A DNA stretch of 64,000 bases from Herbidospora galbida. GTDB lineage: Bacteria; Actinomycetota; Actinomycetes; Streptosporangiales; Streptosporangiaceae. A program made the position numbers and the translations under genes. Of the stretch, positions 1 through 64,000 are shown in pieces. The DNA is taken from NCBI RefSeq assembly GCF_005233835.1, contig NZ_SZQA01000040.1:1-64000 (forward strand), written 5' to 3'. The notes under the pieces were generated by a model. It had not been told where the DNA came from. It was given only the letters and a program-made list of their open reading frames with translations, and did no database searches. Position 1 is the stretch's first letter; each line of letters begins with the position of its first letter.

Positions 1-1011
1 CAGGGCGCCCGCGGCCGCCGACAGCAGGGGCGGCGTGACGGCCGCCCGGATCGCCTGGCGCGGGGTCATCCCCAGCGCCCGCAGCGCCCGCAGGTCCACC
101 GACGCGGCGGCCGTGTAGCGCGCCACCGCCTGGCCGATGATCACCACCGCCGCGCCGAACGCGGCCAGTCCGAAGGCCAGCAGGCAGGCCGCCTCGAACG
201 CGATCAGGCGCTTGAGCCGGTTGCCCTTGTCGGCGTTGTTCCAGACGTCGATGTCGTCGCGGCCGGTCAGCTGGGTCAGCCGGGTCTTGAACGCCTCGAT
301 CTGGGCCGCGCCGCCGTGGAGCCGGACCAGCGCGTTGACGTAGCCGTCGCGGTCGGCGCCCAGGAAACTGCCCGGGTAGCGCCGGATCAGCTCCGGCGTG
401 CCGAGCATCATGCCGTCGGAGTCGCCCACGATGTCCATGTACCAGGGTGACCTGACCACCCCGACGATGGTCGCCTCGATGCGCGGGCCGGTGTAGGGGA
501 TGCCGCTGTCGGCGTTGATCCCGACCTCGTCGGGCGCCCCCAGACGCAGGACCACCCGGTCGCCCGCGCTTCTGCCGAACCGGTCGACGAACGCCTGGCT
601 GACCACGACCTCGTCCTCGCGCGCCGGGTCGTAGAGCCTCCCGGCCAGCACGACCGGCACCTCCGTGCCGTGGAAGACGTGGTCGTCGCCCGGCGGCATC
701 GCCCCGGCCGAGAACGAGGGCGGGTCCTCCACGTTGAAGCCGCCCACCACGAACGTGGTGACCGCCTCGACCTCGGGGAAGGCCCGCACCCGATCCCAGT
801 CGAACCCGGGCTGGTTGGGCAGCACGGTGATCGTCGAGGGCAGCGTCCGCGCCGCCAGGCGGTCGTAGGCCGAGTCCGCGCGCCGCGCCCCCGCGACCGC
901 CGTGAGCACCGTCCCGAGAGCGAACGCGATCAGCAGCGCCAGCACCACCGCCGAACGACCCCGGCGGCGCCACTCCAGGCGCAGCCACACCGAGGTCAGG
1001 CCGGGGATCAT
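1..1011 (-). CDS. FtsX-like ABC transporter permease (3' end cut by window edge)
   Basis: Reading on the minus strand from the ATG at 1011 gives 337 codons without a stop before the window edge. The product starts MIPGLTSVWLRLEWRRRG, followed by one hydrophobic segment (about residues 20-42), a large extracytoplasmic region (about 45-260) of the MacB periplasmic-core type, and a second membrane segment (about 275-297, GLAAFGAAVVIIGQAV) leading into the conserved FtsX region LRALGMTPRQAIRAA. The family has four or eight membrane segments, so at least the C-terminal part is missing. Its ATG overlaps the stop of the ATPase gene (ATGA), so the two are translationally coupled halves of a MacB/LolDE-type exporter. 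The substrate is unknown. A role in cell-envelope or peptide export is only family-level inference. Confidence 0.9.
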   Translation of the reverse strand, partial: MIPGLTSVWLRLEWRRRGRSAVVLALLIAFALGTVLTAVAGARRADSAYDRLAARTLPSTITVLPNQPGFDWDRVRAFPEVEAVTTFVVGGFNVEDPPSFSAGAMPPGDDHVFHGTEVPVVLAGRLYDPAREDEVVVSQAFVDRFGRSAGDRVVLRLGAPDEVGINADSGIPYTGPRIEATIVGVVRSPWYMDIVGDSDGMMLGTPELIRRYPGSFLGADRDGYVNALVRLHGGAAQIEAFKTRLTQLTGRDDIDVWNNADKGNRLKRLIAFEAACLLAFGLAAFGAAVVIIGQAVARYTAAASVDLRALRALGMTPRQAIRAAVTPPLLSAAAGAL

Positions 1012-1727
1012 GACTCGATCCGGCCGTCGCGCATCCGGATCGACCGCGACGCCCCGGCCGCCACCTCGGCGGCGTGCGTCACCATGACGATCGTCTGCCC
1101 GTCTTCGTGCAGCCGCCGGAACAGCTCCAGCACCTCCAGCCCGCCCTCGCTGTCGAGCGCGCCGGTCGGCTCGTCGGCCAGCAGCAGGCTCGGCTGGTTG
1201 ACCAGCGCCCGCGCGATGGCGAGGCGCTGCCGCTGGCCGCCGGAGAGCACGGCCGGGACCTGCTGCAACCTGTCACCCAGTCCCAGCAGGTCGAGCAGGT
1301 CCCGGGCGCGCGCCTCGGCGGCCCGCCGCTTCATGCCGCCCAGCACGCCGGGCAGCACGAGGTTGTCGAGCGCGGACACCCCGTCGAGGAGGTTGAAGAA
1401 CTGGAACACGAAGCCGATGTGGTGGCGGCGGAACCGGGCCAGCCAGTCTTCGTCGCGGCCGTCGACGCGCTCCCCGGCGACCTCGATGGTGCCGTCGTCG
1501 ACGCCGTCGAGCCCGGCGATGACGTTCAGCAGGGTCGACTTGCCGCATCCCGAGGGGCCCATGACGGCGACGAACTCGCCCTTGGCGACGTCGAAGTCGA
1601 CGCCCCGCAGGGCGCGTACCGGTGCGAGTTCGGCCTCGAAGGTGCGGCGGGCGCCTCTGACCCTGACGGCGGGCGTCTCGGCGGACTCACCCGGGGAGAG
1701 GTTCTCGGTGGAGAGGTCGGTGGACAT
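1008..1727 (-). CDS. ABC transporter ATP-binding protein (MacB/LolD type)
   Basis: 239 residues. It shows Walker A GPSGCGKST (about residues 52-60), a Q-loop in FVFQFFNLL, the ABC signature LSGGQRQRLAIARAL, Walker B LLLADEPTGALD and the switch histidine in MVTHAAE. These are all the elements of a working ABC ATPase, and the LADEPTGALDS form is typical of the FtsX-linked MacB/LolD subfamily. The start chosen is the ATG at 1727, which shares one base with the TGA of the cyclase gene upstream; the stop overlaps the permease ATG. Cyclase, ATPase and permease therefore probably form one transcript, which hints that the exporter is made together with a nucleotide-cyclase signalling protein. Energises the partial permease at 1-1011. 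Confidence 0.95.
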   Translation of the reverse strand: MSTDLSTENLSPGESAETPAVRVRGARRTFEAELAPVRALRGVDFDVAKGEFVAVMGPSGCGKSTLLNVIAGLDGVDDGTIEVAGERVDGRDEDWLARFRRHHIGFVFQFFNLLDGVSALDNLVLPGVLGGMKRRAAEARARDLLDLLGLGDRLQQVPAVLSGGQRQRLAIARALVNQPSLLLADEPTGALDSEGGLEVLELFRRLHEDGQTIVMVTHAAEVAAGASRSIRMRDGRIES

Positions 1728-3010
1728 CAGTGTTCCTCCGGGAGGTGGAAGGCCGTGACGGGGGTGGTCCGGCCCTTGACGGCGCGGGGGCCGAGGGCGA
1801 TCCAGGGCAGTCCTTCGGGGAGCGCGGCCAGGGTGCTGGCGGCGGCGACCGTCCCGGCCGGGCGGGCCAGGTCCTGCATCCGGGCCGCCAGGTTCACCGT
1901 GTCGCCGACCAGCGTGTACTCGACCCGTTCCTCGCTGCCGAGCAGCGCGGCGGCCACCTCGCCGGTGCACAGGCCGATGCCGAGCCGGAACGGGGTCTCC
2001 CACTCGTCGTTGAGGCGGTGCTGGCGCACGTGCATCTGCCGGGCCGCCGCGACCGCCGAGGCGGCGTGGCCGGGGCGCGGGTCGGGGGCGCCGAAGACGG
2101 CCATCACGGCGTCGCCGACGTACTGCATGACGGTGCCGCCCTCGCGGAGGATGGCCGCGTTCATGGCCCGGCGGTGGGCGTTGAGCTGCCCGGCCAGCAC
2201 GGCCGGGTCGGTGCGCTCGGCGATGCCCGAGTAGCCGCGCACGTCGCTCATCAGCACGGTCACCGTGAGCCGTTCGGTCCGGTCGAGCCGGTCGGCCAGC
2301 AGCTTGTCGGCCAGGCCGCCGGGTAACAGGCGCGAGAGGCGCTCGCCCTGCTCGTCGCGGCGCAGGATCGCGGTGTGCAGCATCCGCAGCCGCTTCAGCG
2401 CGCCCTGCCGCCCGGCCGACGCGCCCCGCGCCAGCTTGAGGAACAGCTGCTCGACCAGGGCGTTCACCTTCTCGGGGCTGTCGCCGGCCGCCGCCGCGAT
2501 GGCCTTCACCGACCGCCCTTCTGCGACCTGCCGCAGCAGCGCCTCCTCGGCCGCACTCAGCTCCGGCGACCGCGCGGGGGAGAGCAGGTCCTGGACGATC
2601 TGGGGGTCGACCATCGACCCGCCCGCCGCCACCTCACGAATGGCCCGCCCCAGCAACCGCGCGTCCGCGATCCGGTCTTTGAGCAGGTACGCATACCCGT
2701 CGGCCCCCTCCGACAGCAGCTTCACCGCGTAGTCGGGGTCGTCGTACTGGCTCAGCACCACGACGCCGGTGCCCGGGAGGCGCCCTCGTACCTCCCGGGC
2801 GGCGTCGATGCCCTCGTCCTGGAAGGTCGGGGGCATCCGGATGTCGGTCACGAGCACCTGGGGACGCAGTTCCTCGGCGCGCGCGACGAGCTCGTGGTAG
2901 TCGGCGGCCACGCCGACCACGTCGAGGGCCTGATCCCTCGCCAGCAGTGCTCGCACGCCCTCGCGGACGATCAGGTTGTCGTCGGCGAGCAGCACGGTGA
3001 TGCGGTCCAC
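1727..3010 (-). CDS. Response regulator fused to class III adenylate/guanylate cyclase
   Basis: 427 residues in three parts. Residues 1-125 are a receiver domain: acidic pair D10/D11, phosphoacceptor D56 in VLVTDIRMP, and K111. Residues about 150-195 look like a degenerate NarL/LuxR helix-turn-helix (LSAAEEALLRQVAEGRSVKAI). Residues about 245-427 are a class III nucleotide cyclase with metal aspartates D256 (MSDVRGYS) and D300 (QYVGDAVMAVFG) and the YTLVGDTVNLAAR segment, with the transition-state N and R. cAMP is the likelier product, but substrate residues are not decisive. The GTG start at 3010 follows an AGGAGG about 11 bases upstream. The gene is divergent from a cNMP-binding protein gene and overlaps the ABC ATPase gene by one base, so phosphorelay input may set cyclic-nucleotide output in this locus. 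Confidence 0.93.
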   Translation of the reverse strand: MDRITVLLADDNLIVREGVRALLARDQALDVVGVAADYHELVARAEELRPQVLVTDIRMPPTFQDEGIDAAREVRGRLPGTGVVVLSQYDDPDYAVKLLSEGADGYAYLLKDRIADARLLGRAIREVAAGGSMVDPQIVQDLLSPARSPELSAAEEALLRQVAEGRSVKAIAAAAGDSPEKVNALVEQLFLKLARGASAGRQGALKRLRMLHTAILRRDEQGERLSRLLPGGLADKLLADRLDRTERLTVTVLMSDVRGYSGIAERTDPAVLAGQLNAHRRAMNAAILREGGTVMQYVGDAVMAVFGAPDPRPGHAASAVAAARQMHVRQHRLNDEWETPFRLGIGLCTGEVAAALLGSEERVEYTLVGDTVNLAARMQDLARPAGTVAAASTLAALPEGLPWIALGPRAVKGRTTPVTAFHLPEEH

Positions 3011-3136
3011 GCGGCCAATGTCCCTCCTGACCGCACGCCCCGAACAGAGGGTTAGCCCTCCTGCGCCCGGATGGACACCACCCTGTGCCGCCGGCCTCCC
3101 GCTCCCTACCGTCGGAACCGACCAGAGGAGGCCAGA

Positions 3137-4117
3137 ATGCGCGTCGAATCGCAGGCCACGTCCGTGTCCTGGATCCCGTCGGAGGCGGTCAAGGGGTACA
3201 CCCGGCCGATGTTCGACGCCGGGATCTCCCACTACGACGACCCGCCCCCCGGACGCGTCGACGACCTGGAGGCGCTGCGCCGCGCCGACCGGTTCCGGTT
3301 CGCCAACGTGCTGCGTGCCTGGGCCGAGTTCGGCGACGACGGCCGGGTGATCGCCCACGGCGCCGAAGGAGGCGGGGTGATGGGCTCCACCACGGTCCGC
3401 CTCGGCCCTCTCGGCCTCACCCTGGCCGCGATCAGCCTGCCCGACCTCCGCACCGAGACCGTCGGCGACGGATTCGTCACCGTCACCCAGTCGGCCGGCG
3501 GCCGCACCTCGTTCCCGATGCCGCGCGCCACCGGCGGGATCCCGCGCTGGCGCTCACCGCTCGTCTGGACCACGATCTCGATCACGCTGCGGGCCGACGG
3601 GACCTCCGACGTCACGCTGTCGGGCGCCAGCCCGTTCCCGCGCCACTGGGTCTACGACGCCGCCGGGCAGCTGATCCTCAAGGCGGGTGTCACCGACTTC
3701 AAGGCGTGGGCGGCCCAGCGCGCCACCCCGTGGGGCGCGGAGGACTCCCCGGTCGTCGTCACGGCCGCCGAGACCGCCCTCGAACGCGAACTGTCCCGGC
3801 TGATCATGCGGGGCACCCGCAAGCCGGCCATCCGGGAACTGAAGCAGGGCGCGGCGCTGGTCCGCCAGGGCGAGCCCGGGGAGTCGCTGTTCCTGCTCCT
3901 CGACGGCGTCGTCACGGTCGACGTCGACGGCCGCGAACTCGGCCAGGTCGGGCCGGGCGCGGTGCTGGGGGAGCGGGCCCTGCTGGAGAACGGCCGCCGC
4001 ACGGCCACGCTGACCGCGCTCACCCCGATCAGGGTGGCCGAGGCCGCCGCCGACACCATCGACCGGGCCGCCCTGGAGCACCTGGCCCAGGGCCACCGCC
4101 GCGAGGAGTTCGCGTGA
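3137..4117 (+). CDS. Cyclic nucleotide-binding domain protein
   Basis: 326 residues from the ATG at 3137, preceded by a good GAGGAGG site. Residues about 1-215 form a conserved-looking but unrecognised domain rich in beta-strand-like segments. Residues about 230-320 are a cNMP-binding (CRP/PKA type) beta-roll: KQGAALVRQGEPGESLFLLLDG followed by the phosphate-binding cassette GERALLENGRRTATLTAL, with the conserved E and R that hold the cyclic phosphate and ribose. No DNA-binding helix-turn-helix follows, so this is a cNMP sensor rather than a CRP regulator. It is divergent from the cyclase gene, 126 bases away, and its stop overlaps the start of the downstream MBL hydrolase gene. It is probably the effector of the cyclic nucleotide made next door. 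Confidence 0.9.
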   Translation: MRVESQATSVSWIPSEAVKGYTRPMFDAGISHYDDPPPGRVDDLEALRRADRFRFANVLRAWAEFGDDGRVIAHGAEGGGVMGSTTVRLGPLGLTLAAISLPDLRTETVGDGFVTVTQSAGGRTSFPMPRATGGIPRWRSPLVWTTISITLRADGTSDVTLSGASPFPRHWVYDAAGQLILKAGVTDFKAWAAQRATPWGAEDSPVVVTAAETALERELSRLIMRGTRKPAIRELKQGAALVRQGEPGESLFLLLDGVVTVDVDGRELGQVGPGAVLGERALLENGRRTATLTALTPIRVAEAAADTIDRAALEHLAQGHRREEFA

Positions 4118-4887
4118 GACTGCACTTCCTGGGGGTACGCGGGTCGACGCCCGCCCCCGGCGCCGAGTTCACCCGCTGGGGCGGCCACACCTCGTGCGTG
4201 GCCGTGCTCCCCGACGGGTGCGCGGCGCCGCCGCTGGTCCTCGACGCCGGGACCGGGATCAGGAACCTCGCGCCGGTCCCCTTCCGAGGGGTGATCGCGC
4301 TGTCGCACCTGCACTGGGACCACGTGCAGGGGCTGCCGTTCAGCCGGGCGGTGGACCACCCGGAGGCGGTCGTCGAGCTGATCGTGCCCGGGGAGGAGCC
4401 GTGGGAGCTGCTCACCCGGGCGTTCTCGCCGCCGCACTTCCCGATCGAGCCGACGGGTCTGCGAGGAGCCGTGTCGGTGACCGCTTCCGGCGGGAGCCGT
4501 GACTATGAGCACTTCACCCTGAGACAGGCCGAGGTGACGCACAAAGGCGGGACCACCGTCGGGACCCGGGTCGAGTGCGACGGCGTGGCCGTCGTCTACC
4601 TGCCCGACCACGCGCCGCAGCTCGGCTCGCCGGCGGCCGAGGAGCTGTGCCGGGGCGCCGACCTGATCGTGCACGACGGCCAGTTCCGGCCCGAGGAGCA
4701 GGCGCCGGCCGACGACTACGGGCACGCCACCATCACCGACGCGCTGGCCTTCGCCGAACGCTGCGGCGCGCGGCGGCTGCTGCTGACCCACCACGCGCCG
4801 GGCCGTACCGACGACCAGCTCGACGCCGTCGCCAAGGAGTGGCCCGACGTGCTGTTCGCCCGGGAAGGCGACGTCGTGACCGTCTAG
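4114..4887 (+). CDS. MBL-fold metallohydrolase, possible cyclic-nucleotide phosphodiesterase
   Basis: 257 residues. The GTG at 4114 overlaps the stop of the cNMP-binding gene (GTGA), implying translational coupling. The N-terminus reads LHFLGVRGSTPAP then WGGHTSCV, the hallmark of the GVRGS subgroup of metallo-beta-lactamase proteins, and the zinc motif is H65-L-H67-W-D69-H70 (SHLHWDH). Further ligands are likely H in EVTHKGG, D in YLPDHAP and H in LLLTHHAP. The subgroup includes enzymes annotated as cAMP phosphodiesterase class II-like. Its coupling to a cNMP-binding protein and a cyclase makes cyclic-nucleotide hydrolysis an attractive but unproven role. The stop lies tail to tail with the DUF3467 gene, sharing bases of the CTAG. 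Confidence 0.9.
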   Translation: MRLHFLGVRGSTPAPGAEFTRWGGHTSCVAVLPDGCAAPPLVLDAGTGIRNLAPVPFRGVIALSHLHWDHVQGLPFSRAVDHPEAVVELIVPGEEPWELLTRAFSPPHFPIEPTGLRGAVSVTASGGSRDYEHFTLRQAEVTHKGGTTVGTRVECDGVAVVYLPDHAPQLGSPAAEELCRGADLIVHDGQFRPEEQAPADDYGHATITDALAFAERCGARRLLLTHHAPGRTDDQLDAVAKEWPDVLFAREGDVVTV

Positions 4888-5204
4888 ATCTTGTGGCCGA
4901 CCTCGTTCTCGTAGGCCGTGAGCTGCTGCTCCAGCGCCTTCATCAGCTCGAAGACCTGGGCCGGGGGAATGCGCACCCGGCTCACGATCCGCGTGGGGAC
5001 GCTGATGTACTGCTGGCCGTCGCCGTTGTCGGCCAGTCCGGGCGGGCGCGTGATCACCGCGAAGTCGAGCACGAACCCATCCTGGGTATGCCAGACGGAG
5101 GCGAAGTTGGCGTACTGGCCGGCCTCCACTTCGGGGGTGATGCTCACTTCCAGGCGGCTCTCGGGCTCGTTGGTCAAATCCTCATCCCTCCGGGTCGCCT
5201 CCAT
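4884..5204 (-). CDS. DUF3467 family protein
   Basis: 106 residues from the ATG at 5204. A TTG at 5177, closer to a GGAGGGATGAGGA sequence, is a good alternative start and fits the short N-terminus of relatives. The core (EVSITPEVEAGQYANFASVW, then FVLDFAVI, then SRVRIPPAQVFELMKALEQQL) is characteristic of DUF3467, a small all-beta family widespread in bacteria with no known function. Soluble, with no signal peptide. It lies just downstream of the DUF305 gene on the same strand and may be cotranscribed. The stop overlaps the end of the convergent MBL hydrolase gene. Confidence 0.85.
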   Translation of the reverse strand: MEATRRDEDLTNEPESRLEVSITPEVEAGQYANFASVWHTQDGFVLDFAVITRPPGLADNGDGQQYISVPTRIVSRVRIPPAQVFELMKALEQQLTAYENEVGHKI

Positions 5205-5247
5205 GGTGCCCTGTCGGGGGAGCGTTCCCGCGTCCGACACGTCCTGT

Positions 5248-5883
5248 TTATTTGAGGATCGACGGAAGCGGCTGCGCGCCGCGCGTCGCGAGCATCTCTT
5301 TCATCAGGTCGATCTCGGCGGTCTGGCCGTCGACGATGTGCTGGGCCAGGTTCCGCACTTCCGGGCGTTCGGCCAGCTCGACCGCGCCCTTGGCCATCTC
5401 GACGCCGCCCTCGTGGTGGCGGATCATCAGCTGCAGGAACAGCACCTCGGCCGCCTGCCCCTTCGCGTCGGCGAGCCGCTTCATCTCGTCGGAGGTGGCC
5501 ATGCCGGGCATCACGCCCGGGGTCACGTTCGCGGGCGCCGCGTGGCCGTGGCCCGCCATCCAGGTCATCGGCTTGACGCTGGAGGCCTGCGACAGGTCCC
5601 ACTGCTGGAGCCAGCCGATGAACATTCCACGCTGCGCCGACTGGGTCGTGATGATGTCGTAGGCCAGCCTGCGCACCCCGTCGTCGGTGCTCTCGTCGCG
5701 CACCGCGAACGACATCTCGACCGCCTGCGCGTGGTGAACCCCCATGTCACGGGCGAAGCCGGCCTCGGGCGACAGGTCGCCGGGGGTGCCCGGCCGGGTC
5801 AGGTTGACCAGCAGCAGGACGATCGCGACGACCACGACGACGGCCGCGGCGACGGGGAGCAGAAGCGAACGGGGGTTCTTCAT
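5248..5883 (-). CDS. DUF305 domain protein, membrane-anchored
   Basis: 211 residues. A short basic N-terminus (MKNPR) is followed by one strong transmembrane or signal-anchor segment (about residues 7-26), then an extracytoplasmic DUF305 domain. Its two signature helices carry histidine-rich motifs: DMGVHHAQAVEMS (about residue 48) and LMIRHHEGGVEMA (about residue 155). Between them is a Met/His-rich stretch (MTWMAGHGHAAP, MPGMAT). DUF305 proteins belong to a ferritin-like helical group and are often found near copper-handling genes; metal binding is inferred from the His/Met pattern. Divergent from the DUF3105 gene across 97 bases, a pairing seen in other actinobacteria, so the two probably share control. 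Confidence 0.9.
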   Translation of the reverse strand: MKNPRSLLLPVAAAVVVVVAIVLLLVNLTRPGTPGDLSPEAGFARDMGVHHAQAVEMSFAVRDESTDDGVRRLAYDIITTQSAQRGMFIGWLQQWDLSQASSVKPMTWMAGHGHAAPANVTPGVMPGMATSDEMKRLADAKGQAAEVLFLQLMIRHHEGGVEMAKGAVELAERPEVRNLAQHIVDGQTAEIDLMKEMLATRGAQPLPSILK

Positions 5884-5980
5884 CGCCCTCAGATTACTTC
5901 CCGCCAGGACGCGATGGGCCAAACGGCTATCTATACCCACTATTCTCCTTGTCCATATGTGACCGCGTGATGGAGGGTCG

Positions 5981-6712
5981 ATGACCAAGGAGAAAGCGCA
6001 GGCACGGCGTGACCGCATCGCCCAGATGAGGGCGCAGCAGCGAGCCAAGGAACGGCGGGCCGCTGTCCTCATGTGGGGTATCGGCGGCCTGGTCATCCTG
6101 CTTCTCGTCGGAAGCGTCGCCTTCTACATCATCCGTCAGGAGATGGACAAGTCGGAGGCCGAGAAGGCCGCGACCGCCGCTCAAGAGGCGATGCTGCCGA
6201 AGGTCAAGAACTACGAGTACAAGGGCGCGGGCCACGTCAACACGAAGGTCGCCTACAAGGAGACTCCGCCGGCCGGCGGCGAGCACAACCCGGCCTGGCA
6301 GACCTGTGGCATCTACGAGCAGCCGATCAACAACGAGAACGCGGTCCACTCGATGGAGCACGGCGCGGTCTGGATCACCTACCAGCCCGACCTGCCGGCC
6401 GCCGAGGTCGACAAGCTGAAGGCGCTGGCGGGCGAGCCCTACATGCTGCTCAGCCCCTACCCCGGCCTCCCGTCGAAGATCGTCGCCTCGTCGTGGAACC
6501 ACCAGATCCAGCTCGACAGCGCCTCGTCTCCCGACCTGAACGCCTTCATCCTGAAGTTCCGCCAGGGCGAGGACACCCCCGAGCTCGGCGCCAGCTGCGA
6601 CGGCGGCGAGACCCGCTCGGCCGCCGACGCCCCGCTGCCGCCCGCCGGTTCCCAGCCGGCCCCGGCGCCGTCGGACGCGGCCTCGCCCGCGACGGACGCG
6701 CCCGCCCAGTAA
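5981..6712 (+). CDS. DUF3105 domain membrane protein
   Basis: 243 residues, ATG at 5981 behind a GGAGGG site. A positively charged, coiled-coil-prone N-terminus (residues 1-27) precedes one membrane segment (about 28-52). The outside region holds DUF3105: GHVNTKVAYKETPPAGGEHN, then WQTCGIYEQPI, HSMEHGAVWITYQP and SPYPGLPSKIVASSW. The two cysteines (TCG and ASCDGG) and the HSMEHG histidines could bind metal or form a disulphide, which is inference. The last 35 residues are a Pro/Ala-rich tail. Partner of the divergent DUF305 gene; the function of the family is not established. Confidence 0.9.
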   Translation: MTKEKAQARRDRIAQMRAQQRAKERRAAVLMWGIGGLVILLLVGSVAFYIIRQEMDKSEAEKAATAAQEAMLPKVKNYEYKGAGHVNTKVAYKETPPAGGEHNPAWQTCGIYEQPINNENAVHSMEHGAVWITYQPDLPAAEVDKLKALAGEPYMLLSPYPGLPSKIVASSWNHQIQLDSASSPDLNAFILKFRQGEDTPELGASCDGGETRSAADAPLPPAGSQPAPAPSDAASPATDAPAQ

Positions 6713-6732
6713 CAACCGTTGTGAAGTCCGGT

Positions 6733-6764
6733 ACGGCCCGTGCGCCAGTTTGGCCACGGGCCGT
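6733..6764 (+). terminator. Hairpin after the DUF3105 gene
   Basis: Perfect 10-base arms ACGGCCCGTG (6733-6742) and CACGGGCCGT (6755-6764) around a 12-base loop, 21 bases after the DUF3105 stop. There is no T-run, which is common for terminators in very high-GC actinobacteria. It could instead be an operator for the next gene, which starts 25 bases later. Confidence 0.5.
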
Positions 6765-6789
6765 CCCATGTCGATAGGCTCTGCGGGCG

Positions 6790-7710
6790 ATGTCAGGGAT
6801 TGAGGCCGGGATGCAGAACACCCCCGTTGCGGAGGAGCCGGGTCCGCCGCAGCCGCCGCAGGCGACCAAGGGCGCCACGATCGCCCTCAGCGTCGCGCTG
6901 GTCTTCGTGGTGATCATGTCCGGCGTGCTGGGCACCGTCGCGGTGCTGATGACCAACAACCAGGACTCCCCGCCGCTGACCCAGCCGGTCGTGACCAAGC
7001 TCGCGGTGCCCATCCACTTCGCGCCCGTCGAGGCGTCGGGCGCCGCCCCCTGCCCGGCCGACACCGAGGCCGTCCTCGACGACGTCGGCACCACCTGCTA
7101 CCAGCTCGAACCGGGCGTGACCCTGACGTCGGTGCAGAAGATCGAGACCTTCACCGAGTCCGACGGGACCTACTCGATCCGCGTGGTCCTGGCCCCCGAC
7201 AACCGGGCCCAGATCGAAGACCTGACCCGCGACACCGTGAAGCGCCTGCTCGCCATCGTGGTCGGCGACAAGGTCGTCTCGACCCCGCGCGTGGCCCAGG
7301 AGATCACCCAAGACAGCCTGAGCATCGTCGGCGGCTTCACCAAGGACGAGGCCGACGCCTTTCTCGCCCGCCTGAAGGGCACCGGCGCCCCACCCGCCCA
7401 GCCCCCCGCAGGCCAGCCCACGAGCGACCCGGCGGCCAGCGGCCAGCCAGGGGTGACCGACCCCAACCAGCAACCGGGCGGCACCGACCCGAACCAGCAG
7501 CCCGGCGGCACCGACCCCAACCAGCAGCCCGGCGGGACCAACCAGCCCTCCGCGAACGGCCAGGGCACGACCTCCCAGCGCTACCCGACCTGCGCGGCGG
7601 CGATCGCGGCGGCGGCCGGCCCTTACACGAAGGGCATCCACTCGGAATACGAGTGGTACATCGACGTCGACAACGACGGTGTCGCCTGCGACCGCGACGA
7701 CGTGTCCTGA
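6790..7710 (+). CDS. Membrane protein with SecD P1-like and C-terminal Excalibur domains
   Basis: 306 residues. A proline-rich cytoplasmic start (residues 1-28) is followed by one membrane segment (about 29-55). The outside part begins with a region resembling the first periplasmic domain of SecD (about 85-200: ...CYQLEPGVTLTSVQKIETF..., ...LTRDTVKRLLAIVVGDKVVSTPRV...). A low-complexity linker then carries three exact DPNQQPGGT repeats. The C-terminus (about 262-306) is an Excalibur domain: YPTCAAAIAAAAGPYT, then YIDVDNDGVACD, with the DxDxDGxxC calcium-binding loop seen in surface proteins. The SecD-like part lacks the rest of SecD, so this is not a translocase. It is most likely a calcium-sensitive wall-facing protein of unknown role. 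Confidence 0.88.
   Translation: MSGIEAGMQNTPVAEEPGPPQPPQATKGATIALSVALVFVVIMSGVLGTVAVLMTNNQDSPPLTQPVVTKLAVPIHFAPVEASGAAPCPADTEAVLDDVGTTCYQLEPGVTLTSVQKIETFTESDGTYSIRVVLAPDNRAQIEDLTRDTVKRLLAIVVGDKVVSTPRVAQEITQDSLSIVGGFTKDEADAFLARLKGTGAPPAQPPAGQPTSDPAASGQPGVTDPNQQPGGTDPNQQPGGTDPNQQPGGTNQPSANGQGTTSQRYPTCAAAIAAAAGPYTKGIHSEYEWYIDVDNDGVACDRDDVS
7456..7536 (+). repeat. Three 27-base tandem repeats in the linker of the Excalibur protein
   Basis: Units at 7456-7482, 7483-7509 and 7510-7536 each encode TDPNQQPGG. They differ only at synonymous third positions, so the amino-acid repeat is kept while the DNA drifts. A fourth partial unit (TNQPS) follows. Confidence 0.85.
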
Positions 7711-7792
7711 CCTTCAGGCCGTCGACTCCCCGCGCGACCCGGATGTCGAAAGGCAAGCTCGCCTGAGCGTCGTGTCGCAAGGCCGATAGGCC

Positions 7793-7970
7793 GGGATGCC
7801 GGCGCACGCGCCTCTGCCGGTTTCATCGGCCTCAGCCGGGACGGCTAGATCAACCGGGACGTCGGTGCACGCGGCCTCGCCGGATTTCGGCTCATGCCGG
7901 GCTCGCTAGATCGACCGAGTTGTCGGAGCTGACGCCTCGCCGGATTCATCGGCCTATGCCAGGACGGCCA
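7793..7970. repeat. Imperfect ~60-base tandem repeats between convergent genes
   Basis: Three consecutive units can be aligned by eye: 7793-7855, 7856-7915 and 7916-about 7970. Shared blocks are a GGGAYGYCGGYGCACGCG-type start, GCCGGATTTC or GCCGGTTTCATCGGC in the middle, and GCTAGATCGACC or GCTAGATCAACC at the end of the first two. The third unit runs into the last codons of the xanthine dehydrogenase gene. A more diverged unit may lie at 7738-7792. The inverted GCCGG/CCGGC pieces could fold in RNA from both directions, so a two-way terminator is possible. The rest of 7711-7953 contains nothing else recognisable. Confidence 0.65.
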
Positions 7971-10179
7971 GGGCGATGTCATCCGGTCTGATCGGTACCC
8001 GGGACAAGGGCAGGCCCGTCGCCGCGCGGACCGCCGCCGCGATGGCCGGGGTCGACGACAGGGTCGGGGGTTCGCCCGCTCCCCGTAGCCCGTAGGGCGC
8101 GTGGGGGTCGGGGTTCTCCAGGATCGAGAGCTTCATCGGGGGCATGTCGAGGATGGTCGGGATCAGGTAGTCGGTGAACGACGGGTTCAGGACCTTGCCG
8201 TCGCGGACCTGGATCTCCTCCATCAGCGCCAGGCCGAGGCCCTGGGCCGTGCCGCCGTGGATCTGGCCTTCGAGGGCGAGCGGGTTGAGGATCTTCCCCA
8301 CGTCCTGGACGGCGGCCAGTTCGACCACCTTGATCAGCCCGAGTTCCACGTCGACGTCCACGACCGCCCGGTGCACGCACAGCGCGAGCTGGGTGTGCGA
8401 GTCGCCCTGGCCGGTCAGCGGGTCCATCGGGAACGTCCTGCGGTGCCGGTATTCGCGGGTCTCCTCGACCGGGCCCTCCTCGGCCAGCACCTGGGTGAGG
8501 CTCCGGCCGTCGGCGGTCAGCGCGTCGAGGCGCTCCTTCACCGCGAGGCTCGCGGCCCGGACCGCGCCCCCGGTCACGTAGGACTGGCGCGAGGCGGACG
8601 ACGACCCCGCCGAGCCGACGGTGGTGTCGGCGGGCACGATGGTGACCCGGTCGATGCCGAGCTCGGTCTGCGCGATCTGGGTCTTGACCATGATGAGGCC
8701 CTGCCCGACCTCGGCCGCCGCCGTGTGCACGAGCACGTGGGGCTCGTCGCCGAGCAGCTCCACCCGCACCCGGGCCGTCGAGTAGTCGTCGAACCCCTCG
8801 GAGAAGCAGATGTTCTTGATGCCGACGCCGTAGCCGATCCCCCGCCTGACCCCCTCGCCGTGGGTGGTCTGCGCCACGCCTCCCGGCAGTTCGCGCAGGT
8901 CGAGGGAGGAGGGCCCGGGGAGGGGCATGGCGTCGAGTTCGCGCAGCATGTCGGCGAGCGGCGCCGGGGTGTCGATCACCTGGCCGGTGGCCAGCAGCGA
9001 CCCCTGCGAGACGGCGTTGCGTACTCGGATCTCGACCGGCGACAGCCCGCACGCCTCGGCCAGCCGGTCCATCTGCGACTCGTAGGCGTAGCAGGCCTGC
9101 ACGGCCCCGAACCCCCGCATCGCTCCGCAGGGCGGATTGTTGGTGTACGTCCCGTAGGCGTCGATGAAGACGTTCGGCACCTCGTAGGGGCCGACCCCGA
9201 GCGAGGCGGCGTTCCCGACCACGGCGGGCGAGCTGGAGGTGTACGCGCCCCCGTCCAGAACGATCTCCGCCTTGACGTAGACGAGCTTCCCGTCGCGGTC
9301 GGCGCCGTGCTCGTAGCGCATCCAGGCCGGGTGCCGGTGGACGTGCCCGAAGAACGACTCCTCCCGGCCGTACACGAACTTGACCGGCTTGCCCGTGCGG
9401 AGGGCCAGCATCGAGGCGTGGATCTGCATCGACAGGTCCTCGCGCGCCCCGAACGCGCCGCCGACGCCCGCCAGCGTGAGGCGGACCTTGTCCTTCGGGA
9501 GGTTCAGGCAGGGCGCGATCTGGTCCTGGTCGACGTGCAGCCACTGGGTGGCGATGTAGAGGTCCACGCCGCCGTCCTCGGCCGGGACCGCGAGGCCCGA
9601 CTCGGGGCCGAGGAAGGCCTGGTCCTGCATGCCCACCTCGTACTCGCCCGTGACGACCACGTCGGCGGTGAAAGTGCCGCCGACCCTGACGGGCTGGTGC
9701 CTGACCAGGTTCCCGTGGACGCTGACCGGCGGGATCGTGAGGTCGAAGGCGGCCTTGCGCGGGTCGGTGACGGCCTCGCGGACCTCGTACACGACCTCGA
9801 TGAGATCGGCGGCCCGCCGGGCCGTCTCGGGGTGGTCGGCGGCCACGAGGGCGATCGGCTCGCCCTGGTAGCGGACCTGGTCGATGGCGAGGACGGGCTG
9901 GTCCTTGTGCTCCAGGCCGTAGAACTTCTCGCCCGGGACGTCCTCGTGGGTGAGCACCGCGAACACCCCCGGCACCTTGAGCGCCGGGCCGACGTCGATG
10001 GACCTGATCCAGGCCGACGGGTGGGGGCTGCGCAGGGTGGCGCCCCAGAGCATGCCGTCGAGCCACAGGTCGGAGGAGTAGGCGAACTCCCCGGTGACCT
10101 TCAGCGTGCCGTCGGGGCGGAGCAGGCTCTGCCCGATTCCCTGCCCGGTTTCCTGGGTGCGTCCGGTGGCGATGCTCAT
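7954..10179 (-). CDS. pucD: Xanthine dehydrogenase molybdopterin-binding subunit (PucD/XdhD type)
   Basis: 741 residues from the ATG at 10179, the usual length for the large subunit of three-part bacterial xanthine dehydrogenases. The N-terminal aldehyde oxidase/xanthine dehydrogenase hammerhead region is seen in RPDGTLKVTGEFAYSSDL and LRSPHPSA. Molybdenum-cofactor contacts are GGAFGARED, GAMRGFGAVQACYAYE, AAAEVGQGL and the C-terminal GLRGAGEPPTL, whose Glu matches the catalytic glutamate. It would oxidise hypoxanthine/xanthine with the help of FAD and 2Fe-2S subunits, but neither partner is in this window. It is divergent from a PucR regulator gene (108 bases apart), which supports purine catabolism over another aldehyde-oxidase role. 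Confidence 0.9.
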   Translation of the reverse strand: MSIATGRTQETGQGIGQSLLRPDGTLKVTGEFAYSSDLWLDGMLWGATLRSPHPSAWIRSIDVGPALKVPGVFAVLTHEDVPGEKFYGLEHKDQPVLAIDQVRYQGEPIALVAADHPETARRAADLIEVVYEVREAVTDPRKAAFDLTIPPVSVHGNLVRHQPVRVGGTFTADVVVTGEYEVGMQDQAFLGPESGLAVPAEDGGVDLYIATQWLHVDQDQIAPCLNLPKDKVRLTLAGVGGAFGAREDLSMQIHASMLALRTGKPVKFVYGREESFFGHVHRHPAWMRYEHGADRDGKLVYVKAEIVLDGGAYTSSSPAVVGNAASLGVGPYEVPNVFIDAYGTYTNNPPCGAMRGFGAVQACYAYESQMDRLAEACGLSPVEIRVRNAVSQGSLLATGQVIDTPAPLADMLRELDAMPLPGPSSLDLRELPGGVAQTTHGEGVRRGIGYGVGIKNICFSEGFDDYSTARVRVELLGDEPHVLVHTAAAEVGQGLIMVKTQIAQTELGIDRVTIVPADTTVGSAGSSSASRQSYVTGGAVRAASLAVKERLDALTADGRSLTQVLAEEGPVEETREYRHRRTFPMDPLTGQGDSHTQLALCVHRAVVDVDVELGLIKVVELAAVQDVGKILNPLALEGQIHGGTAQGLGLALMEEIQVRDGKVLNPSFTDYLIPTILDMPPMKLSILENPDPHAPYGLRGAGEPPTLSSTPAIAAAVRAATGLPLSRVPIRPDDIALAVLA

Positions 10180-10287
10180 AGACGCCCAGTAGACCAACCT
10201 TTTGTTTCCGGACCTATCGGCTGACCCATGAAACGCCGGGGCCGCAGAGGGCGGCGCTTGTAGATTCATCCAAATAAGGTGGGTCTT
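10180..10287. promoter_or_regulatory. Shared divergent promoter region pucD / pucR
   Basis: 108 bases between two start codons, with AT-rich patches next to each gene (CAACCTTTTGTTTCC near pucD, TAGATTCATCCAAATAAGG near pucR). The AAGGTGGG at about 10276-10283 is the ribosome site that favours the GTG at 10288 as the regulator start over the GTG at 10279. Control by the PucR protein is expected from family knowledge; I could not identify a clear operator. Confidence 0.45.
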
Positions 10288-11757
10288 GTGCAGATAAGTG
10301 AGCTGCTGGCCCATGAGACGCTGCGGCTCATCCTGCTGACCGGGGAGCCGGTCGGCGAGATCACCGGCGTCGTGGTGACCGACCTGCCCCGGCCCGGCCG
10401 CTATCTGTCCGGCGGCGAACTGGTGCTCACCGGCATGATGTGGCGGCACCGGCCCGCCGACTCGGCCGTCTTCGTCGACCATCTCGTCCGGGCCGGCGTC
10501 ACCGCCCTCGCCGCCGGAGACGCCCGCCTCGGCCACGTGCCCGAGGACCTCGTGGACGCCTGCCGCGAACGCGGCCTGGCCCTCGTCGAGGTCCCGATAG
10601 AGGTGTCCTTCGGCGCGGTCATCGACGTCGTCGACCGCCGGATGGCCGGGGAACAGCGCCTGGCCCTCGGCCGCCACCGCCGCATCTTCGCCGCCGTCGC
10701 CGAGGGCGCCGGGCTGCCGGAGTTCTTCCGGATGGCCCACGACGAACTCGGCGTGACCGGCGGCGTGATCTCCGCGACCGGCCGGGTGATCGCCGGAGAG
10801 GTCCCCGACGCCTCCCGGATGGCCTACGAGTTCCTGCGCGCCGTCCGGCTCCCACACGTGACCGCCGACCCCCGCACGATCTTCACCGTCGACCGCAGCC
10901 ACCGCGTGGCCGGCTGGGCGCTGGTCCTGGACGGCGACGTCAACCCCGAGATCGGCTTCGAACTGGCCGCGTGCGTGGCCCTCGAACGCACCCGCATGGA
11001 AGAGGGCCGCCGCGTCGAACGGCGGCTGCTGGAACAGCTCATCGGCCTGGCCGGCAGCGCCGACCTGCCGGAGCTGTCGGCCCGGATGAGAACCTGCGGC
11101 CTCGACGTGGCCTCTCCCTACGCGATTGTGGCCTGCACGGCTCTGCGGGCCGCCGCCTCCGACGGCCCCGACGCCGCCACCCTGGGCGGGCTGGTCCTGG
11201 AGGAGATGCTCGACCGCACGGTCGTCGCGGTGGCCGCCGCCGACGCCGGGCTGGCCCTGGTGCCGCTGGGTGACTCCGTCGAGGAGCTGACCACGTCGCT
11301 GAAGGCGCGGCTCGCCGCGCTGAGCGCCCCGGGTGTCCGGCTCTCGGTCGGCGTCAGCGCCGCGCTGACCGGTCCGGCGGCGATTCGCGGGGGGATCGAG
11401 GAGGCGGGGTACGCGCGCCGGATGGCCGACGCCCGGGACGGCGGGCTGGTGACCAGCGACGAGATCTACACCCACGCGTTGTTGCTGGCTACGGTGCCTG
11501 ACGATATTCGGCGGGGGTTCGCTTCGCGGCTGCTCGATCCGTTGTTCGGATATGACCGCAAACACCAGGCCGATTTGGTGCGGACCCTGTCGACGTTTCT
11601 CGATTGCGCGGGGTCGTGGAATGTCTGCGCGGAGCGGTTGCATGTGCACGTGAACACGGTGCGTTATCGCATCAGACGCGTGGAGGAACTGACCGGCCGG
11701 AATCTGACGACGATGGCCGACCGCGTCGATCTGTATCTGGCGCTCCGCGCCTCCTGA
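10288..11757 (+). CDS. pucR: PucR family transcriptional regulator
   Basis: 489 residues. The N-terminal PucR-type sensory domain (residues about 5-125: ISELLAHETLRLILLTG, then EITGVVVTDLPRPGRYLSGGELVLT) is followed by a central GGDEF-like region (about 280-400, degenerate, with no cyclase signature) and a C-terminal PucR helix-turn-helix (about 425-489: LVRTLSTFLDCAGSWNVCAE, HVHVNTVRYRIRRVEELTG). PucR proteins control purine or allantoin use and other catabolic operons. Divergent position next to a xanthine dehydrogenase subunit fits that role. The GTG at 10288 is preferred because of the ribosome site AAGGTGGG just before it. Confidence 0.92.
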   Translation: MQISELLAHETLRLILLTGEPVGEITGVVVTDLPRPGRYLSGGELVLTGMMWRHRPADSAVFVDHLVRAGVTALAAGDARLGHVPEDLVDACRERGLALVEVPIEVSFGAVIDVVDRRMAGEQRLALGRHRRIFAAVAEGAGLPEFFRMAHDELGVTGGVISATGRVIAGEVPDASRMAYEFLRAVRLPHVTADPRTIFTVDRSHRVAGWALVLDGDVNPEIGFELAACVALERTRMEEGRRVERRLLEQLIGLAGSADLPELSARMRTCGLDVASPYAIVACTALRAAASDGPDAATLGGLVLEEMLDRTVVAVAAADAGLALVPLGDSVEELTTSLKARLAALSAPGVRLSVGVSAALTGPAAIRGGIEEAGYARRMADARDGGLVTSDEIYTHALLLATVPDDIRRGFASRLLDPLFGYDRKHQADLVRTLSTFLDCAGSWNVCAERLHVHVNTVRYRIRRVEELTGRNLTTMADRVDLYLALRAS

Positions 11758-11768
11758 AGCCGTATGCG

Positions 11769-11809
11769 ATGAGGCCGCGCCGACCTACACCTGGTAGGCG
11801 CGGCCTCAT
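11769..11809. terminator. Bidirectional hairpin terminator between pucR and the lipoprotein gene
   Basis: Perfect 13-base arms ATGAGGCCGCGCC (11769-11781) and GGCGCGGCCTCAT (11797-11809) with a 15-base loop, centred between two convergent genes. Placement and strength support a shared terminator. Confidence 0.8.
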
Positions 11810-11818
11810 CTGTGGTTA

Positions 11819-12331
11819 TCAGCAGTACTCGTCGTGCACCTGTTCACGGAATTCGTCTTCCGTGACTCGTTTGTCATCGGCGTCGATGACGTCGTTCGTG
11901 CCCGTCAGCGTCTCAGGCACATCGTCGACCCCGAATGCGGATCCGAACTGCAGGCCGTCCACCAGTTCCGCGGTCGCGTCGATCGCCTCGGGCACGGCGC
12001 TGCCCATCGATACCTCGACCTTCGCGAATCCCTGCGGGTCGTTCAGCGTGATCGGCCCACCGAACTGTTTCGCGTCCGAGGGCTGCGAAACCTTCCAGAT
12101 CGCTTGCAGGGTCGCCTTGTCGGTCACCGTAAGCGCCGCGAGCTTTTCGCCGGGGCACAGCACGACCATGAACCGGATTTGTCCGTCGCCGTCTCTGCCG
12201 AAGCCGATGGGCCGCGGTATCGGATCACCGAGAACGGGCAGGAAGCACCCGGTCAGGAACAGCGCGCATACCGGCAGCAGGAGCGACCTCAGCCGACGAA
12301 ATGCAGATCGGGAAGGACGGCGACTTAGCAT
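11819..12331 (-). CDS. Secreted lipoprotein coupled to the RHS gene, candidate immunity protein
   Basis: 170 residues. The N-terminus has a basic region (RRPSRSAFRRLR), a hydrophobic stretch and the lipobox LFLTGC, with the cysteine at about residue 29, so the mature protein should be lipid-anchored outside the membrane. The rest matches no family I recognise; it is acidic at the C-terminus (DADDKRVTEDEFREQVHDEYC). Its ATG lies inside the last codons of the giant RHS gene (ATGCTAA, 7-base overlap), so translation is coupled. Like the RHS tip it is less GC-rich than its surroundings. By analogy with polymorphic toxin loci, a small gene directly after the variable RHS tip is often an immunity gene. 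Lipid anchoring would place it where a secreted peptidase acts. The role is inference. Confidence 0.85.
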   Translation of the reverse strand: MLSRRPSRSAFRRLRSLLLPVCALFLTGCFLPVLGDPIPRPIGFGRDGDGQIRFMVVLCPGEKLAALTVTDKATLQAIWKVSQPSDAKQFGGPITLNDPQGFAKVEVSMGSAVPEAIDATAELVDGLQFGSAFGVDDVPETLTGTNDVIDADDKRVTEDEFREQVHDEYC

Positions 12332-15300
12332 GTGTACGTGTTTCCCGCCCTCTCGGCCTCCTTCTCATATCGGTTGTCGCACGGGTCCCAGAGTGGCTCG
12401 TTCAGATAGAAGACCAGGAAAGTGGGCCAGTAGTTTGTGTATGCGTACATGTCATGAAATTGCTTCGTATGCACGTATTCGTGATTGAGAAGAATCTGGC
12501 TGATTCTGCTGTAAGGCTTCGCCGTCAAGATCACCGAGCCCAGGGTGGTCGCTCCTCTGCCGAAATGTACGCCGCTGACGAGGTTGCTGCAGATCGTGAT
12601 GTTTCTCGGGGCGTCATGGCAGTAGCCGCCCTGCTTCTCCGCCCACGCAATGAGTCGTTCTTCGAACTTGTCATAAGAGATCCATGGCATGGTCGAGCCG
12701 AGGAATTCATACAATGCCTTGGGCATCCCGGTGGCCTCTGAAAGCCATGTGGCGGCCACGCTGAATCTGCACGGGCCCGACTTGATGCTGTTTCCGCAGA
12801 AGAGCGAGCGCCATTCCTCCCATGCATCCTCGATTCTCCGCTGACACTCCGAGTCCTTCTTGTGTTTCCCTTCACTCAGGACATACCTGCAGTGCTCGAG
12901 TTCGGTGTCTAATTTCTTCTGCGCCTTCCACGCCTTTGCGACGTCCTTCCCCTTGACGCCTTTACCGCCGCTGGGAAGTCCGCTCAGCATCCAGTCGAGG
13001 CCCGCGAAGTCGTTGGTCTCGGCCATGGCGTCCAACGCCGCCAGAAAGTGCTCCTCGTCGCTCATCGAGGGGTTGTAACCGGCCAGGTAGCGCATTCTGG
13101 CGTCTTCGTTCATGCCCCAGTAGGGGACGCCTTCGACCAGCGGCTTCCCGTTCTCCATGACGCCGAGTTCCCGCGCCATGTCCTCGTTGAAATACATCCG
13201 GGGGTCGATCGGAACGTAGGCGTCCGCGAGGTTCTCCCAGTAGTTGCCCTCGAAATACTTGACGCACTTGTTGAAATCACCGTGGCAGGTCCCGCTCGAG
13301 TCGATCCCGAACCCCCCGCCGAGGTCCAGGTCCGGTATCGGCGGGTTGAAGTAGGCGTCGCAGTTGCTGAGGGTGCCGCGGCAGACGCCGTCGGCGTCGA
13401 TGGTCACGTTGGGCACGGGCTTGGACGGGACCTTGGGAGCGTGCCCCGACGGGTCGATCATGGTGAGCGGCGAACCGAGTCCGTACGCGTACCGGTTGGC
13501 CCTGCCTGACGGCGCCGGGGCGAGGGTCATGGTGTCGCGGGAGGCGAAGGTGCCGGTGCCGGGCTGGTACCAGCGGGAGGCCATGTTGGACTTGCCGCTG
13601 GCCGGGTCGGTCCAGGAGCCCTGGTAACCGAGCTGCGGCCGGGCGCCGCCGGTGGCGAGGACCGTGCCGAAGGGGTCGTAGGAGGTGGAGCCCGACAGGC
13701 TGGTGGCTCCCGCGGTGAAGCCGGCGACGACGTCGCGGTGGTGGTCGGTCAGCTGGAACTGGGCGGTGGCGGCGCCGGTCTTGCTGGAGAGCAGTGCTCC
13801 GGTGGCGTCGCGGTTGTAGAGCTCCTGGACGGCCCCGGCGGCGTCGGTCACGGCGGTCAGGTCGTTGGAGGTGCCGCCGTATACGTACTTGGCGGTGGTC
13901 CCTGACTGGGTACGGGTGGTCATGCGGTCGAGGGCGTCGTAGATGTAGGTGGCGCCGCCGTCGGTGATCATGCGGTCGAAGGCGTCGAAGGTGGAGGTCG
14001 TGGTCAGGGCGCCCTTGGTGGCGGTGGCCTGGGTGCCGCGCGGGGTGTAGGTGTAGTCGGTGCCCGCGCCGGAGGTCAGGCGGTTGCGCTGGTCGTAGGT
14101 GAAGGTGTCGGCGCCCGCTCTGGTGCGGTTGCCGGCGGCGTCCCATTCGTAGGCCGTGGTGCCGGTGGGCGCGGTCCAGGAGGTGAGACGGCCGGAGTGG
14201 TCGTAGGTGTAGGAGTTGGCGCCCGCACCGGCGGTTCCGCTGGTGGCCTTGGAGGTCAGCCGGTCCTCGGCGTCGTAGCCGTAGGAGATCGAGGCCAGCG
14301 GGGCTCCGGCGCCCGTCTTGAGCACGTCGCCGGTCAGGCGGTTCAGGTCGTCGTAGGAGTAGGTGCGCTGCGGGCCGCCGGTGCCGTAAGTGGCGCCGGT
14401 GCGGCGGTCGGCGTCGTCGTAGCCGTAGCTGACGGTGACCCCGGTGAGCGGGTCGGTGGCGGTGGTGAGGCGGTTGTCGCCGTCCCAGGTGAAGCTGGCG
14501 GCACCGGCGGCGTCGGCGCGCTGGGTCAGGCGCCCGTTGGCGTCGTAGGCGAAGGTGGCCTGGTCGACGCCCGCCTTGGTGGTCCTGAGCAGGGCGCCCC
14601 GGTCGTTGAAGGCGAAGGTCAGGTCGCCCGCGGAGGTGACCCGGCCGGCCAGGTCGTAACCGAAGGTCTTGGCCTCCGTGGTGGCGCTGCCGCCGCCGCT
14701 GCCGGTCTGGCCGGTGAGGCGGCCGAGGTTGTCGAAGGTGCGGCTGATGACGACGCCACCGGGCTGTGACTGGGTGACCGCGTTGCCGTTCGCGTCGTAG
14801 CCGGTGGTCCAGGTGCGGTCGCCGGCGTTGGGATAGGCGGCGGTGGCCGGCTCGATCACCGATTCGACCAGGCCGAGGGTGTTGTACGTGGTGATGGTGG
14901 CGTTGCCCCGCCCGTCGGTGTAACGGGTCTGAGCGCCGGCCGCGTCGTAGCCGAACGACGTGGTGATCGACTGACCGGCCGAGACCGGCTCGACCATCTG
15001 GGTCAGCCGGCCGAGGGCGTCGTAGGCGGCGGTGTGGGTGTGGCCTTCCGCGTCCACGGTGCCGGTGGGGTGGCCGTCCAGGTCGAAGCTCAGGGCACGG
15101 GTGCGCAGGACGGTTCCCGAGTCGTCCTTGTTGGCGATCGAGGTCGGGCGGCCCGCCAGGTCGTAGGCGGTGGCGGTCTGGTTGCCGAGCGGGTCGGTGA
15201 CGGTGGTCTGGCGGCCCGCCAGGTCGTACCCGAAGGCGGTGATCTTGCCGAGGGCGTCGGTGAGCTCGGTGATCTCGCCGAAGGCGTTGACCTCGGCCTC

Positions 15301-18300
15301 GGAGGTGTCACCGGTGGGGCGCTGCTCGGAGATCAGGTTGCCGGCGTCGTCGTATTCGGCGTGGCCGACGAGGGTGACGGCGGCCGGGTAGCGGTCGATC
15401 ACGGTCGTGGTGATCTGGCGGCCGAGGTCGTCGTAGGTGGCTTCCGTGCGGCCACCGACGGGGTTGGTCTGGGAGAGACGTTCGCCGGTCAGCGTGTAGG
15501 TGAAGTCGGTGCGGCCCGCGGTCGCCCCGGTCGTGGCGGGCGGGTCGGTGACCCGGACGAGGTTGCCCAGGGCGTCGTAGGTGTTGACCCTGGTCGCCCC
15601 GAGCACGTCGGTGAAATCGACCGGGCGGCCCGCGTCGTCGTAGGTGATGGTCGCGGTCGGGGTGACGGCGGTGCCGCCGGGCCGGGTGTAGGAGGGGGCG
15701 GCGATCGACGTGTTCCGCCCGGCCTTGTCGAACGCCGAGACGGTCGTACGGCCTTCGGGGTCGGTGGCGTGGGTCTGGTCGCCGTAGGTGTTGAAGGCGT
15801 AACGGATGCTGGGCCGGTGGGCGACGGGAGCCGCGCCGTTCCGCTCGACGTTCACTGACGGTTGCTTCTGCTCCACCAGACGCCCGGCCAGGTCGTACCG
15901 GAACTCCGTGGTGTGACCGCCGGGGGAGGTGCTCTCGGTCGGGAAGCCGCGGTCGCCGTAGGCGACGGTCGTGACCAGGTCGTCGGCGCCGTTCTCGACG
16001 GTCGACTTCGTCCGGCGGTTGGCCGCGTCGTACTCGTAGGTGGTCACCTCGGCTTGAGGGCCGCCCCCGCCGGTCTTGGTCACGCTGACGACGTTGTCAT
16101 TGCCGTCGTAGGCCATGACGGTCTTCCTGGCCAGGCCGGTGGGGTCGAGCGTGATCGACGTGACGCGGCCGGACTCGTCGACCTCGTAGTCGGCGCGGGT
16201 CTTGCCGCCTCCCGTGGTCACCCGGGTCGGGTTGCCGGCGGCGTCGTACAACAGGGACTCCAGTACCACGTCACGTGGGGTGGACGACCCGTTCAGATGG
16301 GCGTCGTCGGCGATCTTCTCGGCGATCAGGTCGTCGGTGAAGTAGGTGTACCGGGTGGTGCGGCCGATGGCGTCGGTCTGTGACGACAGGCGGCCGTTGT
16401 TGTCGTACGCGTACGACAACAGCACCACGTCGGCGGCCGGCTGCGGCGCCGTCGGGCTGCCCGTCCAGTCCTTCAGCACCTCCGTGGCCAACTGCCCACG
16501 GGAGGTGTAGGTGTAGGCCAGTCGCGTCCCCACCTCGTTGGTCGCCAGTACCTGAGCACCTCGGTGGTTCCAGGCGTACTCGCGTACTCCGCCCTCGGGA
16601 TCGGTCGTCGTCTCGACCCGGCCGTAGTCGTCGTAGGCGAAGGTGGTCTGCCGGGGTGCGTCACCGCCGGTCAGGTCGGAGGCCGTCTCGGTCAGCGGCC
16701 GGCCGTCGGGGTCGTAGGTGTAGGTCGTGCGTCCGGTGTGGGTCACGCCGGTGATCTCGTTCTCGATCGCCGGCTCGGTCCGGGTGGCGACGCGGCCCCG
16801 GGCGTCGTAGGCGATCGTTGTGGTGTTCCCGGACGGGAAGTCGTCGGAGATTTCTGTCTGGGTGGTCTGCCGGCCGATCGCGTCATAGGTGTACGTCGTC
16901 ACCAGCCCCGTCGGGTTGGTCTCCTCGGCCAGGTCTCCTGAGGCGTTCTGGCGGTACGTCCACTCCCCGCCCTCTGCGTCCACCTTCTTCTTCAGCAGGC
17001 CCGCCGGCACCGTTCCGCCGCCGACCGCCGCCTCGGTGCCATCGGTGTACGTCAGCGTCAGCCCCGGCCCGTCGTCCGTCGGCCGGGTCTCCGACACCAT
17101 CTCGCCGTGGGTGTTGTACGTCCAGGTGGTCGCGTAAGTGTCGTCGGTGGCGCTGGCGGAACGGGCGTCCCGGCGCACGCTGGGCTGGTCGTTACGTGGG
17201 TCGAACTGGTCTTCGTGCTCTTCGTACTCGACCCATTCCCACGAGCAGTTGCCCACGGACCGGCAGCGGTGCAGCCCGACCAGATTGCCCCGGGGGTTGT
17301 ACTGCTGCCGGCTCACGTTGCCGTTCCGGTCGGTGATCTCCGAAAGGTAGCCGCCGGTGTCGTACTCGTAGCTCACGGTCTTGTTGAGCTGGTCCTTGGC
17401 CGAGATCAGCCGGGAGCCGCGCCACGGGTCCGCCACGTAGACCAGCGTCCCGTCATGCGGGTCGGTGACCGTGGTCGTCCGGGTCGTCTGGGTGTCGGAC
17501 ACCTCGGCGTCGACCGGGTTGGACAGCTCCCACTGGCCGCCGTCCTTGTCGGTGTGGGTGAGCAGGCGGCCGCCGTCCTTGCGGTAGGTGTTCTGCGCCC
17601 AGACGCGGCCCGACGGCGTGGTGATCTTGGTGATCTGGCGGCGGGCGTTCTTGGTGGTCCAGTGGGTCTGGACCTCTTCGGTGCTCAGGTGCTTGCCGTA
17701 GAAGGCGAACTCGTCGATGTCGCCGTCGAAGCCGAACACCCCGCTGCTGCCGGTGCTGAACGGCCAGCTCGCCGAGCCGAAGCCCGAACCGATGCGGGCG
17801 TCCCACTGGCCGAGATGGGCGATCTGCGCGGACAGTGAGCCGACGAGCTGCCCGTCGAGGTAGAGGCTCTGCGTGTTGCGCGCGCCGGCCAGCACCACGT
17901 GGTGCCACTGGCCGTCGTTCACCGTTCCGGTCGTGGTGATCGGCGCTGCGGTGCCGGTCCAGAACTGACCGCGGAGCTTGCCGTCGGTGCCGACGTAGAT
18001 CGCCGGGGTGTAGGCCGTCGGGGTCGACCCCGCCGAGTTCTGGTAGCCGAAGATCGTGCCCGACGCGGTGGTGCGGAACCACGTCTCCAGCGAGACGTCA
18101 CCGCCCTGGCCGTTCACCGCGCCGCTGGGCAGCGACACGTAGGACGAACCGGCCGTGCCCTCGAACCGCATCGCCTTGTCGTCGGTCTCCTCCAGCGGCG
18201 CCCCGATTCCGGTGGCGAGGTCGGCGGTGGCGCCGGCGATCTTCGCGTGTCCCACCCGCCAGACCGTGCCGACCTCGTTGGTCACCGTGGTGCCGAGGGC

Positions 18301-21300
18301 GCCGGCCGTCTCGTTCAGGCGCCAGTAGCCGCGCGGGCCCGAGTCCATGACCGCGCTGCGGTAGCGGGAGTCGTTGCCGTACTCGTAGGTGGTGCACTGC
18401 GTCCCGGCCCCGGGAGCGCACACCTTGGTGAGCAGGTCGCCGGTGTAGGTGTAGGTCCAGGTGAGGGGGGTGCCGGTGGTGCCGCCCGTCCCGCCCGAGC
18501 CGCCGTTGGTGACGTTGAGGTCGTCGACGGTGACGACCACAGGGGCGTTGGTGGAGGTTCCGGACAGGTACGACCCGAAGCCGATGCCGCCGGCGGTCTG
18601 GAGCGCGGCGGTGCCGTCGGTCGCGGTGACCTGCCAGCTGCCCGGCTCGCTGCCGGAGGCGGGCCAGATCTTGGCCTGGACGGTGGTGGGGGAGGTGCCG
18701 CTGACCTTGACCCGCATCTTCAGCGGGGTTCCGGCGGTGTGGGTGAGGCCCGAGACGGTGGTCTCGGTGGCGAGCAGCGTCTCAGCCTGGGAGTTGTCGA
18801 CGCGGCTGGGCGCGAGGACGACCGAGCCGTTGGCGAGCAGGCGCGCCCGGACCCGGTAGTCGCCCTGGCCGGCGACGCTCCGCCCGATGCCCCACAGGTA
18901 GATGCCGTTGCCGGTGGCCGCCTTGTCGCTGCCGACGCTGAAGGTCATGTCGGAGGTGGTCAGTGCCAGGGCCGGCAGGTAGGCGCGCCGGTTGGCGCCG
19001 GTGGCCGGCATGGCCAGCTTCGCGCCGCCGCCGTCGACGCTGTAGTTGGCGGCGCTGCCCGTGGCGGTGTAGGTACCACCGACGTCGGCCGTGCCGAGTC
19101 CGCCGGTCACCGTCCGGGTGAACGCGTCGGTGGCCGAGGCCGGGGGCGTGACGGTTCCGCCGACCGGGTCGGTGGAGACGGAGGTGATGTGGTCGCCCGT
19201 CCAGCCGAAGTTGAGCGAGCGGCCGCCGGTCGCGGTGACCTTCGACAGCTTCCCCGCCGTGTACGTGAGCGTCTGGCTGCGGCCCCGGTGGTCGGTCACC
19301 TGGGTCAGGCGTCCCGCCGAGTCGAACCAGTAGGAGGTCGACTCCTTGTCCATGAGCCGCCAGCCGCCGCCCGACTGGGTGGCGAGGGTGGCGTACATGC
19401 CCTCGGGGGCGGCGTAACCGCCGCCGGGCTTCTCCGCGAAGCGCCACTGCCGGCCGTCGGGATAGGTGATCAGGACCGTGTTGCGCCGCGGCTCGTTCAC
19501 CAGGCGGGTGTCCCACCGGCTGGTCCAGCCCGCGCCGAACACGCCGTCGGTGCGGGGGTCGAGGCTGTTGTAGGTACGGGTGACCGACAGCGGCGGGCCG
19601 ACCGTCGGGATCGACACATCGGTCGCCGCGGTCGTGTAGTTGCCGGTGACGTGGTCGAACTCACGGCCGTCGGTGCCCTCGGCGAGCAGCGAGTTGATCG
19701 TCGCCTGCTCGGGGGTGGTGGTGAAGGTCCGCCACGGCGAAGTGCTGGTCGTGGCGGTGGTCGCCGCCTGGGAGTACCAGTAGTAGGTGCGTCCCCACTT
19801 CAGCTTGTCGGGCGGCACGGTCCAGGAGCCCTTGACCCAGGTCGACGCCTCACACCAGATCCAGTTTCCGGGAGTGCCCTCACAGACCTGGTACCAGTAG
19901 TTCGTCGCCGCCTCGCCCGGCGCCTTGGCGTAGGCCGACAGGGCGGGGGTCAGCGAGCCGACCTGGGTGTTGTCGATGGGGTTGTAGGACACGAAACTCA
20001 GCGACGCGACCGGCATCGAGGTGACCCTGGCCGGTATCCACGACGACCACGACGAGGTGTTGGTTCCGTCGGTGGCGCGGACCCGGTATTCCATGGTCTG
20101 GCCGTCGGACAGCTCGCCCGAGGGGACGGCGACCGTGGCCGTTCCGCCCGAGGCGACGCCGGAGGCGGAGTTCTCCCACACGGTGGTGCCCCCGACCCGC
20201 ACCTCGAAGTCGGCTTGCAGCGTGCCGCCGTCGGGGTCGCTGAGCGGGGCCGAGATGACCGGGGTCAGCGAGGTGATCACGCCGCCGTTCTCGGCCTCCA
20301 CCTGGGGAGCGACGCTGGGCGTGGGAACCGCCGGCGCCGAGCCGAACGCGTAGGTGATCGACAGGACCGGCTCGATGCCGCTCTCCTCCGACCGCAGCGT
20401 CTGGACCGCGGAGGCCGAGGTCTTGCTGAGCTGGAAGCCGTAGTTGCTCGCCCCGTCGGCCCACGCCTGAACGATGGAGGCCACGTTGAACCGTGAATAA
20501 GGACAGGCGGCGTTCGAGCTGGTGGCGGACCCGGTGCTGGTGACGGTCGGCTGGTTGTTCCACGTCGTGCTGAAGGAGAAGCTGCCCGTCAGCCGCTTGG
20601 CGGTCATCGTGGCGCAGGGGGAGAGCAGATGGGCGACCTCGAGCGTCGCCTCCGTCACCGTGGCGTCCCACAGATTGGGCAGGTCGAACTCGATCAGCGA
20701 CCGGTAGGCCCAGCTGCTCGACGACTCGCCCACCTGCAGCTGGGTCATGCCGTCGTGTGTGGTGTTGGCTAGGTTGTTGTAGACGTAGGTGTCCTTGCCC
20801 GACCACCGCGTGACCGTGGGGTCCACCGTGACCGGATATTCCGTGTCCGGATCGGCCAGGAATTCCGGATCAGGCTCGAGAACCAGGGTCTGACGCCCGC
20901 CCTTTTCGACGATCGTCGTGTCGATCTCCGCGACGTCGCCGTGCTCCCCTTCATCGCCGGACGAGTCGTACATGAACGGTCTGGCCGCGCGCGCGACGAC
21001 CCGGCCGGCCTCGGACGTCACGTCGAGACCACCACCGGCGTTCTCGGTCAGGACGAGCCCCTCGCCCTCGACGTCCATGCTGACCTTCACCGGCCCGTCG
21101 GGCCGCTCACGCAGGACGACATCCTGCGTGAACCCTCCCGGGAGCATGGTCAGGACCAGGTCGGCGTTCTCGCCCGCCGCGTCGACGTAGGTGGCTTTGC
21201 TCCCCTTGACGACCGGCTTCGGCAGCGGCTCCGGCCAGGTGAAGTCCACCGACTCGCCGCCCTCCAGGCTCATCCGGGCCAGCGGCGCCGCATCCCCGCC

Positions 21301-21957
21301 CGCCGAGAACTCCACGTCGGCCTTGCCCGCCTTGGCGCGCAGCACCTTGTCACCGCCGCCGTCACCGCCGACCAGCGAGGTGTCGACGGGGACCCAGTCG
21401 CCGTCCCGCCTGACCCGGTTGATCCCGGTGCTCATCTCGGTGGTGAAAGTGCCGTCCGCGTTCGCGTAGGTGAGCGACGACTCGGTGGTCGCCGACTCGA
21501 CCAGCACGCGGTCGCCGGTCTTGCGGGCCTCGGCGCTCGCGGCCGGACGGTCGGCGTCGAGACCGGTCAGGTCCCCGGCGGTCCCCGTCAGTTCCTCAGG
21601 TAATGGAGGTGGCTTCAGCAGTCCGCCCGTCGCGGGCTGGCCTGAACTCTTATGGCGACTCTCGCGAGGTAGAGCGTCACGTGGTGCGGTGGAGTCCTGC
21701 TTGACAGGTTCAGACGTCAGGTCGGTGGCTGCCGGGCCGGTCAGGTGGGCCCGGCCGGCCGCGCTCCCGGCCAATTGCCGGGGAGGGTCGACCCCGACGC
21801 CGGTGCTGTCCGACAGGGTCAACAAAGGTAACCCGGTGGAGGCCGCGGCAGATTGCACGGGGAGGAAAAGCAGCCCGGGAAGGATTGCCGCGATTATGGG
21901 AATCGTCGTCCGGACATGAAAAAGGGCGCGCGAAAGCCTTGGCGCGAATGGGGGCAT
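12325..21957 (-). CDS. Giant secreted RHS/YD-repeat protein (WapA-like) with HExxH metallopeptidase tip
   Basis: 3210 residues. The signal peptide is residues 1-38 (hydrophobic IPIIAAILPGLLFLPV, then SAAA). A DNRLRE-type surface domain lies at about 389-537 (YVYNNLANTTHDG, then RSLIEFDLP), then Fn3-like spacers and a DUF6531-type entry into the repeats near 740-830 (NYTTAATDVSIP, RTYNSLDPR). A LamG-like domain (about 1205-1432, DGQWHHVVLAG) is inserted before many YD repeats (about 1450-2750). The RHS-associated core ends at DPSGH (codons at about 13441-13455). The 371-residue tip after it is Cys-rich and carries H3159-EYVH with a downstream YEKEAE, an HExxH zinc-peptidase pattern. Tip codons are AT-rich (12421-12480 is 43% G+C), unlike the YD region, so the tip looks recently acquired. 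The next gene overlaps by 7 bases. Confidence 0.93.
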   Translation of the reverse strand: MPPFAPRLSRALFHVRTTIPIIAAILPGLLFLPVQSAAASTGLPLLTLSDSTGVGVDPPRQLAGSAAGRAHLTGPAATDLTSEPVKQDSTAPRDALPRESRHKSSGQPATGGLLKPPPLPEELTGTAGDLTGLDADRPAASAEARKTGDRVLVESATTESSLTYANADGTFTTEMSTGINRVRRDGDWVPVDTSLVGGDGGGDKVLRAKAGKADVEFSAGGDAAPLARMSLEGGESVDFTWPEPLPKPVVKGSKATYVDAAGENADLVLTMLPGGFTQDVVLRERPDGPVKVSMDVEGEGLVLTENAGGGLDVTSEAGRVVARAARPFMYDSSGDEGEHGDVAEIDTTIVEKGGRQTLVLEPDPEFLADPDTEYPVTVDPTVTRWSGKDTYVYNNLANTTHDGMTQLQVGESSSSWAYRSLIEFDLPNLWDATVTEATLEVAHLLSPCATMTAKRLTGSFSFSTTWNNQPTVTSTGSATSSNAACPYSRFNVASIVQAWADGASNYGFQLSKTSASAVQTLRSEESGIEPVLSITYAFGSAPAVPTPSVAPQVEAENGGVITSLTPVISAPLSDPDGGTLQADFEVRVGGTTVWENSASGVASGGTATVAVPSGELSDGQTMEYRVRATDGTNTSSWSSWIPARVTSMPVASLSFVSYNPIDNTQVGSLTPALSAYAKAPGEAATNYWYQVCEGTPGNWIWCEASTWVKGSWTVPPDKLKWGRTYYWYSQAATTATTSTSPWRTFTTTPEQATINSLLAEGTDGREFDHVTGNYTTAATDVSIPTVGPPLSVTRTYNSLDPRTDGVFGAGWTSRWDTRLVNEPRRNTVLITYPDGRQWRFAEKPGGGYAAPEGMYATLATQSGGGWRLMDKESTSYWFDSAGRLTQVTDHRGRSQTLTYTAGKLSKVTATGGRSLNFGWTGDHITSVSTDPVGGTVTPPASATDAFTRTVTGGLGTADVGGTYTATGSAANYSVDGGGAKLAMPATGANRRAYLPALALTTSDMTFSVGSDKAATGNGIYLWGIGRSVAGQGDYRVRARLLANGSVVLAPSRVDNSQAETLLATETTVSGLTHTAGTPLKMRVKVSGTSPTTVQAKIWPASGSEPGSWQVTATDGTAALQTAGGIGFGSYLSGTSTNAPVVVTVDDLNVTNGGSGGTGGTTGTPLTWTYTYTGDLLTKVCAPGAGTQCTTYEYGNDSRYRSAVMDSGPRGYWRLNETAGALGTTVTNEVGTVWRVGHAKIAGATADLATGIGAPLEETDDKAMRFEGTAGSSYVSLPSGAVNGQGGDVSLETWFRTTASGTIFGYQNSAGSTPTAYTPAIYVGTDGKLRGQFWTGTAAPITTTGTVNDGQWHHVVLAGARNTQSLYLDGQLVGSLSAQIAHLGQWDARIGSGFGSASWPFSTGSSGVFGFDGDIDEFAFYGKHLSTEEVQTHWTTKNARRQITKITTPSGRVWAQNTYRKDGGRLLTHTDKDGGQWELSNPVDAEVSDTQTTRTTTVTDPHDGTLVYVADPWRGSRLISAKDQLNKTVSYEYDTGGYLSEITDRNGNVSRQQYNPRGNLVGLHRCRSVGNCSWEWVEYEEHEDQFDPRNDQPSVRRDARSASATDDTYATTWTYNTHGEMVSETRPTDDGPGLTLTYTDGTEAAVGGGTVPAGLLKKKVDAEGGEWTYRQNASGDLAEETNPTGLVTTYTYDAIGRQTTQTEISDDFPSGNTTTIAYDARGRVATRTEPAIENEITGVTHTGRTTYTYDPDGRPLTETASDLTGGDAPRQTTFAYDDYGRVETTTDPEGGVREYAWNHRGAQVLATNEVGTRLAYTYTSRGQLATEVLKDWTGSPTAPQPAADVVLLSYAYDNNGRLSSQTDAIGRTTRYTYFTDDLIAEKIADDAHLNGSSTPRDVVLESLLYDAAGNPTRVTTGGGKTRADYEVDESGRVTSITLDPTGLARKTVMAYDGNDNVVSVTKTGGGGPQAEVTTYEYDAANRRTKSTVENGADDLVTTVAYGDRGFPTESTSPGGHTTEFRYDLAGRLVEQKQPSVNVERNGAAPVAHRPSIRYAFNTYGDQTHATDPEGRTTVSAFDKAGRNTSIAAPSYTRPGGTAVTPTATITYDDAGRPVDFTDVLGATRVNTYDALGNLVRVTDPPATTGATAGRTDFTYTLTGERLSQTNPVGGRTEATYDDLGRQITTTVIDRYPAAVTLVGHAEYDDAGNLISEQRPTGDTSEAEVNAFGEITELTDALGKITAFGYDLAGRQTTVTDPLGNQTATAYDLAGRPTSIANKDDSGTVLRTRALSFDLDGHPTGTVDAEGHTHTAAYDALGRLTQMVEPVSAGQSITTSFGYDAAGAQTRYTDGRGNATITTYNTLGLVESVIEPATAAYPNAGDRTWTTGYDANGNAVTQSQPGGVVISRTFDNLGRLTGQTGSGGGSATTEAKTFGYDLAGRVTSAGDLTFAFNDRGALLRTTKAGVDQATFAYDANGRLTQRADAAGAASFTWDGDNRLTTATDPLTGVTVSYGYDDADRRTGATYGTGGPQRTYSYDDLNRLTGDVLKTGAGAPLASISYGYDAEDRLTSKATSGTAGAGANSYTYDHSGRLTSWTAPTGTTAYEWDAAGNRTRAGADTFTYDQRNRLTSGAGTDYTYTPRGTQATATKGALTTTSTFDAFDRMITDGGATYIYDALDRMTTRTQSGTTAKYVYGGTSNDLTAVTDAAGAVQELYNRDATGALLSSKTGAATAQFQLTDHHRDVVAGFTAGATSLSGSTSYDPFGTVLATGGARPQLGYQGSWTDPASGKSNMASRWYQPGTGTFASRDTMTLAPAPSGRANRYAYGLGSPLTMIDPSGHAPKVPSKPVPNVTIDADGVCRGTLSNCDAYFNPPIPDLDLGGGFGIDSSGTCHGDFNKCVKYFEGNYWENLADAYVPIDPRMYFNEDMARELGVMENGKPLVEGVPYWGMNEDARMRYLAGYNPSMSDEEHFLAALDAMAETNDFAGLDWMLSGLPSGGKGVKGKDVAKAWKAQKKLDTELEHCRYVLSEGKHKKDSECQRRIEDAWEEWRSLFCGNSIKSGPCRFSVAATWLSEATGMPKALYEFLGSTMPWISYDKFEERLIAWAEKQGGYCHDAPRNITICSNLVSGVHFGRGATTLGSVILTAKPYSRISQILLNHEYVHTKQFHDMYAYTNYWPTFLVFYLNEPLWDPCDNRYEKEAERAGNTYTC

Positions 21958-22304
21958 GGAAAGAGCACGCTCCGAGGTCGGGGGGCACGGGGGAACTTTC
22001 CCGCCGCTCCCTTCGCGCCGTCGCGACTGGAGCGATCTACGTCGAGGACGTTACGGTAGAGATCAACAAGGAGCAAGACTTTTCTTTATGTCCGGCTTAT
22101 TGATGTTTTTCGTAGATGGCAAAACCGGCTTCGTGTGCTGTCCGAAAACAAAAAGAATCGCGGCACTGGCCAGTGCCGCGATTCGATGTTCATGCTGTGG
22201 CCGGGGATCCGGTCCGAGTCCCGGTGCCTGGGGTCGGCTGGGGGAGGCTCACATGGGGTTCACACTAGGAAACTTCCCTTGACTTTCCTGACTCACGTAA
22301 CGAG
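21958..22304. other. AT-rich gene-free stretch upstream of the RHS gene
   Basis: 347 bases between the RHS start and the small peptide gene. The part at 22060-22150 is clearly AT-rich (22081-22140 is 43% G+C) and should hold the RHS promoter, although no sigma consensus could be fixed. It also contains the palindromic terminator at 22155-22184. A 64-codon plus-strand reading frame at 22088-22282 has no convincing coding signs. Confidence 0.6.
22142..22184 (-). terminator. Perfect palindrome plus T-run: intrinsic terminator of the small peptide gene
   Basis: GAATCGCGGCACTGG (22155-22169) is followed at once by its exact reverse complement (22170-22184), a 30-base perfect palindrome. Read on the minus strand it is followed by TTTTTGTTTTCGG (22142-22154), a classic rho-independent terminator that is rare in such GC-rich DNA. 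It lies about 120 bases after the peptide gene stop and insulates the RHS promoter from it. Confidence 0.85.
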
Positions 22305-22433
22305 TCAGCAGCATTCCAGGCTGTAAGGGCGCAAGGGGGACGAAGCGGCGCTGGCGGCCGTAGCATTGATCCCTGCGGCGGTGGTAACCGCAACTAGGGT
22401 CGTAAGAGCAAGCATGATCAGGCGGCGTCGCAC
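22305..22433 (-). CDS. Small secreted peptide precursor (42 residues), divergent from an XRE-TPR regulator
   Basis: Below the usual size cut-off, yet it has the parts of a real gene. A GTG start at 22433 has GGAG seven bases before it. A signal peptide follows: basic VRRRLIM, hydrophobic LALTTLVAVTTAAGINA, and a TAASA-A cleavage region. The short mature tail SSPLRPYSLECC ends in two cysteines. A strong intrinsic terminator lies downstream on the same strand. The start codons of this gene and of the TPR regulator gene are only 52 bases apart on opposite strands. In RRNPP-type systems a secreted, processed peptide is re-imported and bound by the TPR domain of such a regulator. The same job here is inference. 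It could also be a non-signalling secreted micropeptide. Confidence 0.6.
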   Translation of the reverse strand: MRRRLIMLALTTLVAVTTAAGINATAASAASSPLRPYSLECC

Positions 22434-22485
22434 GGTGGGGCTCCCGTCGGGTCTAGAGGTTCTTGCATTTTTCCAGGGGGTGCTG

Positions 22486-23778
22486 GTGACCGGTCAAGAT
22501 CTAGTGGGTCAGCGCATCAAGACCATCCGCCGACAGCGGGGGCTCTCTCAAGCGCAACTCGCACATCCTGAGCTGTCCGACAGCTATGTTTCCCTAATTG
22601 AGAGCGGTAAGCGTACCCCTACTCCGGCAGTTCTGGAGCTCCTGGCTCAAAAACTCGACTGTTCTCTCACTTATCTCGTCAACGGCGTCACCGCCGAACA
22701 GATGGAAGAGATCGAGGTCGGCCTGCGATTCGCGCGGCTGGCGCTGGAGAACGGCGAGGCCCAGGAGGCCCGCCGCCGCTACACCGAACTTCTCACCGAC
22801 ACCAGCCTCACCGGGCTGGCCCAGCTCCGCCAGGAGGCCGAATACGGCTGCGCCCTGGCGACCGAGTCGTGCGGCGACCGAGCCGAGGCGATCCGCCTGC
22901 TGAAGGGGCTGCGCGCCGACACCGAGCGGCCGATGACGGTCGAGTGGCAGGTGGCCGTCGCGGTCGCGCTCTGCCGGTGCTACCGCGACGAGGGCGAGCT
23001 CGGCGAGGCCGTGCGGGTGGGTGAGGCGCTGCTCGGCGGGAACTCCCGCCCCGCCTGGACCGACGCCCTGATCGAGCTGGGCTCGACCCTGCTCTCGGTC
23101 TACCGCACCCGCGGCGACCTGCTGCGGGCCCGCCACTTCGCCTCCGAGCTGCTGTCGGCCGCCGAGCTCCTCGGCACCCCCCGCGCCATCGTCGCCGCCT
23201 CGTGGAACGCGGCGTTCGTCGCCCAGGAGACCGGCCGCGGCGAAGAGGGCATGAGCCTGCTCGAGCGGGCCATGGCCATCCAGTCGGAGAACGGCGGCGA
23301 CCCCCGCAACCTGGCCCGCCTCCGGGTGGCCTACGCGACCATGATCGTCCGCACCCGCGCCACCGACGTCGAGGCCGGCCGCGACCTGCTCCTGCGCGCC
23401 CTCCGCGAGCTCGGCGAGTCGTCGGCCTCCGTGCTCGACAAGGCCCGCTGCAACATCGAGCTGGCCCGCGCCGAGCTGGCCCTGGGCCACCCGCGCGAGG
23501 CCGTCCAGTACGCCCGCATCGCCGACGAGGCGCTGCGCGAGTCCGGCGGCGAGCACTGGGCCGACGCCAACCTCGTCCAGGGGCAGGCCCTCCTGCTGCT
23601 CCACGAAGACGAGGAGGCCGCGGTGGCGCTGGGCAACGCCAGCGAGTCGTTCGACCCGGCTCCGATGCGCCGCAGGGCCCAGAGCTGGATGACCGTGGCC
23701 GAGGCCTACGACCGCCTCCACGACCATGACCAGAGCATCCTCGCCGCCCAGAAGGCGCTGGCCTGCGTCGGCCTGTGA
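22486..23778 (+). CDS. XRE-family regulator with TPR domain (RRNPP-like)
   Basis: 430 residues. The GTG at 22486 is chosen because AGGGGG lies 5 bases before it; a GTG at 22480 is in the same frame. Residues about 5-65 are an XRE helix-turn-helix (VGQRIKTIRRQRGLSQAQLA, SYVSLIESGKRTPTPAVLEL). Residues about 75-430 are helical pairs of tetratricopeptide type, for example GLRFARLALENGEAQEARRR, GDRAEAIRLLKGL and GHPREAVQYARIADEAL. This HTH-TPR layout is that of peptide-sensing Rap/NprR/PlcR/PrgX-type regulators and of many uncharacterised actinobacterial regulators. The divergent secreted-peptide gene 52 bases away is a natural candidate for its ligand. No enzymatic domain is present. Confidence 0.9.
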   Translation: MTGQDLVGQRIKTIRRQRGLSQAQLAHPELSDSYVSLIESGKRTPTPAVLELLAQKLDCSLTYLVNGVTAEQMEEIEVGLRFARLALENGEAQEARRRYTELLTDTSLTGLAQLRQEAEYGCALATESCGDRAEAIRLLKGLRADTERPMTVEWQVAVAVALCRCYRDEGELGEAVRVGEALLGGNSRPAWTDALIELGSTLLSVYRTRGDLLRARHFASELLSAAELLGTPRAIVAASWNAAFVAQETGRGEEGMSLLERAMAIQSENGGDPRNLARLRVAYATMIVRTRATDVEAGRDLLLRALRELGESSASVLDKARCNIELARAELALGHPREAVQYARIADEALRESGGEHWADANLVQGQALLLLHEDEEAAVALGNASESFDPAPMRRRAQSWMTVAEAYDRLHDHDQSILAAQKALACVGL

Positions 23779-23797
23779 CCTGTGTCTCCTGCGCGTG

Positions 23798-23832
23798 ATC
23801 CCCGTCTTCGCCTGGCCGGTGAAGGCGGGGAT
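23798..23832 (+). terminator. Hairpin terminator after the XRE-TPR gene
   Basis: Arms ATCCCCGTCTTCGCC (23798-23812) and GGTGAAGGCGGGGAT (23818-23832) pair over 15 positions with two G-U pairs and a 5-base loop, starting 20 bases after the stop codon. There is no T-run. Confidence 0.65.
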
Positions 23833-23949
23833 TCGCGCCTGATCATCCAGGCCGGGGTCGCCTGGGGCACAGAGGAGGCCGACGGGCCGGTCGTCCGGGA
23901 ACGGGCTCACGGTGAGACCACCGCCCCGCGTCGGTAGCCTTAGGGCGCC

Positions 23950-24504
23950 ATGAAGAGTTCACCGATCGTCGCCGTTCTGGCCGTCGTCGCGGCACTTCTG
24001 CTGCCCTCCGCGCCGGCCGCCGCGCACACCTCTCTGCGCAGCAGTGATCCCGCCGAGAACACGCGGGTCACCGCGTTGCCCAGGGTGACGCTCGAGTTCA
24101 GCGAGTCGGTGCGGTTCCCCGCCGTCGTGCTGACCGGGCCCGACGGCGAGCGCTACGAGAACGGGAAGCCCCGGGTCGACGGGCGCAAGGTCCTCCAGGA
24201 CGTCGGGCCCGCCTCGGCGCTGCCCTCCGGGGCCTACACGATCGCCTATCGCGTCGTCTCCCGTGACGGGCACCCCGTCGAGGGCGAGATCCCGTTCACC
24301 TACGCGCCGGTGTCCTCCGTGCGGGGGGCGGTTCCGGCCACTCCGCAGCCGGTGCAGGCCGCCGCCGCGCCCACCGAGAACGCCCCCGGGAACACCGTCG
24401 CGCCCGCGGAGGACGAGCAGATTCCCGCCTGGATCTGGATTGTGATCTTCGGGATCGCCGGCATCGGGATCGGCATGGCCTTCAGTATGCGTAAGAAGCC
24501 ATAA
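23950..24504 (+). CDS. copC: CopC-domain copper protein, membrane-anchored
   Basis: 184 residues. A cleavable signal peptide (residues 1-25, ending APAAA) leads directly to His26, the usual N-terminal copper ligand of mature CopC (HTSLRSSDPAENTRV). The CopC beta-sandwich follows (about 26-118: LEFSESVRF, VVSRDGHPVEGEIPF), with the DGHPV histidine as a second ligand. A Pro/Ala-rich linker and a C-terminal membrane segment (about 158-178) with a basic end (MRKKP) anchor it to the cell surface. The stop shares a base with the start of the CopD-CtaG gene, so the two are cotranslated and act together in copper handling. Confidence 0.92.
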   Translation: MKSSPIVAVLAVVAALLLPSAPAAAHTSLRSSDPAENTRVTALPRVTLEFSESVRFPAVVLTGPDGERYENGKPRVDGRKVLQDVGPASALPSGAYTIAYRVVSRDGHPVEGEIPFTYAPVSSVRGAVPATPQPVQAAAAPTENAPGNTVAPAEDEQIPAWIWIVIFGIAGIGIGMAFSMRKKP

Positions 24505-26531
24505 TGGCCGGAATGTCCGATGGGAAGGCCGCCCGGATGAACCGTACCGTCCGGCTCGCGATCGCGGGCGGGTGCGCCGCCGCCGGGGCGCTGGTTGTCG
24601 GCATGGTGGCGGGGGGCGCGGCCACGCCGCGGGTCATCCCGGGGCTGCCCGACGAGGGCACGCTCACCCGGTGGATGGTCCCGGTCTCCAAGCTCGGCAT
24701 GGACGTCGCCGGGCTGGTCACCGTCGGGCTCCTGCTCATGGCCGCCGCGCTGCTGCCCTCCGACAAGGGACTGCTCGGCAAGACCGCCCTCGGCCACGTC
24801 AAGGCGGCCAGCTGGTCGGCCCTGGCGTGGGGCGGGGCGGCGGCGCTCAACCTCGTCTTCGGGCTGTCGCAGTCGCTCGGCCAGCCGGTCGGCGTCGTGC
24901 TCGACGGCAATCAGCTGACCAGCTACGCGGGGCAGACCCCGCAGGGCATCGCCCTCACGCTCGTCGTGCTCTTCTCGGTCTCGATCGCGCTGTTCGCGCG
25001 GGGGGCCATCACCGTCGGCGCGGCCGGCGGGCTGCTGGTGTTCTCGCTGGCCACGCTGCTTCCGCCGGCGCTGACCGGGCACTCCTCCAGCGCGCCCAAC
25101 CACGGGCTGGCGACCACGTCGGTCGCCTTCCACCTGCTGTTCCTGGCCCTGTGGGTCGGCGGGCTCGGGCTGCTCTGCTACCACGCCCTGCGTGGCGGTG
25201 ACCGGCTCTCGACGGCCGCCGATCGCTTCTCCCGCATGGCGTTCTGGTGTTTCGTCGGGGTCGGCCTGTCGGGGCTGGCGTCGGTCGCGGCCCGCATCGC
25301 CTCGGTGTCGGCGCTGTTCACCTCCGCGTACGGGGTGATCCTGCTCCTCAAGATCGTCGCGTATGCCGTGCTCGGCGGCGTCGGCTGGTGGCACCGCAAG
25401 CGGACCCTGCCCGATCTGGCCGCCGGGCGGCCCGGGGCGTTCGTCAAGCTGGTGCTGGGCGAGATCATGCTGATGGCCGGCACCGTCGGCATCGCCGTGG
25501 CGCTCGCGCAGACCGCCCCGCCGCCCGTCGAGACGCTGCCCACCGACCGGGCCTTCGACCTGCTCGGCTACGTCATGCCGCCGCCGATCTCGTTCACCAA
25601 CCTGCTCACGCTCTGGTGGTTCGACCTCTTCTTCGCTGTGATCGCCGCGGTCCTCGGGGGCCTGTACGCCGCCGGGGTCGTCCGCCTCGTCCGCCGGGGC
25701 GACAAGTGGCCGCTCGGGCGGTCGCTGGCGTGGGGCCTGGGGATCCTGATCCTCGTGCTGACCACCCAGAGCGGCGTGGCCCGCTACGCGCCGGTGCTGT
25801 TCAGCGTCCACATGACCGAGCACATGATCCTCTCGATGCTGGTGCCGATCTTCCTGGTGCTCGGCGCCCCGGTCACGCTGGCGCTGCGGGCGCTGAAGCC
25901 CGCCGCGCGACGGGGCGACCGGGGGCCGCGCGAGTGGATCACCGTCGTCCTGCACAGCCGGGTCGCCAAGTTCGTCGCCCACCCGGCCATCGCGACCGCC
26001 CTGTTCGTCGTGTCGACGTACGCGCTCTACTTCACGCCGCTGTTCGAGTCGGCCATGGAGGAGCACCTCGGGCACATCGCCATGTCGCTCCACTTCCTGC
26101 TGGTCGGCACCCTGTTCTTCTGGGTGATCGTCGGGGTCGACCCGGCGCCGAACCAGCTGCCCTACTTCGGCCGCCTGCTCCTGCTGTTCGTCACGATGCC
26201 GTTCCACGCGTTCTTCGCGATGGCGATCATGAGCATGGGCAGCGTGCTGGCCGCCGACTGGTACGAACAGCTCGGCCGCACGTGGGGGGCGTCGTCGCTG
26301 TCCGACCAGAACACCGGCGGGGCCATCGCCTGGGGCTTCGGCGAGATCCCCACGCTGATCGTGCTCATCGCGCTGGCCATCCAGTGGTGGCGGGCCGACG
26401 AGCGGGTCGCCCGGCGCCAGGACCGCAAGGCCGACCTGGTCGCGGCACGTACGGGCGGCAGCGGCGACACCGAGCTCGACGCCTACAACGACTATCTGGC
26501 AAAGCTCAACAAGCGTGACCAAAAGCGGTAG
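24504..26531 (+). CDS. CopD-CtaG fusion: copper transport and cytochrome c oxidase assembly membrane protein
   Basis: 675 residues with many membrane segments. The first half (about 10-335) is CopD-like, with several hydrophobic helices and the copper-resistance D stretch FHLLFLALWVGGLGLL. The second half (about 350-640) matches the caa3-type CtaG family: FTNLLTLWWFDLFFA, FSVHMTEHMILSMLVPIFLV, AMEEHLGHIAMSLHFLLVGTLFFW, with His/Met residues suited to copper. The two families are separate proteins in many bacteria, while the fusion is common in actinobacteria. It probably imports or delivers copper to the oxidase together with the overlapping copC product. Confidence 0.92.
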   Translation: MAGMSDGKAARMNRTVRLAIAGGCAAAGALVVGMVAGGAATPRVIPGLPDEGTLTRWMVPVSKLGMDVAGLVTVGLLLMAAALLPSDKGLLGKTALGHVKAASWSALAWGGAAALNLVFGLSQSLGQPVGVVLDGNQLTSYAGQTPQGIALTLVVLFSVSIALFARGAITVGAAGGLLVFSLATLLPPALTGHSSSAPNHGLATTSVAFHLLFLALWVGGLGLLCYHALRGGDRLSTAADRFSRMAFWCFVGVGLSGLASVAARIASVSALFTSAYGVILLLKIVAYAVLGGVGWWHRKRTLPDLAAGRPGAFVKLVLGEIMLMAGTVGIAVALAQTAPPPVETLPTDRAFDLLGYVMPPPISFTNLLTLWWFDLFFAVIAAVLGGLYAAGVVRLVRRGDKWPLGRSLAWGLGILILVLTTQSGVARYAPVLFSVHMTEHMILSMLVPIFLVLGAPVTLALRALKPAARRGDRGPREWITVVLHSRVAKFVAHPAIATALFVVSTYALYFTPLFESAMEEHLGHIAMSLHFLLVGTLFFWVIVGVDPAPNQLPYFGRLLLLFVTMPFHAFFAMAIMSMGSVLAADWYEQLGRTWGASSLSDQNTGGAIAWGFGEIPTLIVLIALAIQWWRADERVARRQDRKADLVAARTGGSGDTELDAYNDYLAKLNKRDQKR

Positions 26532-26634
26532 CGGGCATCACCATCTGGGTTCGGCAAACCCTAAGCAAACGGCAACCGTTCCTTGAGTCTCACCCGTTAG
26601 CGTCGCCGGTGAAGATCAGGGGAGTTGGAGAGCT

Positions 26635-27054
26635 TTGTCCGAAGAACTGCGGCTGCGCGAGGGCGGCGGGCTCAAGCCCGCCCTCGAGGAATACCTGGGC
26701 GACTGGTCGGTCAGGACCGGCATCGCGGTCGAGACGTGGGCGCTGCCCGACGCGCCGCTGCCGTGCGCCGTCGTGCGGGGGGTCTGCGCCGTGGTGACCG
26801 AGGCGCTCACGAACGTCGAACGCCACAGCGGCGCCCGCCACGTCGCCATCGCCGTCACGGTCGGCGACACGGGCCTGCGCATGACCGTCAGCGACGAGGG
26901 CGTCGGCTTCTCCGAGGGCACCACCGGCCGGGGGCTGGCCGCCATGAAGGCGAGCTTCGTCGAGATCGGCGGCACCCTGTCGATCAACAGCGTGCTGGGC
27001 TCCGGCACGACGCTGAGCGGCGTCGTGCCGAAGCGGGCGCTCAGGGGAGCGTGA
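26635..27054 (+). CDS. Stand-alone histidine kinase-like ATPase domain
   Basis: 139 residues from a TTG at 26635 behind GGAGAGC. The whole protein is a HATPase_c domain as in NarX/LiaS-type sensor kinases: N-box [13 protein letters not shown]1 box DEGVGF, G2 box GRGLAAMK, and a C-terminal [14 protein letters not shown] strand. There is no HisKA_3 helix with a phospho-accepting histidine, no membrane segment and no sensor. It may be a partner ATPase, an anti-sigma-type kinase or the remnant of a larger kinase. No response regulator gene is adjacent. The end overlaps the convergent map gene by 14 bases. Confidence 0.8.
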
Positions 27055-27889
27055 GGATCTCCACGCCCGAGTCGGTGACCAGCACGGTGTGCTCGAACTG
27101 GGCGGTGCGCTTGCGGTCCTTGGTCACGGCCGTCCAGCCGTCGGACCAGATCTCGTAGTCGATCGTGCCGAGGGTCAGCATCGGCTCGATCGTGAAGGTC
27201 ATGCCCGGCACGAGCGTCACCGCGAGCGACGGGTCGTCGTAGTGGGGGACGATCAGGCCGCTGTGGAACGAGTGGGCGATGCCGTGGCCGGTGAAGTCGC
27301 GGACCACGCCATAGCCGAACCGCTTCGCGTAGGCCTCGATCACCCGGCCGACGATGTTGAGCTGCCGGCCCGGGGCGACGGCCTTGATCGCGCGGTTGGT
27401 GGCCTCGCGGGTGCGCTCGACGAGCAGGCGCGACTCGTCGTCGACGTCGCCGCACAGGAAGGTCGCGTCGGTGTCGCCGTGGACGCCGCCGATGAAGGCG
27501 GTGATGTCGATGTTGACGATGTCGCCGTCGTTGAGGACCGTGTCGTCGGGGATGCCGTGGCAGATGACCTCGTTGATCGAGGTGCACAGCGACTTGGGGT
27601 AGCCGCGGTAGCCGAGCGTCGAGGGGTAGGCGTCGTGGTCGAGCAGGAACTCGTGGCCGATGCGGTCGAGCTCGTCGGTGGTCACACCCGGCGCGACGTG
27701 CTTGCCGACCTCTTCCAGAGCCTGGGCGGCGATCCGCCCGGCGATCCGCATCTTCTCGATCGTCTCGGGGGTCTGCACGTCTGACGCGCCGCGTTTCGGC
27801 TCCTTCTTCCCCACGTATTCCGGACGCTCGATGTGCGCGGGAACCTTGCGGGTGGGCGAGATCCGCCCGGGCCGGAGCAGTGTCGTCAT
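27041..27889 (-). CDS. map: Methionine aminopeptidase, type I
   Basis: 282 residues. It removes the initiator methionine from new proteins in the cytosol. All five metal ligands can be seen in order: D in NIDITAF, D in HGDTDATF, H in [11 protein letters not shown] in TIEPMLTLG and E in QFEHTVLV. The roughly 40-residue N-terminal extension with a proline-rich motif ([19 protein letters not shown]) is typical of the actinobacterial MetAP1c form. ATG at 27889. The gene is divergent from a small 65-residue protein gene, an arrangement that seems conserved in actinobacteria. Confidence 0.96.
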
Positions 27890-27923
27890 GCGCGCAAGTC
27901 TATGTGCGCGCGGAAGGGGCAAG

Positions 27924-28121
27924 ATGGCCGATGTGAGCGAGCAAAATGGACACTGGTGGTTCTGTCTCAAGCACATGCGCGTCGAGGGCGACCAGGGGTG
28001 CCCCAACAAAGACCGCATGGGGCCCTACGACACCGAGGCCGAGGCGGCCAACGCGCTGACGACGGCCTCGGCCCGCAACAAGGCCTGGAAAGACCAGGAC
28101 AAGGACTGGGACGACGACTAG
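27924..28121 (+). CDS. Small acidic actinobacterial protein, SPOR-like
   Basis: 65 residues, ATG at 27924 preceded by GGAAGGGG. The sequence [11 protein letters not shown], then [21 protein letters not shown] and ERN-like [11 protein letters not shown] is a conserved actinobacterial small protein. Its [12 protein letters not shown] part resembles the end of SPOR-type repeats. Two cysteines (FC, GC) and an acidic tail (DWDDD) are present. Function unknown. It sits head to head with map, 34 bases apart. Confidence 0.8.
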
Positions 28122-28162
28122 ATCCGGGGCGCGTGGCCGGGCCGGGATCGTTCTCAAGCCGA

Positions 28163-28222
28163 CTTCCGTTACGGCTCCGCCTACCCCGGCCCCGGCCGCC
28201 GTCCATCCGCGGCGCCGCACCC
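28163..28222 (+). repeat. Dispersed intergenic repeat, copy A
   Basis: Begins CTTCCGTTACGGCTCCGCC and continues with CCCCGGCCCC and GGCGCCGCACCCGG blocks. Related copies lie at 37311-37380 and 52191-52263, both in reverse orientation. All three are in gaps just past gene ends. Confidence 0.6.
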
Positions 28223-28290
28223 GGCACTCCCCGGCCGCGCCGCTTCGTCGCCGCGACGGCCCGGAGGCCGGGCGCTCCCCGCTGACGTGT

Positions 28291-28920
28291 TCAGACCACC
28301 GCGTAGGCCCGGACCGGGAAGGTGCCCATCCCCGCGACCAGGGGCGGGGCCGCGTGGAAGCGGAAGCCCGACGCCGGGAGCGACCCCAGGTTGGTGAGGT
28401 GCTCGACGATCGGGATGCCCGCGCCGAGCAGGGTCGTGTGGGCCGGGCGGTCGCCCTTCGGGGGAGTGGCGTCGATGTTGAACGAGTCGATGCCGACCAG
28501 GACCGCGCCGCCCGCCACGAGGGCCGCCGAGGTCTCGGCGGTGAGGTGGGGGTGGCCGGAGAAGTAGGCGTCGGTGCCCCAGTGGGTGTCCCAGCCGGTG
28601 TGGAAGAGGACGGCCTTGCCCGCGACGTCGAGGTCGCCCGGCAGGTCGACGCCCTTCACGACCACGCCGTCGAGGTCGGCCAGCTTCTCCAGGGGGAGCC
28701 CCGACAGGTCGGCGCCGTCGGCGAAGCGGTGGTGGGGGCTGTCGAGGTAGGTGCCGGTGTTGGCGGCCATCGTGATCGTGCCGATGAAGAACTCGGTGCC
28801 CTCGGCGTAGAGGTCGCGGGAGGCCTCCCGGCTCAGGTGCACGCCCATGACCGGCGCGGGGATCCCCGGATAGGTGATCATCCCCTCGACGATGCGGTGG
28901 CTCAGTTCGATGAGGCTCAT
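28291..28920 (-). CDS. Cyclase-family (kynurenine formamidase-like) metal hydrolase
   Basis: 209 residues. It shows the family marks: an N-terminal IELSHRI, the metal-binding helix motif NTGTYLDSPHHR (HxGTHxDxPxH type, here with N replacing the first His), GWDTHW, HPHLTAETS and a GIDSFNID segment. Relatives hydrolyse N-formylkynurenine, isatin or similar cyclic amides. The substrate here is unknown, and the NTGTY replacement of the usual HTGTH makes it a divergent member. ATG at 28920 overlaps the stop of the small membrane protein gene upstream, so the two are coupled. A LysR regulator gene is divergent from this pair. Confidence 0.85.
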   Translation of the reverse strand: MSLIELSHRIVEGMITYPGIPAPVMGVHLSREASRDLYAEGTEFFIGTITMAANTGTYLDSPHHRFADGADLSGLPLEKLADLDGVVVKGVDLPGDLDVAGKAVLFHTGWDTHWGTDAYFSGHPHLTAETSAALVAGGAVLVGIDSFNIDATPPKGDRPAHTTLLGAGIPIVEHLTNLGSLPASGFRFHAAPPLVAGMGTFPVRAYAVV

Positions 28921-29174
28921 GACTTCCGTGCCGCCCTTCGCGCGATGAACCGGCTGAGGGTGAGAACGCCGATGGCGCTCCACACGATGTTGAGGATCGC
29001 CGACGGCCAGGCGCCGTGATATCCGCTGTTGATCGCCAGGGCGGCCGCGCCGCCGAGGTTGATGGCCTGGTAGGCCAGACTGTCTCCGGTCATCCTGGAC
29101 GTGGAGACGAGGCCGTAGGCGATGAGGAGGGCGATCGCGCCGAGTGTGCCGATCGCGGTGATGAACGTTGACAT
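28917..29174 (-). CDS. Small membrane protein, CBU_0592-like
   Basis: 85 residues, with three hydrophobic helices (about 5-20, 32-45, 53-70). The LAYQAINLGGAAALAINSGYHGAWPSAILNIVWS pattern, read in two parts (LAYQAINLGGAAALAINSGY and HGAWPSAILNIVWS), is typical of the CBU_0592 family of small membrane proteins, whose function is not known. ATG at 29174. Overlaps the hydrolase gene downstream by four bases (ATGA). Confidence 0.85.
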   Translation of the reverse strand: MSTFITAIGTLGAIALLIAYGLVSTSRMTGDSLAYQAINLGGAAALAINSGYHGAWPSAILNIVWSAIGVLTLSRFIARRAARKS

Positions 29175-29216
29175 TTGCCCCTCATGTTCGCGGTATGTCC
29201 ATTTGAAGGGCAAGTG

Positions 29217-29226
29217 AAGAATTCTT
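29217..29226. promoter_or_regulatory. Palindrome in the LysR divergent region
   Basis: AAGAATTCTT is a perfect 10-base palindrome within 75 bases that separate the LysR gene from its divergent neighbour. A CTTAAG palindrome overlaps its end, and GGGCAAGTG lies before it. LysR proteins usually bind such interrupted AT-rich dyads, so this is a plausible operator. Confidence 0.4.
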
Positions 29227-29249
29227 AAGCGGCCAATAAGCTTCTCTAC

Positions 29250-30200
29250 ATGGAAATCGATCCCCGACGGTTGCGGATCCTCCATGAGGTCGCCCGTCGC
29301 GGTGGCGTGATGAAGGCCGCCGAAGCGCTCCACCTGACTCCGTCGGCCGTCTCCCAGCAACTGGCCCAGCTCGAACGCGAAGTCGGCCTTGCCCTGCTCG
29401 ATCGCTCCCAGCGCCGCATCTCCCTGACCCCGGCGGGGCGGGTGCTGTCGGCGTACGGCGAGCGGATCGAAGAACAGCTCTCCGAGGCGCGCAACGAGCT
29501 CAACCGCTTCACCGAACGCCTGTCCGGTCCGGTGACCATCGCGGCCTTCCCGACGGTGATCAGGCACCTGCTGGTGCCGGCGCTGCGGGTCCTCGCCGAG
29601 CGGCATCCCCGGATCGTCCCGGTGATCCACGAGGTGTACGGCAGCGACGCCCTCCAGGAACTCCGCCTGGGCGCGGTCGACCTGGTGGTGACCGAACGCG
29701 ACATGAGCACCCCCGCGCCGTCGCTCCCGTCGATGACCCGGCACCGGCTCTACGACGACGAATACCGGATCGTGGCCCCGCCCAGCCTCGACCACATCCC
29801 CGCCGACGTGTCTGAACTGGCCGACCTGCCGTGGGTGGCGGGGGTGTCGTTCCAGGCGTGCGGCGCGGCCCTCGAACGGCTCAGCCAGCTCCACGGCTTC
29901 GAGCCGCGGCGCACCCACGTCATCTCGGAGTTCCCGCCGGTGCTCAGCCTGGTCGCGGCGGGGCACGGGGTGGCGATCGTGCCCTCGCTCGCCCTGCTCG
30001 ACTTCCCGCGTGGCGAGGTGGTGGTGACCGGGATCCACGAGGTGGGGTCGCGGCGGATCGAGGCGCTGACCCGCGTGAGCCGGACGCGGTCGGGGGAGCC
30101 CGACCCGGTGCAGGCGGTGGTCATCGAGGTGCTGCGGGAGGCGGCGGAGGAACTGACCGAGCGGGTGGCGATCCTCAGCGCCTCGCTGGAGGCCCATTGA
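29250..30200 (+). CDS. LysR-family transcriptional regulator
   Basis: 316 residues. The N-terminal winged helix-turn-helix (residues 5-64) reads RRLRILHEVARRGGVMKAAE, then LTPSAVSQQLAQLEREVG, LLDRSQRRISLTPAGRVLSAY. The C-terminal substrate-binding domain (about 92-300) has the VAAGHGVAIVPSLAL segment that is typical of the family. LysR proteins usually regulate a divergent gene, and here the divergent unit is the CBU_0592-like membrane protein plus the cyclase-family hydrolase. The inducer is not predictable. Confidence 0.93.
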   Translation: MEIDPRRLRILHEVARRGGVMKAAEALHLTPSAVSQQLAQLEREVGLALLDRSQRRISLTPAGRVLSAYGERIEEQLSEARNELNRFTERLSGPVTIAAFPTVIRHLLVPALRVLAERHPRIVPVIHEVYGSDALQELRLGAVDLVVTERDMSTPAPSLPSMTRHRLYDDEYRIVAPPSLDHIPADVSELADLPWVAGVSFQACGAALERLSQLHGFEPRRTHVISEFPPVLSLVAAGHGVAIVPSLALLDFPRGEVVVTGIHEVGSRRIEALTRVSRTRSGEPDPVQAVVIEVLREAAEELTERVAILSASLEAH

Positions 30201-30254
30201 ACCCGCCGCGCCGGGAGGAAGGCGCTCTGCGGCCGGGGGCGGGCCTGCTCGCGC

Positions 30255-30842
30255 TCAATCCGGCACTCGTGGACCGCTGATTCTGTCCGCCAGGCGGGCC
30301 AAGCGTTCTCGCAGGCCCTTCCTCGGGGCCTCTCCGGCGGCCATGCTCACCAGGTGCTGGGCTCCGTCGAAGGTCAGCGGGGCGGTCAGCCGGGGGACGG
30401 CGAAGGCGTCGTGGGCCAGGGCCTCCAGCTCCGGGTCGCCGCCGTCGATGGCCAGGATGGTCGCGCCGGTCTTGCGGGCGTCGGCGACCCGTTCGAGCAG
30501 AGGCGCCGGGGCCTCGGTCTCCGACACCACCACCAGCGTCTCGCCCCGCCGCGCCTCCAGCAGGCGGTCGACGCCCACCCGCAGGTGCGGGGGTGCCGTG
30601 AGGTCGGGGGACCAGCGGACCAGCGTCGGGGTCAGCTGGGTCAGGCCCGACAGGCGGGCCTCGTCGGCCAGGTGGGCGGTCAGGTGCCACGGCTCGTCGT
30701 CGGGGGTCCCGGCGATCAGCAGGCCTCCGGGGGAGCGGGTGGTGCGCATCGCCCTGCCGAGGGCGCGGGCCCGGTCGGGCCATTCGGTGGAGTCGAGGGC
30801 CTCGCGGAGGAGGCTGACCGCTTCGGCGTCCATGGCGCCCAT
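30255..30842 (-). CDS. Hypothetical protein with SIS-like fold
   Basis: 195 residues; an ATG at 30833 is a second possible start. The protein is soluble with alternating strands and helices: GGLLIAGTPDD, then ETLVVVSETEAPAPLLERVADARKTGATILAIDGGDPELEALA (read as ETLVVVSETEAP and TGATILAIDGGDPELEALA). This looks like the second strand-helix unit of sugar-isomerase (SIS) domains. No catalytic motif or DNA-binding domain is present. It is shorter than a full SIS enzyme, so a regulatory or scaffold role is as likely as a catalytic one. Product identity is weak, while codon pattern and isolation make the gene itself likely. Confidence 0.7.
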   Translation of the reverse strand: MGAMDAEAVSLLREALDSTEWPDRARALGRAMRTTRSPGGLLIAGTPDDEPWHLTAHLADEARLSGLTQLTPTLVRWSPDLTAPPHLRVGVDRLLEARRGETLVVVSETEAPAPLLERVADARKTGATILAIDGGDPELEALAHDAFAVPRLTAPLTFDGAQHLVSMAAGEAPRKGLRERLARLADRISGPRVPD

Positions 30843-30915
30843 CGTGCCTCAGGGGGTGGGAGCGCACGGGGCGCTTCTGTTTTTCCGGCCCCGGACAATT
30901 CGCCTGACTCGGTAC

Positions 30916-30943
30916 TTGACTCGCGTCTACTCGCGGGTAACCA
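30916..30943 (+). promoter_or_regulatory. Possible promoter of the secreted lipase gene
   Basis: TTGACT (30916-30921), 16 bases, then TAACCA (30938-30943), about 55 bases before the lipase start. It resembles a housekeeping sigma promoter with a slightly short spacer. Confidence 0.35.
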
Positions 30944-30997
30944 TCGGCTCACGGCGCCGTCCCCCGAGAAGTGATCCCGTGAAGGGCGGCATGTCCC

Positions 30998-32152
30998 ATG
31001 CGTCTTCGAGTCCGTGCAACCGTGCTCGCGATCGCGGCCCTCCTGCTCCCCCTCCTCCAGGTGCTCGCCCCCTCGGCCGCCCGGGCCGCCGCGCCCGGCG
31101 ACGTCGTCGAGGCCACCCCGACCACCGTCTACCTCGCCCCCGGGCGGCTGCTGGAGGTGCCGGTCAGGGCCTGGCACCTCCGTTATCGGTCGACCTCGGC
31201 GGTCGGGGGGTCGAACGTCGTCTCCGGTACGTTGCTCGTCCCCAAGTCCGGATATTTAGGTAAACGTCCCATCGTCGGGTACGCCGTCGGCACCCACGGC
31301 CTCGGCGACCAGTGCGCGCCCAGCGCCGCCATGGCCAACGGGACCGAGCTCGAACTCGCCTTCGTCAGCCTCATGCTGCTCAAGGGCTGGGCCGTGGCGG
31401 TCACCGACTACGAGGGGCTGGGGACGCCGGGAGACCACACGTACATGGCGGGCAGGTCCCAGGCGCACGCGGTGCTCGACTCGATCCGGGCGGCCACCCG
31501 GGTGCCCGACGCGGGGCTGGCGAGCGGCGGGCCCGTGGTGATCATGGGGTACTCGCAGGGCGGCGCGTCGGCGGGGTGGGCGGCCCAGCTGCAGCCGTCC
31601 TACGCCCCCGAGCTGCGGCTGCGCGGGGTGGCGGCGGGCGGCGTGCCGGCCGATCTGAAGAAGGTCGCCGAAAACGTCGACGGCGGCGGCGACTTCGGGC
31701 TGGCCGCGGCGGCGGGCCTCGGGTTCGACGCGGCCTACCCCGAACTGCGGCTCGCCGACTACCTCACCCCCGAAGGGGCCGCCCTGTTCGCCGACGCCCG
31801 CGACGACTGCGTCGACGACCTGCGCGACAAGCTCGCCGGGCGGACCCTGACCGACCTCACCACCCAGGACGTCATGAACCGGCCCGACTGGTCGGCCCGC
31901 CTCCAGGAGAACCGCCTCGGCGCGACCAGGCCCTCGGTGCCGGTGTTCGTCTGGCACGGCACCGGCGACGAGATCATCCCGATCGGCGTCAGCCGCACGC
32001 TGCGCTCCGAGTGGTGCGCGAAGGGGGGCACGGTGACGTGGACGAGCGTCCCGGCGCCCAGCCACGTGCTGGGGGCGGTCGAGGGCGGGCCGCTGGCGAT
32101 CGCCTGGCTGGCCGGGCGGGTGCTCGGCCTGCCGGCGTTCGGCAACTGCTGA
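30998..32152 (+). CDS. Secreted lipase/esterase of the secretory lipase (LIP) family
   Basis: 384 residues. Signal peptide 1-30 (RLRVRATVLAIAALLLPLLQ ending ARAAA). The body is an alpha/beta hydrolase of the secretory lipase family: VGTHGLGDQCAPS near the oxyanion region, VTDYEGLGTPGDHTYMAG, and the nucleophile elbow GYSQGG (Ser at about residue 186). The rest of the triad fits D in WHGTGDEIIP and H in VPAPSHV. It probably acts outside the cell on lipids or esters. Next is an F420 oxidoreductase gene; no functional link is evident. Confidence 0.92.
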   Translation: MRLRVRATVLAIAALLLPLLQVLAPSAARAAAPGDVVEATPTTVYLAPGRLLEVPVRAWHLRYRSTSAVGGSNVVSGTLLVPKSGYLGKRPIVGYAVGTHGLGDQCAPSAAMANGTELELAFVSLMLLKGWAVAVTDYEGLGTPGDHTYMAGRSQAHAVLDSIRAATRVPDAGLASGGPVVIMGYSQGGASAGWAAQLQPSYAPELRLRGVAAGGVPADLKKVAENVDGGGDFGLAAAAGLGFDAAYPELRLADYLTPEGAALFADARDDCVDDLRDKLAGRTLTDLTTQDVMNRPDWSARLQENRLGATRPSVPVFVWHGTGDEIIPIGVSRTLRSEWCAKGGTVTWTSVPAPSHVLGAVEGGPLAIAWLAGRVLGLPAFGNC

Positions 32153-32206
32153 GACGCGGGGATGACGTCGGCCGGACAGGGTGTTGTGCCTGGCATGATC
32201 GAGAAC

Positions 32207-32869
32207 ATGGCCGACCAACTTGAAGATGTGACGATCGCGATCCTCGGCGGGACCGGCGACCAGGGCAACGGCCTGGCTCGCCGGTTCGCCCTGGCCGGGC
32301 ACCGCGTGCTCATCGGTTCCCGCAGCGCCGACCGCGCCCAGGCCGCCGCCGAAGCGCTGGCCGACGCGGGCCGCGTCGAGGGCGGCGCCAACGCCGACGT
32401 CGCCGCCGAGGCCGACCTGGTCATCGTCGCGGTCCCGTGGGACGGTCACAAGGCGCTGCTCACCGACCTGGCCGGCGTGCTGGCGGGCAAGATCGTGGTC
32501 GACTGCGTGAACCCGCTCGGGTTCGACAAGCAGGGCGCCTACGCGCTGCCCGTCGAGGAGGGCAGCGCGGTCCAGCAGGCCGCCGCCGTGCTCCCGGGCA
32601 GCCGGGTCGTCGGAGCCTTCCACCACGTGTCGGCCAAGCTGCTGCTCGACCCCTCGGTCGAGGCGATCGACCTCGACGTGCTGGTGCTCGGCGACGACCG
32701 CGAGGCCACCGATCTGGTGCAGGCGCTCGCGGCCCGCATCCCGGGCGTGCGGGGGATCTACGGCGGGCGGCTGCGCAACGCCCACCAGGTGGAGGCGTTC
32801 ACGGCCAACCTGGTGGCGATCAACCGGCGCTACAAGGCGCACGCCGGCATCCGCGTCACCGACGTCTGA
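32207..32869 (+). CDS. npdG: NADPH-dependent F420 reductase
   Basis: 220 residues from the ATG at 32207; earlier and later in-frame starts (32195 GTG-like region, and the ATG of MADQ) are possible. A Rossmann start TIAILGGTGDQGNGLARRFA, then HRVLIGSRSADRAQAAAEAL, a second block VIVAVPWDGHKALL, DCVNPLG and a C-terminal VEAFTANLVAINRRYK segment identify F420:NADP oxidoreductase. It moves hydride between NADPH and the deazaflavin F420 in the cytosol. The cofactor is typical of actinobacteria and archaea. It faces the convergent alpha/beta hydrolase gene with 6 bases between stops. Confidence 0.9.
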   Translation: MADQLEDVTIAILGGTGDQGNGLARRFALAGHRVLIGSRSADRAQAAAEALADAGRVEGGANADVAAEADLVIVAVPWDGHKALLTDLAGVLAGKIVVDCVNPLGFDKQGAYALPVEEGSAVQQAAAVLPGSRVVGAFHHVSAKLLLDPSVEAIDLDVLVLGDDREATDLVQALAARIPGVRGIYGGRLRNAHQVEAFTANLVAINRRYKAHAGIRVTDV

Positions 32870-32875
32870 GCCGCC

Positions 32876-33565
32876 TCAGGCGTGGGCGACGAGCCAGTCG
32901 GCCACCGCTCCCGGCGCGACCACCTGGTGCAGGTGGTCGCCCGGGATCCGGGTCACCGGCCAGCCCCGCTCGTCGGCCTCCTTGGCCGTGCGGCCGTAGG
33001 GGCCGCTGAACCACAGGTACGCCCCGCGCACGTGGTCCCACGTGTGCGGGACGGGGATGTGCTGGCTGTAGTAGAGCAGCGGCAGGCGCGGCTGCTCGGC
33101 CACGATCTCGTCGCGGGTGCGCCGGTCGGGGACCAGCGCCGACACCATCTCCTCGGGCCACCAGTCGGTCCAGCGGGGCAGCAGGCCGTTCTCGTCGGCC
33201 ATCGCGCCCAGGAACGTCAGATGGTCCGATTCGGCCGCCGGGATCGAGCCGCGCCGGGGCGGGAGGGCGGCGTCCACGAACAGCACCGCCGTCACCTGGC
33301 CGCGCAGGCGTTCGGCGACGAGGGGGACGTACAGGCCGGCGTTGCTGTGGGCCACCACGACCACCGGGCCGTCGGGGGCCGACACGGACACCTGGTCGAC
33401 CACGCGCGGCCAGTAGGGCGGCGGGCCCGCCGTCACCTCGGTCAGCGAGGGGACCACGGCGCGGCGGCCGCGGGCGCGGAGCTCGGCCGCCACCGGGGTC
33501 CACGTGGACGGTCCGACCGCGGGGCTGTGCACGAGGAGGAAGGTGGCGTCCATGGGCACCAGCAT
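32876..33565 (-). CDS. Alpha/beta hydrolase
   Basis: 229 residues (start MLVPMDATFLLVHSP; the ATG at 33553 is an equally good start). It is a short alpha/beta hydrolase with the nucleophile elbow VVAHSNAGLY (Ser in HSNAG), and later acid/base candidates D in PGDHL and the neighbouring H (IPGDHLHQVV). No signal peptide. Substrate unknown; the HSNAG elbow resembles small esterases found near regulatory genes. It is 52 bases downstream of the MocR regulator gene on the same strand and might be cotranscribed with it. Confidence 0.85.
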   Translation of the reverse strand: MLVPMDATFLLVHSPAVGPSTWTPVAAELRARGRRAVVPSLTEVTAGPPPYWPRVVDQVSVSAPDGPVVVVAHSNAGLYVPLVAERLRGQVTAVLFVDAALPPRRGSIPAAESDHLTFLGAMADENGLLPRWTDWWPEEMVSALVPDRRTRDEIVAEQPRLPLLYYSQHIPVPHTWDHVRGAYLWFSGPYGRTAKEADERGWPVTRIPGDHLHQVVAPGAVADWLVAHA

Positions 33566-33617
33566 TCACCCGTCGCGCCGATTTTGGGTGGCTTGTCCGC
33601 TGCCCGTGAACAATCTT

Positions 33618-35063
33618 CTAGACCACGAGGGTGGGCAGCGCCGGCCGGCGGCGGGCGCCGTTGTAGTCGTGCCACGCCGATTTGAGGCCCTCGACGCAGC
33701 GGGTCAGCTCGGCCTCGGGATGCACGAACGGCAGGCGCAGCATGACCTCGTAGCCGGTCCCGGCCGGGTCGAAGGCCGTGCCGGGCGGCACCGCGACCCG
33801 GTGCCGGGCCGTGAGCTGCGCGAACGCGCCCGCGTCGCCCCTCGGCAGGCGCACCCACAGCGTCTGCCCGCCCGCCACCGGCCGGGCCGACCACTCGGGC
33901 AGGTGCTCGCGCAGCAGTGACAGGAGGTGGTCGTGGCGGCGCTTCAGCACCGCCAGCCGGGCCCGCCGCACCTCGTCGGCCCGGTCGAGCAGGATCACCG
34001 CCGCGAGCTGGCCGACGGCGTCGCCGCCCAAGTCGTGGATGGCCCGCCGCCGGGCCAGGCGGGAGATCACCGGGGCCGCCGCCCTGATCCAGCCGACCCG
34101 CAGGCCGCCCCACACCAGCTTGCTGAGCGACCCCACCGTCAAAACCTGCTCGCCCCGGGCGTAGGCGGCCAGCGGCAGCGGCCGCTCGCCGTCGAAGCAC
34201 AGCTCGGCCGGGACCGCGTCGTCGATCACCGGCACGTCGGCCTCCTCGGCCCACGCCACCAGCCGGCGCCGGGCCGGCGGCGGCATCACCCGTCCGGTGG
34301 GGTTGTGCGCGGTCGGGATCGTGTACGCCAACGCGGGCCGCACCGGCGCCGACCGTCCCCGGGGCTTCAGGACGCCCCATTCGTGCAGCTCGTCGAGGTC
34401 GCAGGCGTCGATCCTGGCCCCGGCGTCGAGCAGGATCTCCGAGGCCCCGGTGTAGGTCGGCGACTCCACGCGGACCGTGTCGCCGGGGGCGACGAACTGG
34501 CTCGCCAGCAGGGAGATCGCCTGCTGGCCGCCGTTGGTGGCGAGGATCTCCCCGGGCTCGGTCGGCACGCCGAGCCGGGTGAAGTGGCGGGCCACCGCGC
34601 GCCGGAACTCCGGCAGCCCGGCCGGGTGGTAGCCGATGTCATGGGGCAGCCGCGTCGCCGCCTCCTGGTAGGCCTCGACCAGCTCCGGCGGCGGCTCGAC
34701 CGGGGCCGCGCAGGTCAGCAGGGTCACCCCGTCGGGCGGATCGAGCACGTGCAGCAGCAGCGGGTTGGTCCCGGCACCGGACGACCGGCTGACCGGCAGC
34801 TCCGCCTCGGCCACGCGCGTGCCGCTGCCCTGCCGCCGCACCAGGCGGCCCTCCTGCTGGAGCAGCTCGTACGCCGAGACGACCGTCCCCCGCCCGACCG
34901 CCAGCCGCCGGGCCAGCACCCGATCGGGCGGCAGCGGGGAGCCGGGGGCGAGCACCCCGTCGTCGATGAGGCCGCGTAATCGGGCGGCCAGCAGGAGATA
35001 GAGCGGGCCCCGCCCGGACGCCCAGCGCCCGAGCCAGCCGACGAGACGATCCTCCTCCGTCAT
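33618..35063 (-). CDS. MocR-family regulator (GntR helix-turn-helix fused to aminotransferase-like domain)
   Basis: 481 residues. Residues about 15-85 are a GntR-type winged helix (GSPLPPDRVLARRLAVGRGT, VVSAYELLQQEGRLVRRQGSG). Residues about 110-460 form a type I aminotransferase fold: NGGQQAISLLA, the PTAHNPTG substrate/PLP loop, DDAVPAELCF, and the PLP lysine in SLSKLVWGGLRVGW. MocR regulators use PLP as effector and control PLP or amino-acid genes. Divergent from a Cys/Met PLP enzyme gene, with a perfect inverted repeat in between, so it probably regulates that gene. ATG at 35063. Confidence 0.93.
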   Translation of the reverse strand: MTEEDRLVGWLGRWASGRGPLYLLLAARLRGLIDDGVLAPGSPLPPDRVLARRLAVGRGTVVSAYELLQQEGRLVRRQGSGTRVAEAELPVSRSSGAGTNPLLLHVLDPPDGVTLLTCAAPVEPPPELVEAYQEAATRLPHDIGYHPAGLPEFRRAVARHFTRLGVPTEPGEILATNGGQQAISLLASQFVAPGDTVRVESPTYTGASEILLDAGARIDACDLDELHEWGVLKPRGRSAPVRPALAYTIPTAHNPTGRVMPPPARRRLVAWAEEADVPVIDDAVPAELCFDGERPLPLAAYARGEQVLTVGSLSKLVWGGLRVGWIRAAAPVISRLARRRAIHDLGGDAVGQLAAVILLDRADEVRRARLAVLKRRHDHLLSLLREHLPEWSARPVAGGQTLWVRLPRGDAGAFAQLTARHRVAVPPGTAFDPAGTGYEVMLRLPFVHPEAELTRCVEGLKSAWHDYNGARRRPALPTLVV

Positions 35064-35092
35064 GCCGACATCGTGACATTGGATCGGGATGC

Positions 35093-35116
35093 GAGCCAAT
35101 TCACCGTGATTGGCTC
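35093..35116. promoter_or_regulatory. Inverted repeat operator between MocR and the Cys/Met PLP enzyme genes
   Basis: GAGCCAAT (35093-35100) and ATTGGCTC (35109-35116) are perfect arms around an 8-base centre. Extra half-sites ATTGG (35078-35082) and CCAAC (35118-35122) flank it, giving regularly repeated ATTGG-type elements as in other MocR target regions. Confidence 0.7.
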
Positions 35117-35152
35117 TCCAACCAGTCCGCGCGAACCGTCATCCTTAGCTGT

Positions 35153-36334
35153 GTGACTGATTTGCGACCGGATACACGAGTTGTCCACCTTCCCAAGGTT
35201 CAGCCAGAAGGTAGCGCGCCGATCTCGACGCCGATCTACCAGACCTCCGGGTTCCTGTTCGACGACCCGGCCGTGTTCGCCGACGGCATGGACCGCCCCG
35301 ACGGAGCCTTCGTCTACGGCCGCTACTCCAACCCGACCACTCGGGTGTTCGAGGAGGCCGTCGCCGGTCTGGAGGGCGGCGTCGCCGCCGTCGCCGCCGC
35401 GACCGGCATGGGCGCGATCAACACCATCTTCCTGGCCCTGCTCAGCCCCGGCGACCACGTGGTCGCGCAGCACTCCCTGTACGGGGGCACCGGCCACATG
35501 CTGGAAGAACTGGAGGCCAGATTCGGGATCTCGGTCACGTACGTGGCCGAGGACGACCCCGAGGCGGCCCGCGCGGCCTTCCGCCCGGAGACGAGATTCC
35601 TCTACCTGGAGACCATCGCCAACCCGATGACCCAGGTCGCCGACCTGCCCGGCATGTGCGCGGCGGCCCGCGAGGCCGGCGTCCCGGTGATCGTCGACAA
35701 CACCTTCGCCTCGCCGATCGTGTGCCGGCCCATCGAGCACGGCGCCTCGATCGTCGTCCACTCCTCGACCAAGTACCTGTCGGGCCACGCCGACATCGTC
35801 GGCGGCATCTCCGTCTTCGCCGACCACGAGTTGCACCGCAAGGTGTGGAAGTTCCACTGCGGCCTCGGCGCGGCCCCCGACCCCTTCGCGTCGTGGCTGT
35901 CGCTGCGCGGCCTCCAGACCCTGCCGCTCCGGATGGCCCGCCACAACGAGAACGCCCGCATCATGGCGGCCCGCTTCGCCGAGCACCCGGCCGTGGCGGC
36001 GGTCCACTGGCCCGGCCTGCCCACCCACAAGTCCCACGCCCTGGCGACCAAGCTGCTGCCCGACTTCGGCGGGGTGTTCTCCATCGACCTCGCGGGCGGG
36101 CGGGAAGCCGGGGTGCGCTTCATGAAGTCGCTCAAGGTGGCGCTGCTCGCGCCCTCGCTGGGCGGCGTCGAGACGCTGGTCCTGCACCCGGCGTCCACGT
36201 CTCACCGCTCGGTCTCGGACGCGGCGCTGGCGGCGGCCGGGATCAACCCCGGCACGGTCAGGATCGCGGTCGGCATCGAACACCCCGAGGACCTGTGGGC
36301 CGACTTCGCCCAGGCTCTCGACCCTGCGCGATGA
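35153..36334 (+). CDS. Cys/Met metabolism PLP-dependent lyase (methionine or cystathionine gamma-lyase type)
   Basis: 393 residues from the GTG at 35153. It is a full-length member of the cystathionine gamma-synthase/lyase family: TPIYQTSGFLFDD, GRYSNPTTRVFEE, SPGDHVVAQHSLYGGTGHM (the Tyr that stacks on PLP), VDNTFASP, and the PLP lysine in SSTKYLSGHADIVGG. The end VLHPASTSHRSVSDAAL and a GTVRIAVGIEHPEDL motif are typical of methionine/homocysteine lyases. Without biochemical data the exact substrate is open. Divergent from a MocR gene and followed after 8 bases by a threonine dehydratase gene; both could yield 2-oxobutyrate. Confidence 0.9.
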   Translation: MTDLRPDTRVVHLPKVQPEGSAPISTPIYQTSGFLFDDPAVFADGMDRPDGAFVYGRYSNPTTRVFEEAVAGLEGGVAAVAAATGMGAINTIFLALLSPGDHVVAQHSLYGGTGHMLEELEARFGISVTYVAEDDPEAARAAFRPETRFLYLETIANPMTQVADLPGMCAAAREAGVPVIVDNTFASPIVCRPIEHGASIVVHSSTKYLSGHADIVGGISVFADHELHRKVWKFHCGLGAAPDPFASWLSLRGLQTLPLRMARHNENARIMAARFAEHPAVAAVHWPGLPTHKSHALATKLLPDFGGVFSIDLAGGREAGVRFMKSLKVALLAPSLGGVETLVLHPASTSHRSVSDAALAAAGINPGTVRIAVGIEHPEDLWADFAQALDPAR

Positions 36335-36341
36335 TGGGCCG

Positions 36342-37241
36342 ATGAGGCTCACGCGCGACGAAGTGATCGACGCCGCTTCGGCGATCGGCGGGCGCGTCAG
36401 GCGCACGCCGGTCGCCGAGGCCGCCCCCGGTGTCTGGCTCAAGCTGGAGTGCCTCCAGCACTCGGGCTCGTTCAAGGTCAGGGGCGCCTTCAACCGGATC
36501 CTCGCCGCCGACCTCCCGGCGGCCGGGGTGATCGCCGCCAGCGGCGGCAACCACGGGCTGGCGGTGGCGTATGCGGCGCGGGCGCTGGGGATCAGGGCGG
36601 AGATCTTCGTCCCGGAGGTCTGCGCGGCGGTCAAGATCGCCGGCCTGCGCGCACTCGGCGCCGAGGTCGTGGTGACCGGCGCCATCTACGCCGACGCCCT
36701 CGACGCCTCCCGCAAGCGCGCCGCCGAGACGGGCGCGCTGGAACTGCACGCGTACGACCAGCGCGAGGTCGTCGCCGGCCAGGGGACCCTCGCCCTCGAA
36801 CTGGAGGAGCAGATCCCCGGCCTCGACACGATCGTGGTCGCGGCGGGCGGCGGCGGCCTGGCCGGGGGAGTGCGGGCGGCCTTCGGCGGCGAGGTCGTGG
36901 TGGTCGAACCGGAACTCATCCCGACGATCCACGAGGCACTGTCCGCGAGGCAGCCCGTGCAGGTGAACGTGTCCGGCGTGGGCGCCGACGCCCTGGGGGC
37001 CAGCCGGGCGGGCCAGATCGCGCTGGACGTGCTGCAGGACCGGGCGACGAGCGTGCTGGTGACCGACGAGGCGATCATCGAGGCCCGCCGGACCCTGTGG
37101 CGAGACCACCGCATCGCGGCCGAACACGCGGGCGCGGCCGCCTACGCGGCCCTGCTCTCCGGTGCATGGGAACCCGCGCCCGGCACCACGACGGCGATCG
37201 TGGTGTGCGGCTCGAACACCGACCCGGCGACCCTGGCCTGA
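36342..37241 (+). CDS. Threonine/serine dehydratase-like PLP enzyme
   Basis: 299 residues. Fold type II PLP enzyme: KLECLQHSGSFKVRGAFNRI with the PLP lysine in SFKVRGA, ASGGNHGLAVAYAARALG, the phosphate loop AAGGGGLAGG, and VVCGSNTD at the C-terminus. There is no ACT regulatory domain, so it is a catabolic or serine-racemase-like member, not the biosynthetic IlvA. It starts 8 bases after the gamma-lyase gene stop, so the two form an operon likely under the divergent MocR regulator. Confidence 0.88.
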   Translation: MRLTRDEVIDAASAIGGRVRRTPVAEAAPGVWLKLECLQHSGSFKVRGAFNRILAADLPAAGVIAASGGNHGLAVAYAARALGIRAEIFVPEVCAAVKIAGLRALGAEVVVTGAIYADALDASRKRAAETGALELHAYDQREVVAGQGTLALELEEQIPGLDTIVVAAGGGGLAGGVRAAFGGEVVVVEPELIPTIHEALSARQPVQVNVSGVGADALGASRAGQIALDVLQDRATSVLVTDEAIIEARRTLWRDHRIAAEHAGAAAYAALLSGAWEPAPGTTTAIVVCGSNTDPATLA

Positions 37242-37310
37242 CCCACAGCCCGGGGCCGATCTCCCCCGGGCGGGTCCTCGTCGTCGCGGCGCGAGGTGGC
37301 GCGGCCGGTT

Positions 37311-37380
37311 GGCGCCGGTTGCGGTGGGAGGGCACTGCGGTGGGCGGGGCCGCTGTCGGCGGGGCCGTAACGGAGGAAGG
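37311..37380 (-). repeat. Dispersed intergenic repeat, copy B
   Basis: Read on the minus strand it carries CTTCCTCCGTTACGGCCCC, GCCCCGCCCACCGC and GGCGCC blocks, matching the copies at 28163-28222 and 52191-52263. Confidence 0.6.
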
Positions 37381-37386
37381 GACCTC

Positions 37387-37430
37387 CCGGTCACCCCCGG
37401 CGGAGTCCTTGTCGCGACGGGGGTGACCGG
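37387..37430. terminator. Bidirectional hairpin between threonine dehydratase and panB genes
   Basis: Perfect 13-base arms CCGGTCACCCCCG (37387-37399) and CGGGGGTGACCGG (37418-37430), 18-base loop, only 5 bases beyond the panB stop. Likely terminator for both convergent units. Confidence 0.8.
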
Positions 37431-37435
37431 TGAGG

Positions 37436-38260
37436 TTAGCTGTAGCTGTGCTCCTTGGCCGGGAAGGCGCCGGAGCTCACTTCATCGGCGAAGGCGCGGA
37501 CGGCGCGGTCCATCTCGCCGTGGAGGTCGAAGTACTTCTTCACGAACTTCGCCGGGCGTTCGGTCAGGCCCATCAGGTCCTGCCAGACCAGCACCTGGGC
37601 GTCGGTGCCGGGGCCGGCGCCGATGCCGATCGTCGGGATCGACAGGGCGGCGGTCACGCGGTCGGCCAGGTCGGTCGGGACGCATTCGAGCACGAGGGAG
37701 AAGGCTCCGGCGTGTTCGAGGGCCTTGGCGTCGGCCATCAGTTCCTCGCCCGACTGGCCCCGGCCCTGGACGCGGTAGCCGCCGAACGCGTTGACCGACT
37801 GCGGGGTCAGGCCGAGGTGGCCCATGACCGGGATGCCGGCCGACACCAGGGCTTCGACCTGAGGGAGGACCCGGTGGCCGCCCTCGAGTTTGACCGCGTG
37901 GGCGCCGGCCTCCTTCATGAAGCGGGCTGCGGTCTCCAGGGCCTGCGCGGGGCTGGCCTGGTAGGAGCCGAAGGGGAGGTCGGCGACGACGAGGGCGCGG
38001 GATGAGCCCCGGACCACCGCCGCCGTCAGCGGGATGAGGTCGTCGACCGTGACCGGCAGGGTCGAGTCGTAGCCGTAGACGACCATCGCGGCCGAGTCGC
38101 CGACGAGCATGACCGGGATGCCGGCGTCGTCGAAGACGCGGGCGGTCATGGCGTCGTAGGCCGTCACCATCGGCCACTTCTCGCCGCTCGACTTGGCTGC
38201 CTGGATGTCGCGTACGGTCACCCGGCGGCCGGCGGCCCCACCGTAAAGTGCAGAGGACAT
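37436..38260 (-). CDS. panB: 3-methyl-2-oxobutanoate hydroxymethyltransferase (ketopantoate synthesis)
   Basis: 274 residues. It transfers a hydroxymethyl group from 5,10-methylene-tetrahydrofolate to alpha-ketoisovalerate, the first step of pantothenate and coenzyme A synthesis. Seen are [29 protein letters not shown] in pieces ([22 protein letters not shown]), [33 protein letters not shown] and the C-terminal [18 protein letters not shown]. The metal-binding Asp and Glu are in place. ATG at 38260 behind AGGAGGTAG. Confidence 0.96.
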
Positions 38261-38304
38261 GGCTACCTCCTGGTCTCGTGGCGCCCCTGTGGCGTCCCCG
38301 GACA

Positions 38305-38324
38305 GTCGCATCATCGCATGCGAC
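38305..38324. promoter_or_regulatory. Inverted repeat between panB and an MFS gene
   Basis: GTCGCAT (38305-38311) and ATGCGAC (38318-38324), perfect arms around 6 bases, in the 153-base gap between two divergent genes. A possible operator; no local regulator gene matches it. Confidence 0.4.
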
Positions 38325-38413
38325 TTCGGGATAGAACACCCCGCCCACTACCCGTAATCCGGTTCTGTCAGAAGCCGACCGCTTGGCACAATGCCATGCG
38401 GAGGTTGTAAGTA

Positions 38414-39607
38414 ATGAAAACGGCGATTGAACCTTACCGGAGGCTCTTCGAGCTTCCGGGAGTCCCCTCTCTGGTGCTACTCGGGCTGCTGACGCGCATC
38501 CCGGCGACCGCGACCGGGCTGGTCCTGTGGCTGCACGCGGCCGACACGTTGAAGGTCTCCGGGCTGCAGGCGGGTGTGGTGAGCGCGGCCTCGACCGTCG
38601 GCATCGCGGTGGGCTCGCCGTTGCTCGGGAGGGTGGTCGACCGGCGGGGCGTCCGGCCGGTCGTGCTGGTGACGACGCTGGTCCAGGTGGTGTTCTGGCT
38701 GGTGGCGCCCGCGCTGCCCTTCGAGGCGCTGGTGCCGGCGGTGTTCGTGGGCGGTCTGCTCATGCTGCCGGTGTTCGGGCTGATCCGGCAGTGCATGGCG
38801 GCGACGGTGCCGAAGGACCGGCACCGGACCGGGTTCGCGCTCGACTCGATGTGCGTCGAGCTGTCGTACATGGTCGGGCCGGCCGTCGGCGCCGCCTCGG
38901 TGAGCCTGCTGTCGAGCGCGGTGGCGATGCGGGCCATCGGGGTCGGGTTCGCGCTGGCCGGGCTGGGGCTCTACCTGCTCGACCCGGCGAGCCGGTCGGC
39001 CGAGGAACTGGCCGAGGGGGACGGCGAGAAGGTGCCGACGCGGGCCTGGCTGAACGTGCGGGTGCTGACGATCTTCGGGGTGACCTCCGCGCTGACCTTC
39101 GTGCTGACCGCGACCGACCTGGCGATCGTCGCCACCCTCCAGCGCTCCGGCGACACCGCCTGGATCGGGCTGGTCATCGGCCTGTGGTGCTTCGCCTCGC
39201 TCGTCGGGGGGTTCGTCTACGGCGTGCTGCCGCGCGGGTTCTCGCCCCTGGTCATGATCGGCGGGCTGTGCGCGCTGACCATCCCGGTCGGATTCGTCGG
39301 GGGCGGCTGGTGGTGGCTGATCCCGGCGCTGATCCCCGGCGGCCTCCTCTGCGCGCCGTCGCTGTCGACGACGGTCGACTACGTCACCAAATCGGTCCCG
39401 GCCGCCGCGCGCGGGGAATCGATGGGCATGCACGGGACGTTCCTCACCATCGGCGTCTCCTCGGCCGGTCCGGTGGCCGGTCTGTTCATCGACGGGTGGG
39501 GCCCGAACTGGGCGTTCACCGGGGCGGGCATCATCGGGCTGGCGCTGGTGCTGATCGCGGTGCCGTTCTGGCGGCTCACTCCGCAACCCGTCAAGGTCCC
39601 CGCCTAG
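38414..39607 (+). CDS. MFS transporter, 12 membrane segments
   Basis: 397 residues with about twelve hydrophobic helices split by a basic central loop (about 195-212, SRSAEELAEGDGEKVPTRAW). The A-motif between helices 2 and 3 reads GSPLLGRVVDRRGVRP. Homologues of this compact type are annotated as drug or sugar-type major facilitator permeases. Substrate unknown. Its stop lies just before the operator of the next exporter gene, so the two genes are probably separate transcription units. Confidence 0.88.
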   Translation: MKTAIEPYRRLFELPGVPSLVLLGLLTRIPATATGLVLWLHAADTLKVSGLQAGVVSAASTVGIAVGSPLLGRVVDRRGVRPVVLVTTLVQVVFWLVAPALPFEALVPAVFVGGLLMLPVFGLIRQCMAATVPKDRHRTGFALDSMCVELSYMVGPAVGAASVSLLSSAVAMRAIGVGFALAGLGLYLLDPASRSAEELAEGDGEKVPTRAWLNVRVLTIFGVTSALTFVLTATDLAIVATLQRSGDTAWIGLVIGLWCFASLVGGFVYGVLPRGFSPLVMIGGLCALTIPVGFVGGGWWWLIPALIPGGLLCAPSLSTTVDYVTKSVPAAARGESMGMHGTFLTIGVSSAGPVAGLFIDGWGPNWAFTGAGIIGLALVLIAVPFWRLTPQPVKVPA

Positions 39608-39682
39608 TTTTCGAAACGAGACCGTTGCGTATCGTTATTCGACGGGTGTACCTTTCGATACGAAACGACATCGTATCGAAAG
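39608..39682. promoter_or_regulatory. TetR-type operator upstream of the DHA2 exporter gene
   Basis: Main site: CTTTCGATACGA (39652-39663) and TCGTATCGAAAG (39671-39682), perfect 12-base arms around 7 bases. A second, weaker site lies upstream: TTTTCGAAACGA (39608-39619) with CGTATCG (39628-39634). The pair sits just ahead of the GTG at 39698, so a bound repressor would block transcription. The TetR gene after the exporter gene is the obvious binder. Confidence 0.8.
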
Positions 39683-39697
39683 TTATCGGGGGCATCC

Positions 39698-41254
39698 GTG
39701 GATGCACACTCGGGACACCCGCGCCGCTGGCAGATCCTCGGCGTGATGGTGTTCTCGCTGCTCGCGGTGGTGCTCGACCAGACGATCCTGAACGTGGCGA
39801 TCAAGACGATCGCCGATCCCGTTCACGGTCTGGGCGCCACCCAGAGCGAGCTCGAATGGGCCATGAACTCCTACACCCTGGCGTTCGCCGGTCTGTTGTT
39901 CACCTTCGGCGTGCTGGGCGACCGGCTCGGCCGCAAGCGCATGCTGATGGCGGGCATGGCGCTGTTCCTGCTGGCCTCGGTGGCCAGCGGGTACGCGCAG
40001 GACCCCAACCAGCTGATCGCCGCCAGGGCCCTCATGGGCATCGGGGGCGCGGCGATCATGCCGGCCACTCTGGCGATCATCTCCAACGTCTTCCCCTTCC
40101 ACGAGCGCGGCCGCGCCATCGGTATCTGGGCGGCCGGGGTCGGCATCGCCGTCGCCATCGGCCCCATCACCGGCGGTCTTCTCCTCGAGCACTTCTGGTG
40201 GGGTTCGGTCTTCCTCGTCAACGTGCCGATCGTGCTGGTCGGGCTGGTCCTCAACGCCATCCTGGTGCCCGACTCGAAGGACCCGCACAAGGCGAAGCTC
40301 GACCCGATCGGCGTGGTCCTGTCGATCCTCGGCCTGATCTCGCTCGTCTACGGCATCGTCCGGATCAGCGACCTCGGCACCGTCGTCGACGTGACCGTCA
40401 TCGTGCCGGTCGCGGTCGGCGTGGCGATCCTCGCGGGGTTCGTCTGGTACGAGTCCCGCACCGACCACCCGGCCTTCGACGTCCGCCACTTCCGCAACCC
40501 GGCCTTCTCCACCGCGATCACCACGGTCGGCCTGACCTTCTTCTCGGCCATCGGCGTGATGTTCTTCATGGCCTTCTACTGGCAGATCGTCCGCGGCTAC
40601 TCCCCGCTGCAGTCGGGCGCGCTCGTGCTGCCCTTCGCCGCCGGACAGCTGCTCTTCTCCCCGCGCAGCGCCGCCATGGTCGAGCGCTACGGCGCCAAGC
40701 TCGTCGGCACCGTCGCGATGAGCGTGATCACGGTGGTGCTGGGCGCCTACGTCTTCGTCGGCGTCGACACCCCCATCTGGATCCTGCTCGTGCTCGGCTT
40801 CGTCCAGGGCGGCGCGATGGCCAACATCCTGCCGCCCGCGACCACGGCCATCATGAACGCGCTGCCGCGCGAGAAGGCCGGTGTCGGCTCCTCGATGAGC
40901 AACGTGTTCCGCCAGGTCGGCTCGTGCCTCGGCATCGCGGTCCTGGGCGCGATCCTGTCGGCCAGCTACCGCAACGACATGGAGGGCGTGGCCGCCGCGC
41001 TCCCCGGCGACGTGGGCCACGTGGCCCAGGAGTCGATCGCCGGCGCGGCCGGGGTCGCCTCGGCCCTCGGCCCGCAGGGGACCACGCTGCTGCACGCCGC
41101 CAACGACGCGTTCGTCACGGGCGTCCACTGGGCGTCGGGCGGGGCCGCGCTGATGACCCTGATCGGCGTCTTCGTGGTGGCCCGCTGGATGCCCGGGAAG
41201 TCGGCGCCCACGGTCATCCCGGACCTGGTGAAGGCCGAAAGCGCCGTAGGATAA
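39698..41254 (+). CDS. DHA2-family (EmrB/QacA) drug exporter, 14 membrane segments
   Basis: 518 residues from the GTG at 39698. Motifs: VVLDQTILNVAIKTI (D1-type signature in helix 1), GVLGDRLGRKRMLM (motif A), RALMGIGGAAIMPATLAIIS, and AVAIGPITGGLLLEHFWW (motif C, drug antiporters). About fourteen hydrophobic helices are countable. It should export toxic compounds by proton antiport at the membrane. It precedes a TetR gene with a 9-base gap, and an operator lies in front of both, giving a self-regulated efflux operon. Confidence 0.95.
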   Translation: MDAHSGHPRRWQILGVMVFSLLAVVLDQTILNVAIKTIADPVHGLGATQSELEWAMNSYTLAFAGLLFTFGVLGDRLGRKRMLMAGMALFLLASVASGYAQDPNQLIAARALMGIGGAAIMPATLAIISNVFPFHERGRAIGIWAAGVGIAVAIGPITGGLLLEHFWWGSVFLVNVPIVLVGLVLNAILVPDSKDPHKAKLDPIGVVLSILGLISLVYGIVRISDLGTVVDVTVIVPVAVGVAILAGFVWYESRTDHPAFDVRHFRNPAFSTAITTVGLTFFSAIGVMFFMAFYWQIVRGYSPLQSGALVLPFAAGQLLFSPRSAAMVERYGAKLVGTVAMSVITVVLGAYVFVGVDTPIWILLVLGFVQGGAMANILPPATTAIMNALPREKAGVGSSMSNVFRQVGSCLGIAVLGAILSASYRNDMEGVAAALPGDVGHVAQESIAGAAGVASALGPQGTTLLHAANDAFVTGVHWASGGAALMTLIGVFVVARWMPGKSAPTVIPDLVKAESAVG

Positions 41255-41263
41255 AAGACTGCC

Positions 41264-41887
41264 ATGACGACCATTCAGGAATCCGCGGGGCGGGGGCGCC
41301 CCCGCAGCGAGCGCGCCGAGAAGGCGATCGTCGACGCCACCCTCGACATGATCGGTGAGGGCGTCACGGTGTCGGAGCTGTCGATCGAGGCGGTCGCCAA
41401 CCGCGCCGGGGTCGGCAAGACGACGATCTACCGGCGCTGGGCGAACAAGGAAGACCTGGTGGTCGACTCGCTGGCCACGCTCCGGCTGCCCATGCCGGAG
41501 CCCGGCGGCACCGACGTGCGGGCCGACCTGATCGAATACCTGGAGGTCATGCGGTCGGAGTCGAGCGAGCTGCGGAACCGGTGCATCACCAACATCGCGC
41601 TCAACGAGGCCGACCGCTTCCCCGACCTCTACCGCCGGTTCCGCGAACTCGTCATCGAGCCGCGCCGCGAGGCCTTCAGGCAGGTCCTGCGGCGCGGCGT
41701 GGCCACCGGCGAGCTCCGCCCCGACCTCGACGTCGAGGTGGCGATGTCGATGCTGATCGGCGCGATGCTCTTCCACACGAAGATGTCGGGCCCGGCCTAC
41801 CCGGTGCCCGACGACCTCGCGGTGCGGCTCGTCGACGAGGCGCTGCGCGGCTTCCGCTACGACGTCACCCGGAACGTGGCGTCCTGA
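41264..41887 (+). CDS. TetR-family repressor of the exporter operon
   Basis: 207 residues. The N-terminal helix-turn-helix is clear: SERAEKAIVDATLDMIGEGV, then IEAVANRAGVGKTTIYRRWANKEDL (read as IEAVANRAGVGKTTI and YRRWANKEDLV). The C-terminal ligand domain is of the TetR_C type found with efflux genes. It is 9 bases behind the DHA2 exporter gene. The near-perfect palindrome before that gene is its probable binding site. Its 3' end overlaps the convergent glycosidase gene by 31 bases. Confidence 0.94.
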   Translation: MTTIQESAGRGRPRSERAEKAIVDATLDMIGEGVTVSELSIEAVANRAGVGKTTIYRRWANKEDLVVDSLATLRLPMPEPGGTDVRADLIEYLEVMRSESSELRNRCITNIALNEADRFPDLYRRFRELVIEPRREAFRQVLRRGVATGELRPDLDVEVAMSMLIGAMLFHTKMSGPAYPVPDDLAVRLVDEALRGFRYDVTRNVAS

Positions 41888-43233
41888 CGCTCGGTCGCCG
41901 TGCTGATCGGGTCGACGCGCAGCAGGTAGTCGTAGTGCCGCAGGTACCGCGTCGGGAAGTTGTACGACCGGAACGACGACCAGGTGCCGTCGGCCAGCCC
42001 GGCCACCCGATAGAAGGTGGCGTCGGCCCGGAAGACGGCCGAGCCGTCGTTGGGGTCGAGCCGCATCGCGTAGTCCCAGTGGCGCAGGTAGCTGCCGGGC
42101 CGGTTCACCGACTCGAACGACACCCCCGCCGAGTCGGCCAGGCCGGGCACCATGCGCCACAGCTGGTCCTGGTGCGGGTCGAACGGGTAGGGGTCGATGC
42201 GGCCCACCAGGTTGGCGTGCCGGGCGAAGCGGTCGGGGAAGTTGTACGACTTGAGCCTGACCCAGCTCGGCAGCCCCCACCGGGAGACCAGCGCGGTGTA
42301 CTCGGCGTCGGTGATGCCCGCGATCGAGCCGTGCTTGGAGTTCAGCGGCGGGGTGTAGTCGCGCTGGCCGGCCACCGTCCAGGCGTTGGCGCCGATGTTC
42401 GACGACGTCCACAGGTAGTAGTCGTTGTTGACCGGGCTGAACGAGTCGCCCCAGAGCCGCCAGCCGCCCTCGTTGGTCTTCAGCAGCAGCGGCGCCTCGA
42501 TGGAGTTGCCCTGGCGCAGGCCGCTCGTGTACGTCGTGAAGCTGTTCGGCTGGCCGGTCGACGACCGCGCGCCGTAGAGCAGCCCGTCGCCCAGGTTCTT
42601 GTAGTAGAGGTACGTCGTCGAGCCGTCGACGACGATGTCGCCGTCGAGCACGTTGAAGCTCGGGCTGAAGAAGGTCTGTTGCGCGCCGACCGTCTGGAAG
42701 TCGCCGGTGTAGTTGACCGCGAGGATGTCACGTCCGCCGGTGTTGAACGAGTAGACGATGCCGTACTGGCCGCGTGAGTTGTCGCGGAAGACGGTCGGGG
42801 CCCAGGTGTGGCCGCCGGTGGTGTGCATGCGCAGGCGGCGGTAGTTCGTGAACGACGTCAGGTTGACCGAGTCCCAGGCGTGCAGATACTGGCTGACCGA
42901 GCTGAAGTTGGTGCCCTTGAGGTCGGTGGCGATGACCACGAAGGTGCCGTCGACCTTGCGGTAGACCTGCGGGTCGCGCAGCCCCTGCTCTCCGGCGGTG
43001 GGGGTGACGACGGGGTTGTTCTGGTTGAGGGGCGACCAGTTGAGGCCGTCGCGGCTGACGGCCAGGTGGAGGCCGTAGTTGGAGGCCGACTGGTTCGGGG
43101 TCTCGGTGAAGTAGGCGAAGACGTAGGCGGTGTTGGCCGCCCACGCGGCGCGGGGGAAGGCGGCCACGCCGGTGGTGGCCAGGGCGGCCGTGGTGAGGGC
43201 GGTCTTGCCGAACTGCCTGCGGCTGAGGGACAC
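41857..43233 (-). CDS. Secreted arabinan-type glycoside hydrolase with AbfB domain (GH43-like)
   Basis: 458 residues from the GTG at 43233 behind AAAGGA. The N-terminus is a Tat signal (SRRQFGKTALTTAALATTGV, ending AAWA). Residues about 35-310 are a five-bladed propeller of the GH43 type (GLHLAVSRDGLNWSPL, LRDPQVYRKVDGTFVVIATD, WAPTVFRD, SIEAPLLLK). The acidic residues in LRDPQ, WAPTVFRD and IEAP suit catalysis. Residues about 320-455 hold AbfB-like arabinose-binding repeats (LKSYNFPDRFARHANLVGRID, read as LKSYNFPDRFARH and YLRHWDYAMRLD). It probably releases arabinose from plant polysaccharide. A LacI-type operator lies upstream. Confidence 0.9.
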   Translation of the reverse strand: MSLSRRQFGKTALTTAALATTGVAAFPRAAWAANTAYVFAYFTETPNQSASNYGLHLAVSRDGLNWSPLNQNNPVVTPTAGEQGLRDPQVYRKVDGTFVVIATDLKGTNFSSVSQYLHAWDSVNLTSFTNYRRLRMHTTGGHTWAPTVFRDNSRGQYGIVYSFNTGGRDILAVNYTGDFQTVGAQQTFFSPSFNVLDGDIVVDGSTTYLYYKNLGDGLLYGARSSTGQPNSFTTYTSGLRQGNSIEAPLLLKTNEGGWRLWGDSFSPVNNDYYLWTSSNIGANAWTVAGQRDYTPPLNSKHGSIAGITDAEYTALVSRWGLPSWVRLKSYNFPDRFARHANLVGRIDPYPFDPHQDQLWRMVPGLADSAGVSFESVNRPGSYLRHWDYAMRLDPNDGSAVFRADATFYRVAGLADGTWSSFRSYNFPTRYLRHYDYLLRVDPISTATERQDATFRVTS

Positions 43234-43252
43234 GGGAGCGTCCTTTCTGGGG

Positions 43253-43268
43253 ATGTTATCGCTAACAT
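43253..43268. promoter_or_regulatory. LacI-family operator of the glycosidase gene
   Basis: ATGTTATCGCTAACAT: perfect arms ATGTTA and TAACAT around a TCGC centre, 20 bases before the glycosidase start. This matches the sugar-responsive LacI-family operators of actinobacteria. No LacI gene is in the window. Confidence 0.8.
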
Positions 43269-43477
43269 TCGCGAGCGGGTCCCCGGGGGGCGTACCGGTG
43301 AGTATCCGGCCGCCTGATCCGGCGTCAACGCGCCCTCCCGGCGCACCTCGGCAGTCGCGGCGGGGAGCCCGCGCTGCCTGGAGGTTCGCCGGGAGGTGGG
43401 CCGCGGTCCGCGACCCGCGCCGGTGAAAATTACACGGGCACGCCCGTCACCCGTGGTCGGTCAGCGCGGAGCGCCCC
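43269..43477. other. Gene-free region between glycosidase promoter and alpha/beta hydrolase
   Basis: 209 bases. Near its right end ACGGGCACGCCCGT (about 43435-43448) can form a short hairpin after the hydrolase gene stop and may act as a weak terminator. The rest is GC-rich without recognisable elements. Confidence 0.4.
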
Positions 43478-44269
43478 TCACTTGTCGGCGGCGCGCCTGA
43501 TGAGCTCGGCCGTCGCGGCCGGCTGGGAGATCATCGCGACGTGCGAGGAGGCGACCTCGCGGATCTGCGACCCGGCCCGCTGCGCCATGAACCGCTGCGT
43601 GGCGGCGGGCAGCACCTGGTCGTTCTTGGCGACCAGGTAGTAGGACGGGATGGTCCGCCACGCCGGGGCGCCCGACTTCTCCCCGAGGGCGCGCAGGTCG
43701 GCGGGGCGCTGGCTCGCCTGCATCAGGCTCGTGGCCGACCGGGGCAGGTCGCCGGCGAAGACGTCGTGGAAGACCTCCTTCTTGATGTACGCGTCGAGCA
43801 GCTGCTCCCCGTAGGGGCGGATGTCCAGCGCCGACTCGTCGAGCCGGGTGCCGGGGAACCTGCTCTGCAGGTCGATCAGGGACTCGTCCTTGTCGGGAGC
43901 GAACGCGGCGACGTACACCAGCGCCTTCACGTTCGCGTTGCCCTCGGCGGCGTTGGTGGCGACGATGCCGCCGTAGGAGTGCGCGGCCACCACGATCGGG
44001 CCGCCGATCGTGGCGAGCACACTGGCCAGGTAGGCGGCGTCGGAGGACACCGACCGCAGCGGGTTGGCCGGCGCGATGACCGGATAGCCGTCGCGGACCA
44101 GCTTGGCCGCCACGTCGTTCCAGCCCGAGGCGTCGGCGAACGCGCCGTGCACGAGCACCACCGTGGGCCTGGGCCTGGGCCGCGGACGGGCCTGCGCCTC
44201 GGCCGCGCCCACCATGGCGCCGGCCGCCACGATCGCGGATCCGGCCAATATCGCTCGGCGAGTCATCAT
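43478..44269 (-). CDS. Secreted alpha/beta hydrolase
   Basis: 263 residues from the ATG at 44269 (GAAAGG nine bases upstream; an in-frame GTG at 44278 is less likely). Signal peptide: TRRAILAGSAIVAAGAMVGAA with a Tat-like RR. Catalytic elements: LVHGAFADASGW (oxyanion loop), AHSYGG (nucleophile Ser), D in VAKNDQVLP and H in SSHVAM. This is the salicylate-esterase/hydroxynitrile-lyase-like subgroup with DxSSG-type HGAFAD starts. Substrate unknown. Confidence 0.9.
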   Translation of the reverse strand: MMTRRAILAGSAIVAAGAMVGAAEAQARPRPRPRPTVVLVHGAFADASGWNDVAAKLVRDGYPVIAPANPLRSVSSDAAYLASVLATIGGPIVVAAHSYGGIVATNAAEGNANVKALVYVAAFAPDKDESLIDLQSRFPGTRLDESALDIRPYGEQLLDAYIKKEVFHDVFAGDLPRSATSLMQASQRPADLRALGEKSGAPAWRTIPSYYLVAKNDQVLPAATQRFMAQRAGSQIREVASSHVAMISQPAATAELIRRAADK

Positions 44270-44321
44270 CGAATGCACCTTTCAACGGGGGATTTCGCCA
44301 CCCATTGAACGGCGGACGCAC

Positions 44322-44358
44322 TTGACGACCACTGGACGCGCGATTCACTGGCCGTCAA
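44322..44358. promoter_or_regulatory. Imperfect inverted repeat in divergent region
   Basis: TTGACGACCACTGG (44322-44335) and CACTGGCCGTCAA (44346-44358) form an inverted repeat with two mismatches. It sits between the hydrolase gene and the divergent 2TM gene and overlaps possible -35 elements (TTGACG on either strand). Candidate operator or paired promoters. Confidence 0.45.
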
Positions 44359-44381
44359 CTCCGCCGACCTAGCGTGCCGGT

Positions 44382-44594
44382 ATGAAAAGCGCCATGAGCG
44401 AAAGCGGCCGGAAATGGGGCCTGCGGCTCCACCTGCTGTTCTACGTGCTGTCGAACGTCGCCCAGGTCATCGTCTGGCGGCTCTACGACTCCGACCACTT
44501 CTTCTGGCCCATGTGGTCGATCGTGTTCTGGGGAATCGGGCTCGGCTTCCACTACTGGGCGGTGATCTCACCGCCCAGAGCGAAGTCCTTATGA
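44382..44594 (+). CDS. Small 2TM-domain membrane protein
   Basis: 70 residues. Two hydrophobic helices (about 15-30, LLFYVLSNVAQVIVW, and 42-62, PMWSIVFWGIGLGFHYWAVI) joined by YDSDHFF are the 2TM domain (found alone or fused to LytTR or kinase proteins). Function unknown. The stop overlaps the 3' end of nadE by 6 bases (convergent). Confidence 0.85.
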   Translation: MKSAMSESGRKWGLRLHLLFYVLSNVAQVIVWRLYDSDHFFWPMWSIVFWGIGLGFHYWAVISPPRAKSL

Positions 44595-46337
44595 CGGCAT
44601 CTCGCGCCACTTGTTGGTGATCGGCAGACGGCGGTCGCGGCCGAAGTTCTTCGGGCTGATCTTGGGGCCCGGCGGGTACTGCCGCCGCTTGTACTCGGCG
44701 AAGTCGACCAGCCGGATGATCCGCAGCACCAGCTCGGGGTCGTGCCCCGCCGCGATCAGCGCGTCGCGGCCCATGTCCTTCTCGACGTAGTCGTCGAGCA
44801 GCCGGTCGAGCACCTCGTAGGGCGGCAGCGAGTCGGTGTCGCGCTGGTCGGGCCGCAACTCGGCGCTGGGCTCCTTGGTGATCGAGTTCTCCGGGATCGG
44901 CGGCGGGTCGGACTGGGCGTTGCGCCACCGCGACAGCTCCCAGACCAGGGTCTTCGGCACGTCCTTGATCGGCGCGAAGCCGCCCGCCGAGTCGCCGTAG
45001 AGGGTCGAGTAGCCGGCCGCCAGCTCGCTCTTGTTACCCGTCGTCAGCACCAGGTGGCCGTGCTGGTTCGACAGCGACATGAGGAACATGCCGCGGACCC
45101 GCGCCTGGAGGTTCTCGGCGGCCAGGCCCGTCAGCTCGACCTCCTTCTCGAAGGCGGCCACCGTGTCGGCGATCGGCAGGATCCGGGAGTGGAGGCCCTG
45201 GCGGCGCACCAGCTCCTCGGCGTCGGCGATCGAGTGGTCGGAGCTGTAGCGCGAGGGCATCAGCACCACGTGGACCCGGTCGGCGCCGATGGCGTCGGCG
45301 GCGATCGTGGCGGTCAGGGCCGAGTCGATGCCGCCCGACAGGCCCAGGATGACCGAGCGGAAGCCGTTCTTCTCCACGTAGTCGCGCACGCCGAGCACGA
45401 GGGCGCCGTAGACCTCGGCGGCGTCGTCGAGGCGTTCGGCGACGACCGGCTCCTGCGGGGCGAAGGCCACCGGCTCCTCCGACAGGACGATCCGCTCGAC
45501 CGTGATCGCGGTGCCGTCGCCGGCGTCGTACACGGACTCTCCGGGGTCGCCTGAGCCCAGGGGGAGGTCGAGGTCGGCGAAGAGGAGCTCCTCGGTGAAC
45601 TGGGCCGCGCGGGCGATCACGGCGCCGTCGGCGCCGACCACCAGGGAGTCGCCGTCGAAGACCAGTTCGTCCTGGCCGCCGACCTGGTTGGCGTAGGCGA
45701 GGGCGCAGCCCGCCTCGCGGGCGCGGCGGGCGCACAGGTCGCGCCGCACGTCGTCCTTCTCCCGCTCGTACGGCGAGGCGTTCGGCACCACCAGAAGGCC
45801 CGCGCCGGCCGCACCGGCCACCGACACCGGGCCGCCCTCCTGCCACAGGTCCTCGCAGATCGCGACGGCGACGTCGACGCCGTGGAGGCGGAAGACCGGC
45901 AGGCGGTCGCCGCGCACGAAGTAGCGGTATTCGTCGAAGACGCCGTAGTTGGGCAGGTGGTGCTTGGCGGTGCGGGCGACCACGCGGCCCTGGTGGAGGA
46001 CGGCGGCGGCGTCGAGAGGGGCTCCCTTGGGCTGGCCCACCCGGGCCACCCGGTCGGCGCGGTCGACGTAGCCGACGACGACGGGAAGGTCGCCGTAACC
46101 GGCGTCGGCCAGGCGGCGGGCGCAGGTCTCCAGGGTCGCGATGGACGCGTCGACGAAGGAGGCGCGCAGCACCAGGTCCTCCACCGGATAGCCGGTCAGG
46201 AACATCTCGGTGAAGAGCACCAGATGGGCGCCGCCCGCGTGGGCCTTGCCGGTCCATTCGACGAGCCGGTCGGCGTTCCCGGCGAGGTCGCCGACGACGG
46301 GATTGGTCTGCGCGAGTGCGATGCGGAGTTGGGCCAC
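44589..46337 (-). CDS. nadE: Glutamine-dependent NAD+ synthetase
   Basis: 582 residues from a GTG at 46337. The N-terminal nitrilase-like glutaminase domain (1-270) contains E in FTEMFLTGYP, K in TAKHHLPNYG and C in AVAICEDLW, the Glu-Lys-Cys triad. The C-terminal ATP-pyrophosphatase synthetase (about 300-582) has SGGIDSALTATIAADAIG and LTTGNKSELAAGYSTLYGDSAGGF. It converts deamido-NAD+, glutamine and ATP to NAD+ in the cytosol. Length and domain order fit the actinobacterial enzyme. Confidence 0.97.
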   Translation of the reverse strand: MAQLRIALAQTNPVVGDLAGNADRLVEWTGKAHAGGAHLVLFTEMFLTGYPVEDLVLRASFVDASIATLETCARRLADAGYGDLPVVVGYVDRADRVARVGQPKGAPLDAAAVLHQGRVVARTAKHHLPNYGVFDEYRYFVRGDRLPVFRLHGVDVAVAICEDLWQEGGPVSVAGAAGAGLLVVPNASPYEREKDDVRRDLCARRAREAGCALAYANQVGGQDELVFDGDSLVVGADGAVIARAAQFTEELLFADLDLPLGSGDPGESVYDAGDGTAITVERIVLSEEPVAFAPQEPVVAERLDDAAEVYGALVLGVRDYVEKNGFRSVILGLSGGIDSALTATIAADAIGADRVHVVLMPSRYSSDHSIADAEELVRRQGLHSRILPIADTVAAFEKEVELTGLAAENLQARVRGMFLMSLSNQHGHLVLTTGNKSELAAGYSTLYGDSAGGFAPIKDVPKTLVWELSRWRNAQSDPPPIPENSITKEPSAELRPDQRDTDSLPPYEVLDRLLDDYVEKDMGRDALIAAGHDPELVLRIIRLVDFAEYKRRQYPPGPKISPKNFGRDRRLPITNKWREMPS

Positions 46338-46392
46338 GGCACCAGCCTACGGTGACCGCCTGGTTTTCATCAATGTGACGATAAGCACCCTG

Positions 46393-47832
46393 TCACGTTC
46401 CCGGGCTGACGAGTCCCGTCTCGTACGCGAGCACGACGAGCTGGGCGCGGTCGATCAGGTCGAGGCGCTTCAGCAGGCCGGTGACCTCGGCGGCGACCTC
46501 GGACTCGTCGACGGCCAGGGTGACGGCGATCTGGCGGTTGGTGAAGCCGCGCGCGATCAGCCGGACCAGGTCGACCTCGGTGTCGCTCAGCCCGCCGGGC
46601 GCGGCCGGGTTGTGGCGGCCCGCGAAGGCGGCGATCAGGTGGGTCGTCACGGCAGGGTCGATCAGCGCGTCGCCCGCCACGGCGGCCCGGATCGCGGCGA
46701 TGATCTGCTCGGGGGCCGAGGTCTTCAGCACGAAGCCGCTGACCCCGGCGCGCAGCGCCGAGTAGAGGTTGTCGTCGGTGCCGAAGGTGGTCATCATGAT
46801 CACCTTGGGCGGGTCGGTCTCGGCCAGGATGCGCCGGGCCGCCGCGAGGCCGTCGAGGCGAGGCATCTGGATGTCCATCAGCACGACGTCGGGGCGGACC
46901 AGGTGGACCTGCTGGATCGCCTGCTCGCCGTTCTCGGCCTCGGCCACCAGCGTCAGGCCCTGCTCGCTGTCGAGGACCATCTTCAGCCCGGCGCGCACCA
47001 GGGCCTGGTCGTCGGCCACGACCACCCGCAGCACCTCGGCCGCCCTCGGCGCCGAGACGGTGGCGGGCGGGACCGGGCCGTCGAGATGGGGGGCCTGCCC
47101 GAGGATGTCCTGTTCCAGCCGCTGGAGCGCGGGCCCCAGGTCGAGCCCGAGGTCGTCGCGCAGGACGTCGCGGGCCCGCCGCAGCGCGCCGAGCGCGTCG
47201 GCCTGCCGGCCCGCCCGGTAGAGGGCCAGGGCGAGCAGCCGCCAGGCCTCCTCGCGCAGCGGATGGGCCGAGGCGTGCGCCTCCAGGTCGGGGATGAGCG
47301 CGGCGCTGCGGCCCAGCCGGACGGCCGCGTCGGCCCTCCGCTCGACCGCGATCAGCCGCAGGTCGTCGAGCCGCTGCGCCTCGGCCTGGGCCCAGGCCAG
47401 GTCGCCGAACTCGGCCAGCGCCGGGCCCCGCCACAGCGCGAGCGCGGTGTCGAGCCGGGTCAGCGTGGCCGCCAGGTCGTCGCCGTCGTCGCGCTTCACG
47501 AGGTGCTCGAAGTGCCAGGCGTCGACGTTCTCGACCTCGGCGCGCAGGGCGTAACCGGGCGGGGCCGACACCAGCACCCCGGCCTCTTCACGGGGCGCCC
47601 GGCCGGGCTCCAGGGCCCGCCGCAGGCGGGACACGTAGCCCTGGATCGTCGACAGGGCCTGTGCGGGCGGACGCCCCGGCCACAGCTCGTCGATCAGGGT
47701 GGTGACGGGAATGGCCCGCCCGCCCGCCACCAGAAGGCGGGCCAGGACGGCCTGCTGCCGCTGACCTCCCAGGTCGAGCGGCCGCCCGTCGGAAATGGCC
47801 TGGAACGGCCCCAGGGCCCGAAGTATCACCAT
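46393..47832 (-). CDS. SARP/BTAD regulator fused to a NarL-type response regulator
   Basis: 479 residues in one uninterrupted frame. Residues 1-95: OmpR-type winged helix of SARP regulators (LGPFQAISDGRPLDLGGQRQ, STIQGYVSRLRRALEPG). Residues about 100-245: bacterial transcriptional activation (BTAD) domain. Residues 266-385: receiver domain, with D274/D275, phosphoacceptor D320 (VVLMDIQMP) and K370. Residues 414-472: LuxR helix-turn-helix (LSDTEVDLVRLIARGFTNRQ), somewhat diverged. Thus two different DNA-binding domains surround a phosphorylation switch. It starts 24 bases behind the stop of a histidine kinase gene, which should be its partner. Target genes are unknown; SARPs often control secondary metabolism. 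Confidence 0.93.
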   Translation of the reverse strand: MVILRALGPFQAISDGRPLDLGGQRQQAVLARLLVAGGRAIPVTTLIDELWPGRPPAQALSTIQGYVSRLRRALEPGRAPREEAGVLVSAPPGYALRAEVENVDAWHFEHLVKRDDGDDLAATLTRLDTALALWRGPALAEFGDLAWAQAEAQRLDDLRLIAVERRADAAVRLGRSAALIPDLEAHASAHPLREEAWRLLALALYRAGRQADALGALRRARDVLRDDLGLDLGPALQRLEQDILGQAPHLDGPVPPATVSAPRAAEVLRVVVADDQALVRAGLKMVLDSEQGLTLVAEAENGEQAIQQVHLVRPDVVLMDIQMPRLDGLAAARRILAETDPPKVIMMTTFGTDDNLYSALRAGVSGFVLKTSAPEQIIAAIRAAVAGDALIDPAVTTHLIAAFAGRHNPAAPGGLSDTEVDLVRLIARGFTNRQIAVTLAVDESEVAAEVTGLLKRLDLIDRAQLVVLAYETGLVSPGT

Positions 47833-47856
47833 GGTTCTGGTAAGCGTAGAGCAACG

Positions 47857-49854
47857 TCACATGGTGCCGGTCAACGGCAGCCGGGCCGCCACGACCGTGC
47901 CGCCGGTGTCGGGCGCGGTGATCGCGCACGAGCCGCCGAGTTCGGCCGCCCGCTCCCGCATCGACGACGTGCCGACCCCCGCCCGGCGCACCTCGGGCAG
48001 CCCGATCCCGTCGTCGGCGACCCGGAGCGTCAGCAGGTCGCCCTCCAGCGCCAGCGCGATCGACACCCGCTTGGCGTGGGCGTGCCGCCGCACGTTGGTG
48101 AGCGCCTCCTGCGCGATCCGGTACGCCGCCACCTCGACGGCCGCCGGGAGGTCGTCCATGGGCCCGTCGGCCGTCACGTGGGTGACCGTGCCGGTGTCGA
48201 GGGTGTCGGCGGCCAGCGTGCGGATCGCCTCCACCAGGCCGAGGTCGTCGAGCGCGGGCGGGCGCAGGCCGTAGACGAGTTCGCGGATGTCGCCGGCCAC
48301 CGCGTCCATCCCCGAGCGTAGGTCGCGCAACAGGTGGTCGGCCGTGGCGGGGGAGCCCTTGATGTTGAGCCGGGCCATGTTGAGCGTCATCGCCATCGCG
48401 CCGAGCGTCTGGCCGAGCCCGTCGTGCAGGTCGCGGCGCAGCCGCCGGCGCTCCTCCTCGCGGGCCGCCAGGATGCGCTCCCTGGAGCGTTGCAGGTCAC
48501 TGGCCATCCGGACGGCGTGCGCGACGTCGGCGACGTAGGGGAGCAGGGTGGCGACCACGCGTTCGTCGTGGGCGGCGCCGAACCTGCCGCCCTCGGGGGC
48601 GCCCAAAAGCAGGCGGCCGACCGGTTCGCCGTGCCAGACGAGCGGGAGCTCCCTGGGGACGGCGCCGACCTGGCCCGACTCGACGTGCAGGCCGTTGACG
48701 ACCTCGACGGCGGCCCCGCCGACCGCCAGGCCGTCGCGGACCACGTCGACCACGGCCGACAGCGCCTCGGACGGGTCGGCGTTGCGCACCTCGTCGACGA
48801 GCCGCGCGGTCAGTAAGCGGGGATCGCCGACCGGGCCGTAGAGGAGCCGGTCCATGCCGCGCTGGATCAGGCGGCGCAGCGGCTGGTAGAAGGCGCCCGC
48901 GAAGAGGGCGGCGGCCAGGCCCGCGAGGATGTCGTACTCGGCGGCCATCAGGCTGAAGACGGCGCCGGTGGCGAAGTAGACGGCGCTCACCCCGGCCACC
49001 GTCCCGGCCACGACCACGGTCCGGCTGAGCACGTCGTCGATGCCGAACAGCCCGTGCCGCAGCACCGAGAAGGCGATCGACACGGGGATGAGCGCGACCC
49101 AGCCCACGAGGAAGGTGTGGAAGGCCGGATCGCCGGTCACCACCAGGACCGCGTAGACCGCGAAGGTCAGCGCCGGCCAGGCGATCGCCCGCCGGGTCTC
49201 CGCGTCGGCGCCGCGCATCCGGACGACCATGGAGACCAGCGCCAGCAGGATGCACCCCTGCTCGACGAGCCACAGCGTGTCGGTGACCGGCGCCCAGATC
49301 TCGCGCGGGATGCCGAAGTCGAGCGGGTTGGGGATGACCGACGACATCCCCCGGGTCGGGGCGGGCGGGGCGGGGCGGCCGACCCGGAGCGCCGTCTGGA
49401 CGGCGATGATCGCCGCGGCGGCGACGCCGAAGACGCTCCAGCCCTTCGACGGCCGCCGCCCGCCGATGGCGAACAGCGGCACCAGGATCGCCAGGAAGCC
49501 GCCGCCCAGCGACCAGGCGGCGACGCCGACGATCCGGTGCAGGCCCGCCGCGTCGAGGTCGCCGGCGTTGTCGGCCTGCACCATCAGCGCGGAGAAGAGC
49601 ACGCTGACCGCCTCGAACAGGCCGCCGGCGATCATCAGCCAGCCGATCGGCAGGCGGGGCCGGCGGGCCGCGATGTAGGCCCCGAGGGCGGGGAACATCA
49701 CTCCGGCCGTGTAGTCGGGCGTCGGCTCGAAGGCGGCCCGGGACTGCGGCGGCAGCCCGAACCGGATCGCCAGGGCGGCGCCGACGGCGGCGGCGGAGGC
49801 CGCGCCGACGACGGCCGCGATCACCAGTGCCGGACCCGAGCCTCTGTCTCCCAT
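47857..49854 (-). CDS. Sensor histidine kinase (HisKA_3), partner of the SARP-response regulator
   Basis: 665 residues. The first ~310 residues hold about eight hydrophobic helices. A GAF-like region (about 345-455, VDVVRDGLAVGGAAVEVV) and a basic coil follow. The phospho-accepting helix reads RRDLHDGLGQTLGAMAM (His in LHDG), then LVYGLRPPALDDLGL and HATPase_c with N-box EALTNVRRHAHA, G1 DDGIGL and GTSSMRERAAELGG. NarL-type kinase of the DesK/LiaS kind. Cotranscribed with the SARP-REC-LuxR gene. Close relative of the kinase at 52269-54143. Confidence 0.94.
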   Translation of the reverse strand: MGDRGSGPALVIAAVVGAASAAAVGAALAIRFGLPPQSRAAFEPTPDYTAGVMFPALGAYIAARRPRLPIGWLMIAGGLFEAVSVLFSALMVQADNAGDLDAAGLHRIVGVAAWSLGGGFLAILVPLFAIGGRRPSKGWSVFGVAAAAIIAVQTALRVGRPAPPAPTRGMSSVIPNPLDFGIPREIWAPVTDTLWLVEQGCILLALVSMVVRMRGADAETRRAIAWPALTFAVYAVLVVTGDPAFHTFLVGWVALIPVSIAFSVLRHGLFGIDDVLSRTVVVAGTVAGVSAVYFATGAVFSLMAAEYDILAGLAAALFAGAFYQPLRRLIQRGMDRLLYGPVGDPRLLTARLVDEVRNADPSEALSAVVDVVRDGLAVGGAAVEVVNGLHVESGQVGAVPRELPLVWHGEPVGRLLLGAPEGGRFGAAHDERVVATLLPYVADVAHAVRMASDLQRSRERILAAREEERRRLRRDLHDGLGQTLGAMAMTLNMARLNIKGSPATADHLLRDLRSGMDAVAGDIRELVYGLRPPALDDLGLVEAIRTLAADTLDTGTVTHVTADGPMDDLPAAVEVAAYRIAQEALTNVRRHAHAKRVSIALALEGDLLTLRVADDGIGLPEVRRAGVGTSSMRERAAELGGSCAITAPDTGGTVVAARLPLTGTM

Positions 49855-49876
49855 TTCGGGCCAGGGTATTGCCGAA

Positions 49877-51097
49877 TTATGACTGTTGTGTACTGGTCCT
49901 ATTACGGATCGCGGGCGCGAGCAGCAGCTGCCCGATCGCGGCCACCAGGCCCAGCGCGCCCGTGGTCAGCCAGAGCGCCTCGTGCCCGACCTCCAGCAGC
50001 CGGGTGCCGAGCACGGGGGTGACCGCCGCGCCGATCGACCAGGACAGGCCGTAGAGGCCGTTGTACCGGCCGCGCAGGTGGGGCGGCGCCAGCGCCGAGG
50101 TGATCGCCAGGGGCATCCCGGCGGTGAGGATCTCGCCGCACGTCCAGACGGCGACGGCCAGGGCGTACTGGAGGGTCGTGGTGGCGAAGGCCTGCAGCGC
50201 GAACCCCGCGCCCACCACGGCGAAGCCCGACGCCAGCACCAGGCTCGGCGAGAACCGGGTCAGCCAGGCCGTGGTGATCGGCTGGACGATGATGATCAGC
50301 GCGCCGTTGAGCGCGATCGCCGTGCCGAACGCCTCCGGCGGGAGTCCTCGCTGGGTCATCGCGATGGCCAGCGTCTGGAACGCCTGCAGATAGGTGCACG
50401 TGTAGGCCAGGTTCATCAGCACGAACGCGACCATCGTCCGGTCGCGCAGCACGTCGCGGTAGCCGCCGGGCAGCCGTTCCGCCGCGGGCGGCCGGGTCTC
50501 CGGGATCAGCCGCCAGACCAGGAAGCCGAAGATCAGGCAGCCCGCCGCGTCGATCCAGAACAGCAGCAGGAAGCCGCCCGACGCGAGCCGCCCCCCGGCC
50601 ACCATGGCGACCGAGAAGCCCAGGTTGATCGCCCAGAAGAGAAGTCCGTAGGCGCGGGGCCGGTCCTCCGGCGACACCAGGTCGGCCAGCATCGCCTGCG
50701 AGGCGGGCCGGTACGTGTCCACGACCATCCCCAGCACGAACATGCCGGCCGCGATCGCGGTCAGGTCGTGGGCGTAGCCGAGGAAGATCATGGTCGCGGC
50801 GGTGGCCACCATGCCGCCCGTGAGCGTGGCCCGCCGCCCGATCCGGTCGGCCAGGAACCCCGCCACGGGCTGCGACAGCAGCGACCCGCACCCCCACAGC
50901 ATGAGGATGAACCCGGTCATCGCGACCGAGACGCCCCGCGACTGGGTCAGGTAGATCCCCATGAACGGCTGCGCCATCGCGCCGAGCTTGTTGACGGCGG
51001 TCCCGGAGAACAGCACCCAGAACTCTCTGGGCAGCCCGCCGACACGGGAGTGGACGAAGCGGCGGACGGGGGAGCGGTGGATGGGGGGTGCGGCCAT
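49877..51097 (-). CDS. MFS transporter divergent from an ArsR-type regulator
   Basis: 406 residues, about twelve hydrophobic helices. Motif A between helices 2 and 3: GFLADRIGRRATLTGG. The N-terminal FWVLFSGTAVNKLGAMAQPF start and ILMLWGCGSLLSQPVAG are typical of the YdeR/YjiJ-like multidrug permeases. Proton-coupled efflux is the family expectation; substrate unknown. ATG at 51097. The divergent regulator gene at 51194 and a palindrome in the 96-base gap suggest direct local control. Confidence 0.9.
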   Translation of the reverse strand: MAAPPIHRSPVRRFVHSRVGGLPREFWVLFSGTAVNKLGAMAQPFMGIYLTQSRGVSVAMTGFILMLWGCGSLLSQPVAGFLADRIGRRATLTGGMVATAATMIFLGYAHDLTAIAAGMFVLGMVVDTYRPASQAMLADLVSPEDRPRAYGLLFWAINLGFSVAMVAGGRLASGGFLLLFWIDAAGCLIFGFLVWRLIPETRPPAAERLPGGYRDVLRDRTMVAFVLMNLAYTCTYLQAFQTLAIAMTQRGLPPEAFGTAIALNGALIIIVQPITTAWLTRFSPSLVLASGFAVVGAGFALQAFATTTLQYALAVAVWTCGEILTAGMPLAITSALAPPHLRGRYNGLYGLSWSIGAAVTPVLGTRLLEVGHEALWLTTGALGLVAAIGQLLLAPAIRNRTSTQQS

Positions 51098-51135
51098 AAG
51101 GCAAGCGTCGTTACCGGGCGGCGGCCGGCGCGAAC

Positions 51136-51155
51136 GTTTTAGGCTCTGCTAAAAC
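51136..51155. promoter_or_regulatory. Operator-like palindrome between MFS and ArsR genes
   Basis: GTTTTAG (51136-51142) and CTAAAAC (51149-51155): perfect 7-base AT-rich arms around GCTCTG, in the middle of a divergent promoter region. Fits a dimeric ArsR-type repressor. Confidence 0.7.
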
Positions 51156-51193
51156 ATGGTCTGAAATGCGTAAACAATCGGGGTTGGTGACGG

Positions 51194-52159
51194 ATGGCCG
51201 TGGAGTGGTTGTTCACGCCCGGTGACGTGGCGCGGTCGCGGTTCGCCTTCTCGCCCATGTGGGAGGTGGTCGCCAGCCTCCGGGCCGTCCAGGGCGCCGC
51301 GCTGCACACCGCGCAGGTGCCGTGGCTGCGGGCGGTACGCGACCGGCTCGGCGCGCTCGGGCTGAACGAGCTGACCGGCCTGGTGCCGGCCGCCGGATAC
51401 GTGCCCGACTTCCTCACGCCCACCCCCGACACCCACCAGCCCGACTTCGCCGGCGAACTGGCCCAGGTCAGGGCCACCGACCCCGCGGTCGCGCGGGCCG
51501 AGGTGGCCCGCTCCGCGCCGCGCAGCGCCGGGATGGCCGCCCGCTTCGACCGCGACCCCGCCGGGACGCTCGCGTGGGTGGGGGACGCGCTGGAGTCGTA
51601 CTGGACGCTGGTGTTCGAGGAGTTCTGGCCGAAGGTGCGCGGCATCCTGGAGGCCGACGTGCTCTACCGGTCGCGGCGGCTGGCCGAGGGCGGGGTGCGC
51701 GACCTGTTCGCCGCCCTGCACCCGTCGGTGACCTGGCACGGCGACCGGCTGATCGCCGACAAGGGCTGCATCCACTGGGGCGAGCTGGGCGGCGCCGGGC
51801 TGGTGCTGCTGCCCAGCGTGTTCCAGCCGCTCGACCGCGTGTCGGTCATGCACGAGCCCTACCGGCCGATGCTCGTCTATCCGGCCCGGGGGATGGGCAA
51901 CCTGTGGCAGCGCGCCCCGGACGAGGTGCCCGGCGCGCTGTCGGCCCTGATCGGGCGGACGCGGGCCCGGATTTTGACGGCGCTGGAGCTGCCGGCGTCG
52001 ACGTCGGGGCTGGCCCGGGTGATGGAGCTGACCCCGGGGGCGGTCTCGCAGCATCTGACGGTGCTGTCGGACGGAGGGCTGGTGTCCCGGCAGCGGCTGG
52101 GCCGCGAGGTCCTCTATCGCCGGACGGCCATCGGTGACGCCCTGGTGGGCGGGTCGTAG
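51194..52159 (+). CDS. ArsR-type regulator with N-terminal DUF5937
   Basis: 321 residues. Residues 1-235 resemble DUF5937 (WLFTPGDVARSRFAFSPMWE, VPDFLTPTP, EEFWPKVRGILEADV, LVYPARGMGNLW), a domain fused to helix-turn-helix proteins in actinobacteria. Residues about 240-321 are an ArsR winged helix (LIGRTRARILTALELPASTS, LTPGAVSQHLTVLSDGGLVS, REVLYRRT). There are no metal-binding cysteines, so the effector is probably organic. It should regulate the divergent MFS gene through the palindrome at 51136-51155. Confidence 0.9.
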   Translation: MAVEWLFTPGDVARSRFAFSPMWEVVASLRAVQGAALHTAQVPWLRAVRDRLGALGLNELTGLVPAAGYVPDFLTPTPDTHQPDFAGELAQVRATDPAVARAEVARSAPRSAGMAARFDRDPAGTLAWVGDALESYWTLVFEEFWPKVRGILEADVLYRSRRLAEGGVRDLFAALHPSVTWHGDRLIADKGCIHWGELGGAGLVLLPSVFQPLDRVSVMHEPYRPMLVYPARGMGNLWQRAPDEVPGALSALIGRTRARILTALELPASTSGLARVMELTPGAVSQHLTVLSDGGLVSRQRLGREVLYRRTAIGDALVGGS

Positions 52160-52190
52160 CCGAGCCGTGGCGGCGAGGGCCGGGAGCGGG

Positions 52191-52263
52191 GCTCGGCGCC
52201 GGATGCGGTGCGGTCCGGGGGCGGTGGGCGGGGCCGGGGTGGGCGGAGCCGTAACGGAAGGAA
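52191..52263 (-). repeat. Dispersed intergenic repeat, copy C
   Basis: On the minus strand: CTTCCTTCCGTTACGGCTCC, then GCCCACCCCGGCCCCGCCCA and CGCACCGCATCCGGCGCCGA blocks. It matches copies A (28163-28222) and B (37311-37380) and fills the gap between two convergent genes. Confidence 0.6.
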
Positions 52264-52268
52264 GCGGT

Positions 52269-54143
52269 TCAGAGGGGGAGCCTGGCGATGACCGTGGTGC
52301 CGTCGGCGGAGGTGTGGACCTCGCACACCCCGCCGAGTTCGGCGGCGCGTTCGCGCATGGACGACAGGCCCACGCCGGGACGGGCGTCCGCCGGCATGCC
52401 CTTGCCGTCGTCGCGGACCTCCACGATCAGGTCCGATCCCCGTCTGAGGGTGATCGTGGAGCGGGTCGCGGCGGCGTGGCGGCGGACGTTGGTCAGGGCC
52501 TCCTGGGCGATGCGGTAGGCGGCGACCTCGACCGCCGCCGGGAGGCCGGTCAGGTCGCCGTCGACGACCAGTTCGCCGGGGCCGAGGTCCTTGATCGCGC
52601 CGGCCAGGCCGAGGTCGTCGAGGGCGGGCGGGCGCAGGCCGTAGACGAGTTCGCGGATGTCGCCGGAGACGGCGTCCATGCCGCAGCGGAGGTCGGCGAG
52701 CAGGGTGTCGGCGGTCTCGGGGCTGCCGTTGAGGCTCATGCGGGCCATCGTGATGCGCATCGCCATCGCGCTGAGGGTCTGGCCGAGGCCGTCGTGCAGG
52801 TCGCGGCGGAGCCGGCGGCGCTCCTCCTCGCGGGCGGTCAGGATGCGCTCCCGCGACCGGCGCAGGGCCGTGGTCAGCCGCATGGTGTGGGCGGCGTCGG
52901 CGATGTACGGGGTCAGGCCCGCGATCACCCGCTCGTCGTGGGCGGCGGGGAAGCGGCGGCGGCCCGGCGGCCCGATGAGCAGCGTGCCGACGGGTTCGCC
53001 GTGCCACACGAGGTCGACCCGCCGGGCCACCACGGGTAACTCGCCCCACTGGGTGCGGGCGCCGTCGAGGTCGAGGGCCGCGCCGGTCACCGCCAGGCCC
53101 TCCCTGATCGTCTCCAGGGTGGCCAGCAGGCCGTGGACGGGGTCGCTCTGCTGGAGCCGCCGGCGCAGGTCGGCGGCGAGGCTGACGGGGTCGCCCCTGG
53201 TGCCGTAGAGGGCCCGGTCGGCCAGCCGGTGCAGCACCCGCCTCATCGGGTGGAAGAACACCCCCGCCCCGAGCGCCACGAACAGGCCGAAGTAGCGGTC
53301 GACCTCGGCCAGGAACAGGCTGGAGGCGGTGCCCGCCAGGACGTACGCCGAGGCGAACACGGTGACCATCCCGGCGCCGACCAGCGCGCGCGTGATCAGG
53401 GTGTCGATGCCGAACAGCCGGTAGCGCAGCACGGCCAGCGTGATCGCGGCGGGGATCAGCGGGATCGTGAGCGCGGTGATCCACCAGACCGACCCGCCGA
53501 TGATCCACGGCACGCTCAGGCAGGCGATGGCCAGCAGCGGCCAGAGGATCTGCCGCCGCTCGTCGCCCTCGGCCCGCCGGAACCTGATCACCAGCGACGA
53601 GAACGCCAGCAGCAGCGCCACGGTGATGAGGGGCGGCAGGACCCCGACGTCCGGCGCGATCCACTCGGCGGCCAGCACCACGGCCGCGAAGCCGCCTGGC
53701 CAGCACCACGTCTTCGACAGCAGCGCCCCGGTTGGGTAGAGCATCGGCAGCAGCACGCCGAGGGCGTAGGTGGTCAGGTTCCAGACGCCGTGGGAGAAGA
53801 CGCCGAGCGGCGCGGCCAGGGGGTGGCCGCCCGTCTGGACCAGCAGCGCGGCCAGGTTGACCGAGGCGACGCTGGCCGCCGCGCCGAGCCCGCCGAGCGT
53901 CAGCAGCCAGCCGATCACCAGCTTCGGCCGCCGCTGCACCAGCAGCGCGCCGAAGACGGAGAAGGCGACCCCCATCACGTCTTCCGGGGCGACCGGCAGC
54001 GGCCCGTCGGCGGGCCGGGGCAGCCGCTCGCCGATCACGAGGTCGGCGACGACCAGGAATATGGCGGCGCCCGCGATACCCGCAGCGAGGATCCGGGCCG
54101 CCCGGTCGGGCAGCCGCATCCAGCGCGGCCGGGTCTCTTCCAC
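52269..54143 (-). CDS. Second sensor histidine kinase (HisKA_3), no adjacent response regulator
   Basis: 624 residues. Same plan as the kinase at 47857-49854: hydrophobic N-terminal helices (about 1-290), GAF-like part (about 320-430), phospho-accepting RRDLHDGLGQTLSAMAM, LVYGLRPPALDDLGL and an HATPase domain with EALTNVRRHAAA, DDGKGM and GLSSMRERAAELGG. The shared DLHDGLGQTL, ELVYGLRPPALDDLGL and SSMRERAAELGG blocks show a recent common origin. No response regulator gene is adjacent. It follows an expansin-like and a terpene synthase gene on the same strand (gaps of 32 and 43 bases), so it may share their transcript. Confidence 0.93.
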   Translation of the reverse strand: MEETRPRWMRLPDRAARILAAGIAGAAIFLVVADLVIGERLPRPADGPLPVAPEDVMGVAFSVFGALLVQRRPKLVIGWLLTLGGLGAAASVASVNLAALLVQTGGHPLAAPLGVFSHGVWNLTTYALGVLLPMLYPTGALLSKTWCWPGGFAAVVLAAEWIAPDVGVLPPLITVALLLAFSSLVIRFRRAEGDERRQILWPLLAIACLSVPWIIGGSVWWITALTIPLIPAAITLAVLRYRLFGIDTLITRALVGAGMVTVFASAYVLAGTASSLFLAEVDRYFGLFVALGAGVFFHPMRRVLHRLADRALYGTRGDPVSLAADLRRRLQQSDPVHGLLATLETIREGLAVTGAALDLDGARTQWGELPVVARRVDLVWHGEPVGTLLIGPPGRRRFPAAHDERVIAGLTPYIADAAHTMRLTTALRRSRERILTAREEERRRLRRDLHDGLGQTLSAMAMRITMARMSLNGSPETADTLLADLRCGMDAVSGDIRELVYGLRPPALDDLGLAGAIKDLGPGELVVDGDLTGLPAAVEVAAYRIAQEALTNVRRHAAATRSTITLRRGSDLIVEVRDDGKGMPADARPGVGLSSMRERAAELGGVCEVHTSADGTTVIARLPL

Positions 54144-54175
54144 GGCTTCTGAGACGGGGTCCGGTGGGGGAAAGT

Positions 54176-54937
54176 TCAGCAGATCTCCGGCATTTCGGGT
54201 GACGGTTTGTCAGACGGGGTGGTGATGGTCCGGACGATCGGAGGGGGCGCGCCGTAGAGGCGCTGGGAGAACCGCTGGGTCGCGCCCGGCCGCAGCCGCA
54301 CACCGGTGATCGTGGCCTCCCCGCCGTACACGTCGGAGATCCTCATCGTGTACGGCCCCGGGCCCGGCTCCCCCGGGAACACCCAGTAGTTGTCGGCCCC
54401 CCGCCGCAGGTCACGCCAGTGGGGGCCGCTGCGCACCCGCACGTGCGCCAGCCGGTTGCCGTGGTCGAGCACCTGCAGCGCGGCCCAGTGGGCGGTCGAG
54501 CCCTGCTTGAGCCGGAACGCCAGCCGCCGGGCCGGTTCGGGGTCGCGGACCTCCCGGTAGGCGATGGCGGCGCTGCCGTCGTCGCGGTCGGCGATGCTGA
54601 CGAACGCCTCGGCCGACAGGTCGAGGTCGCCGGGCCCGCAGGCCGGGCAGCGGTCGACCACCAGCACCCGGACCGTGCCGGTCGGCCCCGTCACGTCGAG
54701 ATAGCCGCCGCAGGCGGCCGACCCGGCGTACTCGGCCGTCGACACGGAGGCGAACAGCATGCCGTGCCGGGGCAGCGAGCAGTTGCCCGGCGCCCGCGCC
54801 TCATAGAAGTAGGCCCGCCCCCGCCGGTCGGGCGAGGCGCACACCGGCCCGGTCAGCTGGACGAACACCGCCGCCGCCACCAGCGCCGCGACGGCGAACA
54901 CCACCCCGCGCCGCTTACGGCGTCTCGCATGCCTCAT
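54176..54937 (-). CDS. Expansin-like secreted protein (EXLX1/YoaJ type)
   Basis: 253 residues. A basic start (MRHARRRKRRG) and a hydrophobic segment (about 11-28) direct export. The first domain (about 38-135) is a double-psi barrel: GRAYFYEARAPGNCSLPR, SAACGGYLDVTGPTGTVRVL and the acidic site VVDRCPACGPGDLDLSAEAF. The second (about 140-235) is a beta-sandwich with aromatic residues (HWAALQVLDHGN, DNYWVFPG), the carbohydrate-binding half of bacterial expansins. Such proteins loosen plant or bacterial wall polysaccharide without cutting it. Four cysteines may form disulphides. Confidence 0.88.
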   Translation of the reverse strand: MRHARRRKRRGVVFAVAALVAAAVFVQLTGPVCASPDRRGRAYFYEARAPGNCSLPRHGMLFASVSTAEYAGSAACGGYLDVTGPTGTVRVLVVDRCPACGPGDLDLSAEAFVSIADRDDGSAAIAYREVRDPEPARRLAFRLKQGSTAHWAALQVLDHGNRLAHVRVRSGPHWRDLRRGADNYWVFPGEPGPGPYTMRISDVYGGEATITGVRLRPGATQRFSQRLYGAPPPIVRTITTPSDKPSPEMPEIC

Positions 54938-54980
54938 GCCGGATACATAGAGACACGCGGTGATTACGTTACGTAGATCT

Positions 54981-55886
54981 TCACTGGTAGCGCGGGGACT
55001 CCAGCAGCCATTCCAGGTAGGCCCGGGGCGCTCCGAACAGCGCGGCGGCCACCTTCTCGACGTCGTCGGGAACCCCGTGCTCCGCGTACGTCTCGGGCAG
55101 CGCCTTGGCCGCGTCGGTCAAATCCTCGGCCCGCTCCACGATCCGGTCGGCCACCCACTCGGCCGGGGCGGGCACCCCGATCCTCGAGGCCGCCACCCGC
55201 AGGTAGTTGTGCGGGTCGCCGCGCTCCTTGCCGAGCGAGGCCACGTCGTTGCACCAGGCCGTCACGTCGACCACGGCCTCCACGAGCGTCCGCCAGGGCG
55301 GGGTGGCGTGCAGCCGTCCGGGCACCTCGATCCGCAGGCACCCCTCGACGATCTCGGCGCCGGGGCCCGCGAAGACGTCCCGCCGCAGCGACGGGTACTC
55401 CCCGGCCGACGGCACCCGCCCGATCGACCGGTTCACCGCCTGCATCCGGCACGCCTGGGCCTGCGCCTCCATCCGCGCCGCGAACCGCTGCTCCCAGGCC
55501 GGGCTCATGTCGGGCGCGGTCACCCGCCACAGGTCGCCGAACGCCGCCACCAGCGGCTCGTCGGTCGCCCGGCCGGTCCGGGCGGCGTCGCGCAGCCGGC
55601 CCTGCATCTGGTCGAGCACGGTGGTGTCCCGGCTGCCGCTGCCCTCGTCGCACCAGTCGTCGTAGGCCAGCTGCCAGGTGACCCACCGGGCGAGCAGCTC
55701 GTTGCCCGGCAGCACCCGGGCGGCCAGTCGCTGCGGACGGGCGTGGATCGACAGCCCGTAGAGCCCGGCCCAGGCCCCCAGCGCGCGCGTGTCGCACTCG
55801 ACCGGCTCTCCGAGGACCGGCGGGAGGGCGTACGCGAGCGGGGCCAGAACGGCCGCAGCCGAAGGTATGCGCAGCTCAGGGGTCAT
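54981..55886 (-). CDS. Class I terpene synthase
   Basis: 301 residues. Metal-binding motifs: the aspartate-rich AYDDWCDEG (about residue 74) and the NSE-type WCNDVASLGKERGD (about residue 225), followed by LESPRY near the C-terminus as in the conserved RY pair. Length and motifs match bacterial sesquiterpene or monoterpene cyclases. It ionises a prenyl diphosphate with three magnesium ions; product unknown. No prenyl-diphosphate synthase or P450 gene is nearby, so substrate must come from elsewhere. First gene of a tight minus-strand trio with the expansin and kinase genes. Confidence 0.92.
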   Translation of the reverse strand: MTPELRIPSAAAVLAPLAYALPPVLGEPVECDTRALGAWAGLYGLSIHARPQRLAARVLPGNELLARWVTWQLAYDDWCDEGSGSRDTTVLDQMQGRLRDAARTGRATDEPLVAAFGDLWRVTAPDMSPAWEQRFAARMEAQAQACRMQAVNRSIGRVPSAGEYPSLRRDVFAGPGAEIVEGCLRIEVPGRLHATPPWRTLVEAVVDVTAWCNDVASLGKERGDPHNYLRVAASRIGVPAPAEWVADRIVERAEDLTDAAKALPETYAEHGVPDDVEKVAAALFGAPRAYLEWLLESPRYQ

Positions 55887-55956
55887 AAGATGACACGGTA
55901 GGTGAGCGTTCGCCGGTTGTCCCTGAGGCGCGACGGGGTGTCCTCACGGCAGGTGC

Positions 55957-55972
55957 GTAACGTATGTGAAAC
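55957..55972 (+). promoter_or_regulatory. GlnR-like box upstream of glnA2
   Basis: GTAAC (55957-55961), six bases, GAAAC (55968-55972) is an exact match to the gTnAC-n6-GaAAc nitrogen-regulator consensus known from Streptomyces. It ends 56 bases before the glutamine synthetase start codon. A second half-box pair is not seen. Confidence 0.6.
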
Positions 55973-56028
55973 ACACAAGGGGCACACTGGTAGGTGCCCA
56001 GACATGGAACTTTCGTGAGGTAGTCGCC

Positions 56029-57390
56029 TTGGACCGCCAGCAGGAATTCGTCCTCCGCACGCTAGAAGAGCGCGACATCCGGTTCATCCGGCTCTGGTTC
56101 ACGGACGTTCTCGGCTTCCTGAAGTCCGTAGCCATCGCGCCCGCCGAACTCGAAGGCGCGTTCGCCGAGGGCATCGGCTTCGACGGCTCCGCCATCGAGG
56201 GGTTCTCCCGGGTCTACGAGTCGGACATGCTCGCCAAGCCCGACCCGTCGACCTTCCAGATCCTCCCGTGGCGCAGCGAGACGCCCGGCGCGGCCCGGAT
56301 GTTCTGCGACATCCTGATGCCCGACGGCTCCCCGTCGCACGCCGACCCCCGCTGGGTGCTCAAGCGCACCCTGGCCAGGGCCGCCGACATGGGCTTCACC
56401 TTCTACACCCACCCCGAAGTCGAGTTCTTCCTGCTCCGGAACCGCCCCGAAAAGGGGGTCCGGCCCGAGCCGATCGATGACGGCGGCTACTTCGACCACA
56501 CCCCGCACAGCGCCGGCCACGACTTCCGCCGCAACGCGATCATGATGCTGGAGGCCATGGGCATCTCGGTGGAGTTCAGCCACCACGAGGGCGCCCCCGG
56601 CCAGCAGGAGATCGACCTCCGCTACGCCGACGCGCTGTCGACCGCCGACAACATCATGACGTTCCGGCTGGTCATGAAGGAGGTGGCGCTCGAACAGGGC
56701 GTCTGGGCCTCGTTCATGCCGAAGCCGTTCACCGAATACCCCGGCTCGGGCATGCACACCCACATGTCCCTGTTCGAGGGCGACCGCAACGCCTTCTACG
56801 AGCCCGGTTCGGACTACCAGCTCTCCAAGGTCGGCCGCTCGTTCATCGGCGGACTGCTGAAGCACGCCGCCGAGATCACGGCGGTCTGTAACCAGTGGGT
56901 GAACTCCTACAAGCGCCTGTGGGGCGACACCGAGGCCATCGCGGGGGCGGGCGGCGAGGCGCCGTCGTACATCTGCTGGGGGCACAACAACCGGTCGGCC
57001 CTGGTGCGCGTGCCGATGTACAAGCCGCACAAGGGCGGCTCGACCCGCATTGAGTTCCGGTCGCTCGACTCGGCCTGCAACCCCTACCTGGCCTACGCGA
57101 TGATCCTCGCGGCCGGGCTGAAGGGGATCGAAGAGGGCTACGACATCCCCGCCGGGGCCGAAGACGACGTGTGGGCGCTGACCTCGGGCGAGCGGCGCGC
57201 GCTGGGCATCCACCCGCTGCCGCAGTCGCTCGACGAGGCGATCACGGCGATGGAGCACTCGGAACTCGCGGCCGAGACGCTCGGGGAGCACGTGTTCGAC
57301 TACTTCCTGCGGAACAAGCGGTCGGAGTGGCGCGAGTACCGGCGCCAGGTGACCGAGTTCGAATTGGGGCGCTACCTGCCGGTCCTCTGA
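56029..57390 (+). CDS. glnA2: Glutamine synthetase-like enzyme GlnA2
   Basis: 453 residues from a TTG at 56029 (site GTGAGG upstream; the product MDRQQEFVLRTLEERDIRFI matches GlnA2 N-termini). Type I glutamine synthetase fold: FDGSAIEGFSRVYESDM, ATP/metal-binding EVEFFLL, HHEGAPGQQEIDLRYADALS, the KPFTEYPGSGMHTHMSLF loop, VNSYKRLW and NNRSALVRVP. In Streptomyces coelicolor the closely similar GlnA2 has been described as a gamma-glutamylpolyamine synthetase, so this may detoxify polyamines and not be the main nitrogen-assimilating enzyme. Its 3' end overlaps a convergent decayed gene by 19 bases. Confidence 0.93.
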   Translation: MDRQQEFVLRTLEERDIRFIRLWFTDVLGFLKSVAIAPAELEGAFAEGIGFDGSAIEGFSRVYESDMLAKPDPSTFQILPWRSETPGAARMFCDILMPDGSPSHADPRWVLKRTLARAADMGFTFYTHPEVEFFLLRNRPEKGVRPEPIDDGGYFDHTPHSAGHDFRRNAIMMLEAMGISVEFSHHEGAPGQQEIDLRYADALSTADNIMTFRLVMKEVALEQGVWASFMPKPFTEYPGSGMHTHMSLFEGDRNAFYEPGSDYQLSKVGRSFIGGLLKHAAEITAVCNQWVNSYKRLWGDTEAIAGAGGEAPSYICWGHNNRSALVRVPMYKPHKGGSTRIEFRSLDSACNPYLAYAMILAAGLKGIEEGYDIPAGAEDDVWALTSGERRALGIHPLPQSLDEAITAMEHSELAAETLGEHVFDYFLRNKRSEWREYRRQVTEFELGRYLPVL

Positions 57391-58076
57391 TGCCGGGTGA
57401 CCGCCGGCACGATCGCCGCCGCGACCCAGGCGACGTGGAGCAGCGTGACGACGAGCCAGGCGTTCTCTCGTCACCTGGGCGGCCGCCATGACGATGGAGG
57501 TCAGCATGAGGCCGGCGGTGATCGGCAGGTAGACGCGTAGCGTCCGACCGGCCGTGAGAAACCGCCTGGCCTGCCCGGGGCCGAGCCACCAGTGGAGGGC
57601 CGGCCAGAGGAGCAGGCTCAAGGCGGCGACGACGCCGGCCGCGGCGGCCGCCGCCCCGGGGGAGGGCGGCACTCCGTCGTCCAGCACGGGGAAGCCGAGC
57701 CATATCGTGACGAGGAAGGGCAGAAAGCAGAGGCAGGCCGCGAAGCCCGTCGCCGAGGCGGTGAGCCGGCCGGGGAGTCCTCGATCCCGCGGCCCACCCA
57801 CTTCAGGCTGGGCCCGGAGAGCACGATGAAGACGAAGATCGACAGGACGACGCCCGGCGTCCAGGAGAAACGCTTCTCCACCGGTTCGTCGGGCACCGGG
57901 ACGGCCGCCTTCGCGGCGTGGTGGTCCGCTTCGAGCAGCAGGTCGCGGCCGGGGTCCGCGGCGTAGGCCTCGGCCAGCGCCTGATGGGCCGTCGGGTCGT
58001 CGGGGTTCTTCTCCATCAGGGCGTCTACTCTGGCCCGAGCCTGATCGAAGTCTTTTTGAACGCACAATGCAGCCAC
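57372..58076 (-). pseudogene. Membrane protein gene broken by two compensating frameshifts
   Basis: Three pieces in two frames read as one protein. Piece 1 (from about 58076) is a helical TPR-like stretch and first membrane helix: DFDQARARVDALMEKNPDDP, SWTPGVVLSIFVFIVLSG, WVGRGIEDSP. Near 57773 the frame changes and piece 2 gives three more helices: GFAACLCFLPFLVTIWLGFP, VVAALSLLLWPALHWWLG, TAGLMLTSIVMAAAQV. Near 57469 the frame returns and piece 3 ends NAWLVVTLLHVAWVAAAIVP then VTRHQRTGR before a TAG at 57372. One base seems lost and one gained. It lies behind the ATPase/HNH genes. No function is assigned. Sequencing error cannot be excluded. Confidence 0.7.
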
Positions 58077-58212
58077 TGAGTCGTAATCAGCGAAGGACTT
58101 GTGTGCAGGCCGCGACGATGCCGCCGACGATCGCGCACGTCGTGTCGACGTCGCCGCCCGCCGAGGCAGGGAGGCGTGGGCGAGGGAAGGGGGCATCCCC
58201 TCCATGGTGGGA

Positions 58213-58917
58213 TCAAGAACCGTCCTCGTAGGTCCTCAGTACGGCGACGACTTCCGGGCCGCCCAGGAAGGCGGGTGGGTTCTTGAGACCGCTCGCGATG
58301 ATCATCGCGGCCAGCACGTCCGCAAAGGGCTGCGCGGACAACGAGGATCGGATCTCGTCGGCTTCCGCTCCCGCGCATCTGCCCAGGTCTCTCAGCATGC
58401 ATTTGGTGCGGATGAAGGCCGCCCGCCGTCCCTTCACCAGGTCGGCGCGGTTGAGGCCGAACACCTCGATGGTCGCCTCGCCCTGTGGTGTGAGTGCCTC
58501 GTAGGCGCCGCCGGTGAGGCTGAGCCACAGGTGATCGGCCGGGTCGGCGGATGACGGATCGATCAGCAGAGGGGCGCCGATGTCGTCGCGGGGGAACCGG
58601 TCGCGCTTGCCGTGGCTGTTGCAGTGGGTGCAGGCGAGCAGGTGGTTGAGCCAGTCGAACACGCGTAACGGGGTCTCGTGCAGCGGCTCGAAATGGTCGA
58701 TCGCGGTGCCGAGGCTGTCACCGCAGTACATGCACCGGCTGATGCCGGTCGCCATCTCCATGAGGTGTCCGGTCAGTCTGCGCCGGGTGCTCTTCGCGTT
58801 TTGCCAGGCGGTTCGGGCCCGGTCGGTGCCGGCGATCCCGGTCGACAGTTCGCCGGTGCGCCGGGCGAGGTCCTCGACCAGACTCCCCGGCAACTGGACG
58901 CGGTGGATGCGGATCAT
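58213..58917 (-). CDS. ptuB: HNH nuclease, PtuB-like (Septu defence candidate)
   Basis: 234 residues. The HNH core lies at 62-105: C62-MYC65 and C96-THC99 form the zinc site, D74-H75 in AIDHFEPL and N91 in DWLNH complete the catalytic motif, followed by NSHGKRDRFP. This pattern (CxxC, DHxxP-like, WxN, ACxxCN) is that of PtuB nucleases in Septu systems and of HNH enzymes next to retron ATPases. ATG at 58917 overlaps the ATPase stop (ATGA), the usual PtuA-PtuB coupling. It should cut DNA when activated, for example during phage infection. Confidence 0.88.
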   Translation of the reverse strand: MIRIHRVQLPGSLVEDLARRTGELSTGIAGTDRARTAWQNAKSTRRRLTGHLMEMATGISRCMYCGDSLGTAIDHFEPLHETPLRVFDWLNHLLACTHCNSHGKRDRFPRDDIGAPLLIDPSSADPADHLWLSLTGGAYEALTPQGEATIEVFGLNRADLVKGRRAAFIRTKCMLRDLGRCAGAEADEIRSSLSAQPFADVLAAMIIASGLKNPPAFLGGPEVVAVLRTYEDGS

Positions 58918-60206
58918 TCTGCCGGGCGGATCCGGGCCGCGACCTCGTCCACCCTGGCCGTGAGCGAGCTGTTCAGCGTCTCCTGCAGTTCCTCGAACTC
59001 CCCTTCCTCCTCGGGGGTGGCCTGCCCCCGGAGGACGGCGCGCTCCAGGACCACCAGGCGCCTGCGCATGGCCTCGGCTCTGGGAGAGTAGGGCGTCTCG
59101 ATGCCGAACAGGTCGCTGAGCAGGGCGTCGTCACCGCTGCCGTAGACGACCCGCTCGTAGAGGTCGTCGTTCACGACCGCGGGGGAAGCGTCTTCGTCGA
59201 CCCCGGGGAGGCGGATCAGGCCGCCCGGGTCGGCCGACTGGCAGATGTAGGGGCTGTGGGTGGTGACGATGAACTGGATGTTGGGGAAGTGGGCCTTCAG
59301 CCAGCCGCCGATCTTCTGCTGCCAGCTCACGTGCAGGTGGGCGTCGATCTCGTCGATGAGCACGACACCTGACCTGGTGATCGCCGCGCTGGGCGCCGAT
59401 TCGGGGAAGGCCGCGCTCATCTGCCGCACCAGGTCGAGGACCAAGGCGGTGACCGCGCGATAGCCGTCGCTCATCTCGCGCATCGGGATCCGGCGACCGT
59501 CTCTGCGGGCCCACAGCCCGTCGCTGTCGACGCGGTCGACCTGAAAGCCGTCAGGGAGAAGCCCGTCGTTGAGGAGGCGCAGCGCGAAGGTGAGAAGCGC
59601 CGCCGCCTGCCTGTTGCCTTCGAGCCGTCTCAGGTGCAGATCGATCAACCAGGTGACGCCTTCGGCGAGTGAGGCGTCTTCGTTGAACAGGGTCGCCAGG
59701 CGGGAGACCGGCCCCGGCCGCTGCATCAGGCGCTGTGCTTCGGCCGAACCGCCGACCAGGCGGCGGAAAGGGCCGTATCCCGCGTAGAACCAGCCCTGAA
59801 GATCAGGTGCCCACGGACCGAGTTTCGCGTCCGGAGTGTGGCCGATCATCATCGCGCGGCCGATGTGATGCCCAGATGGACGCCAGGAGATCACGGTCCC
59901 GAGCAGTAGGGGCCGGTCATCGGTCGAGACGTCGTCCGCGTCCTGGGTGAAACCGGTCGTCACCGTCGCCTGGGCGCGTTCGTCGGTGACCCAGCCTTCG
60001 AAGTCGAGAGTGAGGCTCAGCGCGACGTCCGGCCCGGCCAGTGCGAGTGCGATCGCCCGCAGGATGGTCGTCTTCCCGGAGCCGTTCCTGCCCGCCAGGA
60101 CGGTCCAGCCGGCGTGGCTGCCGTCTGGTCTGGTCAGCCGCAGGTCGACGTCGCGGGCTCCGGTGAAGCCCTTGACGTCCGAGATCTTGATCTCCGTGAC
60201 GTACAC
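58914..60206 (-). CDS. ptuA: AAA/ABC-type ATPase, PtuA-like (Septu defence candidate)
   Basis: 430 residues from a GTG at 60206. Walker A GRNGSGKTT (39-47), a long helical middle, an ABC-signature-like MREMSDGYRA (about 242-251), Walker B VVLIDEIDAHLH (281-292) and the H-loop TTHSP (315-319) place it in the AAA_15/AAA_21 family of SMC-like defence ATPases. An acidic C-terminal tail (QATPEEEGEFEELQETL) follows. Together with the overlapping HNH gene it makes a Septu-type pair; it is shorter than the first described PtuA. It starts 13 bases after the stop of the GTPase gene, so it is likely part of the GAP1 operon. Confidence 0.9.
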   Translation of the reverse strand: MYVTEIKISDVKGFTGARDVDLRLTRPDGSHAGWTVLAGRNGSGKTTILRAIALALAGPDVALSLTLDFEGWVTDERAQATVTTGFTQDADDVSTDDRPLLLGTVISWRPSGHHIGRAMMIGHTPDAKLGPWAPDLQGWFYAGYGPFRRLVGGSAEAQRLMQRPGPVSRLATLFNEDASLAEGVTWLIDLHLRRLEGNRQAAALLTFALRLLNDGLLPDGFQVDRVDSDGLWARRDGRRIPMREMSDGYRAVTALVLDLVRQMSAAFPESAPSAAITRSGVVLIDEIDAHLHVSWQQKIGGWLKAHFPNIQFIVTTHSPYICQSADPGGLIRLPGVDEDASPAVVNDDLYERVVYGSGDDALLSDLFGIETPYSPRAEAMRRRLVVLERAVLRGQATPEEEGEFEELQETLNSSLTARVDEVAARIRPAE

Positions 60207-60219
60207 GGCTCGATCGTAG

Positions 60220-61839
60220 TCATCTGCTGACGTACCAGAGGATCAGACCGGCCACCGCGCCTACGCTGAGCAACACGCTGGTCGTGAAGAGTAACCGCCG
60301 GACCACGGTGTAGCTCAGTGGAGGCCGCCCCTCGGGCCTGGCGCGAGGCCGCCACGGTTCCCCGGCCGCCCGGTCAGCCCTCCGTTCGCCGTTCAGGCCG
60401 GTCAGCCACGTCACCAGCCCCGCGATCTCGTCCGCCCGGGGCGGCAGGCCCGACGTCGCGTACCGGACCTCCGATCCCCGGTTCGACAGGTCGCGGACCA
60501 AGTTCCCCATGCCCATCGTCGTCAGCCACGCCTGCGGATCCTCCGAGGCCCCCTGCCCGGTCGTCGTCCGGTCGAGGAGGTCGCCCTTGGTCACCACGAC
60601 CGCGATCCGCCGCTGGTGCCCCCCGTCCGCGCGCGTCGACAGCTCGTTGCGCACCCGGTGGACCGTGTCGGCCGGGTCCTCCCGTGAGGGGACCACGCCC
60701 CCGGCCGCCAGCAGTTCCCGGTCGGCAGGCACAAGGCTGTCCTGGACGGCGGGCAGCGCGAACGGGTCGATCAGCAGCACCATCGCCTCGCCGTGGGCCA
60801 GGTACCCCATCGCCTCGACCCGGCTGGCCCCCGTGTAGTGCTCTCCGGAGGGGTCGAACAGGTACAGGATCCGGGCCGACACGTCGAGCATGACGGCTTT
60901 CGGGAGTTGGGTCCCGGTCTTGGTCATGGTCCCCGCCGCCAACGCCTGGCGCAGGCGGAGGAAGGTCTGCTCGTCGCCCTGGTCGACGAACCGGGCCCCG
61001 GAGGTCTCGCGCAGCGCGTCGACGGCCACCGCGAGGAAGGTCGTCTTCCCGGCGTCGGGTCCGCCCACCAGCGGGACCGGCTCCACCCGCACCTTACCGA
61101 TCTTCCCGGGCAGCGTCCGTCCGCAGTGGGGGCACAACGCCCGCAGCCGGTGGCGGCCGAGCAGGATCGTGGTGGGCAGCCGCGCGCCGCACCGGCACAC
61201 GTGCCGGAAGGCCCCGTTCCGGTCGGGGCGCAGCGCCCGGTGCTGGGCCTCGCACGACGGGCACACGTAGATCGGCCGGTCGATCCGGGCGTAACAGCCG
61301 GGATAGGGGCAGGCCTGGAGGATCCGCCGCAGCAGCATGACCGACTGCTCGACCCCGCGCAGCACGGCCACGAACGTCAGCCACGCCAGCAGCCCGGCCG
61401 CCACCGTCACCAGGTAGGCCGCCGTGACGAGCAGGGCCACCAGGCTCAGGGGCAGCAGCGCCGCCAGCAGGCCGGCCACCACCGCCAGCCACAACGGGAA
61501 GAGCACGTAGCGCCGCTCGTCCGACATCAGCAGCCTGGTCAGCGCGCGGACCACCCGCCGGACCCGCCCGTCGACGACCGGCACCGCCCCGGCCAAAACC
61601 GCCCACCAGTCCTGCCAGACCTGCGACACCAGGTAGTGCCGGTGGGCGGGCTCAAGGCCCTCCGGCGGCGCGCGCACCCCCCGGTCCGGGAGCAAAACGC
61701 GGGCCGCCGTCGTGAAGTACGCCCACAGCGCCCCCAGCACCGCCACCGCCACGGTCGCCGCGAAGACCACCGGGAAGACGAACGCGAAGGCCGCCCACAT
61801 GGCGACGAGCCAGAAGCCGGCCAGGACGAGCCACCACAT
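60220..61839 (-). CDS. Membrane-bound zinc-ribbon GTPase of a GAP1-type conflict system
   Basis: 539 residues. An N-terminal membrane helix pair (about 3-50) and another hydrophobic block (about 112-160) precede three zinc-ribbon-like Cys clusters (CPYPGC, CPSC, CRCG, CPHC; residues 177-240). The GTPase part has P-loop GGPDAGKTT (259-267) and G4-like VVVTKGD, with no ordinary DxxG. A final membrane helix (LLFTTSVLLSVGAVAGLILW) ends the protein. This resembles the double-GTPase family associated with GAP1 in NTP-dependent biological-conflict systems. The GAP1 gene abuts it exactly (TAGATG) and an ATPase gene follows 13 bases later. Confidence 0.88.
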   Translation of the reverse strand: MWWLVLAGFWLVAMWAAFAFVFPVVFAATVAVAVLGALWAYFTTAARVLLPDRGVRAPPEGLEPAHRHYLVSQVWQDWWAVLAGAVPVVDGRVRRVVRALTRLLMSDERRYVLFPLWLAVVAGLLAALLPLSLVALLVTAAYLVTVAAGLLAWLTFVAVLRGVEQSVMLLRRILQACPYPGCYARIDRPIYVCPSCEAQHRALRPDRNGAFRHVCRCGARLPTTILLGRHRLRALCPHCGRTLPGKIGKVRVEPVPLVGGPDAGKTTFLAVAVDALRETSGARFVDQGDEQTFLRLRQALAAGTMTKTGTQLPKAVMLDVSARILYLFDPSGEHYTGASRVEAMGYLAHGEAMVLLIDPFALPAVQDSLVPADRELLAAGGVVPSREDPADTVHRVRNELSTRADGGHQRRIAVVVTKGDLLDRTTTGQGASEDPQAWLTTMGMGNLVRDLSNRGSEVRYATSGLPPRADEIAGLVTWLTGLNGERRADRAAGEPWRPRARPEGRPPLSYTVVRRLLFTTSVLLSVGAVAGLILWYVSR

Positions 61840-64000
61840 CTACCGTTCTCCGCGCCCGAACAGCCGTCTCCGCTGACCGGCCAGTTCCTTCAGGCCGGCG
61901 GCCAGTTCGGCGTCCTGTTTGAAGCGGGCCTCCATCGAGCCGAAGCGGCCCCAGTTGTTGACCTCCGAGCGGGCCCAGGCGTCCAGGCGGGGTTCGATCA
62001 CCCCGGCCACGCGCATCCTGATCGCGATCTCCAGCAGGGCCATCTGCTGGTCGCGGTTGCGGCGGGGTTTGAGCCATTCGGGGATCAGCCAGCGGCGGGT
62101 CGCGTCGGTGACGGCCTTGGCGACCGTCGAGCGGAAGCGGGGGTCGCGGGTGGCCAGCACCTTCGCGCACGTCGCCCGGGTCAGTTCGGCGAGTTCGGCG
62201 TTGCCCTCGCGGGTGAGGTCGGTCAGGCGGTCGATCGCGGTGGCGGCCTCCACCGGCGTGGGGGCCGACGGCAGGCGGGCGGCGATGAGGGTCGCCTCGG
62301 CGTCGTCGGCGGGGAAGCCGGGCAGGCCGTCGCGGACGCGTTCGGCCAGCTCCAGGGCCTCGCCGCTGGCCAGGCCCGCCTTCACGAACGCGCGGCCGGG
62401 GAGTTCGCCCAGGGTCGGGCTGGCGTCCATACGCGGGCCGAGCAGGTCGACCAGGCGGCCGATCTCGCCCGGGGTCGGCTGCGCGGTCCACAGCGACGGG
62501 AGGGCCTGTTCGCGGAAGCCGTCGAACGCGCGGTCCATGAGTTCGACCGTGGTGTCGACGCGGTCGCGGCCGCCGTGCAGCGTCTGCCAGCGCAGCACCG
62601 CCACCCCCGTACGGGGGGCGCGGCGCCAGTCGCGGCGGGCTCCGGCGAGCAGGCCGCACAGGGTGGCGCTCACCTCGCCGGGGGCGGCCTCCAGGCCGGC
62701 CACGTAACCGGCGATCATCGCCTCGCGCCAGGCGGCGGGGGTGCGGGCCAGTTCGGCCGCCGCCTCCTCCTGGTTGCCGGGGACGGCCCGCGCCGCCGCC
62801 GACTCCACCTCGGCCGCGTCGACCGGCAGGTCGCAGGCGTCGGCCACGCGCACGATCCCGGCCACCTGGGCGGGGGTGAGTGCCGACCGCAGCGCGGCGG
62901 TGGCCTCGGCGCCGAGCGCGGACGCGTAACCCGGGGGCGGCAGCCGTACCGGCAGGGGCAGTGCCGGGTCGCGCAGCGCGAGCGACACGCACCGGGCCGC
63001 GCCCTCGGCGGCGTGGACGGCCACCTCGGCGGCCAGGTCGTAGGTCAGCAGCCCGGCCTGGGAGGCCAGCCGCTGCCACGCCCAGTCGGGCAGGCCGCCC
63101 GCGGAGAGCCGGGCGACGGCGGTCTGCTCCTCGGGGGAGACCGTGTGGTCGCCGCGGCAGAGCGCCAGCAGCGCCGCCGCCGTCTCGGGGTCGTCGCCCA
63201 GTTCGCCGAGCGCGTCGAGCCCGTCGAGGTCGCCGCGCCGCCAGAACCCGGCGACCGTCCCGGCGAAGCGCCCGGTCCGCACGGGCGCGGCCGGTTCGTC
63301 GAGCCGGACGACCGTCGCGTCGACGTCCGGCGGGATCCACACGTCGGGGGTGGTCCCGGCGATGACCTGGCCCGAGGAGGCCGGATCGGCCGTGTACGTC
63401 ACGAACGACAGCCGGATCGCCGACGCCCACGGCAGCGAGAAGGAGATGACCGCGATCCACCGCACCACCTCGGCGACGTCGGCGCTGACCAGCACCAGCC
63501 GCCCGTGCCCCCGGGTGAGGAACAGCCGCACCGCCTCCAGCAGCCCGCCGAGCCGCACATAGGCGTCGGGGCCGAGCGCGGCCAGCCACGCCACCAGCCC
63601 CTCAGGGTCGAGGAGGGGGCCGGGCGACGGCTCCAGCACCGGCAGCTCAGGGCCGTCGGAGGGCCGGGCGGCCCACCAGGGCGCCTCCCAGAACTCGATC
63701 GGCCGCAGCCCGACCAGTTCCCCCTCGCCGGGCAGCACGGCGTGCGCCAGGAAGTTCCCATAACGTCCGGAATAGTCCTGGCCCAGGTAGACGCACCGGA
63801 CGAGCATCCCGGCCCCGTAGGCCATCGAGACCGGCAGCCCGGCGATCTCGGCGGGCGTCGGCGCGAGCGGGGCGTCCGGCGGGGGCTGGTAGACCAGGTA
63901 GGGCGCGCTGCGCTCCCGCAGGACGGGCGGCAGGCCGGTGGTCTCGGCGGTCACCTGGAACCCCGAGCGGCCCGAGGGGCCCGATTCGGCCGACGTGTAC
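61840..64000 (-). CDS. GTPase-associated protein 1 (GAP1), start outside the window
   Basis: At least 719 codons are visible. A GTG at 63954 could be called as the start, but the frame is open up to the window edge and the upstream codons read YTSAESGPSGRSGFQ, which matches the normal GAP1 beginning (YTS then GFQ). The gene is therefore cut at its 5' end. GAP1-N type features: YLVYQPPPDAP, PTPAEIAGLPVSMAYGAG, YLGQDYSGRYGNFLAHAVLP. A long helical middle and a C-terminal domain rich in Arg (LIPEWLKPRRNRDQQ) follow. Described GAP1 proteins accompany GTPases in conflict systems of complex bacteria. It abuts the GTPase gene. Confidence 0.88.
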   Translation of the reverse strand, partial: YTSAESGPSGRSGFQVTAETTGLPPVLRERSAPYLVYQPPPDAPLAPTPAEIAGLPVSMAYGAGMLVRCVYLGQDYSGRYGNFLAHAVLPGEGELVGLRPIEFWEAPWWAARPSDGPELPVLEPSPGPLLDPEGLVAWLAALGPDAYVRLGGLLEAVRLFLTRGHGRLVLVSADVAEVVRWIAVISFSLPWASAIRLSFVTYTADPASSGQVIAGTTPDVWIPPDVDATVVRLDEPAAPVRTGRFAGTVAGFWRRGDLDGLDALGELGDDPETAAALLALCRGDHTVSPEEQTAVARLSAGGLPDWAWQRLASQAGLLTYDLAAEVAVHAAEGAARCVSLALRDPALPLPVRLPPPGYASALGAEATAALRSALTPAQVAGIVRVADACDLPVDAAEVESAAARAVPGNQEEAAAELARTPAAWREAMIAGYVAGLEAAPGEVSATLCGLLAGARRDWRRAPRTGVAVLRWQTLHGGRDRVDTTVELMDRAFDGFREQALPSLWTAQPTPGEIGRLVDLLGPRMDASPTLGELPGRAFVKAGLASGEALELAERVRDGLPGFPADDAEATLIAARLPSAPTPVEAATAIDRLTDLTREGNAELAELTRATCAKVLATRDPRFRSTVAKAVTDATRRWLIPEWLKPRRNRDQQMALLEIAIRMRVAGVIEPRLDAWARSEVNNWGRFGSMEARFKQDAELAAGLKELAGQRRRLFGRGER

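Follow-up and report, generated by a model that had tools for sequence, protein, structure and literature searches.

A type I Septu pair at the tail of a GAP1/DO-GTPase operon in two Herbidospora species

Results

A four-gene locus on the minus strand

We analysed a stretch of 64,000 nucleotides of Herbidospora galbida DNA (the window). Four genes follow each other on its minus strand, in the order GAP1 (GAP1-N2 and GAP1-M domains; 61840–64000 within the window), the GTPase gene DO-GTPase2 (60220–61839), ptuA (58914–60206, with a GTG start), and ptuB (58213–58917). The stop codon TAG of GAP1 abuts the ATG of the GTPase gene with 0 bp between them, 13 bp separate the GTPase stop from the ptuA start, and ptuA and ptuB overlap by 4 bp. 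The gene order, the strand, the 13-bp gap, and the 4-bp overlap of the initial annotation are all confirmed from the open reading frames. The TAG-ATG that it described as shared between GAP1 and the GTPase gene is a pair of directly adjacent codons with no base in common. GAP1 lies where it had been placed, with its start at 64017, just beyond the window edge, and its GAP1-N2 domain at 63631–64017.

Behind ptuB, the minus strand carries the scar of an ADP-ribosylglycohydrolase (ARH) gene (58108–58205), recognized by blastn to H. sakaeratensis and by sequence alignment, and the remnant of a TPR-protein gene (57618–58107), recognized by tblastn, blastn, and the Pfam match of the H. daliensis protein (370 residues). 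A 195-residue open reading frame at 57618–58205 is a chimera of the scar and the remnant, and was rejected as a gene of the system. Two synteny anchors lie beyond: glnA, the convergent glutamine synthetase gene (55966–57390, plus strand; TIGR00653, 1.4e-133; Gln-synt_C, 5.7e-123), and a terpene synthase family 2 gene (54981–55886, minus strand; PF19086, 9e-31).

ptuA and ptuB form a predicted type I Septu pair

Judged by family models, ptuA and ptuB are a complete predicted type I Septu pair. PtuA matches PADLOC PtuA1 (PDLC00269) at 4.4e-167 over residues 1–426 of 430, and PtuB matches PADLOC PtuB1 (PDLC00317) at 3.6e-85 over residues 1–229 of 234. These nearly full-length matches to type I models bear out the earlier reading of an ATPase gene followed by an HNH gene as the Septu layout. 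The PADLOC models of type IV mREase also match (ptuA, 1.7e-111; ptuB, 1.1e-58), and this label was rejected, since both matches come second to the Septu models. The NCBIfam models match below their equivalog cut-offs (PtuA, 2.7e-37 and 129 bits against a cut-off of 500; PtuB, 2.7e-7 and 31 bits against a cut-off of 150). In Pfam, PtuA matches AAA_21 at 7e-24, and PtuB matches HNH at 0.0019, under that model's cut-off.

PtuA has the Walker A motif GRNGSGKTT at residue 39 and the motif VLIDEIDAH at residue 282, and residues K45 and E286 are invariant across 23 aligned stretches. PtuB has the motif IDHFEPL at residue 73, and residues H75 and N100 are invariant across 20 aligned stretches. Li et al. 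are said to have presented a PtuAB structure in 2024. Similarity to solved proteins is partial for both PtuA (8ee4, 1e-20) and PtuB (22bv, 1.2e-4).

The same ATPase/HNH pair is found in Retron-Eco7 (Ec78) and in Septu Ec-B88 PtuAB, and defence by Ec-B88 PtuAB needs both activities, according to passages of PMC11555353 and PMC13096335. In contrast to Retron-Eco7, the nine window proteins that were scanned with Pfam include no reverse transcriptase. Passages of the same two papers report that PtuAB relatives target nicked DNA or tRNA-Tyr, and that the relative in retron-Eco4 lowers no tRNA. The DNase of the initial annotation is one possibility for PtuB, and these reports open another, an action on tRNA.

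The GAP1 and GTPase genes belong to a longer predicted operon

In Pfam, GAP1 matches GAP1-N2 (4e-33) and GAP1-M (6e-20), and the GTPase matches DO-GTPase2 (1.9e-21), in agreement with the earlier assignment of the two genes to a predicted conflict system. By eye, the GTPase has CxxC pairs and a hydrophobic stretch at each terminus. GAP1 was rejected as the first gene of the operon: a second DO-GTPase gene (64021–65115) lies upstream of it on the same contig, and upstream of this gene the C-terminal part of a large FNIII-like protein runs to the contig end at 66568. The upstream DO-GTPase was assigned by Pfam in the sister species (1e-10), and our contig encodes its homologue. Another contig of the same genome, C71, ends in the N-terminal part (residues 1–330) of the FNIII-like protein, with HSP70 alongside (98% identity). 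Therefore, the operon very probably continues on C71.

The full order, seen in H. yilanensis (locus L126), is GrpE, HSP70, large FNIII-like protein, DO-GTPase, GAP1, and DO-GTPase2, with Pfam matches of 1e-106 for HSP70 and 1e-11 for GrpE. GAP1 and the GTPase gene are the predicted last but one and final genes of this older, conserved GrpE-HSP70-(FNIII-like)-DO-GTPase-GAP1-DO-GTPase2 operon. It shares GrpE, HSP70, a pair of DO-GTPases, GAP1-N2, and a large protein at the FNIII place with the HSP70/GrpE theme, which makes up ~14% of GAP1-N2 neighbourhoods according to passages of Kaur et al. (2020; PMC7159879). The theme has an FNIII-repeat protein fused to DnaJ or TPR; Pfam found none of FNIII, DnaJ, and TPR in 17 members of the large protein, which matched eight families at E ≤ 0.5. 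The AlphaFold model of this protein has a helical N half and a beta C half, with a mean pLDDT of only 43. It should be the FNIII component of Kaur et al., a resemblance seen by eye only.

In PADLOC, the TIR protein found at the operon tail in some species (see below) matches a candidate family at 9e-8 and the upstream GTPase matches mad8 at 3e-4; ARH, HSP70, GrpE, and the FNIII-like protein match nothing at 0.001.

The operon tail differs among Herbidospora genomes

Seven Herbidospora genomes were compared: H. galbida, H. sakaeratensis (G033), H. daliensis (G083), H. cretacea (G149), H. yilanensis (G130), H. solisilvae (G150), and G109. The GTPase is present in all seven, and in six of them the core operon neighbours glnA and the terpene synthase gene; the stretch fetched from G109, which stops at the contig end, did not show these anchors. 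The Septu pair lies behind the GTPase gene in two of the seven, H. galbida and H. yilanensis, at 13 bp in both.

The operon tail contains ARH in four genomes. In H. sakaeratensis, the ARH ATG comes 4 bp after the GTPase stop; in H. solisilvae, ARH lies ~10 bp or less behind the GTPase gene, as judged from tblastn positions; in H. daliensis, it lies 13 bp behind (simple gene caller), with genes for a TIR and then a TPR protein after it; and in G109, the GTPase gene is followed first by a lectin/pectate-lyase-like gene and next by ARH and a TIR-family homologue. A TIR-family protein thus follows ARH in two genomes. Neither ARH nor Septu is found in H. cretacea, where no gene was called between the GTPase gene and glnA. 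A different PtuA (49–50% identity) is present in H. daliensis and H. solisilvae, where it and the GTPase are on separate contigs.

The insertion site and the ARH scars

Both Septu carriers have the same ARH start, which now follows ptuB, whereas in H. sakaeratensis it follows the GTPase gene, indicating that Septu lies between the two open reading frames. The body of ARH is deleted in both carriers. The scar in H. galbida fuses the first ~45 bp of ARH to a piece of ~60 bp that was close to its 3′ end, and the breakpoints of the H. yilanensis scar differ from these on both sides. As judged from these breakpoints, the ARH losses look independent; alternatively, they may represent the stepwise extension of one shared deletion.

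In H. galbida, the GC content of ptuA and ptuB is 68%, compared with 73–77% for GAP1, the GTPase genes, and the FNIII-like protein gene. However, composition is weak evidence for insertion, because glnA of the same genome is equally low (67%).

A tree built from the core and anchor genes joins H. yilanensis with H. solisilvae (99), a species without the insertion, as sisters and places H. galbida outside H. yilanensis/H. solisilvae and H. sakaeratensis/H. daliensis (82). The two carriers group weakly in trees of the second half of the GTPase gene (55) and of its last 400 columns (51). A single clean clade for the Septu insertion was rejected, as the carriers are not sisters on the locus tree. 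Therefore, Septu is no simple clade marker, and its distribution calls for either recombination between lineages or repeated loss.

A comparison of the two carriers gives a dN/dS of 0.16 for ptuA, 0.28 for ptuB (residues 29–230), 0.14 for the GTPase gene, and 0.18 for GAP1, indicating purifying selection; dS is 0.34 for ptuA, 0.32 for the GTPase gene, and 0.13 for GAP1. In H. yilanensis, ptuB lacks one base near codon 27, so this copy may be dead, or the assembly may be wrong.

Probable loss of the ptuA leader and probable shared transcription

The nearest gene upstream of ptuA is 13 bp away in both Herbidospora copies and at least 81 bp away in all 21 other copies measured in the family, in a comparison that includes related species among the 21 copies, uses a simple gene caller that may miss small genes, and omits copies that align only from beyond residue 5 (one in locus L158). 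It thus appears that Septu has lost its leader and now relies on the host operon for its transcription. A scan for the sigma-70 consensus only, in this high-GC genome, found no promoter-like site in 57300–61000, and the promoter and terminator that, in the initial annotation, might have separated the two gene pairs were not found between them with the same scan. One terminator-like site (57749–57734) lies after ptuB, which is no more than shuffles give (mean 0.8). The single transcript proposed earlier is likely: the 13-bp gap, the short leader, the 4-bp overlap, and the failure to find an internal promoter or terminator suggest that ptuA and ptuB are probably transcribed together with the GTPase operon.

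Outside Herbidospora, we compared 15 GTPase loci, which are part of the GTPase loci found. In none of them does a gene on the same strand follow the GTPase stop within 50 bp, and ten have an opposite-strand neighbour. These neighbourhoods indicate that no effector slot is conserved outside Herbidospora, where the GTPase gene looks to be the last gene of the operon.

The linkage is not found again in the family and class genomes searched

With weak matches included, 150 genomes of the family contain PtuA in 28 cases, PtuB in 21, the GTPase in 49, and GAP1 in 48. In an overlapping sample of 297 family genomes (E ≤ 1e-30), PtuA is found in 43 and the GTPase, distant DO-GTPases included, in 117. 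The two occur in the same genome 15 times, compared with 16.9 times expected (Fisher p 0.61). The search for conserved GAP1/GTPase/PtuA/PtuB neighbourhoods suggested by the initial annotation found the linkage confined to two Herbidospora: PtuA and the GTPase share a contig only in H. galbida and H. yilanensis (2 of 297), where the additional ptuA genomes of the sample were compared by position only and linkage across contig breaks would be missed.

Septu pairs regularly occur without GAP1 and the GTPase, an outcome that the initial annotation had itself listed as speaking against its compound system. Around other ptuA genes, none of 20 fetched family regions (from 18 genomes, with some flanks cut by contig ends) has an operon gene at E ≤ 1e-3, and 19 have ptuB; eight of the 28 ptuA genomes (G005, G028, G040, G053, G064, G078, G093, and G103) were left out of this test as weak, broken, or contig-end cases. 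Among 394 genomes of the class, PtuA (E ≤ 1e-30) is found in eight and GAP1-N2 in 50, and both are found only in G000 and G462; in G462, they are on different contigs. On the counts of linked copies, the neighbourhoods, the chance-level co-occurrence, and the class genomes, GAP1-GTPase-Septu was rejected as a recurrent system.

The linkage is unnamed in the titles and abstract starts of the literature searched, and in the main text of PMC7159879 the terms Septu and PtuA are absent and HNH appears once.

Discussion

Our preferred explanation, to which we give a probability of about 0.72, is that an autonomous Septu pair was inserted leaderless into the operon tail, in a lineage-specific manner. 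A complete ptuA-ptuB would have entered, without a leader of its own, between DO-GTPase2 and the ARH gene that formerly followed it. Septu would now be the tail of the operon, probably transcribed from the operon promoter. By analogy with relatives, the ABC-type ATPase PtuA would gate the HNH nuclease PtuB, and PtuB would attack nucleic acid, either phage DNA or host tRNA, upon infection. The tie to the GTPase system would be shared expression at most, with no licensing at the protein level.

A different reading, which we consider unlikely, is that a switch made of HSP70, GAP1, and DO-GTPase controls whichever gene stands behind DO-GTPase2, and that Septu replaced ARH in this exchangeable output slot. 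The variety of tails (ARH in four of seven species, a TIR-family protein after it in two, Septu in two), the decay of ARH with different breakpoints in both carriers, and the lost ptuA leader are consistent with such a slot, and passages of Kaur et al. (PMC7159879) describe constant cores with variable effectors. However, the 15 loci outside Herbidospora argue against it, with no same-strand gene within 50 bp and an opposite-strand neighbour in ten, as do H. cretacea, which has neither ARH nor Septu, and G109, in which the lectin/pectate-lyase-like gene separates the GTPase gene from ARH. It is more doubtful still that the core took over Septu as a replaceable output, with the leader lost, the ARH output displaced, and the pair armed by the GTPase switch; if true, Septu as an output module would be an effector swap caught within one genus.

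Neutral hitchhiking is improbable. In this case, Septu would sit in a harmless gap before glnA, read from its own promoter inside the GTPase gene, and be decaying, as the frameshifted ptuB of H. yilanensis and the gene remnants behind Septu might suggest. However, dN/dS is well below 1 for both ptuA and ptuB, the H. galbida copy is open and keeps the conserved motifs, and the limited scan found no promoter-like site.

The compound defence system of the initial annotation, with a membrane GTPase that senses infection and then licenses PtuAB as a nuclease, is very improbable, since the 13-bp spacing kept in two species and the assignment of both parts to conflict or defence are set against the presence of Septu in only two of seven congeners, the lack of linkage in all 20 other ptuA regions, co-occurrence at chance, and no repetition in 394 class genomes.

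Under the preferred reading, a leaderless Septu insertion, the pair itself is of a known kind: it resembles type I Septu in its nearly full-length matches, its overlapping genes, and its ATPase and HNH motifs, and is unlike all 21 other family copies measured in being nearly leaderless behind a foreign operon. What is unusual is that, within a single genus, the conserved GTPase-chaperone operon of two species has captured a known Septu type in a lineage-specific manner. GAP1/DO-GTPase systems are predicted from gene neighbourhoods, and no experimental test of them was found in the literature searched. The locus is a caution that two defence modules can become tightly spaced in an operon through lineage-specific insertion. 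Herbidospora, whose genomes combine one core with several tails (ARH, ARH and TIR, Septu, or nothing), offers a compact group for asking whether the tail is under the control of the core.

Divergence and integrity of the Septu-associated genes

Synonymous divergence between the H. galbida genome and the H. yilanensis locus (L126), the second Septu carrier, is 0.32 for the last GTPase (DO-GTPase2; window 60220-61839) and 0.34 for ptuA (58914-60206). The corresponding value for GAP1 is 0.13, less than half that of either gene.

The H. yilanensis ptuB (L126:5347-6050) carries a 1-base deletion near codon 27 that shifts the reading frame. Despite the frameshift, residues 29-230 are 88% identical to those of the window copy, and the deletion may be either a true loss or an assembly error. 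In two regions around other ptuA copies, ptuA occurs in tandem (L157:4714-7418 and L158:5160-7846). The match to the upstream copy ends at query residue 371 in L157 and 345 in L158, and in both regions the stretch separating the copies lacks a ptuB match. In the window, a plausible-looking 195-aa ORF (57618-58205) is chimeric and joins the remains of two genes, an ADP-ribosylglycohydrolase (ARH) scar and a TPR fragment.

Components and neighbors of the core operon

The large protein encoded between HSP70 and the first DO-GTPase (L126:12251-14719) is well conserved among the L126 copy and 16 aligned homologues, and none of the 17 members scanned gave a convincing Pfam match. H. sakaeratensis has, in addition to its core locus, a distant second GAP1/DO-GTPase locus (G033:C7:1032078-1033741).

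Downstream of the GAP1/DO-GTPase operon, an ARH gene is followed by a gene for a TIR-family protein in H. daliensis (L128:6660-8698) and in Herbidospora genome G109 (L130:12481-14630). In these two genomes, the conflict-system core is adjoined by NAD/ADP-ribose chemistry.
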